DNA of 64,000 bases from Lysobacter silvisoli (lineage in GTDB: Bacteria; Pseudomonadota; Gammaproteobacteria; Xanthomonadales; Xanthomonadaceae). The notes below the pieces were generated by a model, which saw only the letters and a program-made list of their open reading frames with translations, had not been told where the DNA came from and searched no databases. The translations under genes were made by a program, and so were the position numbers. Below are positions 1-64,000 of this stretch, in pieces. Numbering within the stretch: the stretch's first letter is position 1; each line of letters opens with the position of its first letter. The stretch lies in NCBI RefSeq assembly GCF_003382365.1, contig NZ_QTSU01000003.1:62001-126000 (forward strand), in the 5' to 3' direction.

Positions 1-429
1 CGACACGCTGACGATGCGGCCCCAGCGCGTGCGCGCCATCGGCAGCAGCAGCGGCTGGGTGACGTGGAAGAAGCCGTGCAGCGACACGTCGACGACCCGC
101 TTCCACTGCCGCTCGCTCATGCCCGCCATCGGCGCGTCGTCGTGCACGCCGGCGTTGTTGATCACGGCCTGGATCGGCCCGTCGGCCAGCAGCGCTTCCA
201 ATGCCTGGCGCGCGGCCTCGCCGTCGGCCACGTCGAAGGCGCAGGCCTGGGCGCGGCCGCCGTCGGCGCGGATCGCCGCGGCCACCGCTTCGGCGCGTTC
301 CAGGTGGGCGTTGGCATGCACGATGGTGTCGAAGCCGTCCGCGGCCAGGCGCCGGCAGATCGCGCCGCCCAAATCGCCGCTGCCGCCGGTGACCAGGGCG
401 CGGCGGACGGTGGAGGACGGCTGGCTCAT
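1..429 (-). CDS. FabG-type 3-ketoacyl-ACP reductase, C-terminus beyond the window
   Basis: Short-chain dehydrogenase/reductase that would reduce the beta-keto group during polyene chain growth. The 143 visible residues start at ATG 429 and show the Rossmann glycine motif TGGSGDLGG near residue 15 and the NNAG strand motif near residue 90. The catalytic YxxxK lies past position 1. It is the most downstream visible gene of the minus-strand pigment operon, equivalent to the ketoreductase (ApeQ-like) of aryl-polyene clusters. The ketosynthases expected in such clusters are not in the window and may lie further downstream. The family is clear; the pathway is inferred from neighbours. Confidence 0.85.
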   Translation of the reverse strand, partial: MSQPSSTVRRALVTGGSGDLGGAICRRLAADGFDTIVHANAHLERAEAVAAAIRADGGRAQACAFDVADGEAARQALEALLADGPIQAVINNAGVHDDAPMAGMSERQWKRVVDVSLHGFFHVTQPLLLPMARTRWGRIVSVS

Positions 430-532
430 GCGGCGGACTCGAGGCAACGGAAACCACGATTGTCCCCGCAGCGCGGTCACGGCGGAAGCGGCCCGCGCGC
501 GCATGGCGAACCTCCGGCCGCGCCGCGGCGCT

Positions 533-1045
533 TCAGTACGGCGAGAACCCCTCGGGGTACGGCGGCTCGCCGTCGTCGCCGTGGTCGCGCCCGGTCTGCT
601 CCAGGGTCTGGGTGACGATGGCGCCGGTGTCGCTGCAGGCCAGCTGCTGGATGCCCTGCCATACCGCCCAGTCCTCGCCGTTGCCGTCCAGCGCCACGAT
701 CCAGAACTGCAGCGTGCGCCGCGCGTAGGGCTCCTCGCGGATCGAGGGCGGATCGACGAACGTCACCAGGGTCGCGCCGCTGTCGTCCTGGCTCTCGTTC
801 CAGCCGTTGAACACCCGCGACTGGCCGTGCACCAGCTGGAACAGGTCGGTCCAGGTGTCGGGCTCCATACCTTCGACGTAGGGCCGGTCGGTACGCTCGA
901 TCCAGTTCAGGCGCGCGTTGTCGCGCTCTTCCAGGGCCAGACGCAGGGTGAAGCGATGGCCGAACTGGCCGTCCTCCCGATAAGGCACGACGCTTACTAA
1001 CTCGAACGCGATGGGCACGGCGGCTCTCCGGTGGCGTGGGCGCAT
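533..1045 (-). CDS. Hypothetical protein within the pigment operon
   Basis: 170 residues, not recognised. There is no signal peptide or membrane segment. It is acidic and rich in aromatic residues, with several tryptophans and an acidic, proline-rich C-terminus (GDDGEPPYPEGFSPY). Translation may start at ATG 1045 or at an in-frame GTG at about 1018, which begins MPIAFELVSV and looks more like a natural N-terminus. It sits between the dehydratase and ketoreductase genes on the same strand. A role in pigment assembly is therefore possible but unproven. Confidence 0.6.
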   Translation of the reverse strand: MRPRHRRAAVPIAFELVSVVPYREDGQFGHRFTLRLALEERDNARLNWIERTDRPYVEGMEPDTWTDLFQLVHGQSRVFNGWNESQDDSGATLVTFVDPPSIREEPYARRTLQFWIVALDGNGEDWAVWQGIQQLACSDTGAIVTQTLEQTGRDHGDDGEPPYPEGFSPY

Positions 1046-1094
1046 GCGCGCGCGACACCTACCAGGAACGCGGCGCCGACAGCGCCGTGAACGC

Positions 1095-1529
1095 TCAGCC
1101 TTCCGGGCGCAGCATCACCGCGGCACGGCCTTGCGCGAGCAGCTCGCCTTCGTGACGCAAGGCGAACTCGTACTGCCAGCTGTCGCCGCCATCGACGAGC
1201 TTGCGCGCCTGCGCCCGGATCGCGCCGGGCAGGTCGTCGATGCGCGCGGTGTGCAGCTCCACGCCGCGCAGCGCCACCAGCAAACCCGGCCGCGCCGCAC
1301 CATCGGCCTGCTGCGCCAGCAGGCCGCCGTGCACCGCCATCGCCTGCGCGCCGTATTCGCACAGATGCACCGCGTGCAGGCGGTCGCCGCTGCGCAGCGG
1401 GTGCGCGGGATCGCGGTGGCCGTGGCTGCGCAGTTCGATGCTGTCCTGGTCCCAGGCCAGCACTTCTTCCCACAGGCACATCAGGCCCTGGTGCGGGATC
1501 AGCGCGGCGATGGCCTCACGCGTGCGCAT
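1095..1529 (-). CDS. 3-hydroxyacyl-ACP dehydratase, ApeP-like hotdog protein
   Basis: 144 residues of the FabA/FabZ-like hotdog fold. The family dehydrates 3-hydroxyacyl-ACP to enoyl-ACP, which creates the conjugated double bonds of aryl polyenes. The N-terminal AALIPHQGLMCLWEEV carries the PH signature typical of these dehydratases. ATG 1529 is preferred over the upstream in-frame start because homologous N-termini begin just before this motif. The gene overlaps the end of the MMPL exporter gene by 14 bp, so the two are probably translationally coupled. Confidence 0.82.
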   Translation of the reverse strand: MRTREAIAALIPHQGLMCLWEEVLAWDQDSIELRSHGHRDPAHPLRSGDRLHAVHLCEYGAQAMAVHGGLLAQQADGAARPGLLVALRGVELHTARIDDLPGAIRAQARKLVDGGDSWQYEFALRHEGELLAQGRAAVMLRPEG

Positions 1530-3858
1530 CGACGCCTCCGCGCGAGGCGGGCGCACGCACGATCAGCAGCGCCATGACGAAGTTGAAGGCCACGCCCAGG
1601 GCCACGGTCAGGCCGATCGCGCGCAGCACCGGAATCGACGACAGCGCCAGCAGCGCGAACACCAGCAAGGTGGTCAGGCTGCAGACGATCACCGCGTGCA
1701 GGGTGCGCAGCTGCTCGGCGTAGTCGTCGCTGGCATGGTCGAAGAACAGCGCGTAGTCCAGGCCCAGGCCGGCGGCCAGGATCAGCGCGACCAGGTGGAA
1801 CAGGTTGAGCTCCACGCCCAGGCCGCGCAGCACGGCCAGGATCAGCAGCGTGGTCAGCGCCATCGGCGCCAGCACCCGCAGCACCCGGCGCGGCGAGCGC
1901 AGCGCGATCCAGACCGTGCCCGCCAGCAGCACCGCGGCGATCGCCAGCGCCAGCAGCACGCGGCCGCGGTAGGCGGCCACCAGCGACTCGGACGCCTGCT
2001 TCAGATCCAGCAACTGCGCGCCCTGGGCCTGGGCCACGCGCGCGACCGCGGCCGGATCGCGCAGGCCGCTCAGCGATACCAGCGCGGTGGCGCGGCCGGG
2101 GTGCTGCAGCAGCAGGCCGGCCACGCTGGCCGCCAGCGGCGTGTCGTCCAGGTCGCCGGTGCGCAGCGGCGGCGCGGCGCGCGCGGCGGCCACGTCGTCC
2201 AGAAACGGCGCGAAGGCATCGGCGCGGAACGGGCTGTCGGCCACGGCGCTGTCCAACGCCGCGCGCAGCGCGGCCGCGTCGGGCAGGCGCGCCTGGCGCG
2301 CGCGCTGGGTCGCGGCGCTGGGCAGGTAGCGCGCGGCCAGGTCGTAGCCGCCGATCGCCCCGCGCGCTTGCAGCGTTTGCAATTGCGGCAGCAGGCGTTC
2401 GGACGCGATCAGCGCGGCTTCGGCATCGGCCGCGCTCACCGCGATCACATAGCGCACGTCCGGCGCGCCGAGTTCGCCGCGCAGTTGCGCATCGCGCGCC
2501 AGCGCGTCGGCCGGCACCGGCGTGAGCTTGGCCAGGTCGTTCTGCCAGAACGCGCCCGGCGCCCACACCGCCACGGCCAGCGCGAGCGCGGCCAGCGCGA
2601 GCACCGCGCCCGCGCGCAGGCGCGGCAAACGCGCCAGCGCGGCCCAGGCGCGCGCCAGCCAAACCGAAGCGGCGGCATCGCGCGGCGCCGGGTCGATCAG
2701 CGCCGGCAGCAGGAAGCGCGTGGTCAGGGCGGCCGTGCCCAGGCCGACGATGGTGAACACCGCCAGCTGTTCCAGGCCGTCCACGCCGGACACCAGGAAG
2801 GTCAGATAGGCGATGCAGGTCGAAGCCACGCCCGTGCCCAAGGTCGGCCACAGCGCGCGCGCGCTGGCCCAGGGCGACAGACCCGGGCGCTGGTGACTGA
2901 ACAAGTGGATCGGATAGTCCTGGGCCACGCCGATCAGGGTGAAACCGAAGGCCACGGTGATGCCGTGCACGCCGTCGAACAGCAACGCCACCGCGCCCAG
3001 GCCGGCCAGGCCGGCGCTGGCCAGCGGCAGGCCGCCCAGCAACGGCGCCTTCCAGCTGCGGTAGGCCAGCCACAGCAGCAGCACGAACACCAGGCTGTCG
3101 ACGGTGCCGATCAGGCTGGCCTCGCGCGCGGTGCGTCCGCCGATTTCGACCGAGAACGCACCGGGGCCGCTCAAGGTGAGCGTCGACGCCGAAGCGCCGC
3201 GCGCCTGCGCGAACGCGGCGTGCACCGCGTCCACCGCCGCTTGCTGGCCTTGCGGATCGAAACCGGCCGCGCGCGTTTCCAGCGCCAGCAAGGCCTCGCG
3301 GCCAGCGCGGTCGAACCAGACCCCGTGCAGGCGCTGCGGCGCGTTCGCCGGTTGCCAGGCTTCGGCCAGCTTCAGCGTTTCCAAGGTGGGATCGTGCGGC
3401 AGCAGCGGCTCCAGCATCGACGCCGCGGGCGAACCCAGGTCCTGCACGCGCGCCTGCAAAGCGTCGGCCAGCGTCGCCGCGTCGTAGCGCTGCGCGTCCA
3501 AGGTGGGCGACAGCAGATAGCGGTAAGGGCGCAGCCGTTCGGGAATCGCCTCCAAGCCCAGGTCGGCGCCGTTGGCGACGAGCTTGAACTCCGGCCGAGC
3601 GGCCAGGGCGTTGCGCATGGACTGCGATTGCGCGGCCAGCGTCTCGGCCTTATCGCCCGACAGCGCCACCAGCAGCAGGCGCGAACCCGGGCCTTCGCCC
3701 AGCTCGTCGATCAGCAACTTCTGCGCCGGCGTCTGCGCACTGGGCATGAAGCGGCGCAGGTCGCCGCTGAGCTGCAGGTGTTGGCCGATGGCCCAGCCGG
3801 CCGCGGCCAGCGCCGCCAGCCACAGCAGCGCCAGGGCGATGCGTCGCGCTGGCGTCAT
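1516..3858 (-). CDS. MMPL/RND-family exporter of the pigment locus
   Basis: 780-residue inner-membrane RND-like permease. It has an N-terminal membrane helix (ALALLWLAALAAAGWAIG), a large periplasmic domain, a cluster of helices around residues 250-420, a second periplasmic domain and a final helix cluster. This is the usual two-fold RND layout. In aryl-polyene clusters the ApeM-type exporter is thought to move the lipid-linked polyene towards the outer membrane with a LolA-like carrier. The carrier gene lies directly upstream, and its TGA overlaps this ATG (ATGA at 3855-3858). The much longer in-frame extension upstream only shadows the LolA-like gene. Confidence 0.85.
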   Translation of the reverse strand: MTPARRIALALLWLAALAAAGWAIGQHLQLSGDLRRFMPSAQTPAQKLLIDELGEGPGSRLLLVALSGDKAETLAAQSQSMRNALAARPEFKLVANGADLGLEAIPERLRPYRYLLSPTLDAQRYDAATLADALQARVQDLGSPAASMLEPLLPHDPTLETLKLAEAWQPANAPQRLHGVWFDRAGREALLALETRAAGFDPQGQQAAVDAVHAAFAQARGASASTLTLSGPGAFSVEIGGRTAREASLIGTVDSLVFVLLLWLAYRSWKAPLLGGLPLASAGLAGLGAVALLFDGVHGITVAFGFTLIGVAQDYPIHLFSHQRPGLSPWASARALWPTLGTGVASTCIAYLTFLVSGVDGLEQLAVFTIVGLGTAALTTRFLLPALIDPAPRDAAASVWLARAWAALARLPRLRAGAVLALAALALAVAVWAPGAFWQNDLAKLTPVPADALARDAQLRGELGAPDVRYVIAVSAADAEAALIASERLLPQLQTLQARGAIGGYDLAARYLPSAATQRARQARLPDAAALRAALDSAVADSPFRADAFAPFLDDVAAARAAPPLRTGDLDDTPLAASVAGLLLQHPGRATALVSLSGLRDPAAVARVAQAQGAQLLDLKQASESLVAAYRGRVLLALAIAAVLLAGTVWIALRSPRRVLRVLAPMALTTLLILAVLRGLGVELNLFHLVALILAAGLGLDYALFFDHASDDYAEQLRTLHAVIVCSLTTLLVFALLALSSIPVLRAIGLTVALGVAFNFVMALLIVRAPASRGGVDAHA

Positions 3859-4625
3859 CGCGCGGCGGCCGCGCCGTGGCCGCGGCACAGCGCCGCCAGC
3901 TGGCTGGCGTCGGCCACGTCCGCGGCCTGGCGCGCGGCGCCGGCCAGCAGGGTGCGCTGCAGTTCGATGCCGCCGGCCGCGTCCGAGCGCGCGGGGCGCG
4001 CCTCGATGCAGCGCAGTTCGGCGCCGCGGCCGCGCAGGGTGATGCCTTGCAGCTTGGCCGCCAACGCGGTGGCGCGCGGGGTCAGGCTCAGCGTCCACTG
4101 CTGGCGCGTGCCTTCGGCGGCCACGCGGTAATGCTGTTCCAGGCGCTTGCGGTCGCCGCCGAGCAAGGCGCCGAAGCTGGCCTGCAGGCCGGCCAGTTCC
4201 GGCGCGCGCGACAGCGCGAAGCTGCGCGCGGGCTTGCCGGCGCGCTGGATCTTCACCTCTCCGGCGCGGATGGTGGTGGTTTCGGCGTAAGGCGCGCGCA
4301 CCTCGCGGATCAGGGTGTCGTCGGCCAGGCGCTGGTACTCGCCGCTGAGCCGCAGCGGCGCCTTGAGCAGGGCCGAACCGCGGATCTCGACGAACGAGGT
4401 GCGCACCGACGCCGGCTGCGCCAGGCGCGCCAGGATCCAGTCCACGTCCACCGCCGCGGCCGCGTCGGCCGGCGGCGGCTCAGGCGGGGCGAACGGGTTC
4501 GGACCCGCTGTGGTGGGAGCCGCCCAGGTGGTGCTGATGGCGGCGGCTAGCGCCAGCCACGGCGCCCAGCGGCGCCGCGTCGTCGGCCGGGTCGCGCCCG
4601 GTGCCCTCGTGTGCGTCATCGGCAT
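3855..4625 (-). CDS. LolA-like outer-membrane lipid carrier protein
   Basis: 256 residues with a signal peptide (RRRWAPWLALAAAISTTWA) followed by a proline/alanine linker and a LolA-type domain. The domain includes a FVEIRGSALLKAPLRLSGEY stretch typical of LolA-related ApeL proteins. The likely role is periplasmic shuttling of the lipidated polyene from the MMPL exporter. The start is MPM at 4625 or ATG 4619; either falls inside the preceding acyltransferase frame, giving a coding overlap of about 146 bp. The downstream MMPL gene is joined by an ATGA overlap. Confidence 0.8.
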   Translation of the reverse strand: MPMTHTRAPGATRPTTRRRWAPWLALAAAISTTWAAPTTAGPNPFAPPEPPPADAAAAVDVDWILARLAQPASVRTSFVEIRGSALLKAPLRLSGEYQRLADDTLIREVRAPYAETTTIRAGEVKIQRAGKPARSFALSRAPELAGLQASFGALLGGDRKRLEQHYRVAAEGTRQQWTLSLTPRATALAAKLQGITLRGRGAELRCIEARPARSDAAGGIELQRTLLAGAARQAADVADASQLAALCRGHGAAAAR

Positions 4626-5511
4626 GCCAGAAGTCGTAGAAGTTGAACCAGTTGTAGGGCGCGCTCACGGCGTGGTGCTGCAGGCGCGCGGCATAGCGTT
4701 CGACCCGGCCGGCCAGCACGCGCGAGCGATCCTGCCGCGCCACCGCCGATCCGTCGCTGAACGGCTCGAACACTAGATCGTAGCGGGCGCCGCCACGGTA
4801 CAGGCCGAAGGCCAGCAGCACCGGCGCTTTCAAGGTCAGCGCGATCAGCCAGGGCGCGATCGGAAACGGCGCCGGCGCGCCCAGGAACGGCGTGCGCAGC
4901 CAGGGCTCGCCGGGCCGCGCCCGGTCCACCAGCAGCGCCACCAGCGCGCCCTCGTCCAGCGCCTGTTTTACCGCCAGCACGATGGACGGGCCGTCCTGGC
5001 CGGCGTCGATCACGCCGGCGGCGATCTTCGGGTCCAGCGCGTCCAGCAGCCGGGTCATGGCCGGGTTGTGCGAGCGGTCGAACACCACCCGCACCTGCAC
5101 CTCGGGTGCAGTGCGCGCCAACACGCGCAGCGCCTCGAAGCTGCCCAGGTGCGAGCCGAAGATCAGCGCGCCGCCGTGCGCGTGCACGGCGCGCAGTTCG
5201 TCCAGGCCGTGAACCTGGATGTCGAAGTGCTGCATCTGCCCGCTGAGCAGGAACAGCCGGTCCAGGATGGTCGCGGCGAAGGTGTGGATGTGGCGGGCCA
5301 CGTCCCACGCCGACGGCGCCCGGCCCAAGGCCCGCGCCAGGTAGTCGCGCGAGGCGCGGCGTTCGGGACCGCGCACGATCAGAAAATACAGCACGATCGG
5401 ATAAAGGCAGACGCGGGCCACGCCGCGCCCGCCCACGCGCGCGATCGCGCGCAGCAGCCGCAATGCGAACGGGCTGCCGCCTTCCGGGCGCTGCTTCCAG
5501 TCCGCGCTCAC
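4480..5511 (-). CDS. LpxL/HtrB-like acyltransferase of the pigment locus
   Basis: 343-residue membrane-associated lysophospholipid acyltransferase-like protein. It has a hydrophobic N-terminus (VCLYPIVLYFLIVRG) and conserved blocks GALIFGSHLGSFEALRVLA and DRARPGEPWLRTPFLG. In aryl-polyene loci this protein class is proposed to attach the polyene to a lipid or glycolipid acceptor. The start is GTG 5511, overlapping the stop of the small dehydratase gene (GTGA). The family core ends near NWFNFYDFWHAD. The last 45 or so residues are low-complexity and overlap the LolA-like gene. Confidence 0.82.
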   Translation of the reverse strand: MSADWKQRPEGGSPFALRLLRAIARVGGRGVARVCLYPIVLYFLIVRGPERRASRDYLARALGRAPSAWDVARHIHTFAATILDRLFLLSGQMQHFDIQVHGLDELRAVHAHGGALIFGSHLGSFEALRVLARTAPEVQVRVVFDRSHNPAMTRLLDALDPKIAAGVIDAGQDGPSIVLAVKQALDEGALVALLVDRARPGEPWLRTPFLGAPAPFPIAPWLIALTLKAPVLLAFGLYRGGARYDLVFEPFSDGSAVARQDRSRVLAGRVERYAARLQHHAVSAPYNWFNFYDFWHADDAHEGTGRDPADDAAPLGAVAGASRRHQHHLGGSHHSGSEPVRPA

Positions 5512-5798
5512 GCGCCCTCCAAAGCGGCCACGTCGCCGCTGGCGAGCAAGCGCCCGTCCTGGCCCAGCACGCGGAAGCGCCAGCGCGGCGCGGCGCCGTC
5601 CAGTTCCACCCGGGCGGTCTGCTCCGGCAGCAGCGGCTGCAGGAACTTCACCTGCGGCAGGCGCAGCGCGGGCAAAGGCCCGTGCGCGGCTTCGATCGCC
5701 TGCAGCACGCGCTCCAGCACCACCACGCCGGGCACCACCGGGCGGCCGGGGAAATGCCCGGGCAGGCTGGGGTGGTCGGCGGCGATGCGGAATTCCAT
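5508..5798 (-). CDS. Small hotdog dehydratase, ApeI-like
   Basis: 96 residues of the hydroxymyristoyl/hydroxydecanoyl-ACP dehydratase-like fold. The conserved N-terminal block is DHPSLPGHFPGRPVVPGVVV, where the GHFPG histidine is the family's catalytic site. It is shorter than FabZ, as the ApeI type is. The start is ATG 5798, giving MEFRIAADHP. The stop overlaps the GTG of the acyltransferase gene, consistent with a tightly coupled operon. It probably dehydrates polyene intermediates alongside the ApeP-like protein. Confidence 0.83.
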   Translation of the reverse strand: MEFRIAADHPSLPGHFPGRPVVPGVVVLERVLQAIEAAHGPLPALRLPQVKFLQPLLPEQTARVELDGAAPRWRFRVLGQDGRLLASGDVAALEGA

Positions 5799-5858
5799 GC
5801 GGCGTGCGGGCGGTGTGCGACCGGGCAAGGATAAGCCAGCCTTAGGCGCAAGCCGGCC

Positions 5859-6548
5859 TCAGTCGAACAGACCGCGCCAGAACGCCGGGCCCAGCTTGGC
5901 CATCTTGCGCAGGAAATCGAAGAAGCCGGTGTAGGGGCGGTCGCGGAACCGGCGCTGCCGCCACAGGTATTCGCCGATGAAGAAGCCGCCGACGATGCCG
6001 TAGTTGAGCAGGTTGGCGAACCACGACCACTGGTCCTGGGTGATCGCCACCGGCGGCGCCTGCCCCAGCCGCGCGAGCACGCCGCCGGGCACGGCGATCG
6101 TCGCCAGCGCCGCGTTGGCCAGCGCCAGGCCGCCCAGCAACCAGGCCCAGGCCGCGGTCAGGCGGCGCGAATAGCGGTACACGTCGGCCGGCAGCTGCGC
6201 CGGCGCGCAGCCGTCCAGAGCGGCGACGATGCGGGTGATCAGGCCCTCGCGCGGCGCGCGCAGGCTGCGCCCGAACCACCACGCCAGCGCCGCGGTGAAC
6301 AGCACCGGCGGGGTCAGCAGCAGCAGTTGCGGGTACACGGTGTCGGCCAGCGCGGCCAGGCCGGCGACGATCGCCGCGAACAGCGCCCAGGGGCCCGCGC
6401 GCAGCGCCAGCAGGCCGTCGACCTGCACGATCAGGGCCAGGTCCACCAGCGCCAGCACCGCCGGCCAGCCGCCGCCGTCGTGGCTGGCCCAGTGCGCCAG
6501 CAGCGGGTAGGCGACGGCCAGCAGCAACCGCAGCACGGCGGCGGTCAT
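5859..6548 (-). CDS. COG4648-type integral membrane protein, ApeG-like
   Basis: 229 residues with about six hydrophobic segments, including LRLLLAVAYPLLAHWAS at the N-terminus. The C-terminal block IVGGFFIGEYLWRQRRFRD followed by PYTGFFDFL is typical of the conserved membrane protein of aryl-polyene clusters. Its molecular function is not established in the family. ATG 6548 is chosen because the protein starts hydrophobic from there; the longer upstream frame shadows the ACP gene. It is encoded between the ACP and the ApeI-like dehydratase. Confidence 0.78.
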   Translation of the reverse strand: MTAAVLRLLLAVAYPLLAHWASHDGGGWPAVLALVDLALIVQVDGLLALRAGPWALFAAIVAGLAALADTVYPQLLLLTPPVLFTAALAWWFGRSLRAPREGLITRIVAALDGCAPAQLPADVYRYSRRLTAAWAWLLGGLALANAALATIAVPGGVLARLGQAPPVAITQDQWSWFANLLNYGIVGGFFIGEYLWRQRRFRDRPYTGFFDFLRKMAKLGPAFWRGLFD

Positions 6549-6586
6549 CGACGGCGCATCCGCGGCCGGCCGGGGCGCGGCGGCGT

Positions 6587-6856
6587 TCAGGCCGCGCGGC
6601 TGCGCTCGACGTGCGCCGACAGCGCGCGCAGCGAGCCGAAGATGCGGCGGTTTTCCTCGTTGTCCGAGCGCAGCTGGAAGCCGTAGCGCTTGGACACCGC
6701 CAGCGCCAGCTCCAGCGCGTCGATCGAGTCCAGGCCCAGGCCTTCGCCGAACAGCGCCGCCTCGGGGTCGATCTGCGCCGGGTCCACGTCTTCCAGGTTC
6801 AGGGATTCGACCAGGAGCTGGGCGAGTTCGTGTTCGGCGGGGCTCAGTTGCGACAT
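6587..6856 (-). CDS. Acyl carrier protein of the pigment locus
   Basis: 89-residue ACP. The 4'-phosphopantetheine attachment serine lies in the motif GEGLGLDSIDALELALAV, with the serine about 44 residues from the start. It would carry the starter and growing polyene. In Xanthomonas the equivalent ACP, XanC, is loaded with 3-hydroxybenzoate by the ligase XanA2. It is the first gene of the minus-strand operon, with the halogenase diverging 124 bp away. Activation requires a phosphopantetheinyl transferase, for which a candidate is encoded at 37727-38326. Confidence 0.9.
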   Translation of the reverse strand: MSQLSPAEHELAQLLVESLNLEDVDPAQIDPEAALFGEGLGLDSIDALELALAVSKRYGFQLRSDNEENRRIFGSLRALSAHVERSRAA

Positions 6857-6967
6857 CGGGTCGGGTCCAGCGGTTACGGCAAGGTGCGCCACGATCCGGC
6901 ATCGCGGGCCGGCGCGCAACCCGCCCGGTCGGGCGCGCGATGCGGGCGGCGGACCGGGGCGGCGAGC

Positions 6968-6973
6968 TATCAT
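6968..6973 (+). promoter_or_regulatory. Candidate -10 box (TATCAT) of the halogenase gene
   Basis: TATCAT ends 6 nt before the halogenase ATG. If it is the -10 element, transcription would begin at or next to the start codon, giving a leaderless mRNA. No convincing -35 is seen. Confidence 0.35.
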
Positions 6974-6979
6974 TCGCCG

Positions 6980-8365
6980 ATGAGCTCAACCACCCCCGCG
7001 CCCGGCCCTGCCGGCGCCCCGGACGCCAAGCTGAACGAAACCGCGTCCGCGCCCCTGACCCCCGACGTGCTGGTCATCGGCGGCGGCCCCGCCGGCACCA
7101 CCGCCGCCACCCTGCTGGCGCGCAAGGGCTGGCAGGTGCTGCTGCTGGAGAAGGACGCGCATCCGCGTTTCCACATCGGCGAATCGCTGCTGCCGATGAA
7201 CCTGCCGATCCTGGAGCGCCTGGGCGTGCTCGAACAGGTCAAAGCGATCGGCACGCACAAGCCCGGCGCCGAGTTCCCGATCGACGACCGCAACTACAAC
7301 ACCTTCCGCTTCGAGCGCGCGCTGAATCCCAAGTTCGGCTACGCCTACCAGGTCAAGCGCGAGGAGTTCGACCAACTGCTGTTCCGCAACGCCCAGGCCA
7401 ACGGCGTGGACGCGCGCGAACGGGTCAAGGTCGAGAAGGTGGAGTTCGGCGCCGACGGCCGTCCGGCCACCGTGCATGCGCGCGCCGCCGACGGCAGCGC
7501 GCTGACCGTGCGCCCGCGCTACGTGGTCGACGGCAGCGGCCGCGACGCGTTCTTCGGCAGCCAGCTCAAGCTCAAGCGCAAGAACCCGCTGCACCAGTCC
7601 GCGGCGATCTTCAGCCACTTCACCGGCGTGCAGCGCCGCGAAGGCGAGGACGCCGGCAACATCACCGTGCAGCGCTTCGCCCACGGCTGGATGTGGCTGA
7701 TCCCGCTGCAGAAGGACGTGATGAGCGTCGGCGCGGTGTGTTTCCCCGAATACCTCAAGCAGCGCCGCGGCGAGACCGAGGCGTTCCTGATGAAGACCCT
7801 GGAATCCGAACCGCAGGTGTGGGCGCGCATGCGGGGCGCGCAGCGGGTGGGCGCGGTGCACGTGACCGGCAACTATTCCTACACCTGCACGCAGATGACC
7901 GGCCCGGGCTGGGTCATGGTCGGCGACGCCTACGCCTTCGTCGATCCGGTGTTCTCCTCCGGCGTCTACCTGGGCATGAACAGCGGCGAACAGGCGGCCG
8001 AGGTGGTCGACGGCGCGCTGCGCGAGCCCGCGCGCGAGGCGCAGCTGCAGCGCGCGATGGTCAAGCGGCTCAAGCGCGGCCTCAAGCACTTCCAATGGTT
8101 CATCTACCGCTTCACCACACCGGTGATGCAGAGACTGTTCAGCGACCCGCGCAATCATTGGCAGGTGGAACAGGCGGTGATCTCGATGCTGGCCGGCGAC
8201 GTGTTCGACAACCCGGCGGTGCTGCGCAGGCTCAGGCTGTTCCGTCTGGTCTATGCGCTGACCGCGCTGCGCATGGCGCCGACGGCGCTGCGCGGCTGGC
8301 TGCGCCGGCGCCGTCAGGTCGGCGTGGATTTCCGCGGCGACACGCTGCAGCAGGGCAACCCGTGA
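6980..8365 (+). CDS. FAD-dependent halogenase of the pigment locus
   Basis: 461-residue flavoprotein. It has the FAD-binding motif GGGPAGTT from residue 34, the HIGESLLPMN block at 65-74, a lysine at residue 94 (GTHKPGAEF) where halogenases keep their catalytic lysine, and the halogenase signature WxWxIP at 237-242 (WMWLIP). These mark it as a halogenase of the phenol/pyrrole type rather than a plain monooxygenase. Xanthomonadins are brominated aryl polyenes, so ring bromination is the likely reaction, but the halide and substrate cannot be read from sequence. It is coupled to the chorismatase gene by a GTGA overlap. Confidence 0.85.
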   Translation: MSSTTPAPGPAGAPDAKLNETASAPLTPDVLVIGGGPAGTTAATLLARKGWQVLLLEKDAHPRFHIGESLLPMNLPILERLGVLEQVKAIGTHKPGAEFPIDDRNYNTFRFERALNPKFGYAYQVKREEFDQLLFRNAQANGVDARERVKVEKVEFGADGRPATVHARAADGSALTVRPRYVVDGSGRDAFFGSQLKLKRKNPLHQSAAIFSHFTGVQRREGEDAGNITVQRFAHGWMWLIPLQKDVMSVGAVCFPEYLKQRRGETEAFLMKTLESEPQVWARMRGAQRVGAVHVTGNYSYTCTQMTGPGWVMVGDAYAFVDPVFSSGVYLGMNSGEQAAEVVDGALREPAREAQLQRAMVKRLKRGLKHFQWFIYRFTTPVMQRLFSDPRNHWQVEQAVISMLAGDVFDNPAVLRRLRLFRLVYALTALRMAPTALRGWLRRRRQVGVDFRGDTLQQGNP

Positions 8366-9381
8366 GCGCCGCCGCGACCATGGCCGCGCCCACGCCGCGC
8401 TACAACGTCGACTACGCCGACGCCGCGCCCGCGACGGTGCTGGCCGGCGAGGACGTGCTGGCGGTGTTCGGCTTCGGCGCGCAGGCGCCGCGGCACGACG
8501 ATCCGCGCTACCTGCGCGTGGCGCTGGAACCGCAGGACGCGCCGCGCCTGGAAGTCTGGCGCGGCTGCGCGCCGGTCCAGTACGGCCGCGACGGCGACGT
8601 GGCCTGGTCCGAGGACGGCGCGCTGCAGTTCGGCGCGATCGAACTGGACGAGCCGGAAGGCGGCGAGCGCAACGAAGGCATCGCCGCCGCCGCCGAGGCG
8701 ATTTATGCGCGCCTGACCGAATTCACCCGCGAGCGCGGCTACCCGCATCTGCTGCGCATCTGGAATTATCTGGACGGCATCACCGTCGGCCAGGGCGACG
8801 CCGAGCGCTACCGCATGTTCTGCATCGGCCGCGCCGCGGGCCTGGGCGATTTCGACCCCACCCTGCTGCCGGCCGCCACCGCCGTGGGCCAGGTCAGCGA
8901 CGGCAGCCGGCCGCCGCGTCTGCAGGTGTACTGGCTGGCCTCGCGCACGCCGGGCACGCCGCTGGAGAACCCGCGCCAGGTCAGCGCCTACCGCTACCCG
9001 CGCCAGTACGGCCCGCAGCCGCCCAGCTTCGCCCGCGCGATGCTGCCGCCGGCCGCCAGCGCCATGCCGCTGCTGCTGTCGGGCACCGCCGCCATCGTCG
9101 GCCACGAGTCGCGCCACGTCGACTCGGTGGACACGCAGCTGGACGAAACCCTGGCCAACTTCGACAGCCTGATCGCCGCCGCGCGCGCGCAGCGCCCGGC
9201 GCTGCCTTCGCGCCTGGGCACCGGCGCGCGGCTCAAGGTGTACGTGCGCGACCGCGAGGAGGTGCCGGCGGTGCTCGCCGGCCTGGACGCGCGCCTGCCC
9301 GGGGTGCCGCGCATCGTGCTGCAGGCCGCGGTCTGCCGGCGCGAACTGCGCGTCGAAATCGACGGCGTACACGATCTCTAG
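8362..9381 (+). CDS. xanB2: Chorismatase, XanB2-like 3-/4-hydroxybenzoate synthase
   Basis: 339 residues of the chorismatase family (FkbO/Hyg5/XanB2). XanB2 converts chorismate to 3- and 4-hydroxybenzoate; 3-HBA primes xanthomonadin and 4-HBA feeds ubiquinone. Family features seen include LLRIWNYLDGI, the MPLLLSGTAAIVGHESRH region and a C-terminal VRDREE block. Translation probably starts at GTG 8362, overlapping the halogenase stop; ATG 8380 is the alternative. Its position beside the halogenase and opposite the polyene operon supports supply of the aromatic starter. It consumes chorismate, whose upstream pathway includes aroE at 21743. Confidence 0.9.
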   Translation: MSAAATMAAPTPRYNVDYADAAPATVLAGEDVLAVFGFGAQAPRHDDPRYLRVALEPQDAPRLEVWRGCAPVQYGRDGDVAWSEDGALQFGAIELDEPEGGERNEGIAAAAEAIYARLTEFTRERGYPHLLRIWNYLDGITVGQGDAERYRMFCIGRAAGLGDFDPTLLPAATAVGQVSDGSRPPRLQVYWLASRTPGTPLENPRQVSAYRYPRQYGPQPPSFARAMLPPAASAMPLLLSGTAAIVGHESRHVDSVDTQLDETLANFDSLIAAARAQRPALPSRLGTGARLKVYVRDREEVPAVLAGLDARLPGVPRIVLQAAVCRRELRVEIDGVHDL

Positions 9382-9397
9382 GAGCAGCGTTTCTGCC

Positions 9398-9478
9398 TTG
9401 GGGTAGGAGCGGCGTGAGCCGCGACCGCGAAGCTTCGGGCGCCTGCGCAAGTCGCGGCTCACGCCGCTCCTACCCCAA
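9398..9478. repeat. Long palindrome of the GTAGGAGCGGC intergenic family
   Basis: The arms 9398-9425 and 9451-9478 are a perfect 28-bp inverted repeat beginning TTGGGGTAGGAGCGGCGTGA, with a 25-nt loop. It lies just after the chorismatase stop and resembles REP/BIME elements. Related copies occur near 9.9-10.2, 19.5, 35.6 and 45.3 kb. As RNA it could act as a 3' stabiliser or a weak terminator. Confidence 0.85.
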
Positions 9479-9607
9479 AGCGATGGCTGCGAGCCGCCCA
9501 GGGGTGCCGAAAGACACCCTGTCCGGCGACCACCGGCCCTTGAATCCGCGCCAACCGCCAGCATCATGGCCCCGAGCGCATTTGCGCCTGCACGGGAGAC
9601 CGCAACG

Positions 9608-9856
9608 ATGGGATTGATCAGCCTGATCTGGGGCATAGTCGCGATGATCTGGATGGTGATCGCGTTGATACCGTTGCTCGGTTGGGGCAACTGGTTCCTG
9701 ATCCCCTTCGCCGCCATCGGCGCGATCATCGCGGCCATCGGCATCCTGTTCACCCGCGAACAGCACCGCGGCCGCGCCAAGGCCGGCCTGGTGCTCAACG
9801 CCATCGTCATCGTGGTCGGCGTGATCCGTCTGTCCATGGGCGGCGGGATCATCTGA
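9608..9856 (+). CDS. Small hydrophobic membrane protein
   Basis: 82 residues with three hydrophobic stretches: LISLIWGIVAMIWMVIALI, an FAAIGAIIAAIGILF segment, and a C-terminal VLNAIVIVVGVIRLSMGG. A short basic loop (REQHRGRAKAG) lies between the last two. ATG 9608 is preferred over the upstream frame because a GGGAG ribosome-binding site lies about 9 nt before it and the hydrophobic protein begins there. Function is not recognised. It stands alone between two palindrome clusters. Confidence 0.7.
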   Translation: MGLISLIWGIVAMIWMVIALIPLLGWGNWFLIPFAAIGAIIAAIGILFTREQHRGRAKAGLVLNAIVIVVGVIRLSMGGGII

Positions 9857-9904
9857 TGTCCGAAGCGCCGGGCGGCCCAGCCGCCCGGCGCCATTGCCCT
9901 GACT

Positions 9905-10157
9905 TCGGGGTAGGAGCGGCGCAAGCCGCGACCGCGCAACTACGACCACCGACGCGAGCCTCGATCCGGACTGTGTGAGCGACGTGACTCACGATTACTC
10001 CACAAACCGAAATGCCGCTGCAGCCGAGCAATCGCGGCTCACGCCGCTCCCACAGAAGGCTAAGAGCAACCGCTTTGGGGTAAGAGCGGCGTAAGCCGCG
10101 ACCGCGGAGCTTCGGCCACCTGCGCAGGTCGCGGCTTACGCCGCTCCTACCCCAAAG
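9905..10157. repeat. Cluster of GTAGGAGCGGC palindromes
   Basis: This 317-bp gene-free stretch holds two nested sets. A half unit at about 9905-9936 faces its inverted partner at about 10030-10050. A near-perfect hairpin has arms 10072-10102 and 10127-10157 with one mismatch in 31 bp. No coding sequence was found. The hairpin lies immediately beyond the 3' end of the minus-strand ABC ATPase gene. Confidence 0.8.
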
Positions 10158-10173
10158 CCAAAAGCCAGAAGCG

Positions 10174-11730
10174 CTAGGCCGTGGCCGTCTGCGGCCGCGC
10201 TGCCAGCAGCGCACGCGTATGCGCATGCCGCGGCGCGCGCAGCACCTGCGCGGTGGCGCCGGTCTCGACGATGCGGCCGGCTTCGAGCACGGCGATGCGC
10301 TCGGCCACCGCAGCCGCCGCGGCCAGGTCGTGCGTCACGAACAGCAATGCCAGCCCGCGTTCGCGCTTGAGCCGCGCCAGCAAGGCCAGTACCGCGGCGC
10401 GGTGGTGCGCATCCAGCGCCGACACCGCCTCATCGCAGACCAGCAAGTCCGGATCGGTGGCCAGCGCGCGGGCGATGGCGATGCGCTGACGCTGGCCGCC
10501 GGAGAACTGGTGTGGATAGCGGTCCAGCATCGCCGCCTCCAACCCCACCGCCTGCAGCAGCTCGCCGGCGCGCGCGCGGCGCGAGCCGGCGTCGCCGCGC
10601 CCGTGGATGCGCAAGGGCTCGGCGACGATATCGGCCACGCGCATGCGCGGGTCCAGCGACGCATAAGGGTCCTGGAACACCACGCCGGTGCGCGCGCGCA
10701 GCGCACGCAGGGCGCGCGACGTGGCGCGGTTCAAATCGACGCCATCCAGCAGCACCCTGCCCTGCGCGCCGCGCAGCAAACGCAGCAGCGCGCGGCCCAA
10801 CGTGCTCTTGCCGCTGCCGCTCTCGCCGACCAGAGCCAGGCCTTCGCCGCGCCGCAGTTCGATATCGACCGCGTCCAGCGCCGCGCGCGGCGCACGCGGG
10901 TAGCGCATGCTCAAGGCCTGGCCGCGCAACAGCACCGGCGCCTCGCCGGTAACCGGCGGCAAGGCTGCGATCGCGTCTGCGGCCAGCAACTCGCGCGTGT
11001 AGGCATGCGCGGGCGCGGCGAACACCGCACGGGTCTCGCCGCGCTCCACCGCCTGCCCGCGCTGCAACACCACCAGTTGTTGCGCGTAGGCGCCCACCAG
11101 CGGCAGGTCGTGGCTGATCAGCAGCAGCGCCAGCCCGTCCTCGCGGCGCAGCGCGTCGAGCAGGTCGAGGATGTCGCGGGCGATGCGCGCGTCCAGCGCG
11201 GACGTAGGTTCATCGGCGATCAACGCGCGCGGGCGCGTGGCCAAGGCCAGGGCGATCGCGATGCGCTGGCGCTGGCCGCCGGAGAACTGATGCGGGTAGC
11301 GGCGCAGCGCCGCATCCGGCTCGGGCAGTTGCACGCGCGCGAGCAGCGCCTGCGCTTCGGCGCGCGCGGCGCCGGCGTCCAGGCCGCGCACCGCGCGCAA
11401 GGTTTCCTGCAACTGCGCGCCGACGCTGCGCAGCGGATGCAGCGCCGCCAGCGGGTCCTGCGGCACCCAGCCCAGCACGCGGCCGCGCAGCGCGGCATGC
11501 GCGCGCGAACCCAGTGCGATCTCCTCGCCGCCGACCTGCAGGCGGCCTTGCGCGCGCAACGCCGGCGGCAGCAGGCCCAGCAGCGACAAGGCGCTCAAGC
11601 TCTTGCCGCTACCGCTCTCGCCGACCACGCCCAGGCACTGCCCGGCCTGCAATTGCAGATCCAACGGTCCCAGCAATTGCCGCGCGCCGGCATCCACGCG
11701 CAAACCGCTGAGCGTCAGCAGCGCGCTCAT
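10174..11730 (-). CDS. Double-ATPase subunit of an oligopeptide-type ABC importer
   Basis: 518 residues made of two fused ABC ATPase domains, as in YejF. Each half has a Walker A (GESGSGKS at about residue 40 and again in the second half), an ABC signature (FSGGQRQRIAIA in both) and a Walker B (ALIADEPTSALD and LLVCDEAVSALD). It would power uptake of peptides or opines. The start ATG 11730 overlaps the stop of the upstream permease gene (ATGA). The frame continues far upstream only as a shadow of the permease gene. Confidence 0.9.
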   Translation of the reverse strand: MSALLTLSGLRVDAGARQLLGPLDLQLQAGQCLGVVGESGSGKSLSALSLLGLLPPALRAQGRLQVGGEEIALGSRAHAALRGRVLGWVPQDPLAALHPLRSVGAQLQETLRAVRGLDAGAARAEAQALLARVQLPEPDAALRRYPHQFSGGQRQRIAIALALATRPRALIADEPTSALDARIARDILDLLDALRREDGLALLLISHDLPLVGAYAQQLVVLQRGQAVERGETRAVFAAPAHAYTRELLAADAIAALPPVTGEAPVLLRGQALSMRYPRAPRAALDAVDIELRRGEGLALVGESGSGKSTLGRALLRLLRGAQGRVLLDGVDLNRATSRALRALRARTGVVFQDPYASLDPRMRVADIVAEPLRIHGRGDAGSRRARAGELLQAVGLEAAMLDRYPHQFSGGQRQRIAIARALATDPDLLVCDEAVSALDAHHRAAVLALLARLKRERGLALLFVTHDLAAAAAVAERIAVLEAGRIVETGATAQVLRAPRHAHTRALLAARPQTATA

Positions 11731-12575
11731 GCGGCCGCGGCCTCGCGGTCGCCGCGCACGTCCAGCCAGTCGCGCAAGCCGTCGCCCAGGAACTGGAACG
11801 CGGCCAGCGTGACCACCAGGAACGCCGCCGGGAACAGCAGCGTCCACGGCGCGCTGTCGAGTTCCTGCACGCCCTCGGCGAGCAAGGTGCCCCAACTGGC
11901 CGAAGGCTCGTCCACCGACAGGCCCAGGAAGCCCAGGAAACTTTCGACCAGGATCGCCTGCGGCAGGATCAGGCCCAGGTAGACGAAGGCCAGCGGCAAC
12001 AGGTTGGGCAGCACGTGCCAGCGCAGGCGCTGGCCGAAACCGGCGCCGGCGGCCTGCGCGGCGAGCACGAACGGCGCCTCGCGCAGGCGCGCGGCCTCGG
12101 CGCGCATCACCCGCGCCAGGTCGATCCACACATAGCCGCCGATGGCCGCCAGCAACAGCCCCAGCGAACGCTCGAACAGGGTCAGCAGCAGGATCACCAC
12201 CAGCAGGAACGGCAGCGCCGAGAACACGTCCAGCACCCGCAGCAGCGCGCGCTCGACCCGGCCGCCGGCCAGCCCGGCCACCGCGCCATAGCCGAGCCCG
12301 ATCGCCAGCGCGACCACGCTGGCGAGCAGGCCGATGCTCAGCGACAGCCGCCCGCCGGCCAGGGTGCGCGCGTACACGTCGCGGCCGATGGCGTCGGTGC
12401 CGAACCAGTGCCCGGCCTGCCCCGGCGCGGCCGACAGCGCCTGCCAGTCCGGGGTGTGCGGGTCGTAGGCGCTGAGCCCGGGGCCCAGCCAGCACAGCAG
12501 GGCCAGCCCCGCCAGCACCGTCAGGCAGGCGCGGGCCAGGGGCGGGAGGGTGCGCAGGGGCGGCATGCGGGCCAT
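11727..12575 (-). CDS. OppC/DppC/YejE-like ABC transporter permease
   Basis: 282-residue inner-membrane permease. It has an N-terminal helix (ACLTVLAGLALLCWLG), the DPHTPDW block common to OppC-type permeases, GTDAIGRDVYARTLAGGRLS, and an EAA loop around FVLAAQAAGAGFGQRLRWHVLPN. It is first in a two-gene operon with the double ATPase. The partner OppB-type permease and the substrate-binding protein usually found beside it are absent here. Alternative starts are ATG 12575 and ATG 12566. Confidence 0.88.
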   Translation of the reverse strand: MARMPPLRTLPPLARACLTVLAGLALLCWLGPGLSAYDPHTPDWQALSAAPGQAGHWFGTDAIGRDVYARTLAGGRLSLSIGLLASVVALAIGLGYGAVAGLAGGRVERALLRVLDVFSALPFLLVVILLLTLFERSLGLLLAAIGGYVWIDLARVMRAEAARLREAPFVLAAQAAGAGFGQRLRWHVLPNLLPLAFVYLGLILPQAILVESFLGFLGLSVDEPSASWGTLLAEGVQELDSAPWTLLFPAAFLVVTLAAFQFLGDGLRDWLDVRGDREAAAA

Positions 12576-12645
12576 CGTACCGGCACATGCCGGCTCGGCA
12601 TATGCAGATGACGCATCGCCTTTTCCGTCGCGGCGGCCTTTGCGG

Positions 12646-12670
12646 CCTTATTCCCTACATGGCGAATAGG
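12646..12670. promoter_or_regulatory. Imperfect inverted repeat before the Rrf2 gene, possible operator
   Basis: CCTTATTCCC (12646-12655) and GCGAATAGG (12662-12670) form an imperfect dyad whose inner core is TATTC/GAATA. It ends 2 nt before the Rrf2 start codon. Many Rrf2 regulators repress their own genes from AT-rich dyads, so autoregulation is plausible but inferred. Confidence 0.4.
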
Positions 12671-12672
12671 AA

Positions 12673-13116
12673 ATGCTGACGATGAAGGCCAAGTACGCAC
12701 TGCGCGCGATGTGCGCGCTGGCGCGCGCCGACGACGGCCGGCTGCAAGCCCGCGCCATCGCCGAACACAGCCGCACGCCGGAAAAATTCCTGGAATCGAT
12801 CCTGGTCGACCTGCGCGAGGCCGGCTTCATCCACAGCCGGCGCGGCCACAAGGGCGGCCACGCCCTGGCGCGGCCGGCCGAGCAGATCCGCGTGGGCGAC
12901 CTGATCCGCGCCATCGACGGCCCGCTGGCGCCGGTGCGCTGCGCCAGCGTCAGCGCCTACCGCCCCTGCACCGACTGCCCCGATCCGGCGCAGTGCGAAC
13001 TGCGTGGTCTCATGCGCTCGGCGCGCGACGCCCTGGCCCAGGTGCTGGACGGCTGCAGCCTGAGCGAGCTCGCGCGCGGCCACGGCGCGGCGCTGCTGGC
13101 GGAGCACGCGGCATGA
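12673..13116 (+). CDS. Rrf2-family transcriptional regulator with four-cysteine cluster
   Basis: 147 residues. The N-terminal winged helix MLTMKAKYALRAM matches the usual Rrf2 start, and a recognition region lies around residues 28-62. A loop contains C90, C99, C102 and C108 (C-x8-C-x2-C-x5-C). IscR and NsrR use cysteines in this region to hold an Fe-S cluster, but the spacing here differs from theirs. CymR-type Rrf2 proteins instead control sulfur uptake without a cluster. The gene overlaps the next by ATGA and precedes a sulfate transport set, so sulfur or iron-sulfur sensing is the best guess. Confidence 0.85.
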   Translation: MLTMKAKYALRAMCALARADDGRLQARAIAEHSRTPEKFLESILVDLREAGFIHSRRGHKGGHALARPAEQIRVGDLIRAIDGPLAPVRCASVSAYRPCTDCPDPAQCELRGLMRSARDALAQVLDGCSLSELARGHGAALLAEHAA

Positions 13117-13340
13117 ACGCCGCGCGCCGCCGCCGCGGTCCCGCCCCCGCCGTGCCCGGCGACGAGGCCGAGCCGGCGGTGAACATCGTCAACCTCAGCG
13201 ACAGCGAGTTCGCGGTGCTGACCGCATTGCGCGAAATCGGCTACGGCCAGGTCGAGGTGGTGGTGCACGCATCGCAGATCGTGCAGATCACGCGCAGCCA
13301 GCGCGTGCGCGTGGACGAAGGCCGGAGCCGGCCGCTGTGA
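13113..13340 (+). CDS. YezD-like DUF2292 protein
   Basis: 75 residues. The C-terminal half matches the small DUF2292 (YezD) family: LTALREIGYGQVEVVVHASQ followed by IVQITRSQRVRV. Its molecular function is unknown; in many proteobacteria it sits beside sulfate or sulfonate transport genes. The N-terminus is basic, then acidic. The start ATG overlaps the Rrf2 stop, so both are probably made together. It is followed by a 123-bp gap and the porin gene. Confidence 0.8.
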   Translation: MNAARRRRGPAPAVPGDEAEPAVNIVNLSDSEFAVLTALREIGYGQVEVVVHASQIVQITRSQRVRVDEGRSRPL

Positions 13341-13463
13341 AGGCGCGCCTGCGCCCGCACGGCTTAGGCTGTCGTCGCTGGCCACCGGCTTCGACGGACT
13401 GAGGCCCTCGCCCCGACGCGCGCGTTCCGCCGCGAACGCACCTCCCCCTTTCAGGATCACGCC

Positions 13464-14948
13464 ATGCCCTACCGACATCGGCGCGCCACCGCGACCGCCG
13501 CACTCTCCACCACCGTGCTCCACCCCGTTCCCTGGCTGCTGGGCGCGCTGGGCTGCGCGCTCGCCCTGCCCGCGCAGGCGCAATCGCAAGTCAGCGTCGA
13601 AGAACTCGCGCGCCGGCTCGAAGCCATCGAACAACGCCTGGGCACCGCCAGCCCCGCGGCCGGCGACGGCACCGCCGCCGTCGACACCGCCGATCTGGAC
13701 CAGCGCCTGCGCGTGATCGAGCGCAAGCTGGAGCTGCAGGCCGAAGCCGAGGCCGCGCGCGTGGCGTCCGCGCCCGTGGTCTCGCTCAGCGCAGCCAAGG
13801 GCCTGTCGATCAAGTCGGCACCGCCCGGCGACGTCGAAGTGAAGTTCCGCGGTCTGATCCAGGCCGACGGCCGCTTCTTCATCGGCGACGAGCGCGTTCC
13901 GCAGAACGACACCTTCCTGTTCCGCCGCGTCGAACCGACCATCGAGGGCACCTGGGGTTCGCTGTTCGCGTTCCGCCTGGGCGCGCAGCTGGCCGGCGAC
14001 AGCGCCACCGTCAACGACGCTTACGTGGACCTGCGCTTCAGCCCGCGCGCGACCGTGCGCGTGGGCCGCTACAAGGTGCCGCTGGGCCTGGAGCGGCTGC
14101 AGTCCAGCAGCGCCGGGGCCATGGTCGAGGGCGGCTTCGCCAGCGAACTGGCGCCGGTGCGCGACCTGGGCGTGCAGCTGCAGGGCGAGTTCGCCGAAGG
14201 CGCGCTCAGCTACGCGATCGGCGCGTTCAACGGCGCGCCCGACGGCCGCGACGGCGCCACGACCAACCCCGACAACGAGTTCGAGCTGATCGGCCGCGTG
14301 TTCGTGGAGCCGTGGAAGAACAGCGGCGGCGCGCTGTCGGGCCTGGGTTTCGGCGTCGGCGCCAGCCAGGGCGACAAGCGCGGCAGCGGCAACAATTTCC
14401 TGCCGCGCTACCGCACGCCGGGGCAGGCGCAGTTCTTCAACTACCGCAGCACCGTGCTCGCCGACGGCCAGCACAGCCGCTGGTCGCCGCAGGCCTACTA
14501 CTACCGCAACCGTTTGGGTCTGCTGGGCGAATACATCAGCGCCAGGCAGGAGGTGCTGCTGCCCACCGGCAACGCGCGCGCCGCGCTGGACCACCGCGCC
14601 TGGCAGCTCACCGCCGGCTGGGTGCTGACCGGCGAGGACGCCAGCTATCGCGGCGTGGTCCGGCCTAACCAGGCGTTTACTCCGGGCGGCGCAGGCTGGG
14701 GCGCGTTCGAACTGGTCGCGCGTTACGGCCGCCTGAGCATCGACGAGGACGCGTTCCCGCGCTTCGCCGATCCCAACGCGGTGGCCTCGCAGGCCGACAG
14801 CTGGGGCCTGGGCCTGAACTGGTACCTCACTTCCAACTTCAAGCTGGTCGCCAACTACACCCACACCGACTTCGAAGGCGGCGCGGCCGCAGCCGCCGAT
14901 CGCGAAGACGAAAAGGCTTTCTTCACGCGCGCGCAACTGTCTTTTTGA
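13464..14948 (+). CDS. OprO/OprP-like outer-membrane porin
   Basis: 494 residues with a signal peptide ending around LPAQAQ. A short coiled-coil region follows ([15 protein letters not shown] and [20 protein letters not shown]), then a beta-barrel of the phosphate-selective porin O/P family ending in the outer-membrane signature phenylalanine (RAQLSF). OprP-type porins pass anions. Placed directly before the sulfate-binding protein gene, it may be the outer-membrane entry for sulfate. That substrate is inferred from context. Confidence 0.82.
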
Positions 14949-14980
14949 GCCCATCGCCACGACCGCACGGGAACCTAACG

Positions 14981-15985
14981 ATGAAGACCCTGCTTTCTAG
15001 CTTCGCCCTCGCGTTCGCCCTGGCCGCCGGCACCGCCTCGGCCAAGGACGTGGAACTGCTCAACGTCTCCTACGACCCCACGCGCGAGTTCTACGCCGAG
15101 GTCAACACCGCCTTCGCCGCGCAATGGAAGCAACAGACCGGCGAAACCCTGAAGATCCGCGCCTCGCACGGCGGCTCGGGCAAGCAGGCGCGCTCGGTGA
15201 TCGACGGCCTGGAAGCCGATGTGGTCACCCTGGCGCTGGCCGCCGACATCGACGCCATCGCCAGCAACGGCAAGCTGCTGCCGGCGAACTGGCAGACGCG
15301 CCTGCCGCATCAGAGTTCGCCCTACACCTCGACCATCGTGTTCCTGGTGCGAAAGGGCAACCCCAAGGGCGTGCGCGACTGGGGCGACCTGGTCAAGCCG
15401 GGCGTGGCGGTGATCACGCCCAACCCCAAGACCTCCGGCGGCGCGCGCTGGAACTACCTGGCCGCCTGGGCCTGGGCCTCGCAGCAGTACCGCGACGGCG
15501 GCAAGGTGGTGGACTACCTGACCCGCTTGTTCAAGAACGTGCCGGTGCTGGACACCGGCGCGCGCGGATCCACCACCACCTTCGTCGAGCGCGGCATCGG
15601 CGACGTGCTGCTGGCCTGGGAGAACGAAGCCCTGCTCACCCTCAACGACCCGGCCACGCGCGGCAAGTTCGAGATCGTGGTGCCCAGCCTGAGCATCAAG
15701 GCCGAACCGCCGGTGGCCTGGGTCGACAAGAACGTGGCCAAGCACGGCACGCGCAAGCAGGCCGAGGCCTATCTGCGCTTCCTGTACACGCCCGAAGGCC
15801 AGCGCCTGGCGGCCAAGCACGGCTACCGCCCGGCCGAGCCGGACAAGGTGCCGGCGGCCGAGCTGGCGCGCTTCCCGCAGGTCAAGCAGGTGACCATCGA
15901 CAACGCCTTCGGCGGCTGGAAGAAGACCCAGGCCGAGCACTTCGCCGATGGCGGGTTCTTCGATCGGATTTATCAGCCCAAGTGA
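14981..15985 (+). CDS. sbp: Periplasmic sulfate-binding protein
   Basis: 334 residues with a signal peptide ([17 protein letters not shown]) and the family blocks [54 protein letters not shown] and [18 protein letters not shown]. These are typical of Sbp/CysP proteins, which deliver sulfate to CysTWA. ATG 14981 is the signal-peptide start. The gene lies 32 bp after the porin and 186 bp before cysT; that gap contains a palindromic repeat. Confidence 0.95.
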
Positions 15986-16018
15986 GAGCCGATAACGCCA
16001 CGCACTGCGTTTGCCGTC

Positions 16019-16038
16019 ATTCCCGCGAAAGCGGGAAT
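16019..16038. repeat. 20-bp palindrome ATTCCCGCGAAAGCGGGAAT
   Basis: ATTCCC(N8)GGGAAT palindrome between sbp and cysT; an identical copy is at 45158-45177. The form resembles the dRS3 repeats described in Neisseria. It may attenuate transcription between sbp and cysT, or be a target for repeat-associated integration. Confidence 0.8.
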
Positions 16039-16171
16039 CCAGTGACTTCAGCGCGTGGTGTCAATTCTCGGAAGACATCTATACAACGCCGGCCCTCTGG
16101 ATGTTCGGCTCACGCCGAAGTAAAGCGGAGCCCGCCTTCGCGGTAATGACGAACCAAAGCAAACCCATGTC

Positions 16172-17041
16172 ATGAGCACTCTCGCCCTGCCCTCGCTCCC
16201 CGCCGCACGCGGCCGCCGCCCCTTGCCGGGCTTCGGCCTCAGCCTGGGCCTGGGCCTGGCATGGCTGAGCCTGGTGGTGCTGCTGCCGCTGGCGGCCTTG
16301 GCCGTGCGCGCCGCCGGCCTGGGCCTGGACGGTTGGCTGCGCGCGGTGCAGGACCCGCGCGTGCAGGCGTCGCTCAAGCTCAGCTTCGGCGCGGCCTTGC
16401 TCGCCGCCGCGCTGGCCTCGCTGGCCGGCGCGCTGGTGGCCTGGGTGCTGGTGCGTTACCGCTTCCCCGGCCGGCGCCTGCTCGACGCACTGGTCGATCT
16501 GCCCTTCGCGCTGCCCACCGCAGTGGCCGGCATCGCCCTGACCGCGATCTATTCGGCCAACGGCTGGATGGGGCGCTGGCTGGAACCGGCCGGGCTGAAG
16601 ATCGCCTACGCGCCGGCCGGCATCGTGATCGCGCTGGTGTTCATCGGCCTGCCGTTCGCGGTGCGCACGGTGCAGCCGGTGCTGGAAGCGCTGGGCCGCG
16701 AACAGGAGGAGGCCGCGGCCTCGCTGGGCGCCTCGCGCCTGACCACGCTGCGCCGGGTGATCCTGCCGGAATTGCTGCCCGCGCTGCTGACCGGCTTCTC
16801 GCTGGCCTTCGCCCGCGGCCTGGGCGAATACGGCTCGGTGATCTTCATCGCCGGCAACCTGCCCTACAAGACCGAGATCGCGCCGCTGCTGATCACCATC
16901 CGCCTGGAGGAGTACGACTACAACGGCGCCATCGCCATCGCCGCGCTGCTGCTGGCGGCCTCGTTCCTGTGCCTGCTGGCGATCAACGCCATACCCTCGC
17001 TGTTCGCGCACGAACGCCGGGAGCAACGCCATGACGCGTGA
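16172..17041 (+). CDS. cysT: Sulfate ABC transporter permease CysT (CysU)
   Basis: 289-residue inner-membrane permease with about six helices. The ABC-permease EAA loop is EALGREQEEAAASLGASRL, and the CysT signature LPFALPTAVAGIALTAIYS is present. With CysW it forms the channel for sulfate or thiosulfate delivered by Sbp. ATG 16172 gives MSTLALPSL. The stop overlaps the start of cysW by 11 bp. Confidence 0.93.
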   Translation: MSTLALPSLPAARGRRPLPGFGLSLGLGLAWLSLVVLLPLAALAVRAAGLGLDGWLRAVQDPRVQASLKLSFGAALLAAALASLAGALVAWVLVRYRFPGRRLLDALVDLPFALPTAVAGIALTAIYSANGWMGRWLEPAGLKIAYAPAGIVIALVFIGLPFAVRTVQPVLEALGREQEEAAASLGASRLTTLRRVILPELLPALLTGFSLAFARGLGEYGSVIFIAGNLPYKTEIAPLLITIRLEEYDYNGAIAIAALLLAASFLCLLAINAIPSLFAHERREQRHDA

Positions 17042-17885
17042 ACGCGACGACTTGCAGGAACCGGCCTGGCTGCGCTGGACGCTGATCGGCGCGGCGGTCC
17101 TGGTGATGGCGCTGCTGGTGGTGATGCCGCTGCTGATGGTGCTGGGCGCGGCTTTCGAGAAGGGCGTGGGCGTGTGGTTCGCCGCGCTCAAGGAGCCCGA
17201 CGCGCTCGCCGCGCTGCAGCTGACCCTGTTCACCGCGGCCATCGTGATCCCGCTCAACGCGGTGTTCGGCGTGCTCACCGCCTGGGCGGTGACGCGCTTC
17301 GAATTCCGCGGCAAGCGCGTGCTGCTGGCGCTGATCGACCTACCCTTCGCGGTGTCGCCGGTGGTCGCCGGCCTGTGCCTGGTGCTGCTGTTCGGCTCGC
17401 ACGGCTGGTTCGCCGATTGGCTGGCCGCGCACGAGATCAAGATCCTGTTCGCGCGCCCGGGCATTGTCCTGGCGACGCTGTTCATCACCTTCCCCTTCGT
17501 GGTGCGCGAGCTGATCCCGCTGATGCAGCAGCAGGGCGCCGACGAGGAACTGGCCGCGCGCTCGCTGGGCGCCGGCGCCTGGACCATGTTCCGCCGCGTG
17601 ACCCTGCCCAACATCAAATGGGGCCTGCTCTACGGCGTGCTGCTGTGCGCGGCCCGGGCCATGGGCGAGTTCGGCGCGGTGTCGGTGGTGTCGGGCCATA
17701 TCCGCGGACTCACCAACACCCTGCCGTTGCATATCGAGATCCTCTACAACGAATTCGACAGCACCGCGGCGTTCGCGGCCGCGTCGCTGCTGGCCGGCCT
17801 GGCGCTGATCACCCTGGTGATCAAGTTCTGGCTGGAAGCGCGGCACGGCGACGCCCTGGCGCAGTCCCATCACAGGCGGCACTGA
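17031..17885 (+). CDS. cysW: Sulfate ABC transporter permease CysW
   Basis: 284 residues with about six membrane helices. It contains the CysW-type block [20 protein letters not shown], the EAA loop [19 protein letters not shown], and a [20 protein letters not shown] block. It pairs with CysT and CysA. It starts inside the last codons of cysT and ends one nucleotide before the annotated cysA start, as expected for one operon. Confidence 0.94.
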
Positions 17886-17886
17886 C

Positions 17887-19059
17887 ATGAACCTGGCGAG
17901 AGCGAACGAAACCGCGCTGTGGCGCACCGACCTGGACGCGCTGGTGCCCTCGGCCGTCGCGGCATCGTCGCCGGCATTGGGCGATGATGGCACCGGCACC
18001 CCAGCGGGCAAGGGCATGGACCTGCACATCCAGGGCATAGGCAAACGCTACGCCAACGTCGCCGCGCTGGACGCGGTGGACCTGGACATCGCCTCGGGCG
18101 AGCTGGTCGCGCTGCTGGGTCCCTCGGGTTCGGGCAAGACCACCCTGCTGCGGGTGATCGCCGGCCTGCTGCACCCCGACCGCGGCCGCTTGCTGTTCGG
18201 CAGCCAGGACGCCACGCGCCTGAGCCTGCGCGAGCGCAACGTCGGCTTCGTGTTCCAGCATTACGCCTTGTTCAAGCACATGACCGTAGCCGAGAACATC
18301 GCCTTCGGCCTGCGCAGCCGGCCGCGTTCGCGCCGCCCCGACAAGGCCAGCATCGCCCGCCGCGTGCAGGAACTGCTGGGCCTGATCCAGCTGCCCGATC
18401 TGGGCGGCCGCTACCCCGAACAGCTGTCCGGCGGGCAGAAGCAGCGCGTGGCGCTGGCACGCGCGCTGGCCATCGACCCCACCGTGCTGCTGTTGGACGA
18501 ACCTTTCGGCGCGCTCGACGCCAAAGTCCGCGTGGAACTGCGGCGCTGGCTGCGGCGCCTGCACGAGCAGACCGGGCAGACCACGCTGTTCGTCACCCAC
18601 GACCAGGAAGAGGCGCTGGAACTGGCCGACCGCGTGGTGGTGCTCAAGGACGGCCGCATCGAACAGGTCGGCACGCCCGAACAGATCTATCGCGAACCGG
18701 CGTCGGCCTACGTGTTCGATTTCATCGGCCGCGCCAACGCGCTGGACGGGCGTGTGGATGCGGGGCGTTTCGTCGCCGAGGGCCAGGCGCTGGCGTTGCC
18801 CGCCGAAGGCCTGGCCGACGGCGCCGCACGCCTGTACGTACGCCCGCACGACCTGACCCTGGCCGCTCCCGGCGAGGGCCTGCCCGCGCGCGTGCTCAGC
18901 GCGCATCGTTTGGCCGACCGTATCACCGTGGAACTGCAGGTCGCGGGCCAGGCCAAGCCGCTGGAGTTGGACTTGGTGGCAACGCCGGAAGCGGCGACGC
19001 CGGAAGCGGGCAGCACGGTGGGGCTGCGGCCGTTGCGGTATCGGGTGTATCCGGCTTAG
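17887..19059 (+). CDS. cysA: Sulfate ABC transporter ATPase CysA
   Basis: 390 residues. The ATPase domain has Walker [10 protein letters not shown], signature [15 protein letters not shown] and Walker [13 protein letters not shown], followed by a C-terminal TOBE-like region. The usual CysA N-terminus ([12 protein letters not shown]) begins at ATG 18016. The frame opens 43 codons earlier at ATG 17887, one base after cysW and preceded by AGGCGG. The extension is low-complexity and lacks a domain, so 18016 is a serious alternative start. Confidence 0.92.
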
Positions 19060-19069
19060 TGAAAAGCTG

Positions 19070-19465
19070 CCCTCACCCCAACCCCTCTCCCGTGAACGGG
19101 AGAGGGGCTAAAAGCAGAAGCGTCGGATCTGTCCCCTCTCCCGCTTGCGGGAGAGGGCTAGGGTGAGGGGATGAGCGCGCAGCGCGAATGCTCTTGATCC
19201 CCGCTCGGGCATCGAACTCGCTGTCCCAATAGAAGACCCGAAGGGCGGCGCACAGGATGTGCGCCGTTTTCCGCTAGGCCAGGGATGGCCTATCGAAAAA
19301 TCCCCGCGCCCACTCCGCTCTCGCACGGGAGCTCTGGCGAAGCGTTTTTCTTTGGTTACTTTCTTTTGACGCTTATCAAAAGAAAGTAACCCGGCCGCTT
19401 GCGGACGGAAGCTGTTGCTGTTGCTCCTAAAAAAGCACACCCACACACCTTCGCGCGTTCGGAGC
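19070..19465 (+). repeat. Large intergenic repeat element, copy A
   Basis: About 396 bp without a gene, matching copies B (35165-35560) and C (45395-45769, inverted). In order it holds a CCCCTCTCCCG hairpin, a second hairpin of the same type, a GGCGCAC/GTGCGCC hairpin (19247-19265), a long hairpin 19267-19300 with apical stem TAGGCC/GGCCTA, and a perfect ACTTTCTTTTGA/TCAAAAGAAAGT hairpin. It then ends in a GGCCGCTTGCGGAC tail. It follows cysA and may also end its transcript. Its function is unknown. Confidence 0.85.
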
Positions 19466-19467
19466 TG

Positions 19468-19632
19468 GTCGCGGCTCACGCCGCTCCTACAGAAAGCAGA
19501 TCACACGCAGACCGAGGCCGTCGCAGTAGTTGCGGATTCGCGGTCGCAGCTTGCGCAGCTCCTACAGAGGATCTGCGTAGCTCTCGTCGTAGGTGAGGAT
19601 TCGCGGTCGCGGCTCACGCCGCTCCTACCCCA
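19468..19632. repeat. Three palindrome units following repeat copy A
   Basis: Units of the GCGGC class (about 19468-19490), the GCAGC class (about 19537-19567) and the GCGGC class (about 19599-19632) occur in that order. The same order and similar spacers follow copy B at 35565-35737, so the block is duplicated as a composite. No gene is seen here. Confidence 0.75.
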
Positions 19633-19717
19633 AGGCGCCACTCCACCTGGGCGCTTTGCTCCACCTGGCGAAACGCTGCATCCGCCCCCGGCGCCCCGGT
19701 CCTGGCGCCCCCAGGAG

Positions 19718-19723
19718 TACACT
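19718..19723 (+). promoter_or_regulatory. Candidate -10 box (TACACT) of hemB
   Basis: TACACT ends 8 nt before the hemB ATG, predicting a transcript with almost no leader. No good -35 is visible. Confidence 0.35.
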
Positions 19724-19725
19724 AG

Positions 19726-20724
<999 letters not shown>

Positions 20725-20785
20725 GCGCTATGCCGACGGACGATGCGGTTCGCTTGCGGACCGCACCGTCGCGCACCGATCCGAC

Positions 20786-21694
20786 TCAGTTCGCCGCCAC
20801 ACAACCGCCCTGCCCCGTCGCCGCCGGCGCCTTCATCCGATAGATGTCGAGCTTGCCCGCTTTCGGCGCCTTTGCCCGCCCGGTCACCAGCAGTTCCGCC
20901 GGCTTGTTCCAATCCAGCGCCGGGCCCAGGGTCGCACCGTCCTCGCTGTTGAACGACAGCGCCAGCGGCACGGCGGCGCCGTAGGCTTTGCCCTCGCACT
21001 GCGCCAGCCACAGGCGGATCGGTTCCTTCTCGACGTTGCGCGAACGCGCGAACACCAGCGCGCGGCCGTCGCCCAGCCAGGCCGCGTCGAACTCGTCGTC
21101 GCCGGTGTTCACGCCCGGCACCGGTTGGGGATCGGCGAAGGCCTGGCCGTTCCATTGCGCCACGAACAGATCGTGGCGCCCCGCGCCGCCGTGGCCGTCG
21201 CTGGCGAACAGCAGGCGCCGGCCGTCGGTGCTGGGCGTGGGCGCCCACTCGTCGCCGCGTGTGTTCACGCCCGCGCCCAGGTTCTCGGCCGCGCCGACGC
21301 TGCCGTCGGCGCGCACCGGCGCGCGGTAGAGATCGTCGCCGCCGCGGCCGCCGGGGCGGTTGGAGAAGAAGTACAGCCAGCGGCCGTCGGCGCTGTAGGC
21401 CGGGTCGAAATCGTTGGCCGCGGAGTTCAGCGCCAATGGCGTGGCGTCCTGCCAGCGCCCGTCCTTGAGCTGCGCCTGCCACAGGTCCCAGCCGCCGGCG
21501 CCGCCCGGGCGGTCGGTGCTGCCCCAGACGATGCGCCGCCCGTCGGGACTCACGCTGGCGCGCACTTCGTTGCCGGGCGTGGACACCACGCCCATGCCCT
21601 CGATGCCGAATTCGGACAAGTAGCCCGCCGCCGGCATGGCCAACAGCAGCGCGGAGAGTAGACTGAGGCCAGCCAAGGCCGCGGCGCGTCGCAT
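20786..21694 (-). CDS. Exported PD40/TolB-type beta-propeller protein
   Basis: 302 residues with a signal peptide ([20 protein letters not shown]). It carries at least four WD40-like PD40 repeats of the form [53 protein letters not shown] and a fourth [13 protein letters not shown]. Such proteins are periplasmic or outer-membrane binding scaffolds. No OmpA domain is attached, and the ligand is unknown. It diverges from aroE with only 48 bp between start codons. Confidence 0.8.
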
Positions 21695-21742
21695 AGTGCG
21701 TCTCCCTTGATTACCCCCTCAGCATCGGGAACGAGGCGCCTC

Positions 21743-22588
21743 ATGTCCATTCCACGCTTTGCGGTGATCGGCCACCCGGTGGCGCATTCGCTGTCGCCGC
21801 GGATCCACGCCGCGTTCGGACGCCAGCTCGGCATCGCCCTGGAGTACCACGCCATCGACGCGGCGCCCGAGCAGTTCGACGCGCTGCTGGCCGAATTCGC
21901 CGCCGAGGGCGGAGTGGGCGCCAACATCACCCTGCCGCACAAGGCGCGCGCGGCGGCGATCTGCACCCACCTGAGCGAGCGAGCGCAACGCGCGGGCGCG
22001 GCCAACACCCTGATCCGCAGCGCCACCGGCTGGGAAGGCGACAACACCGACGGCGTGGGCCTGGTGCGCGACCTCACCGACCGCCACGGCCTGGACCTGC
22101 GCGAACGCCGCACCCTGCTGATCGGTGCCGGCGGCGCCGCGCGCGGCGTGGCGCCGGCGCTGCTGGATGCCGGCATCGGCGAGCTCTACATCGTCAACCG
22201 CACGCCCGAGCGCGCCGACGCGCTGGCCGATGCGCTGGGCCAGCCCGGCCGCGTGCATCCGCGTTATCTGAAAGACCTGGTCGCACTGGGCACCTTCGAC
22301 CTGATTGTCAACGCCACCTCGGCCGCGCGCGAATCGGCGCTGCCCTCGCTGCCGATGTCGCTGGCCAATCCGCGCTGCGCCGCGGTCGACCTAAGCTACG
22401 GCGAGGCCTCGATCGCGTTCCTGGCCTGGGCGCGCGCGGCCGGCGCGCACGACCGCATCGACGGCCTGGGCATGCTGGTCGAACAGGCCGCCGAGAGCTT
22501 CCAGCGCTGGCACCGCGTGCGGCCGGAGACCGACCCGGTCTATGCCGCGCTGCGCGAGCGCGACGACGCCCTGGTCACCGCCGACTGA
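21743..22588 (+). CDS. aroE: Shikimate dehydrogenase
   Basis: 281 residues. It reduces 3-dehydroshikimate to shikimate with NADPH in the chorismate pathway. Substrate-site blocks are [29 protein letters not shown] (with the catalytic lysine) and [13 protein letters not shown]; the NADP-binding motif is [16 protein letters not shown] 21743 is chosen because the protein begins [12 protein letters not shown]. Its product pathway feeds chorismate, the substrate of the XanB2-like enzyme at 8.4 kb. Confidence 0.96.
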
Positions 22589-22592
22589 GGCG

Positions 22593-22922
22593 ATGACCGC
22601 CGACGCGGCGGCCGACGCCGTCTACCACTTTGCCGCACCCGAGGACTGGGCGCAGGCACAGCGCGAGGGCGCTTATGCCCCCGACGCGCTGCAGCGCGAC
22701 GGCTTCCTGCATTGCGCCACCGCCGCGCAGTTGCCCGGCGTGATCGAACGTCATCAACGCGGCCGCGGGCCGCTGGTGCTGCTGCAACTGGACGCGGCGG
22801 CGCTGGGCGCGGCGCTGCGCTACGACCTCAGCCCGCGCAGCGGCGAGGCCTATCCGCACGTTTACGGCCCCATCGCCCTGAGCGCGGTGCGCAGCGCCGA
22901 GCCCTTCCAAGCGCCGGCGTGA
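22593..22922 (+). CDS. DUF952-family protein
   Basis: 109 residues of the DUF952 family, with [20 protein letters not shown] and [19 protein letters not shown], then [16 protein letters not shown] and [10 protein letters not shown]. The function is unknown; the fold is related to ADP-ribosyl-binding or transferase-like proteins. It starts 4 nt after aroE, so it is probably co-transcribed. Confidence 0.85.
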
Positions 22923-22984
22923 ACGCGGTGCCCGCGCCGATGCGGGACAATGCCGGCCACACCCACCCCAGGAGCCGCTAGCCC

Positions 22985-23329
22985 ATGGAATCGAGCGAGT
23001 TTTTGCTGTCCCTGCTGGGCCCGGCGGCCTATGCCGTGCCCTACCTGCTGGTCTGCGGCATCGGCCTGACGCTGTGCCTGATGCGCCGCCAGCGCTTGGG
23101 CGCGGCCGCCACCTACGGCGCCGCCGGTTTCGGCCTGCTGATGCTGGAGTCGCTGCTGGGCCTGACCAACCACGCCTGGATGATCTGGTCGCTGCACGCC
23201 GGCGGCGACTCGTCCGGCATCTCCCTGCGCTCCAGCATTTTCGGCGGCGTGAACATGCTGGTGACCCTGACCGGCCTGTCGCTGCTGATGACCGCCGTGC
23301 TGATGCGCCGCCCCGGCCAGACCGCCTGA
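22985..23329 (+). CDS. Small integral membrane protein
   Basis: 114 residues with three predicted membrane segments ([38 protein letters not shown] and [19 protein letters not shown]). Not recognised beyond that. ATG 22985 follows an AGGAG-like site (CCCAGGAGCC). It lies in line with aroE-DUF952 and 8 bp before the cysteine-cluster gene. Confidence 0.7.
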
Positions 23330-23337
23330 GCCACGCC

Positions 23338-23595
23338 ATGCACTGCCGCGACCGCTGCGGCGCCTGCTGCATCGCGCCCTCGATCTCCAGCCCGATCCCG
23401 GGCATGCCCGCCGGCAAACCCGCCGGCGTGCCTTGCGTGCAGTTGGACGAGGAGTTGCGCTGCCGCTTGTTCGGTAAACCGGAGCGGCCGGCGGTGTGCG
23501 CCTCGCTGCGGCCTAGCGCGGGAATGTGCGGCGACAGCCGCGAGCAGGCGATGGCGACGCTGAGCTGGCTGGAGCAGCAGACCCAGCCCCACTAG
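23338..23595 (+). CDS. YkgJ-type cysteine cluster protein
   Basis: 85 residues containing an N-terminal CRDRCGACC cluster and further cysteines at [10 protein letters not shown] and [14 protein letters not shown], the pattern of YkgJ proteins. Metal (Zn or Fe-S) binding is the family expectation; no reaction is assigned. It probably ends the aroE-led operon and converges on the DUF58 gene 9 bp away. Confidence 0.85.
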
Positions 23596-23604
23596 GCGAC
23601 GCGC

Positions 23605-24959
23605 TCAGAGCAAGCCGTCGCGCTTCACCGCCAGATACTTCTCCACCAGCGACGCGGCCAGCTGGTCGCAAGATACGTCCAGCACCATCACGCCGTGGTT
23701 GCGCAGGGCGTCGTGGGCGGCGCTGCGCTGTTCCAGGTATTGCGCGGTGGCGCCGGCGCGGACGGCGCCGCGCAGGTCGTGGACTTCGGCCGAGAGCGCG
23801 GCGTCCAGCGAGTCCTCGCGCAGCGAGGCCACGCAAACCAGATGGCGCTTGCGCAGCATCTGCACCGCGGCCAGCAGGTCGTCCATGTCCTCGTCGCGCA
23901 GGTTGGTCACCAGCATCACCAGCGAGCGGCGGCGCTGCCGCAGGCTTAGTTCGGTGGCGGCGGCGACGAAGTCGGTGGCCACCGGCTGCGGCTGCAGCGC
24001 GTAGCTGGCGCGCAACAAGCTGTCGATGGCGCCGACGCCGCGGCGCGGCGGCACCCAGGCGCTGGCGCCGCCGCTGGCGAGCAGGCCGACGGCGTCGCCC
24101 TGGCGCAGCGCCAGGTAGGCCACCACCAGCGCCGCGTCGAGCACGCGGTCGAAGTGCGAGAGATCGCCGTCGCGCGCGAGCAGGCGGCGGCCGGTGTCGA
24201 GCATCATCACCAGTTGCTGGTTGCGCTCGTCCTGGTACTCACGCGAGATCAGGCGGCGCGCGCGCGCGGTGGCCTTCCAGTCGATCTGGCGCAGGCTGTC
24301 GCCGACACGGTACTCGCGCATCTGGTGGAAGTCGGTGCCTTCGCCGCGGCGGCGCTTGAGGTGCGCGCCAACCAGGCGCGAGGCCTGTTCGGCGCTGAAC
24401 ATCGCGAACTTGGCCAGCGGCGCGAAGTTGGGAAACACGCGCACCGGCTGCGCCGCGCCGGCCACGCGCGAATGCCACCACAGCCGCCAGGGCGAATGCA
24501 GGCGCAGCTGCACGCCTTCGAAGCTGAAATCGCCGCGCTCGGTCGCGCGCAGGCGGTAATCGATGCGGCCGCTTTCGCCGCGGCGCAGGGTCAAGCGGCG
24601 CGGCAGACCGTGCATGGCCCAGTTACCCGGATGCAGGTCGAACACGTCCAGGGCCTGGCTGCGCGCGTCGGACTCCAGGGTCAGCGACACCTCGCGCTCC
24701 AGGCCGATCGGCCAGGTCTCGGCCATGCGCCGCTGCACCGACGGCGTGGTGCGCAGGGTCACCCGCCAGGCATCGAGCAGGGCCAGCGCGAACAACGCGG
24801 CGCCGGCGATCCACCATTGCTGCGGCGTGGCCCAGCCCAGGCTGGCGACCAGCCCGAACAGGCCCCACAGCACCAGCACCGCGAGCAGCGCCGGCGACGG
24901 GCGCGGCAGGCTGCGCGCGGGCTGGGCCGGCGCGGCGGGAGCCGTTGGCGCGACGGCAC

Positions 24960-24963
<4 letters not shown>
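23605..24963 (-). CDS. DUF58-domain protein of the MoxR operon
   Basis: 452 residues. Two N-terminal helices span about residues 27-62, and the DUF58 block LKRRRGEGTDFHQMREYRVG and DSLRQIDWKATARARRLISR is followed by a von Willebrand A-like C-terminal part with MMLDTGRR. DUF58 proteins accompany MoxR ATPases. It is last in a six-gene operon and starts in an ATGA overlap with the moxR-like gene. An assembly or cell-envelope role is likely, but the substrate is unknown. Confidence 0.88.
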
Positions 24964-25948
<985 letters not shown>

Positions 25949-25952
<4 letters not shown>

Positions 25953-27097
25953 AGCGAGTTTCTCAGTCGGATCAGGGTGGCGATGCGGGAACGGAACGCG
26001 GCGTGGTCGCGCGCCAGCGGGGTGGCCAGCGCGTCGCGGATGTCCGCGGGCGCGAGCTTGAAGCGTTCGGCCAGCAGCGCCGCCTGCGGCTCGCCTTCGA
26101 GCGCGGCGGCATGCGGGTCGCGCCGGCGCAGGCGCAGCAGGAAGGCCTGGCGCACGGCCGCGTGCAGCAGGTGGCCGTAGCCGTAGCGGTAGGCGTGCTC
26201 GCCGCTGGCGACGATGTGCTCCAGCAGCGAGCGGCGCTCGCTGGCCGGCGCCGGCAGCAGCGGGCCGAAGCGCTGCATGCGCAGCCACAGCCACAGCAGC
26301 AGCGCCAGCAGCAGCGGCGCCCAGGCCATCCAGCTGCGCAGGAACAGCAGCTTCCACAGCGAGGGCATGTCCGCGGCGTAGATCAGATGGATGGTGCCGG
26401 CGCGGTAGTTCGGCGCCAGCAGCTGGCGCACCAGCGCCAGGTGCGGCACGTCGTTGATCGCCTCGGCGTGTTCGTCGCCGGCGGCGTTGACGGCGAAGTC
26501 CAGGTCGGCGATCACGTCCACGCTGCCGCGGCCCTGCGGCAGGCGCGCGAACACGTAGCCGGTCTCGTAGGCGCCCCAGGCGTGCAGGGGCGTGGCCGCG
26601 CGTTCCATCAGCAGGAAGCGGCGGCCCTGACAGAACTCCACGTGCGAGTCCTGCTTTTCCACGTACATGGCCACGCATTCCACCGGGCGCTGCGGGAAGA
26701 ACTTCACCCCCAGCGCGCCCAGCAACGGGATCTCGCTGCTGGCGCTGAGTTCGCCCGGCGGCGGCGTGCGCACGATCAGGTGGCCGCCCGCGCCGACGAA
26801 GCGCAGCAGCGCCTGCGAGTCGCTGGGCGACAGCGAACGCGGATCGCGCAGCAGCAGCACGGTGTCGCGCGCGCCCAGAACGTGCTCGTCCGGCAGCAGG
26901 CGCTGGCGCGTCTTGACCTTGGCGCCGTCCTTGATCAGCGCCAGCTTGAGCACGTACAGCGGATTGCTGGCGGCCTCGCCGCTGCGCGGCAGCTCGATGG
27001 TCTCCTCGACCCGCTCGTAGCTGCGCCAGAACCACACGCCGGCGCCGACCAGCAGCAGCACGACCAGGACCGTGGCCAATACGGTGCGCAGGTTCAT
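25949..27097 (-). CDS. DUF4350-domain membrane protein
   Basis: 382 residues. An N-terminal anchor (TVLATVLVVLLLVGAGVWFW) precedes a DUF4350 domain (NPLYVLKLALIKDGAKVKT, GGHLIVRTPPPG). A second helix SWMAWAPLLLALLLWLWLRM and a cytoplasmic tail with RRSLLEHIVASGEHAYRYG follow. DUF4350 is frequently paired with MoxR and DUF4129. Function is unknown. It is joined to both neighbours by ATGA overlaps. Confidence 0.85.
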
Positions 27098-28809
27098 GCG
27101 GCCCACCCGAAGCGTCGGCTCAGCAGCCCCAGCAGCGCGTCGAATTCCTCCAGCGCCGGCAGGCGCTGGGCGTAGGCGGCGTACTGCCAGGTGCGCACGG
27201 TGCTGGCGAAGGCCTCGCGGTCCTCGGCCAGCGGCATGCGGCGCGAGGCGCGCAGGCATTCGGCCTCGGTCGCGCCCGGCACCAGCACCACCTGCGCGCG
27301 CTCGGCCATGGCCTCGACGCTGGCGCGGTACAGCAGCGCCAGCGCGTCGCGCTGGCGGCCGGCCTGCCACAGCCGGCGCGCGGCGGCGGGCACGTTGTCG
27401 GGCAGCGGTTCGGGCGCGGTCGAGGCGGCGCGATGCACCTGCTCGGGCTCGCGCTGCTCGGCGCTCACGCTATTGCGCAGCCAGCGCAGCCAACGCGGCG
27501 CGGTCACCAGCAGCAGCGCGGCCAGGGTGCCGACCAGGACCCACAGGCCGTACTTGCCGATCGCGGCGAACACCGCGCCCAGCCAGGCCAGGGCGGGGTT
27601 GTCCTGGAATTCCTTGGGCTTCTTGTCCGGGTTGCGCAGCTTCCACTGGGTGACCTTGCGCTTGGGCGTGACGGTCGGGTCCAGGTAGGCCTGCTTGACC
27701 GCCTTGTCCAACGAGTCGTGGCTGGCGCGGTCGTCGCCGAACACTTCGTCCAGGGTCGGCGGCGACTGCGCCTGAAGCTTGGCATTGGCCTTCTTCAGGG
27801 CCTCGGGATCGGAATCGACCGGCTTGCCGTGTTCGTCCTCGTCGTCGGGCTGCACCGGCGCGCGCAGCGGCGCCGCGCCCGCCACCACCGGGCCGTCGGG
27901 CGCGTCGATGGCCGCGCCTTCGTCGTCTGCGGCCATCGCCTCGGCATCGTCTTGCTCGGCCGCATCGGCCGCCATCGTCCCGGCCGACTGCGCCGCCGCC
28001 TCCGGCGCCAGGCTTAGGCTCAGGCACAGCGCCAGCAGCAAGGCCGTGGCGCCCGCGCTCAGGCGCGCGCGCAGGCGGCGGAACACGATCTCGATGTCCC
28101 AGCCTTCGATCTCGGTGCGGCGGTTGAGGTAGAGGCCGAAGCCGGCGCCGACGTAGAACGGCGCCATCGCCGCCGCGGCCAACCAAACCAAGGCATTGCC
28201 GACCAACTGCAGCCAGTTGGCATCGGCCAGCAGCGCCTGCCACACGCCTTGGCCGACTTCGGCGAGATATTCCTTGGGAATGAAGATCGCACTGGCCAGC
28301 GCGCCGCCCAGATACAGCGCGACCTCGAAGTGCACGCAGACCAGGGTCAGCAGCGCGGCCACGCCGTACACCGGCGCGCCCAGCGCGGCGCGGCGGCGGC
28401 GCGCCTCGGCGCCGCGCCCGCCTTCGAGCAGGTCCACCGGCAAGTACAGCGAGCGCGCCGGGCTCAGGCGGCGCCAGGTCAGGTACGGCAGCCACCAGCG
28501 CGCGCCCCAGCTCCACTGCATACGCAAGGTTTCGCGCGTGCCGGGCACGGTGCCGAACACCGCGCGCGACAGCACGTACAGCGGCACGCGGTCGAACACC
28601 GGCTTGAGCCACCACATCAGCAGCCCCGCCAGCCACAGCATGTCCAGCGCCCAGGCCGCGGCGTTGAGCAGCACGAACACCGGCAGGGTCAGCAGCAGGT
28701 AGGGCTTCCAGATCGCGGCGGCGTGGCGGCGGGTCAGCGCCGAGCCCAGCTCCACCGCCTCCCAGGCGGTGCGCGGGCGCAGCGCGACGGTGATCGACTC
28801 GATCTTCAT
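27094..28809 (-). CDS. DUF4129-domain membrane protein
   Basis: 571 residues. The N-terminal half has about five hydrophobic segments (including WKPYLLLTLPVFVLLNAAAW). A long acidic, alanine-rich linker lies around residues 280-360. A further helix (GLWVLVGTLAALLLV) leads to a C-terminal DUF4129 domain (ARRLWQAGRQRDALALLYRA). The linker is probably periplasmic. It belongs to the same operon; a role in envelope complex assembly is conjecture. Confidence 0.82.
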   Translation of the reverse strand: MKIESITVALRPRTAWEAVELGSALTRRHAAAIWKPYLLLTLPVFVLLNAAAWALDMLWLAGLLMWWLKPVFDRVPLYVLSRAVFGTVPGTRETLRMQWSWGARWWLPYLTWRRLSPARSLYLPVDLLEGGRGAEARRRRAALGAPVYGVAALLTLVCVHFEVALYLGGALASAIFIPKEYLAEVGQGVWQALLADANWLQLVGNALVWLAAAAMAPFYVGAGFGLYLNRRTEIEGWDIEIVFRRLRARLSAGATALLLALCLSLSLAPEAAAQSAGTMAADAAEQDDAEAMAADDEGAAIDAPDGPVVAGAAPLRAPVQPDDEDEHGKPVDSDPEALKKANAKLQAQSPPTLDEVFGDDRASHDSLDKAVKQAYLDPTVTPKRKVTQWKLRNPDKKPKEFQDNPALAWLGAVFAAIGKYGLWVLVGTLAALLLVTAPRWLRWLRNSVSAEQREPEQVHRAASTAPEPLPDNVPAAARRLWQAGRQRDALALLYRASVEAMAERAQVVLVPGATEAECLRASRRMPLAEDREAFASTVRTWQYAAYAQRLPALEEFDALLGLLSRRFGWAA

Positions 28810-29840
28810 GACTCGATCCGATCCTCGATCGCCACGTCCGGGTTGCGCCCGCCCAGCCACAGCCAGGCGCCGACCAGCAGCCACAGGCCCGCGCCCACGC
28901 CGTACTTGATCCAGGCCGGAATGCTCGAGATCGACGACCAGAACGCTTCGACGAACGCCGCGAACACCAGCATGAACAACACGCCCATGCAGATCTTGGC
29001 GCCGCGGATGCCGCCGTCGACCAGAGCGTCGATGCGCCGGCGCTGGCCGGGCGCGACCAGGTTCAGACCCATGCGCAGGCCGGCGCCGCCGGCGATCCAG
29101 ATCGCGTTGAGTTCGGGCGCCGAATGGCCGGCGACGAAACGCCAGAACGGATCGCCGTGGCCCACCGCCTGCAGGTGACCGGCCACGCCGCCGATCATCA
29201 CCCCGTTGGAGATCAGCACCGCGATCGAACCCAGGCCGAACAGCAGGCCGCTGGCGAAGGTGCGGAAGCCGATGCTGACGTTGTTGTAGATGTAGTAACC
29301 GAACATGGTCAGATCGGTTTCGGCGCTGCGGCCCAGTTTCTGCACCGCGCCGTTGGGATCGTACATGCGCTCGAATTCGGCCAGCTGCTCCGGCGGGAAC
29401 AGCGCGCTGGCCAGCTCCGGCCGCAGCTGGATGGCCACGTAGATCGCGATCAGCGGCAACCAGAACAGCGCCGCGGCCGCGGCCATGCAGCCCGGCTCGG
29501 CGCGCACCAGGCGCGGGAAGCCGGCGAACAGGAATTCCAGCGCGCGCCGCCAGCGCGGACGCGGCGCGCGGTAGAGCAGGCCGTGGCCGCGCTGCATGAT
29601 TTCCTGCAGGCGGTCGGTCACCGCTGGGCTGTAACCGCGCCGGCGCGCCAGCGCCAGCTGCTGGCACAGGCGGCGGTAGCGCGCGGGCATTTCGTGGTCG
29701 GCCATGCCGCTCCAGCCGCGGCGGTTGGCGCGCGCCTCGCGCGCGCTGCTACGCGCGTCCAGCCATGCTTCCAGCGCCACCCATTCGGCCTGGTGACGTT
29801 CGACGAAGCGTTCCTGGCGTACCGTCGCGGCCTGGCTCAT
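28806..29840 (-). CDS. SpoIIM-like (stage II sporulation protein M family) membrane protein
   Basis: 344 residues. The N-terminal region is cytoplasmic and basic, and is followed by several helices and the family block NNVSIGFRTFASGLLFGLGS plus GHSAPELNAIWIAGGAGLRM. In non-sporulating bacteria this family (COG1300) is commonly linked to RDD, MoxR and DUF58 genes. ATG 29840 begins MSQAATVRQERFV. ATGA overlaps at both ends. Confidence 0.85.
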   Translation of the reverse strand: MSQAATVRQERFVERHQAEWVALEAWLDARSSAREARANRRGWSGMADHEMPARYRRLCQQLALARRRGYSPAVTDRLQEIMQRGHGLLYRAPRPRWRRALEFLFAGFPRLVRAEPGCMAAAAALFWLPLIAIYVAIQLRPELASALFPPEQLAEFERMYDPNGAVQKLGRSAETDLTMFGYYIYNNVSIGFRTFASGLLFGLGSIAVLISNGVMIGGVAGHLQAVGHGDPFWRFVAGHSAPELNAIWIAGGAGLRMGLNLVAPGQRRRIDALVDGGIRGAKICMGVLFMLVFAAFVEAFWSSISSIPAWIKYGVGAGLWLLVGAWLWLGGRNPDVAIEDRIES

Positions 29841-30520
29841 CGGCGCCCCAGCAACCAGTTGGCGATGCCGTACAAGCGCGCCACGCCGGCCGCGCCGTGC
29901 TGGCCGGTCAGCGGCTGCGCCAGATCGGCCAATTCGGCCTGGCGCGCGGCGGTCAGCCGCGGCGCGCGTTCGGCGAAGGCGACCATCGCCGCCTGCTCGT
30001 GCGGCAGCAGCGGCTCGGGCGGGGCCATGGCCGGCTCCGGCGGCGTGGTCGCGGTGTCGTGACGGCGCACGTCGTGCACCACCAGGGTGCCGGCAACCAT
30101 GTCGCCCAGACGCCGGCCCCAGGGGTCGGCATAACTGGCGACCAGGCCGAAGGCGTAGCCCACCGGCAGCATGTCCACGGTGCGCAGCAGGTTGCGCAGG
30201 AACGAACCCATCCAGCCCACCGGCGCGCCGTTGCTGGCGACCACGCGCAGGCCCAGCGCGCGCTTGCCCGGCGTGCGCCCGTCCCACATCGCCTCGAACG
30301 CGACGTGGTAGAACCACAGCAGCAGGAACATGACCACCAGATAGGCGCCCATGCCGCCGTCGCCGAGCAGGCCGAACACCAGGCCGCCGATGAACAGCAG
30401 CACCAGGCGGATGCACAGGTCGATGCCCCAGGCCAGCGCGCGCGGCACCGGCCCGGCCGCGGGCAGGCGCAGGGCCACGCCTTCGGGCGTGACCACTTCG
30501 CGGTAGGTGTCCAGCATCAT
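29837..30520 (-). CDS. RDD-family membrane protein
   Basis: 227 residues with three to four helices. The N-terminal block RALAWGIDLCIRLVLLFIGG contains the RDD-type Arg/Asp pattern, and the later block GRTPGKRALGLRVVASNG is highly characteristic. The role is unknown; transport has been proposed for the family. It is first in the six-gene operon, reading towards the DUF58 gene. Start 30520 or the adjacent in-frame ATG 30517. Confidence 0.87.
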   Translation of the reverse strand: MMLDTYREVVTPEGVALRLPAAGPVPRALAWGIDLCIRLVLLFIGGLVFGLLGDGGMGAYLVVMFLLLWFYHVAFEAMWDGRTPGKRALGLRVVASNGAPVGWMGSFLRNLLRTVDMLPVGYAFGLVASYADPWGRRLGDMVAGTLVVHDVRRHDTATTPPEPAMAPPEPLLPHEQAAMVAFAERAPRLTAARQAELADLAQPLTGQHGAAGVARLYGIANWLLGRR

Positions 30521-30647
30521 GGCGTCGCGGCGCCGGCAGGTGGCGTGGGCCGCGTCGGCAGGCGCGCGGCGGGTGTGCGGTGAAGCTCGTCCATGCGGTA
30601 TCCGGCCTGTCCCCTGAGGCGACTGTAAACGCGGTGCGGCCCCGGTG

Positions 30648-31196
30648 CTAGCCGCCCAGCGCGGGCATGCCCAGGTAGCGGTCCTTCAGCCGTACGTAGT
30701 GTTGCGCGCTGTATTGCAGTTGTTCGATCTCGCGCTCGCTGAGTTTGCGCACGAAGCGCGCCGGATTGCCGAGCCAGAGTTCGGCCTCGCCCACCGTCTT
30801 GCCCGGCGCGATCACCGCGCCCGCGCCGACGAAGCCGTAGCGCTGCACGGTGGCGCCGTCGAGGATCTTGGCGCCCATGCCGATCAGGGCGAAGGCCTCG
30901 ATGCGGCAGGCGTGGACGATGGCGCCATGGCCGATGGTCACGTCGTGAGCGATCACCGTGGGCAGCCCGCCCGGCTGGGTATACGGGCCTTCGTGGGTGA
31001 CGTGGACGATGGTGCCGTCCTGGATGTTGGTGCGATCGCCGATCTCGATGGTGTTGACGTCGCCGCGGACCACGCAGCCGGGCCAGATCGACACGTCGTC
31101 GCCCAGGCGGACGCGGCCGATCACGGTGGCGGCCGGGTCCACATAGACGCGTTGGCCGAGTTCGGGGTGGTGTTCCAGGTAGGGGCGCAGGCTCAT
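30648..31196 (-). CDS. Gamma carbonic anhydrase-like (YrdA-type) hexapeptide protein
   Basis: 182-residue left-handed beta-helix protein with repeated hexapeptides from about residue 18 (AATVIGRVRLGDDVSIWPGC). Metal-ligand histidines are in VHVTHEG and GHGAIVHACRIE. This matches the YrdA/PaaY gamma carbonic anhydrase-like family, which binds zinc but is often of uncertain activity. It stands alone between the RDD gene and a palindromic element. Confidence 0.9.
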   Translation of the reverse strand: MSLRPYLEHHPELGQRVYVDPAATVIGRVRLGDDVSIWPGCVVRGDVNTIEIGDRTNIQDGTIVHVTHEGPYTQPGGLPTVIAHDVTIGHGAIVHACRIEAFALIGMGAKILDGATVQRYGFVGAGAVIAPGKTVGEAELWLGNPARFVRKLSEREIEQLQYSAQHYVRLKDRYLGMPALGG

Positions 31197-31202
31197 GCGG
31201 CG

Positions 31203-31208
31203 ATTGTA
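31203..31208 (-). promoter_or_regulatory. Candidate -10 box (TACAAT) of the YrdA-like gene
   Basis: On the minus strand TACAAT ends 6 nt before the ATG at 31196, again predicting a leaderless transcript. Confidence 0.4.
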
Positions 31209-31291
31209 AGCCGCCGGCGATGGCGGCCGTGCACGGCTTGGCGCGTTTCCATCCCGTCGCTCGCCCCGTTGTTCGCCCCGTTATCCACACC

Positions 31292-31402
31292 GTCATTCCG
31301 GCGCAAGCCGGAACCCACTTTGACCTTGGGCTTTCCCTGCGAAGGTGGCGCCGCACCCGCGTGCGCACAAGCAAAATGGGTTCCGGCTTGCGCCGGAATG
31401 AC
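31292..31402. repeat. 111-bp element with 26-bp inverted ends
   Basis: The left end 31292-31317 (GTCATTCCGGCGCAAGCCGG...) is repeated exactly inverted at 31377-31402, enclosing about 59 bp. Each end is itself a TTCCGG...CCGGAA palindrome. A single related end occurs at 38366-38391. Size and inverted ends resemble a MITE-like element; no transposase is visible. Confidence 0.75.
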
Positions 31403-31428
31403 GGGACATGAGGACGTCGGATACCGCG

Positions 31429-32742
31429 CTAAGCCTCCCCGCACGCTTCCAACGCAGCACGCGCGGCCCGCCGCACGCGCTCGTCGGCATCCTCGCAGGC
31501 CGCCGCCAGCACCCCGCGCCAAGGCGCGGCTTCGCGTTTCCAGTAGCCCAGGCTCAACGCGGCCAGGAAGCGCACCTGCGCATCCGGGTCCGCGGCCACG
31601 CGCTGCGCCAGCGCCGGCAGCAGTCGCGCGCCGGCCGCGGCGCCCAGGCCGCGGTCGTCGCAGATCGCCGCCGCGTGCGCGCGCACGAAGGCCTGCGGCG
31701 CGGCCAGGCCCAACAGCGCGGTGTCGATCTCGTCCGCGCGCAGGCGGCAATAACTGGTTCCGGGTTTGAGCGTTTCGCGCGCACGTTCGGCCACCGCGAC
31801 CGGGCCGGACAGTAGCCGCTGCAAGGGCGCGTAGTCGAGCCGGCAGGGGCCGGGGTCGCGGCTGGCGGTATAAGGCGCGCACAAGCCCTCCAGCGCCGGG
31901 CCGCGCGGCGAACGCGCCAGTTGCGCGAACAGCCATTCCCGATCGCCGCACAAGGCCAGCGCGCGCGCCGCCCATTCCTGCGCTGGCGGATCGCGATGGC
32001 CGGAAAACTGCTTGCGCAAGGCGGCGACGGTGTCGGCATCGGCCAGACCGATGCGCGACAGCAACATCGCGGCGCGCCAGCCTTCGCGCTGCGGCAGTAG
32101 CGCGCGCAGCGCCGGCACCGCGGCCGCGCCCAGCGCGCAGAGCGCGTCCTGCGCCTGCTCGGAAGAGAACGCGCCGTCGTAACGATCGACCTGCTCCAGC
32201 AAGGCGTCGACACGCTCGGCCACGGGCAAGGCGAGCACGCGCTCGCGTTGCGCGGCGTGAGCGATCTCGTCGGGGAACAGCCGCGCGAAAGCCGCCTCGC
32301 CCACGCACTCGCGCAGCCAGTGCGCGGTGTCGGCTTCCTCGTGCAGGAACACCACCCAATCCGGCGCCACGCCGGCCTCGTTGCGCAGCTGCGCCTGCAC
32401 CTCGCGGCACGCAGCCACCAAAGTCTGCAGCCATTGCCGCTCCAGCGCTTGCCATTGCTCGCGCGCCGCATCTTGCGCTGCACGCTCGACCGCAGTGGCC
32501 AGGCCGTCCAAGGCCGCGCTGCGGAAATCGATATCGCTCCACTGCCACTCCGGCGGATTCCAGGCCGCGCTCCACAGCGGCTCGGACGCCTGGTCCAGCG
32601 GCCGCTCGCGGCCCAGCGCCTGCAGGCTGTTGGCGGCCAGCGCCGGCCAGCCGATAGTTCCGTCCAATTCGCGGTAGCTGCCGTGCAGCGCCGCCGCCAT
32701 GTCCGCGACCAGCCGCCGCTGCAGTTCCGCCCAGTCGATCAC
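31429..32742 (-). CDS. HEAT-repeat-like hypothetical protein
   Basis: 437 residues, alanine- and leucine-rich and predicted all-helical. From about residue 200 it contains repeats resembling HEAT/armadillo motifs: LGAAAVPALRALLPQREGW, PQAFVRAHAAAICDD, and DPDAQVRFLAALSLGYWK. The family of TIGR02270-like proteins is possible but not certain. GTG 32742 is chosen as start because CGGGAG lies about 7 nt upstream and the protein then begins MIDWAELQRRL. Confidence 0.68.
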   Translation of the reverse strand: MIDWAELQRRLVADMAAALHGSYRELDGTIGWPALAANSLQALGRERPLDQASEPLWSAAWNPPEWQWSDIDFRSAALDGLATAVERAAQDAAREQWQALERQWLQTLVAACREVQAQLRNEAGVAPDWVVFLHEEADTAHWLRECVGEAAFARLFPDEIAHAAQRERVLALPVAERVDALLEQVDRYDGAFSSEQAQDALCALGAAAVPALRALLPQREGWRAAMLLSRIGLADADTVAALRKQFSGHRDPPAQEWAARALALCGDREWLFAQLARSPRGPALEGLCAPYTASRDPGPCRLDYAPLQRLLSGPVAVAERARETLKPGTSYCRLRADEIDTALLGLAAPQAFVRAHAAAICDDRGLGAAAGARLLPALAQRVAADPDAQVRFLAALSLGYWKREAAPWRGVLAAACEDADERVRRAARAALEACGEA

Positions 32743-32875
32743 CGCTCGCTCCCGCCCCGAACCGCTGCGCAGCGTGCCCGATCCCGCACCCGCACGGCCA
32801 GCCCGGCGCAACACGGCCGCGCCGCCCCCCGTCGCTGGCCCCGCCGGCCCCGTGCGCGGGTCCGCCGCAGGCGAC

Positions 32876-32881
32876 TACACT
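32876..32881 (+). promoter_or_regulatory. Candidate -10 box (TACACT) of the aldehyde dehydrogenase gene
   Basis: TACACT ends 7 nt before ATG 32889, the same geometry as at hemB and xthA. Confidence 0.35.
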
Positions 32882-32888
32882 GCCGCGT

Positions 32889-34310
32889 ATGGACATCACC
32901 GCCGACACCACGCCCAGCGAGCTGGCCGCCACCCGCGAACGTCTGCGCACGGCCTGGCAGGCGCGCAAGCCCGACTACGCCCAGCGCCGCGCCGACCTGC
33001 TGCGCCTGCGCGACGCGTTCCGCGCGCGCGTGCCGGCCATGGATGCGGCCATCCAAGCCGACTTCGGCCACCGCTCGCGCCACGAGAACCTGCTGTCGGA
33101 GGCCATGATCACCCTGGCCGAAATCGACCACGCCCTGAGCCGCCTGCGCCGCTGGATGCGCCCGCGCCGCGCCGCCGTGGGCTGGCGCTTCTGGCCCGCG
33201 CGCGCCGAAATCCGGCCCGAGCCGGTGGGCGTGGTCGGCATCCTCTCGCCGTGGAACTACCCGGTGAACCTGGCCCTGGTGCCGCTGGTCTCGGCCATCG
33301 CCGCCGGCAACCACGTCTACCTCAAGCCCTCCGAACACACCCCGCGCACCAGCGCCTACCTGCGCGAACTGCTGGCCGAGGTGTTCCCGGCCGACCGCGT
33401 GGCCGTGGCCATGGGCGGGGCCGAGGTGGGCGCGGCGTTTTCCGCGCTGCCCTTCGACCATCTTCTATTCACCGGCTCCACCGCGGTCGGCCGTAAGGTC
33501 ATGGCCGCCGCCGCGCCCAACCTCACTCCGGTCACCCTGGAGCTGGGCGGCAAGGCGCCGGCCGTGGTCTGCGAGGACTTCCCGATCGAACTGGCGGCCT
33601 CGCGCATCGCCAGCGGCAAGTGGTTCAACGCCGGCCAGACCTGCATCGGCGTGGACTACGTGCTGGTCGACGCGACCCGCCGCGACGCCCTGGTGGCCGC
33701 GCTGCAGGCACAACTGCTCGCGCGCTACGGCGAACTCGACGCGTCGCAGGACTACACCCGGATCATCAACGACAGCCAGTACGCACGCCTGCGCGGCTAC
33801 GTCGACGACGCGCGCACGCGCGGCCTGCAGGTCATCGAACCCTTCGCCGTAGACCCGGACACGGCCGCGCGCGAACGCCTGTTCCCGCCGACCCTGGTGA
33901 TCGAACCCGGCACCGACGCCCAGGTCATGCAGCACGAGATCTTTGGCCCGATCCTGCCGGTACTGTCCTACCGCAACCTGGACGAAGCGATCGCGCGCAT
34001 CAACGCGCTCGACCGCCCGCTGGCGCTGTACCCCTTCGGCTACGACCGCGAACGCGTCGAACGCATCCTGGCCCAGACCCTGGCCGGCGGCGTCACCGTC
34101 AACGACACCCTGCTGCACTTCGGCGCCCACGACCTGCCCTTCGGCGGCATCGGTCCCAGCGGCATCGGCGCCATCCACGGCCGCAACGGCTTCGACACCT
34201 TCAGCAAACTGCTGCCGGTGTTCCACCAGCGCCGTTTTGCCGCCAGCGACTGGCTCAAGCCGCCCTACCGCGGCAGGATCGACAAGCTGGTGCGGGCGCT
34301 GGTCAAGTAA
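32889..34310 (+). CDS. Aldehyde dehydrogenase, coniferyl-aldehyde dehydrogenase-like
   Basis: 473 residues, the shorter class-3-type aldehyde dehydrogenase. It has the NAD-binding block LSPWNYPVNLALVPLVSAIA, FTGSTAVGRKVM, the glutamate motif LELGGKAPAVV, and the catalytic cysteine in FNAGQTCIGVDY. The sequence style fits the coniferyl aldehyde dehydrogenase group that oxidises aromatic or aliphatic aldehydes to acids. Substrate is uncertain. It stands 48 bp upstream of xthA. Confidence 0.9.
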   Translation: MDITADTTPSELAATRERLRTAWQARKPDYAQRRADLLRLRDAFRARVPAMDAAIQADFGHRSRHENLLSEAMITLAEIDHALSRLRRWMRPRRAAVGWRFWPARAEIRPEPVGVVGILSPWNYPVNLALVPLVSAIAAGNHVYLKPSEHTPRTSAYLRELLAEVFPADRVAVAMGGAEVGAAFSALPFDHLLFTGSTAVGRKVMAAAAPNLTPVTLELGGKAPAVVCEDFPIELAASRIASGKWFNAGQTCIGVDYVLVDATRRDALVAALQAQLLARYGELDASQDYTRIINDSQYARLRGYVDDARTRGLQVIEPFAVDPDTAARERLFPPTLVIEPGTDAQVMQHEIFGPILPVLSYRNLDEAIARINALDRPLALYPFGYDRERVERILAQTLAGGVTVNDTLLHFGAHDLPFGGIGPSGIGAIHGRNGFDTFSKLLPVFHQRRFAASDWLKPPYRGRIDKLVRALVK

Positions 34311-34346
34311 CGGGGCCGGCACAAGGCAAAACCGCGGCGCGCTGGG

Positions 34347-34352
34347 TACACT
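34347..34352 (+). promoter_or_regulatory. Candidate -10 box (TACACT) of xthA
   Basis: TACACT ends 6 nt before the xthA ATG, predicting a leaderless transcript. Confidence 0.35.
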
Positions 34353-34358
34353 CGCGGC

Positions 34359-35129
34359 ATGAAGATCTACAGCTGGAACGTCAACTCGCTCAACGTGCGC
34401 ATGCCGCACCTGGAAACCTGGCTGGGCCTGCGCGTGCCGGACGTGGTGGCGCTGCAGGAAACCAAGCTGGAAGACCACCGCTTTCCCGACACCGCGCTGT
34501 CGGCGCTGGGCTACCGCAGCGTGTTCGTCGGACAGAAGACCTACAACGGCGTGGCCATCCTCTCGCGCGAACCCGCGCGCGAGGTGCAGATCGGCGTGCC
34601 GGGCCTGGAGGACGAGCAGAGGCGCGTGATCGCCGCCACCGTCGGCGAGCTGCGCATCGTCAATCTGTACGTGGTCAACGGCCAGGACGTGGGCACCGAC
34701 AAGTACGCCTACAAGCTGCGCTGGCTCGACGCGGTGCACGCCTGGATCGCGCAGGAGCTGCAGCGCTATCCGCAGATGATCGTGCTGGGCGATTTCAACA
34801 TCGCCCCCGACGCGCGCGACGTGTACGACCCGGCGGTGTGGAACGAGGACCACATCCTCACCTCCACCGCCGAGCGCGAGGCACTGCAGCGCTTGCAGGC
34901 CTTGGGCTTGCACGATGCCTACCGTCTGCATCCGCAGGCCGAGGGCGAGTTCAGCTGGTGGGATTACCGGCAGGCGGCGTTCCGGCGCAACCTGGGACTG
35001 CGCATCGACCTGACGCTGATTTCCGATGCGCTGCGCGCGCGCTGCACGGCAGCAGGCATCGATCGGGAGCCGCGGACGTGGGACCGGCCTAGCGATCATG
35101 CGCCGGCTTGGGTGGAGTTGGCGGACTGA
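34359..35129 (+). CDS. xthA: Exodeoxyribonuclease III
   Basis: 256 residues of the ExoIII/APE endonuclease-exonuclease-phosphatase fold. Active-site motifs are SWNVNSLNVR, the metal-binding LQETKL, LGDFNIAP, and the C-terminal WDRPSDHAPAW containing the catalytic histidine. It repairs abasic sites and trims 3' ends in DNA. Length is near the usual 255-270. It is followed by the second large repeat block. Confidence 0.95.
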   Translation: MKIYSWNVNSLNVRMPHLETWLGLRVPDVVALQETKLEDHRFPDTALSALGYRSVFVGQKTYNGVAILSREPAREVQIGVPGLEDEQRRVIAATVGELRIVNLYVVNGQDVGTDKYAYKLRWLDAVHAWIAQELQRYPQMIVLGDFNIAPDARDVYDPAVWNEDHILTSTAEREALQRLQALGLHDAYRLHPQAEGEFSWWDYRQAAFRRNLGLRIDLTLISDALRARCTAAGIDREPRTWDRPSDHAPAWVELAD

Positions 35130-35164
35130 GTTGAGGCGGCGGCGCGAGCTTGATGGTTCGCGTG

Positions 35165-35560
35165 CCCTCACCCCAACCCCTCTCCCGCAAGCGGGAGAGG
35201 GGCTAAAGCAGCAAGCGGCGTCGAGTGCGTCACCTCTCCCGCTCGCGGGAGAGGGCTAGGGTGAGGGGGTGAGCGCAACGCGCGAATGCTCTTGCTCCTC
35301 GCTCGGGCACCGAACTCGCAGTCCCAACAGAAGACCCGGAGGGCGGCGCACAGGAGGTGCGCCGTTTTTCGCTGGCACAGGGATGTGCCATCGAAAAATC
35401 CCGGCGCCCACTCCGCTCTCGCAAGGGAGCTCTGGCGTAGCGTTTTTCTTTGGTTACTTTCTTTTGACGCTTATCAAAAGAAAGTGACCCGGCCGCTTGC
35501 GGACGGAAGCTGTTGCTGTTGCTTCAACCAGCACACCCAAACACCTTCGCGAGTTCGGAG
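35165..35560 (+). repeat. Large intergenic repeat element, copy B
   Basis: Same order of hairpins as copy A. The long hairpin here has lower stem TTTTTCG (35365-35371)/CGAAAAA (35392-35398) and apical stem TGGCACA (35373-35379)/TGTGCCA (35384-35390). These differ from copy A but still pair completely. It occupies the gene-free stretch after xthA. Confidence 0.85.
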
Positions 35561-35564
35561 CGGA

Positions 35565-35737
35565 TCGCGGCTCACGCCGCTCCTACCCCAAGGCGCCAGA
35601 GCAGCCCCCCGCCGACCGAGGGCTTGGACGTAGCTGCGGATTCGCGGTCGCAGCTTGCGCAGCTCCTACACGGGGCGTGCGTAGTTATCGTCGCAGGTGA
35701 GGATTCGCGGTCGCGGCTTACGCCGCTCCTACCCCAA
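35565..35737. repeat. Three palindrome units following repeat copy B
   Basis: GCGGC-class, GCAGC-class and GCGGC-class units lie at about 35565-35589, 35639-35670 and 35699-35737, the same succession as after copy A. The spacers also align (TGCGTAG...TCGTCG...AGGTGAGGATTCGCGG). Confidence 0.75.
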
Positions 35738-35750
35738 AGCAGGGGGCTGG

Positions 35751-35787
35751 AACGAAAAAGCCCGGCGCTGGCCGGGCTTTTTCGTTC
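35751..35787 (-). terminator. Rho-independent terminator of the YeaQ/YmgE-like gene
   Basis: A strong stem, GAAAAAGCCCGGC with GCCGGGCTTTTTC, has a short loop and thymine runs on both strands. It lies 15 bp beyond the stop of the minus-strand gene. Confidence 0.8.
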
Positions 35788-35801
35788 GTGGCGATGCGGG
35801 T

Positions 35802-36077
35802 TCAGCGCACGCGCCCGCGCCGGAACAGATTGACGATGCCCAGCAGCACGATCGCGCCGATCAGCGACAACAGCAACCCGGTCAGGCTGAAGTTGCCGTC
35901 GTTGATGTCGCCCGCACCCAAGCCGAGCACACCGCCCAGCCAACCGCCGAGGAAGGCGCCGACGATGCCGACGATCACGTTGAGGAAGATGCCCTGTTGA
36001 CCGTCCGTCCTCATGATCATGCTGGCGATCCAGCCGATGACGCCGCCTACTACCAGCCAAATGATGATGCCGAGCAT
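35802..36077 (-). CDS. GlsB/YeaQ/YmgE (transglycosylase-associated) membrane protein
   Basis: 91 residues with three hydrophobic, glycine-rich segments (GIIIWLVVGGVIGWIASMIM and FLNVIVGIVGAFLGGWLGG, then LTGLLLSLIGAIVLLGIVN). This is typical of the stress-associated YeaQ/YmgE family; the biochemical role is unknown. ATG 36077 is preceded by a GGAG site. The longer upstream frame shadows the ligase gene. Confidence 0.88.
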   Translation of the reverse strand: MLGIIIWLVVGGVIGWIASMIMRTDGQQGIFLNVIVGIVGAFLGGWLGGVLGLGAGDINDGNFSLTGLLLSLIGAIVLLGIVNLFRRGRVR

Positions 36078-36201
36078 GTGCTGTCTCCTAATCGATTGCG
36101 GGGACGCCCGCCGCGCAGCGGGGCCAGCAAAAGTGTGGGCTCGGCGTCGTGATGGCTGCGTCTGCGCGCGGCGCGCTTCACGCCGCGTAGACGCGTGCGG
36201 C

Positions 36202-37563
36202 TCAGTCGTCGCCGCGCAGCAGTTGCAATAGACGGTCGCGCGGCAACTTGCCGGTTTCGTTGCGCGGCAGCGCATCGACCAGGCGCAGCGGCCGCGGCAG
36301 GAACACCGGGTCGATGCTGGCACGCAATGCATGCAGAATTTCCGCCTCATCGCGGCCCGGTGCGACCGCCAGCGCGGCGATGCGCCGTACCGCGCTGTCG
36401 TCGGCATCCAGCTGCAGCACCACGCCGTCGCGGACGCCGTCGATGGCCAGCAGCTTGCGGGTGAGATCGCCGAGCGAGGCGCGCTTGCCGGCGATTTCCA
36501 GCAGGTCGGCGCTGCGCCCGCGCAGCACGAAGCGGCCGTCGGCGCCGACTTCCATCAGATCGGCCAGCGCCACCGGTTCGGGCAGGTGCGGCGCATGCAC
36601 CGCGCTGCCGTCGGGCTGCGGACACACGCGCACGCCGGGCAAAGGCGTCCACGCCTGTTCGCATGCGGTGCGGCGGCGCGCGATCACGCAGGTTTCGGTG
36701 GAGCCGAACACTTCGCGCACTTCGCAGCCGTAGCGCTGCTCGGCGGCCTGCGCCAGTTCCTGCGCCAGCGGCGCGGTGGCCGAGACGATGCCGGCCAGCG
36801 GCGGCAGCGCCACGCCGGATTCGACCAGCGCGCGCAGATGCACCGGCGTGGTCACCAGCAATGGCGGCACCGGCGCGTCGGCCAGCGCGGCGGCCACGTC
36901 CTGCGGAAAGAACGGACGTGCCGCATGCACCGACACCGGGCCCAGCAGCGGCAGCAGCACCGACATCTCCATGCCGTACATGTGCTGCGGCGGCACCGTG
37001 GCCACCAGCGGCGTTTCGCCTTCGGCGCGCAGCAGGTCGGCCAGCGCGGCCAGGTTCTGCGCGGTGCTGGCGCGGAATGCGCGCCAGGTCTTGGGATTGG
37101 GGCGCGGCTGGCCGGTGCTGCCGGAGGTGAAGCCGATCGCGGCCAGCGCGGCGGCGTCCACGGTCAGCCGCGCGCCGTCGGCCTGCGGCAGGACGTGCGG
37201 CAGGCGCCAGTAGCGCGGCGGCGGCGGATCGATCGCGTCGTCGCCCAGGCAGTAGGCATCGCCATGCTGGGCCAGCACCTCGCCGACCACCGCCGGCGCG
37301 CGCGACGGCGGCAGCAGGGTGGTCTGTCCGCGCAGGGCGGCGGCGCAGAAGGCGACCAGAAAGCGGTAGCGGTCCTCGCACAGATTGACCGCGTGGCCGG
37401 ACTCGGGCAGCAACGCGGCCAGTGCGCGCACTTCGCGCTCGAAGCGCTGGCGGTCCACGGCCAGGCCGGGCGCGAACGCGAACGCGCGCTCGGGCAGGCC
37501 CGCGATCAAAGCGGTGGGCTCCGCGCCCGCCGCACCCGGATGACTATCGACTACTGCTGACAT
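36202..37563 (-). CDS. AMP-binding acyl/aryl ligase, XanA2/ApeH-like
   Basis: 453-residue adenylate-forming enzyme. It has the phosphate-binding loop FTSGSTGQPRPNPKTWRAF, the VFGSTETC motif and the C-terminal lysine region PRNETGKLPRDRL. It is shorter than acyl-CoA synthetases, as are the ApeH-type ligases of aryl-polyene clusters; in Xanthomonas, XanA2 loads 3-hydroxybenzoate onto the ACP XanC. ATG 37563 gives MSAVVDSHPG. It diverges from a phosphopantetheinyl transferase. The pigment link is inferred from family resemblance and that neighbour. Confidence 0.78.
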   Translation of the reverse strand: MSAVVDSHPGAAGAEPTALIAGLPERAFAFAPGLAVDRQRFEREVRALAALLPESGHAVNLCEDRYRFLVAFCAAALRGQTTLLPPSRAPAVVGEVLAQHGDAYCLGDDAIDPPPPRYWRLPHVLPQADGARLTVDAAALAAIGFTSGSTGQPRPNPKTWRAFRASTAQNLAALADLLRAEGETPLVATVPPQHMYGMEMSVLLPLLGPVSVHAARPFFPQDVAAALADAPVPPLLVTTPVHLRALVESGVALPPLAGIVSATAPLAQELAQAAEQRYGCEVREVFGSTETCVIARRRTACEQAWTPLPGVRVCPQPDGSAVHAPHLPEPVALADLMEVGADGRFVLRGRSADLLEIAGKRASLGDLTRKLLAIDGVRDGVVLQLDADDSAVRRIAALAVAPGRDEAEILHALRASIDPVFLPRPLRLVDALPRNETGKLPRDRLLQLLRGDD

Positions 37564-37726
37564 CTGCCCTTCATCGTTCTGCGCCCATCGCCGATGCCGA
37601 CGAGCGCCGACGGCCGCGGCCGTCGCCCCTGTGCGCTCGCCTTGCGGCGGCATGACCGCGGCCGCAGCCGCGTTCCCCGGGTTTAGCTTACGCTGGCGCG
37701 CCGGCCTACGGCCAAACGGCGCGTTC

Positions 37727-38326
37727 ATGTCCCTGTCCCAGCCCGATCCGCACGCCGCCGACGCCCCGCGCTGGAGCTGGCACCCGCAGGCGCCCAGCCG
37801 CAGCGCCGAGGCCCTGGCGCGGGCCTGGCTGGCGCAGCAGCTGGGCAGCGACCCGGCCACCTTGCCGCTGGCGCGCGACGAGCGCCAGCGGCCCTACCTG
37901 CTGCCGCCGTGGCAGCGCTGGGACTGCAACTGGAGCCACAGCGGCGAGGGCCTGCTGGTGGCGCTGGCCGGCCGCGGCCGGGTCGGCGTGGACCTGGAAC
38001 GGCTGCGCCCGCGGCCGCGCGCGCTGGAGGTGTCGCAACGCTATTTCACCCCCGCCGAGACCGCCTGGCTGCAGGCCCAGCCCGAGCGCGACCGCGCCTT
38101 CCTGCGCCTGTGGTGCGCCAAGGAAGCGGTGCTCAAGGCCCACGGCCACGGCCTGTCCTTCGGCCTGCACCGGCTGCGCTTCGAAGAGCACGGCGGCCGG
38201 CTGCGGCTGGTCGACAGCGACCCGGCGCTGGGCGCGCCGGCGGACTGGCAGTTGCAGGAACTGGCGCCGGCGCCGGACTACGTGGGCGCGCTGGCCTGGC
38301 GCTCGGGCGCGGTCGGCGCCGCCTAG
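37727..38326 (+). CDS. Sfp-type 4'-phosphopantetheinyl transferase
   Basis: 199 residues. The family motifs are RVGVDLERLRPRPRALEVSQ (metal-binding aspartate) and FLRLWCAKEAVLKAHGHGLS (the W-KEA signature). It converts apo carrier proteins to the holo form using coenzyme A. The target may be the pigment ACP at 6587-6856 and any other carrier proteins of the cell. It diverges from the ligase gene across 163 bp. Confidence 0.9.
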   Translation: MSLSQPDPHAADAPRWSWHPQAPSRSAEALARAWLAQQLGSDPATLPLARDERQRPYLLPPWQRWDCNWSHSGEGLLVALAGRGRVGVDLERLRPRPRALEVSQRYFTPAETAWLQAQPERDRAFLRLWCAKEAVLKAHGHGLSFGLHRLRFEEHGGRLRLVDSDPALGAPADWQLQELAPAPDYVGALAWRSGAVGAA

Positions 38327-38365
38327 GGCGCGTCGCGTTGCCCCCTGCAACTCTTGCCCAAGCCC

Positions 38366-38391
38366 GTCATTCCGGCGAAAGCCGGAACCCA
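38366..38391. repeat. Single end of the TTCCGG palindromic element
   Basis: GTCATTCCGGCGAAAGCCGG... matches the left end of the 31292-31402 element, and the following ACCCATTTTGC matches its right flank. It lies just upstream of rsmG. Confidence 0.7.
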
Positions 38392-38449
38392 TTTTGCGTT
38401 TGCCTTTCCCGTGACCGCCGCGCAACGGAGTACGGCGCGCGCCATCGGC

Positions 38450-38455
38450 GATAAT
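38450..38455 (+). promoter_or_regulatory. Candidate -10 box (GATAAT) of rsmG
   Basis: GATAAT ends 7 nt before the rsmG ATG, the same leaderless geometry as several other genes in the window. Confidence 0.4.
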
Positions 38456-38462
38456 CGCGCCG

Positions 38463-39125
38463 ATGAACGCCCCCGCCCCCCTGCCGCCCGGGCTCCGCCG
38501 CGAGCTCGAATCCGGCCTGTCCGCGCTGGCCCTGGACCCCGCCCTTGCCGCGCCGCTGCTCGACTACCTGGCCCTGCTCGCGCGCTGGAACCGCACCTAC
38601 AACCTCACCGCGGTGCGCGACCCGCAGGAGATGGTGGTCAAGCACCTGCTGGACTCGCTGGCCATGCATCCCTATGTGGATGCGATCGCCCAGGCCGGCG
38701 GTGCCCTGGCCGACCTGGGCACCGGCGCCGGCCTGCCCGGCATCCCGCTGGCCATCGTCAAGCCGGGCCTGCGCGTGACCCTGGTGGAGAGCAACGGCAA
38801 GAAGGCGCGCTTCATGCGCGAGGCGCTGCGCCAGCTGGGGCTGGGCGAGGCGCGCGTGGCCGAATCGCGGATCGAGGCCTTCGCCGAGCCCGGCGCCTAT
38901 GACGCCATCACCGCGCGCGCGCTGGCCACGCTGCCGCTGATCCTGGAACTGGGCGGCCACCTGCTCAAGCCCGGCGGCAGCCTGCTGGCGATGAAGGGCG
39001 CCTACCCCGCCGACGAGATCGCCGCCCTGCCCGCGGGCTGGCGCCTGCAGGCCTCGCACCCGCTGCGGGTGCCGGGCCTGGACGCCGAGCGCCATCTGGT
39101 GGTGGTGGAGCGGGCGCCGGCTTGA
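38463..39125 (+). CDS. rsmG: 16S rRNA (guanine527-N7)-methyltransferase
   Basis: 220 residues of the GidB/RsmG family, with [20 protein letters not shown] and the SAM-binding [32 protein letters not shown] block is also present. It methylates G527 of 16S rRNA using SAM. It precedes parA-parB, the conserved arrangement seen near many bacterial origins. Confidence 0.95.
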
Positions 39126-39263
39126 CCCCCACCCACCCGCACCGGCGCCCGGTCCGCCGCGGCGAACCCCAATCCCGGCCGCAGCGGGCATAATCCCCAG
39201 TCCGGCCGGTGCCGTGCGCCGCCGCCTTCTTTTCACAGCCCGATCAGACAGGGGACGAGCCGC

Positions 39264-40079
39264 ATGGCCCGCATCATCGCCGTCGCCAACCAGAAAGGCG
39301 GGGTCGGCAAGACCACCACCGCCGTCAACCTGGCCGCGGCGCTCGCGCGCGCGCCCAAGCGCGTGCTGCTGGTCGACCTGGACCCGCAGGGCAACGCCAC
39401 CATGGGCAGCGGCATCGACAAGCGCTCGATCGAGGACACGATCTGCGACGTGCTGCTGGGCGAAGCCGACGCCGCCTCGATCCTGGTGCGCACGCCGGAA
39501 GAGTTCGACCTGCTGCCGGCCAACATCGAGCTGACCGCGGCCGAAATCAGCCTGATGAACGAGAACGGCCGCGAGCAGCGGCTGAAGACCGCGCTGGCGC
39601 CGCTGCGCGTCCACTACGACTACATCCTGATCGACTGCCCGCCGGCGCTGTCGCTGCTGACCTTGAACGCGCTGACCGCGGCCGATTCCATCATCGTGCC
39701 GATGCAGTGCGAGTACTACGCGCTGGAAGGCATCAGCGCGCTGCTGGACACCATCAACGCGCTCAAGGCCAAACTCAATCCGGAGCTGGAGATCGAAGGC
39801 GTGCTGCGCACCATGTTCGACGTGCGCAACAACCTGGCCAACGCGGTCTCGGCCGAGCTCACCCACCACTTCGGCGACCGCGTGTTCCGCACCATCGTGC
39901 CGCGCAACGTGCGCCTGGCCGAAGCGCCCAGCCACGGCCAGAGCATCGTCGGCTACGACAAGGCCAGCCGCGGCGGCATCGCCTACCTGGGCCTGGCCGG
40001 CGAAGTGCTGCGCCGCCAGCGCGAACGCGACCAGGCGGCCAAGACCGCCGCACGCGACAGCAAGGAGACCGTGGCATGA
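39264..40079 (+). CDS. parA: Chromosome partitioning ATPase ParA (Soj)
   Basis: 271 residues with the deviant Walker A NQKGGVGKTTTAVNLAAALA, Walker A' LLVDLDPQGNATMGSG and Walker B DYILIDCPPALSLLTLNAL. The cytosolic nucleoid-binding ATPase works with ParB on parS to segregate origins. The ending overlaps parB by ATGA, supporting coupled expression. Confidence 0.97.
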   Translation: MARIIAVANQKGGVGKTTTAVNLAAALARAPKRVLLVDLDPQGNATMGSGIDKRSIEDTICDVLLGEADAASILVRTPEEFDLLPANIELTAAEISLMNENGREQRLKTALAPLRVHYDYILIDCPPALSLLTLNALTAADSIIVPMQCEYYALEGISALLDTINALKAKLNPELEIEGVLRTMFDVRNNLANAVSAELTHHFGDRVFRTIVPRNVRLAEAPSHGQSIVGYDKASRGGIAYLGLAGEVLRRQRERDQAAKTAARDSKETVA

Positions 40080-40981
40080 GCGCGGCCAAGAAGCGCGGCC
40101 TGGGCCGCGGACTGGAAGCCCTGCTCGGCCCCAAGGCCGCCGCCGAAGCGCCGGTGCTGGAAGCCACCGAGCACGACGTCATGCGCACCCTGCCGGTGGA
40201 CGCGCTGACCGCCGGCAAGTACCAGCCGCGCAAGACCTGGGACCACGACAAGCTGGCCGAGCTGGCCGAGTCGATCAAGGCCCAGGGCGTGATCCAGCCC
40301 ATCGTGGTGCGCGACATCGGCGGCAAGCGCTACGAGATCATCGCCGGCGAGCGCCGCTGGCGCGCGACCCAGCTGGCCGGGCTGACCGAGATCCCGGTGG
40401 TGATCCGCGAAGTCGACGACCGCACCGTGGTTGCGATGGCGCTGATCGAGAACATCCAGCGCGAAGACCTCAACCCGCTGGAAGAAGCGCAGGCGCTGCA
40501 GCGCCTGATCGACGAATTCGACCTCACCCACGCCCAGGCCGCCGAGGCCGTGGGCCGTTCGCGCGCGGCGGTGTCCAACCTGCTGCGCCTGCTGGAACTG
40601 CCGGCCGAGATCCGCGTGCTGGTGGAAACCCGCGCGCTGGAAATGGGCCACGCCCGCGCCCTGCTGACCCTGGCGCCGCAGGCCGCCATCGCCCTGGCCC
40701 GTCAGGCCGCCGAGCTGGGCTGGTCGGTGCGCGACGTCGAGCACCGCGTGCAGCAGCTGGCCGCGGGCAAGGTGCCCACCGGCAACGGCAAGCCCAAGCC
40801 GGCCAAGGCCAAGCCGCAGGCCGACATCGCCACCCTGGAACGCGAGCTGTCCGAATCGCTGAACACCCAGGTCAACGTGCTGCACGGCCGCGGCGGCAAG
40901 GGCCGCCTGGTCATTCACTACAGCGACCTGGACTCGTTGGAAGGCGTGTTGGAAAAACTGCGCGGCCGCAGCGAAGGCTGA
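40076..40981 (+). CDS. parB: Chromosome partitioning protein ParB
   Basis: 301 residues. It starts KKRGLGRGLEALLG and has the QPRKTWD box, the CTP-binding GERRWRATQLAG motif, a central helix-turn-helix (THAQAAEAVGRSRAAVSNLL) and a C-terminal dimerisation region. It loads onto parS as a sliding clamp and stimulates ParA. No convincing parS was found in the window. Confidence 0.96.
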   Translation: MSAAKKRGLGRGLEALLGPKAAAEAPVLEATEHDVMRTLPVDALTAGKYQPRKTWDHDKLAELAESIKAQGVIQPIVVRDIGGKRYEIIAGERRWRATQLAGLTEIPVVIREVDDRTVVAMALIENIQREDLNPLEEAQALQRLIDEFDLTHAQAAEAVGRSRAAVSNLLRLLELPAEIRVLVETRALEMGHARALLTLAPQAAIALARQAAELGWSVRDVEHRVQQLAAGKVPTGNGKPKPAKAKPQADIATLERELSESLNTQVNVLHGRGGKGRLVIHYSDLDSLEGVLEKLRGRSEG

Positions 40982-41243
40982 GCCGCCGCGCGCGCCGATT
41001 CGTGTCATGCTGGCCCGGCATGCTGGCCCGGCCGCGTGCACAGGGGGACACATGGACGCGCATGCCGCCGCACCCGACGGTGCCGGCCACGATGCTACGA
41101 CCGCCGCCGCTGGCCGCGCCGCCGTGCACTGGCGCGGCCGCCCCCGATGCCCTCCGTCCGTGCCGCCGCGCCCGCGCCGCGGCTAGACTGGTCCGGCGCC
41201 ACGGCCCGCACAACGCAACACCCCACCACCGAAGGAGATGCAT

Positions 41244-41678
41244 ATGAAACGGACAGCCCTCGCGGCCCTGCTGCTGGCACCGTCCCTGGCCTCGGCCCAG
41301 GCCGGCGCGACCTGCCCCGCGCTCAACGACGCCGACCTGGCGTGGACCCAGCGCAACGGCGACGACTACACCCTGTGCTACCTGGAACTGCCCTCGGCCA
41401 TCGCCACCGGCAAGGGCCTGGGCGTGTACCTGGGCGCGCGCAGCTTCAAGCCGGACAAGAAGGCCCGCGCCGAGAAAGGCACGGTCGGCACCCAGGTCGT
41501 GACCTGGTACAAGAAGGCCACCGTCAACGACGCCCGCCCCTACTCGCGCGAGACCACCATCGTGCTGCCGGGCGAAAAGCCCAAGAGCAAGGTGCGCGTG
41601 TACGTGTGGATCGACGCGGCCACCCAGAGCCAGCTCGACGAAGCCTTCGCCCTGGCCAAGAAGCTCTCGGTCAAGTGA
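41244..41678 (+). CDS. Exported hypothetical protein
   Basis: 144 residues. The signal peptide KRTALAALLLAPSLASAQ is followed by a mature domain of about 125 residues with two cysteines near the N-terminus (ATCPALN, TLCYLEL). ATG 41244 is preferred over ATG 41238 because GAAGGAG (41231-41237) is well spaced for it. No family is recognised. It is encoded alone after parB, behind a 262-bp gap that contains a 13-bp tandem repeat at 41006-41031. Confidence 0.7.
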   Translation: MKRTALAALLLAPSLASAQAGATCPALNDADLAWTQRNGDDYTLCYLELPSAIATGKGLGVYLGARSFKPDKKARAEKGTVGTQVVTWYKKATVNDARPYSRETTIVLPGEKPKSKVRVYVWIDAATQSQLDEAFALAKKLSVK

Positions 41679-41840
41679 CGCCTGCCGGTGCGGCGGGCCC
41701 CGGCACGGCCGGGGCCGCTGCGCCGCGCAAGGCCGGCGGGTCGGCCGGCAAACGCAAGAGATAACGCGATTCCTACGTACGTTCGCAGACAATAGCGCGC
41801 CGGCTTGCGGCCGCCCCCTCCGAACCCACGCCACCGCCCC

Positions 41841-42806
41841 ATGACCATCCTCGTCACCGGCGCCGCCGGTTTCATCGGCAGCTACGTCTGCCGCGCGCTG
41901 CAGCGGCGCGGACAGGCCGTGATCGGCCTGGACAACTACAACGACTACTACGACCCGCAGATCAAGCGCGACCGCGTGCGCGCGCTGTGCCCGGACACCG
42001 ACATCCGCGCCCTGGACCTAGGCGACCGCGACGGCCTGGCCGCGCTGTTCGACGAGGCCGCGCCGACCCGGGTGATCCACCTGGCCGCGCAGGCCGGCGT
42101 GCGCTACTCGCTGACCCATCCGCACGCCTACGTCGACAGCAACCTGGCCGGCTTCGTCAACCTGCTGGAACTGTGCCGCCATCGCGGCGTGCAGCATCTG
42201 GCCTATGCCAGCTCGTCCTCGGTCTACGGCGATTCGGCGGTACCGCCGTTCTCCGAAGACCAGCGCATCGACAAACCGCGTTCGCTCTACGCCGCCACCA
42301 AGGCCGCCAACGAGCTGATGGCGCACACCTATGCCCACCTCTACGGCCTGCGCGCGACCGGCCTGCGCTTCTTCACCGTCTACGGCCCCTGGGGCCGGCC
42401 GGACATGGCTCCGCTGCTGTTCTCGCGCGCGGTGCTGGCCGGGCGCCCGATCGAGGTGTTCAACCACGGCCGCATGCGCCGCGACTTCACCTTCGTCGAC
42501 GACATCGTCGCCGGCGTGCTGGGCGCGCTGGACCACCCGCCTCAGGACGATCCGCCGCACCGGGTGTTCAACCTGGGCAACCACACCCCGGTCGAGCTGG
42601 AGCGCTTCATCGCCGTGATCGAGGCCGCCGCCGGCCGCCCGGCGCAGAAGGTCTACAAGCCCATGCAGCCCGGCGACATGATCGAGACCATGGCCGACAC
42701 CGCGCGCGCCAAGGCCGCCTTCGGCTTCGAGCCGGCCACCTCCATCGACACCGGGCTGCCGCAGGTGGTGGCGTGGTGCCGGGAGTATTTCGGCGACAAT
42801 GCCTGA
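41841..42806 (+). CDS. NAD-dependent UDP-sugar epimerase (UDP-glucuronate 4-epimerase-like)
   Basis: 321-residue extended SDR protein, with NAD motif TGAAGFIGSYVCRALQRRG, YASSSSVYGD and the catalytic YAATK. The block GLDNYNDYYDPQIKRDR is characteristic of UDP-glucuronate/galacturonate 4-epimerases. It probably supplies an activated uronic or hexose sugar for surface polysaccharide. It lies 103 bp before a GT2 glycosyltransferase gene. Confidence 0.87.
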   Translation: MTILVTGAAGFIGSYVCRALQRRGQAVIGLDNYNDYYDPQIKRDRVRALCPDTDIRALDLGDRDGLAALFDEAAPTRVIHLAAQAGVRYSLTHPHAYVDSNLAGFVNLLELCRHRGVQHLAYASSSSVYGDSAVPPFSEDQRIDKPRSLYAATKAANELMAHTYAHLYGLRATGLRFFTVYGPWGRPDMAPLLFSRAVLAGRPIEVFNHGRMRRDFTFVDDIVAGVLGALDHPPQDDPPHRVFNLGNHTPVELERFIAVIEAAAGRPAQKVYKPMQPGDMIETMADTARAKAAFGFEPATSIDTGLPQVVAWCREYFGDNA

Positions 42807-42909
42807 CCCGGCGCGCGCGCGGCCGGCCACGCGCCGCGCGCAGGGACGGCGGCGCGCGACCGTTGCGGCCGCCGTCGGCGCCGCGCACAGCACTCCTGCG
42901 AGCTAGTCC

Positions 42910-43650
42910 ATGACCGACACCCCCCATCTTTCCGTCGTCGTCCCGGTGTTCAACGAACAGGACAACGTCGCACCGCTGGTCCACGAGATCGTCGCCGCCC
43001 TGCGCGGGCGCGCGCCCGAGGACGGCGGCGACTTCGAGATCGTCTACGTCGACGACCGTTCGCGCGACGGCACCCTGGACGCGCTGCAGGCGCTGAAGGC
43101 GCAGGTGCCCGAACTGCGCGTGGTCCGCCACCTCAGCCAGAGCGGGCAGAGCACCGCGGTGCGCAATGGGGTCAAGGCCGCGCGCGGCCAATGGATCGCG
43201 ACCCTGGACGGCGACGGCCAGAACGACCCGGCCGACATCCCCAAGCTGCTGGCTAAACGCGCCGAATCGGCGCCCGAGGTCAAGCTGTTCGCCGGCTGGC
43301 GCGTCAACCGCCAGGACTCGGGCAGCAAGCGCTGGGCATCCAAATGGGCCAACGCGATCCGCAGCCGCATGCTGCGCGACGACACCCCCGACACCGGCTG
43401 CGGCATCAAACTGTTCGAACGCGCGGCCTTCCTGGAACTGCCGCACTTCGACCACATGCACCGCTACCTGCCCGCGCTGATGCAACGCGCCGGCTGGAAG
43501 ACGGTGAGCGTGCCGGTCAACCACCGCGCGCGTTCGGCCGGCGTGTCCAAGTACAACAATCTCAACCGCGCCCTGGTCGGCATCAGCGACCTGCGCGGCG
43601 TGGCCTGGCTGATCAAGCGCGGCAAGGTCACCGCCACCGAAGAGGTCTGA
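42910..43650 (+). CDS. Family 2 glycosyltransferase (polyprenyl-phosphate sugar transferase type)
   Basis: 246 residues of the DPM1/ArnC-like GT2 group, with SVVVPVFNEQDNVAPLVHEI, the DDRSRDGT motif, TLDGDGQNDP and DTGCGIKLFERAAF. Unlike ArnC there are no C-terminal membrane helices. It would transfer a nucleotide sugar to a lipid phosphate carrier. The following LAB_N protein is commonly paired with such enzymes; the GT39-type arabinose/mannose transferase that often follows is absent. Confidence 0.88.
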   Translation: MTDTPHLSVVVPVFNEQDNVAPLVHEIVAALRGRAPEDGGDFEIVYVDDRSRDGTLDALQALKAQVPELRVVRHLSQSGQSTAVRNGVKAARGQWIATLDGDGQNDPADIPKLLAKRAESAPEVKLFAGWRVNRQDSGSKRWASKWANAIRSRMLRDDTPDTGCGIKLFERAAFLELPHFDHMHRYLPALMQRAGWKTVSVPVNHRARSAGVSKYNNLNRALVGISDLRGVAWLIKRGKVTATEEV

Positions 43651-43655
43651 GCCGC

Positions 43656-43991
43656 ATGGACTTCATGAATTCGCCGATCGAGTGGCTGGCCTGGACAGGC
43701 CTGCACATGTCGCCGTGGAAGCTGATCGGCCTGACCGGCGCGCTGATGTTCGGCGGCCGCTGGCTGGTCCAGTTCATCGCCAGCAAGCGCCACGGCAAGC
43801 CGGTGATTCCGCGCGCGTTCTGGTACATGAGCCTGATCGGCAGCGCCATGACCCTGAGCTACTTCGTGTTCTCGCAGAAGCAGGACTCGGTGGGCGTGAT
43901 CCAGAACCTGTTCCCGGCCTTCACCGCCGCCTACAGCCTGTACCTGGACATCAAGCACCGCGGCTGGCGCCGCGACCGCGCCGGGCACTAG
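43656..43991 (+). CDS. LAB_N-domain (lipid-A-disaccharide synthase N-terminal-like) membrane protein
   Basis: 111 residues with three hydrophobic segments and the family pattern GLTGALMFGGRWLVQFIASK, then FWYMSLIGSAMTLSYFVF. LAB_N proteins are small membrane partners of lipid-linked sugar transferases. It starts 6 nt after the GT2 stop and is surely co-transcribed. Confidence 0.87.
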   Translation: MDFMNSPIEWLAWTGLHMSPWKLIGLTGALMFGGRWLVQFIASKRHGKPVIPRAFWYMSLIGSAMTLSYFVFSQKQDSVGVIQNLFPAFTAAYSLYLDIKHRGWRRDRAGH

Positions 43992-44013
43992 CCCACAAGG
44001 CGACGGCGGGCGC

Positions 44014-44412
44014 TCACTCGTAGTGCTCGATGCTCTCGGGCACCACCACCCAGCCGTGGCGCCGCACCTCGTACACCGAGACGGTGGGCGCCGGGAAGGT
44101 CGGGTCGGCGAAGGCGCCCACCGCGACCACCAGCGCGTCGGGGAAGGCCTCGGGCTCCCAGTACACGATGGAGCTGCAGTTCGGGCAGAAGTGGAAGGTG
44201 GCCAGGGTGCCGCTGTCGCCGCGGCGCTGGAAACGGCTGGACTGGCCCTCGAGCAGTCGGGTGCGCTCGCGCGGATAGCGGGCTTGCACCGCGAACACGC
44301 TGCCGGTGCGGCGCTGGCACTCCAGGCAGTGGCAGATCGAGATCCGGGTGGGCTCGCCCTCGCAGGCCAGGCGCAGCTGGCCGCAGGAGCAGGTCGCCAG
44401 GCGAGGGTTCAT
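44014..44412 (-). CDS. GFA/CENP-V zinc-domain protein
   Basis: 132 residues with the zinc ligands CSCGQLRLAC, CHCLECQRRTG and HFCPNCSS, typical of the glutathione-dependent formaldehyde-activating enzyme family. Most members have no proven formaldehyde activity. It is transcribed opposite to its neighbours, converging on the LAB_N gene. Confidence 0.88.
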   Translation of the reverse strand: MNPRLATCSCGQLRLACEGEPTRISICHCLECQRRTGSVFAVQARYPRERTRLLEGQSSRFQRRGDSGTLATFHFCPNCSSIVYWEPEAFPDALVVAVGAFADPTFPAPTVSVYEVRRHGWVVVPESIEHYE

Positions 44413-44486
44413 GGTCGTTCGCCCCGTTCAGGTAGTCGCTATGGGCCCCAGCATACCCCGCGCCCGGCCCGCCTGGACCCAAGTGC

Positions 44487-44515
44487 TTGTCCCGGCTGGA
44501 ATTTGCCGCCATAAT
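44487..44515 (+). promoter_or_regulatory. Sigma-70-type promoter of rpmB-rpmG
   Basis: A -35 box TTGTCC (44487-44492) and a -10 box CATAAT (44510-44515) are separated by exactly 17 bp, in a region with no other gene. Transcription would start near 44522, giving a leader of about 175 nt before rpmB. The leader is GC-rich and carries CCGACGGCGGGG twice (44586 and 44637). Confidence 0.65.
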
Positions 44516-44697
44516 ACGCGGCTCGCTGTGCCGGCCCGCCCCTGTGGCGTGCCCGCGCGGTACCGGAAGCGCGATTCCGGACCGTCCGACGGCGGGGTTT
44601 CCAACCCGTATCGCGCGCTGTCCGCGGAGTTCCGCGCCGACGGCGGGGCCGCCGCCTCCCTGGCTAAGGGAAGCTCCTACCTTTATCGAGGTGCGCA

Positions 44698-44934
44698 ATG
44701 TCCCGCGTATGCCAAGTAACGGGCAAGCGAACGACGACCGGCAACAACGTCTCGCATGCCATGAACAAGACCCGCCGCCGTTTCATGCCCAACCTGCACG
44801 AGCGCCGCTTCTGGGTCGCCAGTGAAAACCGTTGGGTGAAGCTGCGTGTTTCCGCCAACGCCCTGCGCACCATCGACAAGAACGGCATCGACGCCGTCCT
44901 GGCCGATCTCCGCGCTCGCGGCGAAAAGATCTGA
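44698..44934 (+). CDS. rpmB: 50S ribosomal protein L28
   Basis: 78 residues, full length. It begins [20 protein letters not shown] and contains [16 protein letters not shown]. It lacks paired cysteines, so it is the zinc-independent form. It is followed after 11 nt by rpmG, the usual arrangement. Confidence 0.97.
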
Positions 44935-44945
44935 GGACCTGAACC

Positions 44946-45110
44946 ATGGCTTCCAAGCGCGACAAGATCCGCCTGATCTCTTCGGCCAACACCGGTCACT
45001 TCTACACGACCGACAAGAACAAGAAGAACACCCCGAACAAGATGGAGATCAAGAAGTTCGATCCCGTCGTTCGTAAGCACGTGATCTATAAGGAAGGCAA
45101 GATCAAGTGA
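44946..45110 (+). CDS. rpmG: 50S ribosomal protein L33
   Basis: 54 residues: [20 protein letters not shown] followed by a lysine-rich [20 protein letters not shown] and [14 protein letters not shown]. It is the cysteine-free form. ATG 44946 follows a GAGGACC site. It is co-transcribed with rpmB, with hairpins and a terminator downstream. Confidence 0.96.
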
Positions 45111-45155
45111 CCTTTCGGCCCGTTCGCGCCTGGCGCGAACGGCTTTGCCGAAAGG
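45111..45155. other. Long two-part hairpin after rpmG
   Basis: The outer stem CCTTTCGG/CCGAAAGG and inner stem CCGTTCGCGC/GCGCGAACGG start directly after the rpmG stop. There is no thymine run, so it may protect the 3' end rather than terminate. Confidence 0.7.
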
Positions 45156-45157
45156 TC

Positions 45158-45177
45158 ATTCCCGCGAAAGCGGGAAT
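45158..45177. repeat. Second copy of ATTCCCGCGAAAGCGGGAAT
   Basis: Identical to 16019-16038, inserted between the rpmG hairpin and the terminator. Confidence 0.8.
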
Positions 45178-45189
45178 CCAGCCCTCGCG

Positions 45190-45215
45190 AAAACCCGCCC
45201 ACAAGGCGGGTTTTT
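45190..45215 (+). terminator. Rho-independent terminator of rpmB-rpmG
   Basis: The stem AAAACCCGCC/GGCGGGTTTT with loop CACAA is followed by thymines, 80 bp after the rpmG stop. Confidence 0.85.
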
Positions 45216-45259
45216 CGTTTTCCGGGCCGGCAACGTTTGGCAACCGCGCCCCTCCCCTC

Positions 45260-45300
45260 TGTAGGAGCTGCGCAAGCTGCGACCGCGAATCCGCAACTAC
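45260..45300. repeat. GCAGC-class palindrome unit beside repeat copy C
   Basis: GTAGGAGCTGCGCAAGCTGC with the GACCGCGAATCCGCAACTAC flank is the inverted counterpart of the GCAGC unit that follows copy A. The 94 bp between it and copy C contain an inserted poly-C/poly-G hairpin (45348-45380). Confidence 0.7.
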
Positions 45301-45394
45301 GTCGCAACCTGGTTCTCTCCGCTTCCGCTTCCGCCTTTGCCTGTCTTCCCCCTTTGAAAAAGGGGGGATTGAGGGGGATTTGCTCTTACCTCCA

Positions 45395-45769
45395 AGCAAC
45401 AGCAACAGCTTCCGTCCGCAAGCGGCCGGGTCACTTTCTTTTGATAAGCGTCAAAAGAAAGTCACCAAAGAAAAACGCTGTCCTTGGACAGAGCCCCCCT
45501 GCGAGATCGATGCGTGCGCGGGGATTTTCCGATCGGGCCTCTTGCCCGAGCGGAAAACGGCGCACGTCCTGTGCGCCGCCCCCCGCCTTCGCGGGGGCAG
45601 GCTCTTCGGGTCTTCTGTTTGCGCGGCGAGTTCGGTGCCCGATCAAGAGCATTCGCGCTGCGCGCTCACCCCCTCACCCTAGCCCTCTCCCGCAAGCGGG
45701 AGAGGGGACAGGGCCGCCGCTGTTGCTTTAGCCCCTCTCCCGTTCACGGGAGAGGGGTTGGGGTGAGGG
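45395..45769 (-). repeat. Large intergenic repeat element, copy C (inverted)
   Basis: Reads 5' to 3' on the minus strand. The long hairpin has lower stem TTTTCCG (45525-45531)/CGGAAAA (45551-45557) and apical stem TCGGGC (45533-45538)/GCCCGA (45544-45549). All pairs are kept although the sequence differs from A and B. It occupies the gene-free region upstream of the sensor kinase. Confidence 0.85.
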
Positions 45770-45879
45770 CGCGCGAACCCCCAAGCACCGACGCCAGCAA
45801 CCCTACGACCTTAGTCGCCCCCTCCCCTCGCCCACCACCCCGTACACTCGACGCCACCCCCAGCGGAGCGAGCATCACG

Positions 45880-48800
45880 GTGATCCCGGGCTGGATACTG
45901 CTGCTGGTATCGGCCGGCTACGTAGGCCTGCTGTTCGCCGTGGCCTACTACGGCGACCAGCGCACCGCGCGTACGCCCAAGCTGCGCTGGCTGCGCCCGG
46001 CGGTGTATTCGCTGGCGCTGGCCGTCTACTGCTCCTCCTGGACCTTCTACGGCGCCGTCGGCACCGCCGCGCGCACCGGCCTGGGCTTCCTGCCGATCTA
46101 CCTGGGCCCGCTGCTGATGCTGGCCTTCGGCTGGCGCATCCTCGAGCGCCTGGTGCTGATTTCCGGCGAGCACCGCATCGTTTCCATCGCCGACTTCCTG
46201 TCCTCGCGCTACGGCCGCGCGCCGGGCCTGGCCGCGCTGGTCGCGGCGGTGGCGCTGACCGCCGCGGTGCCCTACGTGGCGCTGCAGTTCAAGGCCGTGG
46301 CGATGAGCGTGGAAGTGCTGGCCGGCGTGCCCGCCGACGCCGACCTGATCGCCGACCCCGCGCTCTACGTCGCCCTGCTGCTGGCGGTGTTCGCGATCCT
46401 GTTCGGCACCCGTCAGATCGACGCCACCGAGCACCACCACGGCATGGTCCTGGCCGTGGCGCTGGAATCGCTGGTCAAGCTGGTGGCCTTCGTCGCCATC
46501 GGCGTGTTCGCGCTGATCCACCTGCCCGGCGACGGCGCACTGGCCGCGCGCATCGGCCAGGCCGCGCGCGTGGTCACCGCACCGGGCCTGCCGGCCGGTT
46601 TCGCCGCGCAGACCCTGCTGGCTTTCGCCGCGATCATCTGCCTGCCGCGCCAGTTCCACGTGGCCGTGGTCGAATGCCAGGACCCCAACGACCTGCGCCC
46701 GGCGCGCTGGCTGTTCGGCGGCTACCTGGCGCTGATCAGCCTGCTGGTGGTGCCCATCACCCTCACCGGCCAGGCGGTGCTGTCGGGCACCACGGTCTCG
46801 CCCGACACCTACGTACTCGCCCTGCCGCTGGCGCTGGACCAGCAGACCCTGGCGCTGATGGTCTATATCGGCGGTTTCTCCGCCGCCACCGGCATGGTGA
46901 TCGTCGCCAGCGTGGCCCTGGCCACCATGGTCAGCAACGACCTGATCGTGCCCGCGCTGCTGCGCAGCGGCGCGCTGCACGAGAGCCAGGGCATCGACCG
47001 CCAGGTGCTGTGGGTGCGGCGCGCGACCATCCTGGTGCTGGCGATGATGGCCTACGCCTACCACCGCGCCTCGGCCGGCGCCGACAGCCTGGCCCAGCAC
47101 GGCCTGCTCGCGTTCGCGGCGGTGGCGCAGTTCGCGCCGGCGCTGATCGGCGGCCTGTACTGGCGCGGCGCCAGCCGTTCCGGCGCGTTCGCCGGCGTGC
47201 TCGCCGGCGCCGCGTTGTGGCTGTACACCCTGCTGCTGCCGGCGCTGGCGCGCGTGGGCTGGCTGGACACCGGCTGGATCGAGCACGGCCCGCTGGGTGT
47301 GTCCTGGCTGCGGCCCGAGCAGCTGTTCGGCCTGTCCGGCTGGGACGCGCTGACCCACGGCACGTTCTGGTCGCTGCTGTTCAACGTCGGTGCGTTCCTG
47401 TTCGTCTCGGTGCGCCAGCGCCCGCGCCTGCACGACCAGCTGCGCGCAGCGACGTATCTGGATCCCTATGTGCAGCGCCCCGCGCTCGGCCCGGGCGGCT
47501 GGGCCGGCAGCGTGCGCGGCGGCGAACTGCTGACCCTGGCCGAACGCATCGTCGGCGAGCGCCACGCACGCCGCGCCTTCGAGGAATACGCACAGGCGCA
47601 AGGCCGCCCCTGGCTGCCCGACCAACCCGCCGACCGCGCGCTCGCGCAGTTCACCGAACGCCTGCTGGCCGCGGCGATCGGCGCGGCCTCCGCGCGCCTG
47701 ACCCTGACCACCGCGCTGCGCGGTTCGGGTATGGAGCTGGGCGAAGTGGTCGCGCTGCTGGACGAGGCCAACCAGGAACTGCGCTTCAATCGCCAGGTGC
47801 TGTCGACCACGCTGGAGAACATCAGTCAGGGCGTGAGCGTGGTCGACCGCGACATGCGCCTGGTCGCCTGGAACCGCCGTTATCAGGAACTGTTCGACTA
47901 CCCCGACGGCATGCTTTACGTCGGCCGCCCGGTCAGCGACCTGATCCGCTGGAACGCCGAGCGCGGCGAGCTGGGCGCCGGAGACACCGACGCGCAGGTG
48001 CGGCGCCGGCTCGCGCATCTGCGCGCGGGCGCGGTGCACGTGTTCGAGCGCGTGCGCGCCAACGGCCAGGTCATCGAAATGGTGGGCCAGCCGTTGCTGG
48101 GCGGCGGCTACGTCACCAGCTACAGCGACGTCACCGATTACAAGCGCGCCGAGCAGGCGCTGCGCGAGGCCAACGAAACCCTGGAGCAGCGCGTCGAACA
48201 GCGCACCCAGGAAGCCGAGGCCGCGCAGCAGTCCAAGACGCGCTTTTTGGCCGCGGTCAGCCACGACGTGCTGCAGCCGCTCAACGCCGCGCGCCTGTTC
48301 ACCACCGCCTTGCGCGAAACCACCGACGCCGACGAACAGGCGCGCCTGGCCGAGCGTGTCGACGCGTCCTTGCGCGCGGCCGAGGATCTGCTCGACGGCC
48401 TGCTCGACATCTCGCGCCTGGACGCCGGCGCGCTGCAGCCCGAACCCAGCGATTTCGATGCCGCCGAACTGCTGCGCGAGCTGGCCGCGCAGTACGCGCC
48501 CGGCGCCGCCGGCCGCGGCCTGCAACTGCGCGTGCGCGCGCCGGAACACGCGCTGCCCGTGCGCAGCGATCGCCGCCTGCTGCGCCGCGCACTGCAGAAC
48601 TTCATCGCCAACGCCCTGCGCTACACCCGCGAAGGCGGCGTGCTGATGGCCGCGCGCGAACGCGCTGGCCGCGTGGAACTGCAGGTCTGGGACACCGGCC
48701 CCGGCATCCCCGAGCACCACCTGGAACAGATCTTCGACGAGTTCCGCCGCTTCGATCAGCCCGGCGTGGGCGGCGAACGCGGCCTGGGCCTGGGCCTGTC

Positions 48801-49317
48801 GATCTGCCAGCGCATCGCCCGCACCCTGGACCATCCGCTGCGCGTGCGCTCGCAAGTGGGCCGCGGCAGCGTGTTCTCGATCAGCGTGCCCTGCGGCCGC
48901 ACCCCGCGCGTGCGCAGCGCCGCGCCGGTCATGGCCGACTCGCTGTCCGGCCTGCGCGTGCTGTGCGTGGACAACGACCTGGAAATCCTGGATGGCATGC
49001 GCACCCTGCTCAGCCGATGGCAGGCCACCGCCCTGGTCGCGGCCACCGTCGACGAGGCTCTAGCCCTGGTCGATCAGCAGCCCGACGTGGCCCTGGTCGA
49101 CTTCCACCTGCACGACCGTCTGGACGGCCTGGGCGTGGTCGACGCGCTGCGCTCGCGCGCCGGCCGCGCGTTGCCGGCGGCGCTGCTGACCGGCGACGGC
49201 AGCGACGCGCTCAAACTGGCCGCGCGCGAACGCGGCTGCCGCGTGCTGACCAAGCCGATCAAGCCGGCGTCGCTGCGCGCGTATCTGGCTGCGCAGCGGC
49301 AGGCGGCGCAAAGCTGA
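45880..49317 (+). CDS. crbS: CrbS-like sodium/solute symporter-type hybrid histidine kinase
   Basis: 1145 residues. Residues 1 to about 500 form an SSS/SLC5-type transporter with roughly 13 helices. A STAC-like linker (about 510-620) and a PAS domain (about 635-760, TLENISQGVSVVDRDMRLVA) follow. The kinase has H795 (FLAAVSHDVLQPLNAARL) and an ATPase region (GERGLGLGLSICQRIA), and the C-terminal receiver has D1074 (VALVDFHLHD). This layout matches CrbS/MxtR, which senses acetate-related cues and controls acs through the LuxR-type CrbR/ErdR. Start is GTG 45880 with GGAG upstream. A matching regulator and acs lie 2.5-5 kb away. Confidence 0.85.
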   Translation: MIPGWILLLVSAGYVGLLFAVAYYGDQRTARTPKLRWLRPAVYSLALAVYCSSWTFYGAVGTAARTGLGFLPIYLGPLLMLAFGWRILERLVLISGEHRIVSIADFLSSRYGRAPGLAALVAAVALTAAVPYVALQFKAVAMSVEVLAGVPADADLIADPALYVALLLAVFAILFGTRQIDATEHHHGMVLAVALESLVKLVAFVAIGVFALIHLPGDGALAARIGQAARVVTAPGLPAGFAAQTLLAFAAIICLPRQFHVAVVECQDPNDLRPARWLFGGYLALISLLVVPITLTGQAVLSGTTVSPDTYVLALPLALDQQTLALMVYIGGFSAATGMVIVASVALATMVSNDLIVPALLRSGALHESQGIDRQVLWVRRATILVLAMMAYAYHRASAGADSLAQHGLLAFAAVAQFAPALIGGLYWRGASRSGAFAGVLAGAALWLYTLLLPALARVGWLDTGWIEHGPLGVSWLRPEQLFGLSGWDALTHGTFWSLLFNVGAFLFVSVRQRPRLHDQLRAATYLDPYVQRPALGPGGWAGSVRGGELLTLAERIVGERHARRAFEEYAQAQGRPWLPDQPADRALAQFTERLLAAAIGAASARLTLTTALRGSGMELGEVVALLDEANQELRFNRQVLSTTLENISQGVSVVDRDMRLVAWNRRYQELFDYPDGMLYVGRPVSDLIRWNAERGELGAGDTDAQVRRRLAHLRAGAVHVFERVRANGQVIEMVGQPLLGGGYVTSYSDVTDYKRAEQALREANETLEQRVEQRTQEAEAAQQSKTRFLAAVSHDVLQPLNAARLFTTALRETTDADEQARLAERVDASLRAAEDLLDGLLDISRLDAGALQPEPSDFDAAELLRELAAQYAPGAAGRGLQLRVRAPEHALPVRSDRRLLRRALQNFIANALRYTREGGVLMAARERAGRVELQVWDTGPGIPEHHLEQIFDEFRRFDQPGVGGERGLGLGLSICQRIARTLDHPLRVRSQVGRGSVFSISVPCGRTPRVRSAAPVMADSLSGLRVLCVDNDLEILDGMRTLLSRWQATALVAATVDEALALVDQQPDVALVDFHLHDRLDGLGVVDALRSRAGRALPAALLTGDGSDALKLAARERGCRVLTKPIKPASLRAYLAAQRQAAQS

Positions 49318-49320
49318 GTT

Positions 49321-49800
49321 TCAGCGCGGCGCGGCCGACCCGGTTTCGGCGTAGCGCTTGAGCGCGGCGAGCGCGACTTCCCAGTAGTAATTCAGGTGGC
49401 CGTACACGGCGTAGTTGCCCAGGTTGCGCAACTCCAGGTCCAGACGCGTGCCCGCGTCGGCCGGACGCAGCGCGAAGCGCTGCAGCACATGGTGTTCGGG
49501 CCGGTCCGGCAGCACGCGCCGCGACAGCGAATTCCAATGGCTGTACTCGAGCAGCCGCTCGGGCTCGAACACGTGCACCGTGCCGCGGTTTTCGAAGCGC
49601 AGGCGCCCATGCAACACCCCGCGCGACACCACCGCACCGCCCGGCGTCCAGTCGACCTCCACCGTCAACGGCTCGTCCGACATCCACAGCGGCATGCGCA
49701 GCGGGTCGGTCAGCGCGCGCCACACGGTTGCGGGCGAGGCTTCGATCTCGGTCGATTTCGCGATTCGGTCGGGGTAGCCCATATCCGCCCCACCGTTCAT
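49321..49800 (-). CDS. SRPBCC (START/Bet v1-like) family protein
   Basis: 159 residues with the AHSA1-like pattern KSTEIEASPATVWRALTDPL, PGGAVVSRGVLHGRLRFE and LQRFALRPADAGTRLDLELR. These proteins form a hydrophobic ligand cavity; no ligand is known. Start is ATG 49800, or ATG 49782. It converges on the kinase gene 3 bp away. Confidence 0.8.
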   Translation of the reverse strand: MNGGADMGYPDRIAKSTEIEASPATVWRALTDPLRMPLWMSDEPLTVEVDWTPGGAVVSRGVLHGRLRFENRGTVHVFEPERLLEYSHWNSLSRRVLPDRPEHHVLQRFALRPADAGTRLDLELRNLGNYAVYGHLNYYWEVALAALKRYAETGSAAPR

Positions 49801-49828
49801 GCAGCCGATCGCGGGCAGAAGGAGAACA

Positions 49829-50332
49829 TCAACCCTCCGTCCAGGTCACCGCGACCCCGGCAGGCGTGATCGACAGCGTTAGACCTAAAGGAAAAGCCGA
49901 GCCGTCGCCCCGCTGCAGATCCAGTTCGGTCAATTTGGGACTCTCGGATCTGGTCTCGAATTGGTGCTGCGCGAACGCCGCGACCATGTTGTCGGCATCG
50001 GCCTTGGACCAGCGCTCCGAAACGGCGGCGAACAGTCGTCGCAACGCGATGCGAACCTCAGGTCGTTTGCCCGGGGGATAATTCAGCCGGATCGTCGTAC
50101 CCAGGTCCGCGCAGCCGCCATGACTCAGGCTCAGGACGCTGCCGTCGGCGTTGCGCCAGGATACGGCGTGTCCTTGCTCACCGATACGACCGCCCGGACG
50201 GCGCGCAGCTGCCTCGGCAATACGCTTGATCTGATTGGCTTGATCGAAACTGCACTCGAATGTCTCGGCATGCGACAAGCCGCTGACGCTTACGAGCAGC
50301 CAGGCCAGGACCACAATGATGCGCTGCCTCAT
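49829..50332 (-). CDS. Exported hypothetical protein
   Basis: 167 residues with a signal peptide (IIVVLAWLLVSVSGLSHA). The mature protein has two cysteines (TFECSF and GGCADLG) that could pair. No family is recognised. It lies between the SRPBCC gene and the lipoprotein gene on the same strand; no functional link to the acetate genes is visible. Confidence 0.65.
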   Translation of the reverse strand: MRQRIIVVLAWLLVSVSGLSHAETFECSFDQANQIKRIAEAAARRPGGRIGEQGHAVSWRNADGSVLSLSHGGCADLGTTIRLNYPPGKRPEVRIALRRLFAAVSERWSKADADNMVAAFAQHQFETRSESPKLTELDLQRGDGSAFPLGLTLSITPAGVAVTWTEG

Positions 50333-50437
50333 AGTTGTTTCCCCGCACGTGGCCGACCATGACCCTGACGATAGCGTACGCCACCGCTCCCATGGATGGT
50401 GCGCCCTCTATCGCCGCGATAGGCGCACTGCGGTGCG

Positions 50438-51796
50438 CTACTTGGCCGCACCCGCGGCGGTCACGCGCCACACCGCGTTACCCACATCGTCGGCCACCAG
50501 CAGCGCGCCATCGCGCGCGATCGACACGCCTACCGGGCGGCCACGCGCGTCGCCCTGGGCGTCGAGGAAGCCGGTCAGCACGTCGCTCATCGGGCCGGCC
50601 GGGCGGCCGTCGCGGAACGGTACGAACACCACCTTGTAGCCGGCCAGCGGTTTGCGGTTCCAGGAACCGTGCAGGCCGACGAAGGCGCCGTCGGCGTAGG
50701 GCGCGCCTAAGCGCTGATTACCGGCGAAGCTCAGGCCCAGCGATGCCACGTGCGCGCCCAGGGCGTAGTCGGGCACTCGCGCGCGCGCGACCAGGTCGGG
50801 GCGCTGCGGTTGCACGCGGCTATCGACGTGCTGGCCCCAATAGCTGTAAGGCCAGCCGTAGAACGCGCCGGCCTCGACCTGGGTCAGATAGTCCGGTGCC
50901 AGGTCGCTGCCCAGTTCGTCGCGCTCGTTGACCACCGCCCACAGCGTGCCGCTGCTCGGCTCCCAGGCCAGGCCGACGGGATTGCGCAGGCCATGGGCGT
51001 AGACGCGGCGCGTGCCCGTCGCGGGGTCGATCTCCAGCACCGCGGCGCGGTCGGTCTCGGCCGGCAGCCCGTTTTCGGCGATGTTGCTGTTCGATCCCAC
51101 GCCTACGTACAGGCGCGCACCGTCGGCGGAGGCGACCAGGCTTTTGGTCCAGTGATGATTGAGCTGGCCTTCGCCGCCCGGCAGATCGGCTACCTTCTGC
51201 GGCGCGGCGCCCGCGCGTTGTTGACCGTCGGCGTAGGGCAGTTTCACCAGCGCATCGGCATTGGCGATGTAGAGCGTATCGCCTACCAGCACCATGCCGA
51301 ACGGCGAGGTCAGACCTTGCGCGAACACGCCGCGCACCTCGGCCACGCCGTCGCCATCGGCGTCGCGCAACAGGCTGATGCGGTCGGCGCTGGGCACGCC
51401 GGAACCGGCGCGCTTCATCACCGCGCCCATCACCTTGCCCTTGAGTCCGCCGATGCCGCGCTTGCCCGCCGGCGCGTTGCTCTCGGCCACCAGCACGTCG
51501 CCGTTGGGCAGCACGTACAGCCAGCGCGGATGGTCTAGGCCGGTCGCGAACGCCTGCACGGCTAAGCCTTGCGCCGCCGTCGGCGTTAGGCCGGCAGGCC
51601 AGCCCTTGGCCGGGGCGATATCGAGCGTGGGGATCGCGGAGGGATTGGGCGCCGCGATCACCGGACGCGAGCCGGTGTCCTCGCCCGCGACGAGTTTGGC
51701 CCGTCCGCCGCAGCCGATGAGCGCGGCGACCGCGCCGGCGCCGAGCAACGCCACCACGGCGACGATCGCGACCGTGCGCCTGCGTTTACCGTTCAT
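50438..51796 (-). CDS. PQQ-dependent sugar (sorbosone-type) dehydrogenase-like lipoprotein
   Basis: 452 residues. The N-terminal helix AIVAVVALLGAGAVAALIGC ends in a plausible lipobox (LIGC). A beta-propeller of the glucose/sorbosone dehydrogenase family follows: GLDHPRWLYVLPNGDVLVAE, GLTSPFGMVLVGDTLYIAN, LNHHWTKSLVASADGARLYV, GLRNPVGLAWEPSSGTLWAV and GLHGSWNRKPLAGYKVVFVP. It is probably periplasmic, oxidising a sugar or alcohol with PQQ. PQQ dependence is inferred from the family. Confidence 0.83.
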   Translation of the reverse strand: MNGKRRRTVAIVAVVALLGAGAVAALIGCGGRAKLVAGEDTGSRPVIAAPNPSAIPTLDIAPAKGWPAGLTPTAAQGLAVQAFATGLDHPRWLYVLPNGDVLVAESNAPAGKRGIGGLKGKVMGAVMKRAGSGVPSADRISLLRDADGDGVAEVRGVFAQGLTSPFGMVLVGDTLYIANADALVKLPYADGQQRAGAAPQKVADLPGGEGQLNHHWTKSLVASADGARLYVGVGSNSNIAENGLPAETDRAAVLEIDPATGTRRVYAHGLRNPVGLAWEPSSGTLWAVVNERDELGSDLAPDYLTQVEAGAFYGWPYSYWGQHVDSRVQPQRPDLVARARVPDYALGAHVASLGLSFAGNQRLGAPYADGAFVGLHGSWNRKPLAGYKVVFVPFRDGRPAGPMSDVLTGFLDAQGDARGRPVGVSIARDGALLVADDVGNAVWRVTAAGAAK

Positions 51797-51857
51797 GCGG
51801 CCGGTATACCGCAGCGCCCGTGCAACGCGTGCGAGGGCGGCGTGATGCCGTTGTGAG

Positions 51858-52526
51858 TTACTCGCTTTCTTCCGGCGGCGGCACGATCGCGCCCGGGTCC
51901 AGCGCCAGACGGCCCGCGATCAGCACCGCCTGGGTGCGGTTGTTCGCGCCCAGCTTGCGCAGGATCGCGGTCACGTGCGCCTTGACTGTGGCTTCGGACA
52001 CGCCCAGCTCGTAACCGATCTGCTTGTTGAGCAGACCCGCGCCCAACATCTGCAGCACGCGGAACTGCTGCGGGGTGAGCTCGCGCAGGCGCTGCGCGGC
52101 ATCGTGCTCGTCGGCGGCAGCCGCCGGTGCCGACAACGCGGCCGCCGGCGCCCAACGGTCGCCGTCGAGCACACTGGTCAGCGCTTCGCCCAACGTGGCC
52201 GCATCGGCGGATTTGGGGATGAAGCCCACCGCGCCATGATCCAGCGCGCGCCGCATCACCGCTGGTTCTTCGCGCGCGGACACCACCACGATGGGCAGTT
52301 GCGGGTGCAGCGCGCGCAGGTGCACCAGCGCGCTGAAGCCCTGCGCGCCGGGCATATTGAGGTCCAGCAACAGCAGGTCGGCATCGGACTCGGCTTCTAC
52401 CAGCGCATACAGCGCATCCACGCTGTCGGCCTCGCGCAGCTCCGCATCGGGCAGCACCCGCGCCACCGCGCCGCGCAGCGCCTCGCGGAACAGGGGGTGA
52501 TCGTCGGCGATCAGCAGGGTCGGCAT
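51858..52526 (-). CDS. crbR: CrbR-like LuxR-family response regulator
   Basis: 222 residues. The receiver has acidic D8/D9 and probable phosphorylation site D55 (LLLLDLNMPG); a C-terminal LuxR helix-turn-helix follows (LTPQQFRVLQMLGAGLLNKQ, VSEATVKAHVTAILRKLG). CrbR/ErdR proteins of this type are phosphorylated by a CrbS-type kinase and activate acs. The gene is 95 bp downstream of acs on the same strand. A candidate target dyad lies upstream of acs at 54681-54721. Confidence 0.83.
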   Translation of the reverse strand: MPTLLIADDHPLFREALRGAVARVLPDAELREADSVDALYALVEAESDADLLLLDLNMPGAQGFSALVHLRALHPQLPIVVVSAREEPAVMRRALDHGAVGFIPKSADAATLGEALTSVLDGDRWAPAAALSAPAAAADEHDAAQRLRELTPQQFRVLQMLGAGLLNKQIGYELGVSEATVKAHVTAILRKLGANNRTQAVLIAGRLALDPGAIVPPPEESE

Positions 52527-52621
52527 GGGGGGCTCCTACGGGCGGGCGCGGCGTTGTCCGATAGCGGCTTCATCGCGGAACGGCCCGGAATGAAGGCATT
52601 CCGCTCGCGGCCGCCCCAGCC

Positions 52622-54574
<1,953 letters not shown>

Positions 54575-54680
54575 CGGCGGCTCCGGAGCAAGGCGTAGAG
54601 GGTTGGCGCGCGCGTCGCGCGCGCGAAAGCCGAAGTGTGCCGCATCCGCCGCCCGGGCCGTCGTGATGGCGGTTTAGACC

Positions 54681-54721
54681 ATGGTCGTAAGCGCGGTCTG
54701 AATGGGTGCTTTTACGACCAT
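54681..54721. promoter_or_regulatory. 10-bp perfect inverted repeat between acs and the porin gene
   Basis: ATGGTCGTAA (54681-54690) and TTACGACCAT (54712-54721) are separated by 21 bp, so their centres lie 31 bp apart, about three helical turns. The spacing suits a dimer of dimers or a regulator with two half-sites acting on both divergent genes. The CrbR-like protein is the natural candidate; binding is not demonstrated. Confidence 0.6.
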
Positions 54722-54801
54722 AGGCGTATGGCCCCGCCCCATCCCGGCGCGCAGGCTGCCCACAGCCGCGCCGCCCGCGCGGCATTCCTCGGGAGGGAAT
54801 C

Positions 54802-56220
54802 ATGAATTTCATTAGCGTGCGCACGCGCACCGCAGCGCCGGCGGGGAGTCCGGCCCGGCGGCGTCCCCTGGCCGCGGCCGTACTGGTCGCGCTGGCGCTG
54901 CCCGGCCTGGCCTATGGCCAGACGGCGAAGGAAAAAGAGCTGGAGGCGCGCGTCGCCCAGCTGGAAGCCATGGTCCAGCAACTGGTGGCGCAGCAACAGC
55001 AGCAGCAAAGCCAGATCGCCGAGGTCAAGACCGCGCAAGTCGCTGCGCCCGCCGCTGCGCCGGTGGCCGCGGCCGGCAAGCCCGGCATCCAGTCCACCCC
55101 GATCACGCCCGGCGCCAACCCCGGCACCCGCTTCAGCTACGGCGGCTTCATCAAGCTCGACGGTTCGGTCACCCGCACCAACGACGGCGACATCGCCGAC
55201 GGTTCCGTCGGCCGCCTGTTCTACGTGCCCAAGGCCATCCCCGTGGGCGGCGGCGGCAGCAAGGAAGGCGGCACCGACACCGACATGGGCGCGAACTTCT
55301 CGCGCTTCTGGTTCGCCGCCGACACCGACCTGGACAGCGGCGACAAGCTCAAGGCCTACCTGGAATTCGACCTGTTCGGCGGCGGCAGCACCGCTTTCAC
55401 CGGCAACGAGATCGCCACCAACACCTACGCCCTCACCCTGCGCCAGGCCTACGTGACCTGGAACAACTGGCTGGCCGGCCAGGCCTGGTCGAACTTCCAG
55501 GACACCGCGGCGCTGCCGGACACGGTCGACTTCCTCGGCCCCACCGAGGGCACGGTGTTCGTACGCCAGGCGCAGTTGCGCTACACCAAGGGCCCGTGGT
55601 CGTTCTCGATCGAGAATCCGGAGACCGTGTACACGCCCTTCCGCGGCAACATGGCCCAGGTGGCCGGCGACGACGGCACCGCGCCGGACCTGACCGCGCG
55701 CTACACCGCCAAGGGCGACTGGGGCCACTTCGGCGTCGGCGTGCTCGCGCGCCAGCTCAAGTACCAGAACGGCACCGCCAACGACAGCAACACCGGCTAC
55801 GGCGTGAGCGTGTCGGGCAAGCTCAACGTGGGCAAGAACGACGACCTGCGCTACATGGTCACCGCCGGTAGCGGCATCGGCCGTTACGTCGGCCTGGCCC
55901 TGAACAACGATGCCGTGCTCGACGCCAGCGGCGATCTGGAGAACATCGACCTGATCAGCGGCTTCGTCGGCTGGCGCCACGTGTTCAGTCCCAAGCTGCG
56001 CACCAACCTGTTCTATTCGCGCGCCGAGTATGACAACGACACCGCCCTGACCGGGCTGGGCATCACCCGCTCGGCCCAGTCGGCGCACCTCAACCTGATC
56101 TATTCTCCGTTGCCCAAGCTCGACGTCGGCGCGGAACTGATCTGGGGTAAGCGCGAACTCGAGAACGGCGACTCCGGCGAACTCAACCGCCTGCAGACGC
56201 ACGTCAAGTACAGCTTCTAA
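54802..56220 (+). CDS. DcaP-like trimeric outer-membrane porin
   Basis: 472 residues. The signal peptide (LAAAVLVALALPGLAYG) precedes a glutamine-rich coiled coil (EKELEARVAQLEAMVQQLVA) and a beta-barrel of the DcaP family (GGFIKLDGSVTRTNDG, ANFSRFWFAADTDLDSGD), ending in the outer-membrane signature HVKYSF. DcaP porins admit dicarboxylates and other anions. It shares an intergenic region with acs and lies 17 bp before the MHS transporter, which suggests carboxylate uptake. Confidence 0.85.
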   Translation: MNFISVRTRTAAPAGSPARRRPLAAAVLVALALPGLAYGQTAKEKELEARVAQLEAMVQQLVAQQQQQQSQIAEVKTAQVAAPAAAPVAAAGKPGIQSTPITPGANPGTRFSYGGFIKLDGSVTRTNDGDIADGSVGRLFYVPKAIPVGGGGSKEGGTDTDMGANFSRFWFAADTDLDSGDKLKAYLEFDLFGGGSTAFTGNEIATNTYALTLRQAYVTWNNWLAGQAWSNFQDTAALPDTVDFLGPTEGTVFVRQAQLRYTKGPWSFSIENPETVYTPFRGNMAQVAGDDGTAPDLTARYTAKGDWGHFGVGVLARQLKYQNGTANDSNTGYGVSVSGKLNVGKNDDLRYMVTAGSGIGRYVGLALNNDAVLDASGDLENIDLISGFVGWRHVFSPKLRTNLFYSRAEYDNDTALTGLGITRSAQSAHLNLIYSPLPKLDVGAELIWGKRELENGDSGELNRLQTHVKYSF

Positions 56221-56237
56221 ATCTAGGGGATCGCATC

Positions 56238-57902
56238 ATGTCCAGCGTCACCGCCACCGCGTCGCCCGGATCGGGCGAGCTCACCAAGGGCCACAAGAAG
56301 GTCATTTTCGCGTCCAGCCTGGGCACGGTCTTCGAGTGGTACGACTTCTACCTGTACGGCTCGCTCGCCGCGATCATCGGCAAACAGTTCTTCGGCGGCC
56401 TCAACGACACCAGCCAGTTCATCTTCGCCCTGTTGGCCTTCGCCGCCGGCTTCGCGGTGCGTCCCTTCGGCGCGCTGGTGTTCGGCCGCCTGGGCGACAT
56501 GATCGGGCGCAAGTACACCTTCCTGGTCACCATCGTCATCATGGGCCTGGCCACCTTCCTGGTCGGCATCCTGCCCAGCTACGCCACCTTGGGCATCGCC
56601 GCACCGATCATCCTGATCACCTTGCGCTTGGCGCAAGGCTTGGCGCTGGGCGGCGAGTACGGCGGCGCGGCGACCTACGTGGCCGAGCACGCGCCCAACG
56701 GCAAGCGCGGCCTGTACACCAGCTTCATCCAGACCACCGCGACCCTGGGCCTGTTCCTGTCGCTGCTGGTGATCTGGGGCTGCCGCAACTATCTGGGCAA
56801 GGAAGCGTTCGAGGAATGGGGCTGGCGCATTCCGTTCCTGGTCTCGGTGGTGCTGCTGGGCGTGTCGGTGTGGATCCGCATGCAGCTGGCCGAATCGCCG
56901 CTGTTCCAGCAGATGAAGGCCGAAGGCAAGACCTCCAAGGCGCCGATCACCGAGAGCTTCTTCTCCAAGAACGGCAAGATCGCCCTGCTCGCCCTGCTCG
57001 GCGCCACCGCCGGCCAGGCCGTGGTCTGGTACGGCGGCCAGTTCTACTCGCTGTTCTTCCTGACCAAGACCCTGGGCCTGGACCCCAACCGCGCCGACAT
57101 CCTGATCGCCATCGCCCTGGCCCTGGCCACCGGCGGCTTCATCTTCTTCGGCTGGCTGTCGGACAAGATCGGCCGCAAGAAGATCGTGCTCGCCGGCTGC
57201 CTGATCGCGGTGTTCACCTACTTCCCGGTGTTCAAGGCGCTGACCCACAACGTCAATCCGGCGCTGGAGGCCGCGGTGGCGAAGTCGCCGGTCACCGTCA
57301 ACGCCGACCCGGACCGCTGCGCGTTCCAGTTCGACCCGGTGGGCAAGGCGACCTTCAAGCAGTCCTGCGACATCATCAAGTCGGCGCTGGCCAAGAAGGG
57401 CATCCCGTACGTCAACGCCCCGGCCGCGGCCGGCAGCGTGGCCACGGTGTCCATCGGCGGCGTGAGCCTCAACAGCTTCGAAGGCGAGGCGCTGGGCAAG
57501 GACGAGTTCAAGGCCCAGTCCGACGCCTTCGGCAAGCAGCTCACCGAAGCGCTGAAGACCGCCGGCTACCCGGAAAAAGCCGACCCGGCCGGCGTCAACA
57601 CGCCGGTGGTGATCGCGCTGCTGACCTTCCTGGTGCTGCTGGTGACCATGGTCTACGGCCCGATCGCGGCCTGGCTGGTGGAACTGTTCCCGACCCGCAT
57701 CCGCTACACCTCGATGTCGCTGCCCTACCACATCGGCAATGGCTGGTTCGGCGGCTTCCTGCCCTTCACCGCCTTCGCCATCGTCGCCGCCACCGGCAAT
57801 ATCTACAGCGGCCTGTGGTACCCGGTGATCGTGGCCTCGATGACCGTGGTGATCGGTTCGCTGTTCCTGCGCGAAACCAAGGATGTCGATATCCGCGACT
57901 GA
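56238..57902 (+). CDS. MHS-family (metabolite:H+ symporter) MFS transporter
   Basis: 554 residues with twelve helices. The family blocks are SSLGTVFEWYDFYLYGSLAA, RPFGALVFGRLGDMIGRKYT and GGEYGGAATYVAEHAPNGKRG, and FGWLSDKIGRKKI follows. Between the later helices is an inserted loop of about 120 residues (about 333-453) with cysteines in DPDRCAF and FKQSCDII. This loop occurs in a subgroup of MHS proteins. Substrate is unknown; context with acs and the porin favours a carboxylic acid. Confidence 0.88.
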   Translation: MSSVTATASPGSGELTKGHKKVIFASSLGTVFEWYDFYLYGSLAAIIGKQFFGGLNDTSQFIFALLAFAAGFAVRPFGALVFGRLGDMIGRKYTFLVTIVIMGLATFLVGILPSYATLGIAAPIILITLRLAQGLALGGEYGGAATYVAEHAPNGKRGLYTSFIQTTATLGLFLSLLVIWGCRNYLGKEAFEEWGWRIPFLVSVVLLGVSVWIRMQLAESPLFQQMKAEGKTSKAPITESFFSKNGKIALLALLGATAGQAVVWYGGQFYSLFFLTKTLGLDPNRADILIAIALALATGGFIFFGWLSDKIGRKKIVLAGCLIAVFTYFPVFKALTHNVNPALEAAVAKSPVTVNADPDRCAFQFDPVGKATFKQSCDIIKSALAKKGIPYVNAPAAAGSVATVSIGGVSLNSFEGEALGKDEFKAQSDAFGKQLTEALKTAGYPEKADPAGVNTPVVIALLTFLVLLVTMVYGPIAAWLVELFPTRIRYTSMSLPYHIGNGWFGGFLPFTAFAIVAATGNIYSGLWYPVIVASMTVVIGSLFLRETKDVDIRD

Positions 57903-57943
57903 TACCGGCTCCACCGAACGACCCCACGTCGTATGCAGTGAAG

Positions 57944-57976
57944 GCGACGCCGGCGCAAGCCGGCGTCGCTTTTTTC
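57944..57976 (+). terminator. Rho-independent terminator of the porin-transporter operon
   Basis: The stem GCGACGCCGGC/GCCGGCGTCGC with tetraloop GCAA is followed by six or more thymines, 41 bp after the transporter stop. Confidence 0.92.
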
Positions 57977-58055
57977 GGGTGAGCGCGTTGCCGAGCACTG
58001 CGGCGGCGCTTACAGTCCGGCGAAACCGGAAGTTCATCCGTCGCAGGGAGCGTGC

Positions 58056-58586
58056 ATGCCTCGCCAGTTCCTGATGGGCGCCTTGTACGCCCTGCTCGCG
58101 CTGCTGGCGCCGACGCTGTACGGCATGGGCGCGATCGCACAGGCGCTGCCGCCGAACGCGGTGCTGGATTTCGAATTCTGCGGCTTGGAACGCAACTGTT
58201 ACGTGTTCCTGCAGACGCTGTCGCCCACGCAACGCGACTGGATGATGGCCAGCCTGGGCCTGGATTACCTGCTCATGGCGCTGTACGCGCCCCTGGGCTG
58301 GGTGCTGTTGCGCCTGTTGGAACCCGCGCTGCCCGTACGCTGGCGACGCGCCACGCGCGTGCTGGCCTGGGCCATGTGGCTGGCCGGCCTGGCCGACGCG
58401 ATGGAGAACGCGCTGCTGATCCAGGTGCTGGCCGCCGGCGCCGACCGCGGCCTGGCCTGGCCGGCGGGTCTGTGCGCGGCGATCAAGTTCGCGCTGCTGG
58501 CGATCGGGCTGCTGTGGTGGCTGGGCTTCGGCGCTGCGGCCCTGTGGCGGTGTTGGCGCCAGCGCCCTTTATCGACAACGGCTTGA
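58056..58586 (+). CDS. Hypothetical integral membrane protein
   Basis: 176 residues with four hydrophobic segments (LYALLALLAPTLYGMGAIAQ, LGLDYLLMALYAPLGWVLL, VLAWAMWLAGLADAMENALL and IKFALLAIGLLWWLGFGAAA). A cysteine-containing loop FEFCGLERNCYV lies between the first two. No family is recognised. It is followed after 25 bp by the cupin gene. Confidence 0.7.
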   Translation: MPRQFLMGALYALLALLAPTLYGMGAIAQALPPNAVLDFEFCGLERNCYVFLQTLSPTQRDWMMASLGLDYLLMALYAPLGWVLLRLLEPALPVRWRRATRVLAWAMWLAGLADAMENALLIQVLAAGADRGLAWPAGLCAAIKFALLAIGLLWWLGFGAAALWRCWRQRPLSTTA

Positions 58587-58611
58587 ACCCGCATCGGCTA
58601 GGCTGTGGCGC

Positions 58612-59010
58612 ATGAAACCCTCGATCCGCCCCTACGACGCCAGCGGCGAGTTCTACATCGCCGAGCAATGCCACGTCATCGAGCTGTCCAACAGCGACGA
58701 CGACCCCACGCTGTCGATCGCGCGCGTGCGGGTGACGTCGGGCACCACTACGCGCTGGCACCGCCTGACCGCCACCGCCGAGCGCTACGTGATCCTGGAA
58801 GGCCAAGGCCGCATGGAAGTCGGCGAGTTGCCGCCGCAGGACGTGGGCCCCGGCGACACCGTGCTGATCCCGCCGGACGGCCGCCAGCGCATCGCCAACC
58901 TGGGCCAGGGCGACCTGGTGTTCCTGGCGATCTGCACGCCGCGGTTCCGGCCCGAAGCCTACGAGGATCTGGACCCCGAACCCCTGCCCTGCAGCTTCGA
59001 AGACGCCTAA
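58612..59010 (+). CDS. Single-domain cupin protein
   Basis: 132 residues with the cupin motifs TTRWHRLTATAERYVILEGQ and the second motif PGDTVLIPPDGRQRIANLGQ. The first motif carries one histidine and a glutamate, as in metal-binding cupins. Function is unknown. The last four bases overlap the convergent arginase-family gene. Confidence 0.85.
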   Translation: MKPSIRPYDASGEFYIAEQCHVIELSNSDDDPTLSIARVRVTSGTTTRWHRLTATAERYVILEGQGRMEVGELPPQDVGPGDTVLIPPDGRQRIANLGQGDLVFLAICTPRFRPEAYEDLDPEPLPCSFEDA

Positions 59011-60068
59011 CGCGCGGCGGGCAGCGCGTAGCGGCCGCTGTCGGCGAACGCACCGGTCACCGCATCCACCAGCCGCCGCGCATACACGCCCTTCGGGTCC
59101 AGGTCGGGATCGTAGATGGTCAGGTCCAGACCCACGGCCTTGGGGCTGGCCAGCAGCGGCGTCAGCATCGCGCGCAGCTGCGCATAGCTCAGGCCGCGCG
59201 CGTTGGGCGAGTCCACCGCCGGCATTGCGCGCGCATCCAGCACGTCGGCATCGACGTGGATCCAGTAGCCCTGCGTGGCATCCGCTTCCAAACGCGTGCG
59301 CGCGGCCAGGCCGGCGGCGCGCGCGTCGCGGCGCACCGTATCGACGTCGAAGGTGAGGATGCCGGAGGCATCGTAGGTTTCGGTGGCGGCGTAGTCGCTG
59401 TCGCCGGGTTCTCGCGACAGGCCCAGCTGCACCACATCGGCCTCGCGCACATAGGGCGACATGCCGCCGATGTCGGTCAGCACGGCCGGACCGTGGCCGG
59501 TGGCCAGGCCCAGGTCCACGCCGGCGGCGGTGACGATGCCGCGATAGCGTGCGCGGTCGCGCACGTAGGAGTAGTCGTCGTGCGCATCGACGAAGGCCAG
59601 GCCGTAACGGCCGCGGCGCTTCAGCGCCAGGCTCGCGCCCAGCAGCACGCTGCAGTCGCCGCCCAGCACCAGCACGAACTCCCGACCGTGCAGCAGCGGC
59701 TGCAGATGCTCGGACAGCGTCTGGCTGTAGGCCGCCAGCGCGGTGCCGTTGCGGAAGCCCACCGCAAGGTCGGGCTGCGGCGAGTACGGCGGCGCCGGCA
59801 CGGCCCCGCCGTCGCGCGCGCCCAGGCGCGCGAGCAGGCCGGCGGCGCGCAGGGCCGCGGGCGCCTTGCGCGCGCCGGGCTCCACGTCGGGCGCGGGCGG
59901 GCGCAGGCCGAGATTGCTGGGTGCGTCTATCGCGACGATCTGCATGGGTTGCTCCGCCTGCACCGGTCTGTGCGCCACCGGCCCGGCGGCAGGGGCGCAA
60001 GCCGCCATGCTCAAACCGGCCAGCAGCAGGCCGCTTTCCAGGCAACGCCGGACCCGGGTCGGGCTCAT
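59007..60068 (-). CDS. Arginase/agmatinase-family hydrolase, possibly exported
   Basis: 353 residues. Ureohydrolase motifs are VLVLGGDCSVLLGASLALKR, AFVDAHDDYSY and IHVDADVLDARAMPAVDSP. The first motif has Cys where arginases have a metal-ligand His (GGDHS). From ATG 60068 the N-terminus looks like a lipoprotein signal (LLLAGLSMAAC). An internal ATG at 59945 (MQIVAIDAPSNLGL), with GGCGGAG upstream, is where cytosolic arginases normally begin. The substrate could be arginine, agmatine or another guanidine. It diverges from a CGNR regulator gene. Confidence 0.8.
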   Translation of the reverse strand: MSPTRVRRCLESGLLLAGLSMAACAPAAGPVAHRPVQAEQPMQIVAIDAPSNLGLRPPAPDVEPGARKAPAALRAAGLLARLGARDGGAVPAPPYSPQPDLAVGFRNGTALAAYSQTLSEHLQPLLHGREFVLVLGGDCSVLLGASLALKRRGRYGLAFVDAHDDYSYVRDRARYRGIVTAAGVDLGLATGHGPAVLTDIGGMSPYVREADVVQLGLSREPGDSDYAATETYDASGILTFDVDTVRRDARAAGLAARTRLEADATQGYWIHVDADVLDARAMPAVDSPNARGLSYAQLRAMLTPLLASPKAVGLDLTIYDPDLDPKGVYARRLVDAVTGAFADSGRYALPAAR

Positions 60069-60071
60069 GAC

Positions 60072-60145
60072 CTTAACCGTTGAATTGTGTTTTGACGGTT
60101 ATAGGCCCGCGGTCTTAACCTGTCAACATCGTTTAGCAGGTTAAG
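60072..60145. promoter_or_regulatory. Two tandem inverted repeats between the arginase-like and CGNR genes
   Basis: Dyad 1 is TAACCGT (60074-60080)/ACGGTTA (60095-60101). Dyad 2 is CTTAACCTG (60114-60122)/CAGGTTAAG (60137-60145), perfect, with a 14-nt spacer like dyad 1. Dyad 2 ends one base before the CGNR start codon. Both share the core TTAACC. They look like operators for one regulator controlling both genes. Confidence 0.65.
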
Positions 60146-60146
60146 C

Positions 60147-60764
60147 ATGCGGATCGAACGCCACGCCTTCCAAGCGGCCGACCTGGTCGGCGGCAACCTG
60201 GCCCTGGACCTGGCCAATACGGTCACGGCGCGCGATAGCCAGCCGCGCGACTGGCTGGACGACTACGACGCCCTGCTGCGCTGGGCGCGCCAGTCCGGCC
60301 ATTACCCGCGCGCAGACCTGGCCGCGCTGGAAAGCTTGGCGTTGGCGCAGCCGGCCAAGGCCGCCGCCGCGCTGACCCGCGCCAAGACCCTGCGCGAGGC
60401 GCTGTGCGAACTGCTCTACGCGCTCGCGCAGGAGCGCACGCCGCCCGCCGCCGCGCTGGCCGTGCTCGACCGCGCGCGCCTGGCTGCGTCCGCCGCCGCC
60501 CGCCTCGCCGCGCGTCAGGGCCGCCTGCATGCGGAATGGGCGCCGCAGCGCTCGGGCCTGGACCTGATCGCGCACGTGGTCACCGCGCACGCCATCGACC
60601 TGCTCAAGGACGCCCAGCTCGACCGCCTGCGCATCTGCGACGGCCACGACTGCGGCTGGGTGTTCATCGACACCTCCAAGAACGGCCGCCGGCGCTGGTG
60701 CGACATGGCCACCTGCGGCAACGTCGCCAAGGCGCGCCGGCACCAGCAGCGCAGCGCGCACTGA
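60147..60764 (+). CDS. CGNR zinc-finger protein with ABATE domain
   Basis: 205 residues. The N-terminal ABATE domain (GGNLALDLANTVTARDSQPR, WARQSGHYPRADLAAL) is followed by a C-terminal CGNR finger with CDGHDCGWVFIDTSKNGRRR and WCDMATCGNVAKARRHQ. The family is thought to act as stress- or ligand-responsive transcription regulators. Palindromes directly before its ATG suggest autoregulation. Confidence 0.87.
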   Translation: MRIERHAFQAADLVGGNLALDLANTVTARDSQPRDWLDDYDALLRWARQSGHYPRADLAALESLALAQPAKAAAALTRAKTLREALCELLYALAQERTPPAAALAVLDRARLAASAAARLAARQGRLHAEWAPQRSGLDLIAHVVTAHAIDLLKDAQLDRLRICDGHDCGWVFIDTSKNGRRRWCDMATCGNVAKARRHQQRSAH

Positions 60765-60895
60765 GCACCCGCAGCTTCGCGTCTGCATGGCCGTACGCAT
60801 CGATGCGGTTGTCGCCGCATCCTGCGAATTGCACGGTCGGGTCGCTCCCGCGTGCGCGGCCGATGCTAACGTGCGCGCAACCGCCGGAGCCCGTC

Positions 60896-61396
60896 ATGAG
60901 ACTCGCCGCCGCTCTACTACTCGCCCTGATGCCGCTGGCGCCGGCCATGGCCGCCGACGACATCGACTTCGTGCGCGGCTGCTGGGCCACGCGCGCCACG
61001 CCGGGCGGCCCGGTCGACGGCTTCCTACGCCTGCTGCCCGACCGCGAACGCGGCGACCGCCTGGAGGGCCACGCGGTGGCCGCCTACGGCGATCCGCCGC
61101 CGGTGCGGCTGGACCTGAGCTTCGCCCGCGACGGCAGCGCGCTGGGCCTGCGCCGCCCGGCGCCGGGCTACGAGGCCTTGGATGCACGGCTGCCCAGCCG
61201 CTACCTGCGCTTGCCGCAGGTGGGCGCGGCGCTGCTGCCGCGCGCAGGCGGCCATGTCGCCGCGTACGCGCAGGAAGACGCGAAGGACTGGATCGTGGTG
61301 AAGGCCTACGACGAACGGCTGACCATCCAGCAGATCGACGCCGAAGGCCGCGTCGCCGTTACCTACTTCGACGGCGAGCGGGACGGCTGCGACTGA
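60896..61396 (+). CDS. Exported hypothetical protein
   Basis: 166 residues with a signal peptide (LAAALLLALMPLAPAMA). Its mature part resembles small heat-stable secreted domains with FVRGCWATRATPGGPVDGFL and a C-terminal DGERDGCD; two cysteines may pair end to end. No family is named. ATG 60896 follows CCGGAG. It converges on the beta-lactamase gene. Confidence 0.68.
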   Translation: MRLAAALLLALMPLAPAMAADDIDFVRGCWATRATPGGPVDGFLRLLPDRERGDRLEGHAVAAYGDPPPVRLDLSFARDGSALGLRRPAPGYEALDARLPSRYLRLPQVGAALLPRAGGHVAAYAQEDAKDWIVVKAYDERLTIQQIDAEGRVAVTYFDGERDGCD

Positions 61397-61400
61397 GCGC

Positions 61401-62201
61401 CTACAGCACCTGCGCCGCTTGCAGCTCGCGTGCCGCCAGGTCGATCGCCGCGTTCTGGTCCAGATCCTTGGCTCCGACCACGCAACTCACGAACACATAG
61501 GCGCGTTTGCCGCGCTGCACGTGGCCGACCAGCCAGCGCACACCGCGCCCTGCGCGGTCGGTGACCGAACCGGTCTTGGCCGACACCACGGCGCCGGCCG
61601 GCCAGGGCGCGGCGAAGGCGTGCTCGCCGCGCGCATTGGTCACCTGGCCCTGCGGCTGCACCAGCATGGCCCGCACTTGCGCCATCGCCGGCTTGGACAG
61701 CGGCAGGCGATCGGCATACAGGTCCAGCAGGAAACGCTGCTGTTCCAGCGGCGAGATCGTCAGCGCATCGCCCAGCCAGAAATGGGTGAGGTCGCTGCCC
61801 GCATCCTGGTTGCCGTAGCCGATCTTGCGCAGGTAGTCGCGCTCGCGCTGCATGCCCAGGCGCTGGGCGATACGCTGGAAGTACCACACCACCGAGTAGC
61901 GCATCGCCGTGGCCAGGCTGTGGTCGCGGCGCGCCAGCGGCGCCCAATCGCCCTGGCCGTCGTAGGCCATGACCTCGTCGGGGCCGGACACCGCGCCGGC
62001 ATCGAGCGCGAACAACGCGTGCGGGATCTTGAAGGTGGACGCAGGCGAGTAGCGCTGTTCGCAGGCCGGATCGGGATCGCGCGATCGCTGGCCTACCCCC
62101 ACCTCATACAGCAGAAAGCACGACTGCTGCGCCGGCGCAACGGCCGCGCGCGCATACGCCGGCGCCAGCAACACGCACGACACCAGCAACGCCCGCAACA
62201 T
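61401..62201 (-). CDS. Class D (OXA-type) beta-lactamase
   Basis: 266 residues from ATG 62201 with a signal peptide (LRALLVSCVLLAPAYARA). Class D motifs are all present: S55-T-F-K58, S103-V-V105, Y129-G-N131 and K209-T-G211. It would hydrolyse beta-lactams in the periplasm. An in-frame GTG at 62210 is an alternative start. No integron or insertion sequence is nearby, so it looks like a resident chromosomal gene rather than a mobile cassette. Confidence 0.9.
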   Translation of the reverse strand: MLRALLVSCVLLAPAYARAAVAPAQQSCFLLYEVGVGQRSRDPDPACEQRYSPASTFKIPHALFALDAGAVSGPDEVMAYDGQGDWAPLARRDHSLATAMRYSVVWYFQRIAQRLGMQRERDYLRKIGYGNQDAGSDLTHFWLGDALTISPLEQQRFLLDLYADRLPLSKPAMAQVRAMLVQPQGQVTNARGEHAFAAPWPAGAVVSAKTGSVTDRAGRGVRWLVGHVQRGKRAYVFVSCVVGAKDLDQNAAIDLAARELQAAQVL

Positions 62202-62229
62202 TCCGATCACGCGCCTGTCCCCGTTGCGG

Positions 62230-62565
62230 CTACTGCGGCGGCGCGGCCAGCTCGCGCGCATCCAGGCTGCCATCGTGGTTGCGATCCTGCTTGCGGAAAC
62301 GGTCGGCCAGCTGCGCGCGGTGCTGCTCGCGCGTCAATGCGACCTGGCCGCGGCGCGGCCCGCCCGGCATTTCGTCCGGCGACAGCGTGCCGTCGCGGTT
62401 CTTGTCCATGGCGTCGAAGCCGTAGCTCAGCCAGTCCTGATATTCGACCAGGGACACGCGGCCGTCGCCGTCGCTGTCCATGCGCGAGAGGTAGTCGCCG
62501 GTGGACTGCACCTGCGCCGGTAACGGCGCGGCCAGCAGCAGTAGGAACAGGGGCGTAAGGCGCAT
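62230..62565 (-). CDS. Exported EF-hand protein
   Basis: 111 residues. The signal peptide (LTPLFLLLLAAPLPAQ) precedes three calcium-loop motifs: DSDGDGRVSLVEY, DKNRDGTLSPDE and DRNHDGSLDARE. The linker contains MPGGPRRGQ. Such small periplasmic EF-hand proteins are common in xanthomonads, function unknown. It lies upstream of the beta-lactamase gene on the same strand with a 28-bp gap. Confidence 0.83.
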   Translation of the reverse strand: MRLTPLFLLLLAAPLPAQVQSTGDYLSRMDSDGDGRVSLVEYQDWLSYGFDAMDKNRDGTLSPDEMPGGPRRGQVALTREQHRAQLADRFRKQDRNHDGSLDARELAAPPQ

Positions 62566-62741
62566 GCGTGCACGGCGGCGGGACTTGTCGCGCAGCCTGA
62601 CGCGCCAAGGCCGCGCAGGCAAGCGGGCCGCGGCGCGCGCTACGCGGCGGTTCAGCGCGCGGCGCCCGAATAGGTGCGCGGCCGGCTTAGGGGGCCGGCC
62701 GCGCGAGGGCGACAACAGGGGAATCGCCCTGGGGGGAGCGG

Positions 62742-62912
62742 TTACGGCAGCTGGCAGCAACCCACGCGCTGCCCGCCGTACTTGCAGCCTGGCTTGATCG
62801 GGCAGCCCGTGTCCGGATGCGTGCCGAAGGCCTGCGCGGCGCCGAATCCCAGGGTGCCGACGATCGCGATCGCGAATGCGACCGCCTTCAGACGCTTGCC
62901 GATGTGCTTCAT
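62742..62912 (-). CDS. Small exported cysteine-rich peptide
   Basis: 56-residue precursor. A basic N-terminus (MKHIGKRLK) and hydrophobic signal (AVAFAIAIVGTLGFGAAQA) precede a mature tail of about 27 residues with four cysteines (TGCPIKPGC and GGQRVGCCQLP). ATG 62912 is chosen because GGAGAG is correctly spaced and the ATG overlaps the stop of the thioredoxin-like gene (ATGA); ATG 62924 is an alternative. No family is recognised. Confidence 0.65.
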   Translation of the reverse strand: MKHIGKRLKAVAFAIAIVGTLGFGAAQAFGTHPDTGCPIKPGCKYGGQRVGCCQLP

Positions 62913-63514
62913 CGTTCTCTCCATTGCGATGATCCAACCGCTACATGCTGTGGCATGGCATGCCGTTCCGTGGCGCGCAACGCGGTCAGGATGGTGGGCA
63001 CCTGCTCCTTGGTATCGATCAGCCCGGCGTGCGAGTAGACGACCCGGCCGTCGCGATCGACGACCACCAGCAGCGGCACGCGCCTCAAATGGAACAAGGC
63101 GCGGATCCGCGGCGTCGACAACGCCACCGGAAACGCGAATCCGCGCGCGCGCAGGTAGCCGTCCAAGCCGGCCTGCTCCTGCCGCGCCACCCCCACCAGT
63201 TGCGCGCCGCCGGCCGCGCGCTGCAGCGCGCCGCTGAGCTCCAGGATGGCGGGCACCGAGGCCTCGCACACCGGGCAGGTGGGGTCGAAGAAATACAGCA
63301 CCTGGCGCTCGCCGCCGGTGCGGCCCAGGGTCAGTCGGCCGCCGCCCAACACCTCGGCCTGCGCGCTGGGCAGCCAACCGCCCACCGGCGGACGCACGGT
63401 GTCCTCGATCAGCGCGGCATAGTCGTATCGCAGTTGCCGGTTCTGTACGCCGAGCACGGCGATCAGGGCGCAGGCCAGCGCCAACGCGGCATAGGCAACG
63501 CTCTCCCTGCGCAT
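62909..63514 (-). CDS. Membrane-anchored thioredoxin-like (TlpA/redoxin) protein
   Basis: 201 residues. The N-terminal anchor VAYAALALACALIAVLGVQN precedes a periplasmic thioredoxin fold with redox site CPVC (FFDPTCPVCEASVPAILELS) and a conserved cis-proline region (RRVPLLVVVDRDGRVVYSHAG). It probably acts on thiols or disulfides of exported proteins. It is translationally coupled to the cysteine-rich peptide gene, which is its likeliest partner. Confidence 0.82.
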   Translation of the reverse strand: MRRESVAYAALALACALIAVLGVQNRQLRYDYAALIEDTVRPPVGGWLPSAQAEVLGGGRLTLGRTGGERQVLYFFDPTCPVCEASVPAILELSGALQRAAGGAQLVGVARQEQAGLDGYLRARGFAFPVALSTPRIRALFHLRRVPLLVVVDRDGRVVYSHAGLIDTKEQVPTILTALRATERHAMPQHVAVGSSQWRER

Positions 63515-63640
63515 CCGGGCAACCTCCTTGTGACCCGCAATCCCGACCGGCTATCGCGCGGCGGGCGTCCATACGGCGAACCTAACACCGCCATGGCGCG
63601 ACGGCGTCAAGGCCGATGCCAAGCCGCGACGGCGGACACA

Positions 63641-63670
63641 AAAAAGCCCGCGTATCGCTACGCGGGCTTT
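63641..63670 (-). terminator. Rho-independent terminator of the downstream minus-strand gene
   Basis: The stem AAAGCCCGCG/CGCGGGCTTT with an 8-nt loop is followed by a thymine run on the minus strand, 36 bp beyond the stop at 63706. Confidence 0.85.
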
Positions 63671-63705
63671 CGATGCGCGCACCTTTGGGGTGCGCGCGAC
63701 AGAGC

Positions 63706-63999
63706 TCAGGCGCGCGCGGGCGCCAGCGCGTAGCCCTTCAGGCGTGCGGAGAAGGCCTGCAGCGCGTGGATGCCGCTGGCCTCGGCCTCGGCGCACCAGG
63801 CATGCAGGCGCTGCAAGGTGGCCTGGGCGTCGTGCGAACGGTCGTCCAGCACCTGCGCCAGGCGCTGGCGGAAGTCGGCCAGCGTGGCCATGCGCGGGCG
63901 CTCGGCCACCCAGCTGTGCAGGCGCTCGCGCGCGTCGCCGTCCAGCCAGCGGCCGCCGTCGGCCAGGCCCTTGCGCAGCTTGCGCGGCAGCGCGCGCAT
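63706..63999 (-). CDS. C-terminus of a probable fatty-acid desaturase
   Basis: About 97 residues are visible; the frame runs off the right edge. The helical tail LHAWCAEAEASGIHALQAFS with ARLKGYAL resembles the C-terminus of DesA-type fatty-acyl desaturases in Pseudomonas and xanthomonads. The diagnostic histidine boxes are outside the window, so the call is tentative. Confidence 0.45.
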   Translation of the reverse strand: MRALPRKLRKGLADGGRWLDGDARERLHSWVAERPRMATLADFRQRLAQVLDDRSHDAQATLQRLHAWCAEAEASGIHALQAFSARLKGYALAPARA

Positions 64000-64000
64000 G

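Follow-up and report, generated by a model that had tools for sequence, protein, structure and literature searches.

A dispersed intergenic hairpin element with constrained A(N)GGA loops, a candidate RsmA decoy

Introduction

RNAs of the RsmW and RsmV type are known from a single gene or a few genes per genome, and the palindromic elements derived from IS200/IS605 have hairpin ends and an orientation bias relative to replication. To our knowledge, RsmA/CsrA is the only widespread gammaproteobacterial factor with a specificity for A(N)GGA loops. The published Rsm motif, CANGGANG, is presented in penta- or hexaloops, and SELEX gave the consensus RUACARGGAUGU (PMC6849547). RsmW binds RsmA and derives from a 3′ untranslated region (UTR) (PMC4950607). 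In Xanthomonas, the RsmA-binding RNA RsmU, also of 3′ UTR origin, is without an Rfam homologue (PMC7694677), and homologues of rsmB have been reported missing (PMC3937308). An RsmU mutant without GGA motifs still bound RsmA, in a smaller complex, so that GGA loops alone do not settle RsmA binding in this group of bacteria (PMC7694677). Among DNA repeats, GTAG REPs and REPINs are dispersed palindromes located mostly in convergent or unidirectional spacers, and the frequent G-T pairs in REPs have been taken as a sign of RNA function (PMC3733652).

Here, we describe a repeat present in a 64,000-nucleotide stretch of DNA, called the window. Like RsmW and RsmV (CL00106), the element contains stem-loops with A(N)GGA loops, and the 3′ UTR origin of RsmW is a further point of likeness (PMC4950607); unlike them, it is a candidate only, is scattered over the genome in as many as about 100 copies and has no match at gathering score. 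RsmU, an RsmA-binding RNA of 3′ UTR origin from the same bacterial family with no Rfam homologue, is similar, but is reported from one locus conserved only in Xanthomonas (PMC7694677), the two being set apart by description, not by sequence. GTAG REPs and REPINs share with the element its palindromic, dispersed nature and its preferred spacers (PMC3733652), but REPs measure 20–40 bp and bear a GTAG tag, whereas the core of the element is ~180 nt long, comprises several hairpins and has loops under constraint. Elements derived from IS200/IS605 also have hairpins and a replication-linked orientation, but the element has no identified target, ends or transposase. In how it would work, it resembles the Rsm-sequestering RNAs; it is not assigned to CL00106 because no score reaches the family threshold and RsmA binding is only predicted. 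No description of the element was found in the literature, as judged by titles and abstract openings, with supplements and most subscription papers outside the search.

Results

Element anatomy

An earlier note on this DNA reported three copies in the window, which were confirmed at 19070-19465 (+), 35165-35560 (+) and 45395-45769 (−), with the stems it had listed (Table 1). The core spans ~180 nt and folds into a mini-hairpin, a tandem pair of hairpins and, 3′ of these, a long hairpin. Its parts, 5′ to 3′, are the mini-hairpin (CCC-GNA-GGG), hairpins 1 and 2, a linker, hairpin 3, a CCGC-TT-GCGG hairpin and the sequence GGAAGC. The 5′ REP-like module and the core occur together in 89 of the 99 copies fetched from the window genome (alignments running from query position 25 or less to 355 or more). 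No GTAG tag is found at the feet of hairpins 1–3 in the cores read, and the GTAG REPs are separate neighbours.

Table 1. Features of the element and its surroundings in the window
Feature	Position	Strand	Remark
Gene 5′ of copy 2, probable xthA	34359..35129	+	Gene call
5′ REP-like inverted-repeat module (CCCTCACCCC...GGTGAGGGGG)	35164..35269	+	Belongs to composite unit in window genome
Core element, copy 2	35331..35510	+	Block common to relatives; match of model R1 at 35331-35402
Mini-hairpin CCC-GGA-GGG, copy 2	35335..35343	+	Loop GNA on + strand, UNCG opposite
Hairpin 1, loop AGGAG (35352-35356), copy 2	35344..35364	+	A(N)GGA loop in parsed copies
Hairpin 2 (long central hairpin of the earlier note), loop AGGGAT (35379-35384), copy 2	35365..35398	+	
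Hairpin 3, GGTTACTTTCTTTTG / CAAAAGAAAGTGACC, copy 2	35452..35489	+	Loop without GGA; 104 near-identical genome copies
3′ GTAG-type REP (GTAGGAGCGGCGTGAGCCGCGATC on minus strand)	35563..35586	−	Read from sequence
Downstream neighbour of copy 2, convergent	35802..36077	−	Gene call
Core element, copy 1 (apical stem TAGGCC/GGCCTA)	19233..19412	+	R1 match at 19233-19304 (G000:C3:81233-81304 of the window genome)
Core element, copy 3 (apical stem TCGGGC/GCCCGA)	45408..45614	−	Read from sequence

In the family alignment (83 rows), every cell of the mini-hairpin is paired and its loop is GNA in 76 rows, with N taking all four letters. Hairpin 2 of copy 2 has a C-U mismatch in mid-stem, where the pair is unpaired in 41 of 81 family rows, and the lower stem of copy 1 (A), TTTTCCG/CGAAAAA, contains one C-A mismatch. 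The stem of hairpin 3 varies in sequence from species to species. In copy 3, the mini-hairpin holds a nested insertion and the hairpin 2 loop, AAGAG, has lost its GGA. The insertion, ~23 nt with a hairpin of its own (CCCCCGCGAAGGCGGGG), lies at about 45580-45604 of the window (minus strand), and is also present in the mini-hairpins of two further loci, L307 and L336. Elsewhere in the window, an inverted repeat of ~87 bp composed of GTAG-type REPs occurs in two copies (9395-9481 and 10072-10158), 677 bp apart and 91% alike.

The earlier note saw no open reading frame that explains the element. Mechanical open reading frames overlap it, but the gene caller placed no gene inside. A coding explanation was rejected by gene calling, with 0 genes called in the 26 parsed cores of the window genome and in 30 cores of a relative, G157.

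Copy number and phylogenetic spread

Three turned out to be far too low a number of copies. By stem pattern (three mismatches or fewer), the window genome contains 104 copies, against 0 in the reversed control, and the 396-bp query gave long matches of 89–100% identity to this genome in the best 40 of 200 candidates. Ninety-nine copies were fetched (30 search loci, 67 by place and 2 more from the window), and the 94 that could be parsed carry the apical stems TGGCAC (58), TCGGGC (30), TAGGCC (5) and CGGCAC (1). The three apical stems seen in the window are alleles of one genome-wide family.

We take the window genome to be that of a Lysobacter, since it is among Lysobacter records that the upstream gene has its best relatives. 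The DNA query matches all 20 of 20 genomes of the genus, its own included. The best locus falls within query positions 142-363, the core region, in 13 of the 19 others, and covers the 5′ module only in G062, G151, G152, G154, G158 and G162. A model of the first three helices built from 21 diverse sequences, R1, was run on three of these six, G062, G154 and G162, and located the core in all three; the core is thus established in 17 of the 20 genomes. With strict filters and the own genome included, R1 matches are present in at least 78 of 149 genomes of the family (at least 36 of 54 genera), at least 24 of 121 genomes drawn from the order and at least 19 of 185 drawn from the class, where families outside the order reach at least 11 R1 matches. 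The relative G116 has 121 R1 matches. Five genomes of a Xanthomonas-like genus have at least 1–4 each; at the one of these matches that was read (L231), the neighbours look like efflux-system genes, not comEA. The plasmid collection gave no match for the window core, and the window has no Rfam 15 family at gathering score; copies of this kind are likely to be overlooked in annotation.

Fold and covariation

The fold is maintained by compensatory change. Aligned by MAFFT over the first three helices, the 21 diverse sequences show two-sided changes at 16 of 25 pairs, and 97.9% of their 518 cells are paired; none of 500 shuffles is as high on these measures, which bears out the compensatory stem change proposed earlier. 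The larger alignment that the earlier note had set as a refutation test points the same way: among 83 distinct family rows from 88 loci, two-sided changes affect 19 of 25 pairs and 333 cells (0/500 shuffles), and pairing is kept in 97% of cells. The order draw (27 distinct rows from 16 loci, of which two are same-family) has two-sided changes at 22 of 25 pairs; the 83-row and 27-row alignments, having been fitted to the model, are biased in favour of the structure. For each of the 14 pairs of hairpin 2, the family contains a change of both partners, and hairpins 1 and 2 of the window genome comprise 1828 Watson-Crick cells versus 17 others.

G-U pairs are nearly absent, with 9 GU/UG versus 3 AC/CA among 2029 cells. 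Because of this rarity, the element fails the mark of RNA function applied to REPs (PMC3733652). Strand assignment by wobble was rejected, the GU and AC counts singling out neither strand (9 versus 6 in the window genome, 0 versus 1 in G157), and shuffled sequences fold less well than either strand (z −4.97 and −4.59).

Loops and the Rsm motif

The reading of the earlier note is supported in part, but it missed the main clue, namely that the stems change sequence but keep presenting A(N)GGA(N) loops with a closing C-G pair. Counted between the innermost paired columns with all rows kept, exact A(N)GGA(N) is found in 73 (hairpin 1), 80 (hairpin 2) and 72 (both) of the 83 distinct family rows, and in 19, 21 and 16 of the 27 rows of the order draw, where GGA lies inside the loop in 23 (hairpin 1) and 24 (hairpin 2). 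The 10 rows from other families of the class have the exact loop in 6 and 10, and GGA inside the loop in 9 and 10. Within single genomes, the motif is kept by 88 of 89 parsed hairpin 1 loops and 93 of 94 hairpin 2 loops of the window genome (181/183 in total), and by 39/39 and 39/39 in G157 (78/78). Directly after GGA, hairpin 1 of the window genome accepts any base (G 39, C 29, T 16, A 4; n = 89) between nearly fixed neighbours; this position corresponds to the last N of the published motif, which was recognised after the loops had been seen. Loops missing the motif include those of weak, partial or opposite-strand matches, but also real losses in relatives, such as ACGAU, AUGAAU and AUAGAU. 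Several A(N)GGA stem-loops are the mark of sRNAs that sequester Csr/Rsm, and each core has two.

A low-threshold Rfam search on four stretches (the window and loci L059, L140 and L232) returned sub-threshold matches on the GGA strand for RsmW in L232 (34.8 bits, E 2.6e-4), L140 (26.9 bits, E 0.015, overlapping the core in part only) and L059 (20.3 bits, E 0.14), and for RsmV in the window (13.3 bits, E 0.14), L232 and L140. None of the RsmA-binding Rfam families was listed on the opposite strand of a core in these four stretches, where the sub-threshold matches include PhotoRC-I (L059, E 0.0032) and Bacillaceae-1 (L140, E 0.13). The gathering thresholds of the CL00106 members are not reached (34.8 versus 52 bits for RsmW, 13.3 versus 100 for RsmV), and other sub-threshold families, mostly microRNAs, score alike. 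The Rsm matches are thus supporting evidence and do not amount to proof. A single CsrA/RsmA gene is present in the window genome, and its product is close to the E. coli protein.

Genomic location

Neighbours were assigned with a home-made gene caller (E, element). The 99 copies of the window genome comprise 70 in convergent spacers, 17 in the arrangement <E<, 9 in >E>, 0 in <E> and 3 without a called neighbour; the 39 copies of G157 comprise 27, 11, 1 and 0, respectively. Baseline spacers of at least 50 nt (window and 40 stretches) are convergent in 36 of 230 cases and divergent in 48. Given this convergent excess and the absence of divergent copies in both genomes, the element keeps away from promoters and favours the ends of transcripts. 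At the tandem sites of the two genomes, 10 copies are read in sense (>E>) versus 28 in antisense (<E<). Of the right-hand genes in the window genome, 88 of 97 face the element, and of the left-hand genes, 80 of 98 read the GGA strand; the more constant neighbour is the gene that reads the opposite strand. Outside the small Lysobacter clade the context is mixed: among 62 places where a gene was called on either side (35 single-core, 25 paired, 2 three-core), 3 are divergent.

Copy 2 follows a gene that we take to be xthA (exonuclease III), and no promoter-like site was found at this copy. A minus-strand gene follows xthA in all 12 relative loci read. Hairpin 1 is succeeded by a U-tract in the window, replaced in relatives by GUGCGCC, GUUCGCG or GUCCGCG. 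The terminator scan did not pick hairpin 1, and it also missed the spacer's own terminator-like hairpin. Such a hairpin, identified by eye in 13 xthA spacers (the window and 12 relatives), is present with or without the element. An intrinsic terminator was rejected, as the U-tract is not conserved and GC-rich pairs take its place in several lineages. The earlier suggestion of a transcription-end module finds no support as the function of the core, on two counts: the U-tract gives way to GC-rich pairs, and the terminator-like hairpin of xthA spacers does not depend on the element.

Site history and homogenisation

The xthA locus was compared in 80 relatives kept of 440. The element occupies the xthA spacer in the window, cf310, Root916 and Root76, and is absent in the other 9 of the 12 Lysobacter loci read. 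R1 matches are found in 6 of the 80 loci, three of them directly after xthA; L160 and L210 have theirs further off, and L185 has a weak match (27 bits) 464 nt downstream of xthA. The comparison of spacers with and without the element, as the earlier note had proposed, could be carried through for filled and empty versions, but the sequences are too diverged to fix the insertion ends. Downstream of xthA, L154 (L. antibioticus 13-6) has a heptamer array (GGGAATC) in place of the element, and L155 (Root690) has another REP type. L174, a record titled Bacillus subtilis SK7B5, contains a xanthomonad-like xthA with 77% identity to that of the window and looks mislabelled or contaminated.

Flanks were compared between 26 loci of the window genome and 49 loci of relatives (4 of 30 own loci could not be parsed). 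Both flanks agree in 10 pairs with the element in the same orientation (8 with G157, 2 with G015) and in one pair with the opposite orientation. Some sites thus look inherited; independent insertion into the same spacers may also fit the shared sites. At the 8 sites common with G157, orthologues are 79.7% alike, no more than non-orthologues (79.8%), and paralogues are 96% alike in each genome; therefore, copies are homogenised or replaced within each genome, both stem arms together. REPs and hexamer arrays pile up in element-bearing spacers. The consensus of 29 copies of G157 (L059-L088) has GTTGCC hexamer arrays of variable length directly 5′ of the core, and similar arrays occur in other species too.

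Orientation, replication and mobility

In G157, a single contig, all 39 R1 matches fit two arcs of opposite orientation, arcs that were drawn after the fact. A fairer statistic is the agreement between adjacent copies among the listed matches on contigs with three or more, which are alike in orientation in 36 of 38 cases in G157, 24 of 25 in G015, 25 of 33 in G149 and 59 of 94 in the window genome. Once gene strand is removed, orientation follows GC skew in G157 (rho −0.70, p 0.0005) and on contig 1 of the window genome (rho −0.58, p 0.0096), with no link in G149 (rho −0.17, p 0.48); without this correction none reaches p 0.05 (G157 p 0.054, window genome p 0.37). Gene direction does not explain the orientation in G157, because 27 of its 39 copies lie in convergent, gene-symmetric spacers, and no other observation speaks as strongly for a DNA mechanism linked to replication. 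That replication sets the orientation in general was rejected: the signal is clear only in G157, has support on contig 1 of the window genome and is missing in G149. Contig 1 of G149, a single contig of 5.77 Mb, has 27 of 34 scored copies in one orientation and no switch, unlike G157. The question is moot in G116, G006 and G117 because of inverted pairs: in G116, 104 of the 118 listed matches are arranged as 52 inverted pairs of the convergent type, one further pair is divergent and 12 matches are unpaired. Convergent-type inverted pairs ~435–490 bp apart are found in G006 and G134, and divergent pairs ~190–275 bp apart in G117 and G013.

The window genome has one match to a Y1 (RAYT-like) transposase, L288 (G000:C5:81067-81327), with inverted GTAG-type REPs on both sides, of the same type as the REP 3′ of the window core. 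The 3.3-kb locus around it, from the search of the window genome for the Y1 family, contains no R1 match at E up to 1. An ordinary REP or REPIN was rejected, as the lone Y1 match goes with GTAG REPs, not with the core, and the core is without a GTAG tag.

Discussion

Copy number, fold, covariation, loop constraint, breadth, spacer location, homogenisation and the single CsrA/RsmA gene are observed. Based on the selected fold and the A(N)GGA loops, and on the specificity of RsmA/CsrA, the best reading is a predicted RsmA-binding RNA: a dispersed, concertedly evolving structured-RNA element with two putative RsmA sites per copy, and a candidate RsmA decoy. The GGA strand would be transcribed, usually within the 3′ untranslated RNA of the neighbour reading into the element; the two adjacent stem-loops, with C-G-closed A(N)GGA(N) penta- or hexaloops, would be bound by RsmA/CsrA; and the copies, as many as about 100 in a genome, would jointly form a distributed RsmA decoy and/or be sites at which RsmA stabilises or processes the carrier transcript. 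We hold this reading at about even odds (roughly 0.5), because G-U pairs, which RNA-level selection should tolerate, are rare, because the arm-dependent orientation in G157 is not predicted by an RNA function, and because transcription is presumed. In its favour are also the sub-threshold RsmW and RsmV matches on the GGA strand, the CsrA/RsmA gene, the 3′ UTR origin of RsmW and RsmU and the reported lack of rsmB homologues in Xanthomonas. Further points against it are the greater constancy of the neighbour reading the opposite strand, Rfam scores that stay below gathering level and are equalled by other families, the lack of a promoter-like site at copy 2, the folding of both strands, the recognition of the motif after the loops had been seen, the loops that have lost GGA and the RsmA binding of the RsmU mutant. 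If the element is an RsmA decoy, one repeat would put about 180 A(N)GGA stem-loops into one genome, in bacteria said to be without RsmB-type sRNAs, which is directly testable. A wider proposal is put forward tentatively, at less than even odds: dispersed RNA elements may, across the class, plant pairs of RsmA/CsrA sites at up to about a hundred transcript ends per genome, so that transcription of ordinary genes, and not CsrB/RsmZ-type sRNAs, would buffer RsmA, with a repeat-like spread and with selection and genome-wide homogenisation for RsmA-binding loops.

The serious rival, possible although on the doubtful side, is a single-stranded-DNA hairpin repeat, that is, a non-autonomous mobile DNA element whose hairpins, formed in single-stranded DNA during replication, would be recognised, loops included, by an enzyme inserting them strand-specifically, the copies persisting between convergent genes, where they do least harm. 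The earlier note had listed a mobile element among its options, and the part of that suggestion that stands is the dispersed copies (104 in the window genome, 121 matches in G116), the empty sites, seen as filled and empty versions of the xthA spacer, and the orientation bias, set by chromosome arm in G157, locally shared in G015, G149 and the window genome, and linked to skew in G157 and contig 1 of the window genome after removal of gene strand. The inverted pairs of G116, the near-absence of G-U pairs and the 0 copies between divergent genes in the window genome and G157 fit as well. This account is opposed by the match of the loops to an RNA-binding consensus, the inherited look of some sites, the homogenisation within genomes, the absence of an associated transposase in the Y1 search of the window genome and of a plasmid match for the window core, the missing skew link in G149 and the uncorrected p values of 0.054 and 0.37. 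Such a repeat could be matched to no described family, and would be an abundant one.

A transcription-end or mRNA 3′-end stabilising module with no particular protein partner is improbable. With U5 after it on the GGA strand, hairpin 1 is terminator-like, the convergent placement (70/96 in the window genome and 27/39 in G157 versus 36/230 at baseline) suits a role at transcript ends, and >E> sites are fewer than <E< sites, but the tract is not conserved, the terminator scan passed over hairpin 1, the spacer has its terminator-like hairpin either way, and the loops would go unexplained. More improbable again is a neutral intergenic repeat without function, in which fold-back repair and gene conversion would keep hairpins perfect and copies alike. 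Homogenisation that looks complete at the 8 tested sites (0.96 versus 0.797 / 0.798) and the piling up of REPs and hexamer arrays in the same spacers are what it would produce; against it, A(N)GGA is for the most part retained in the loops of the family, the order and beyond, with N free, and the stems do not keep their sequence.
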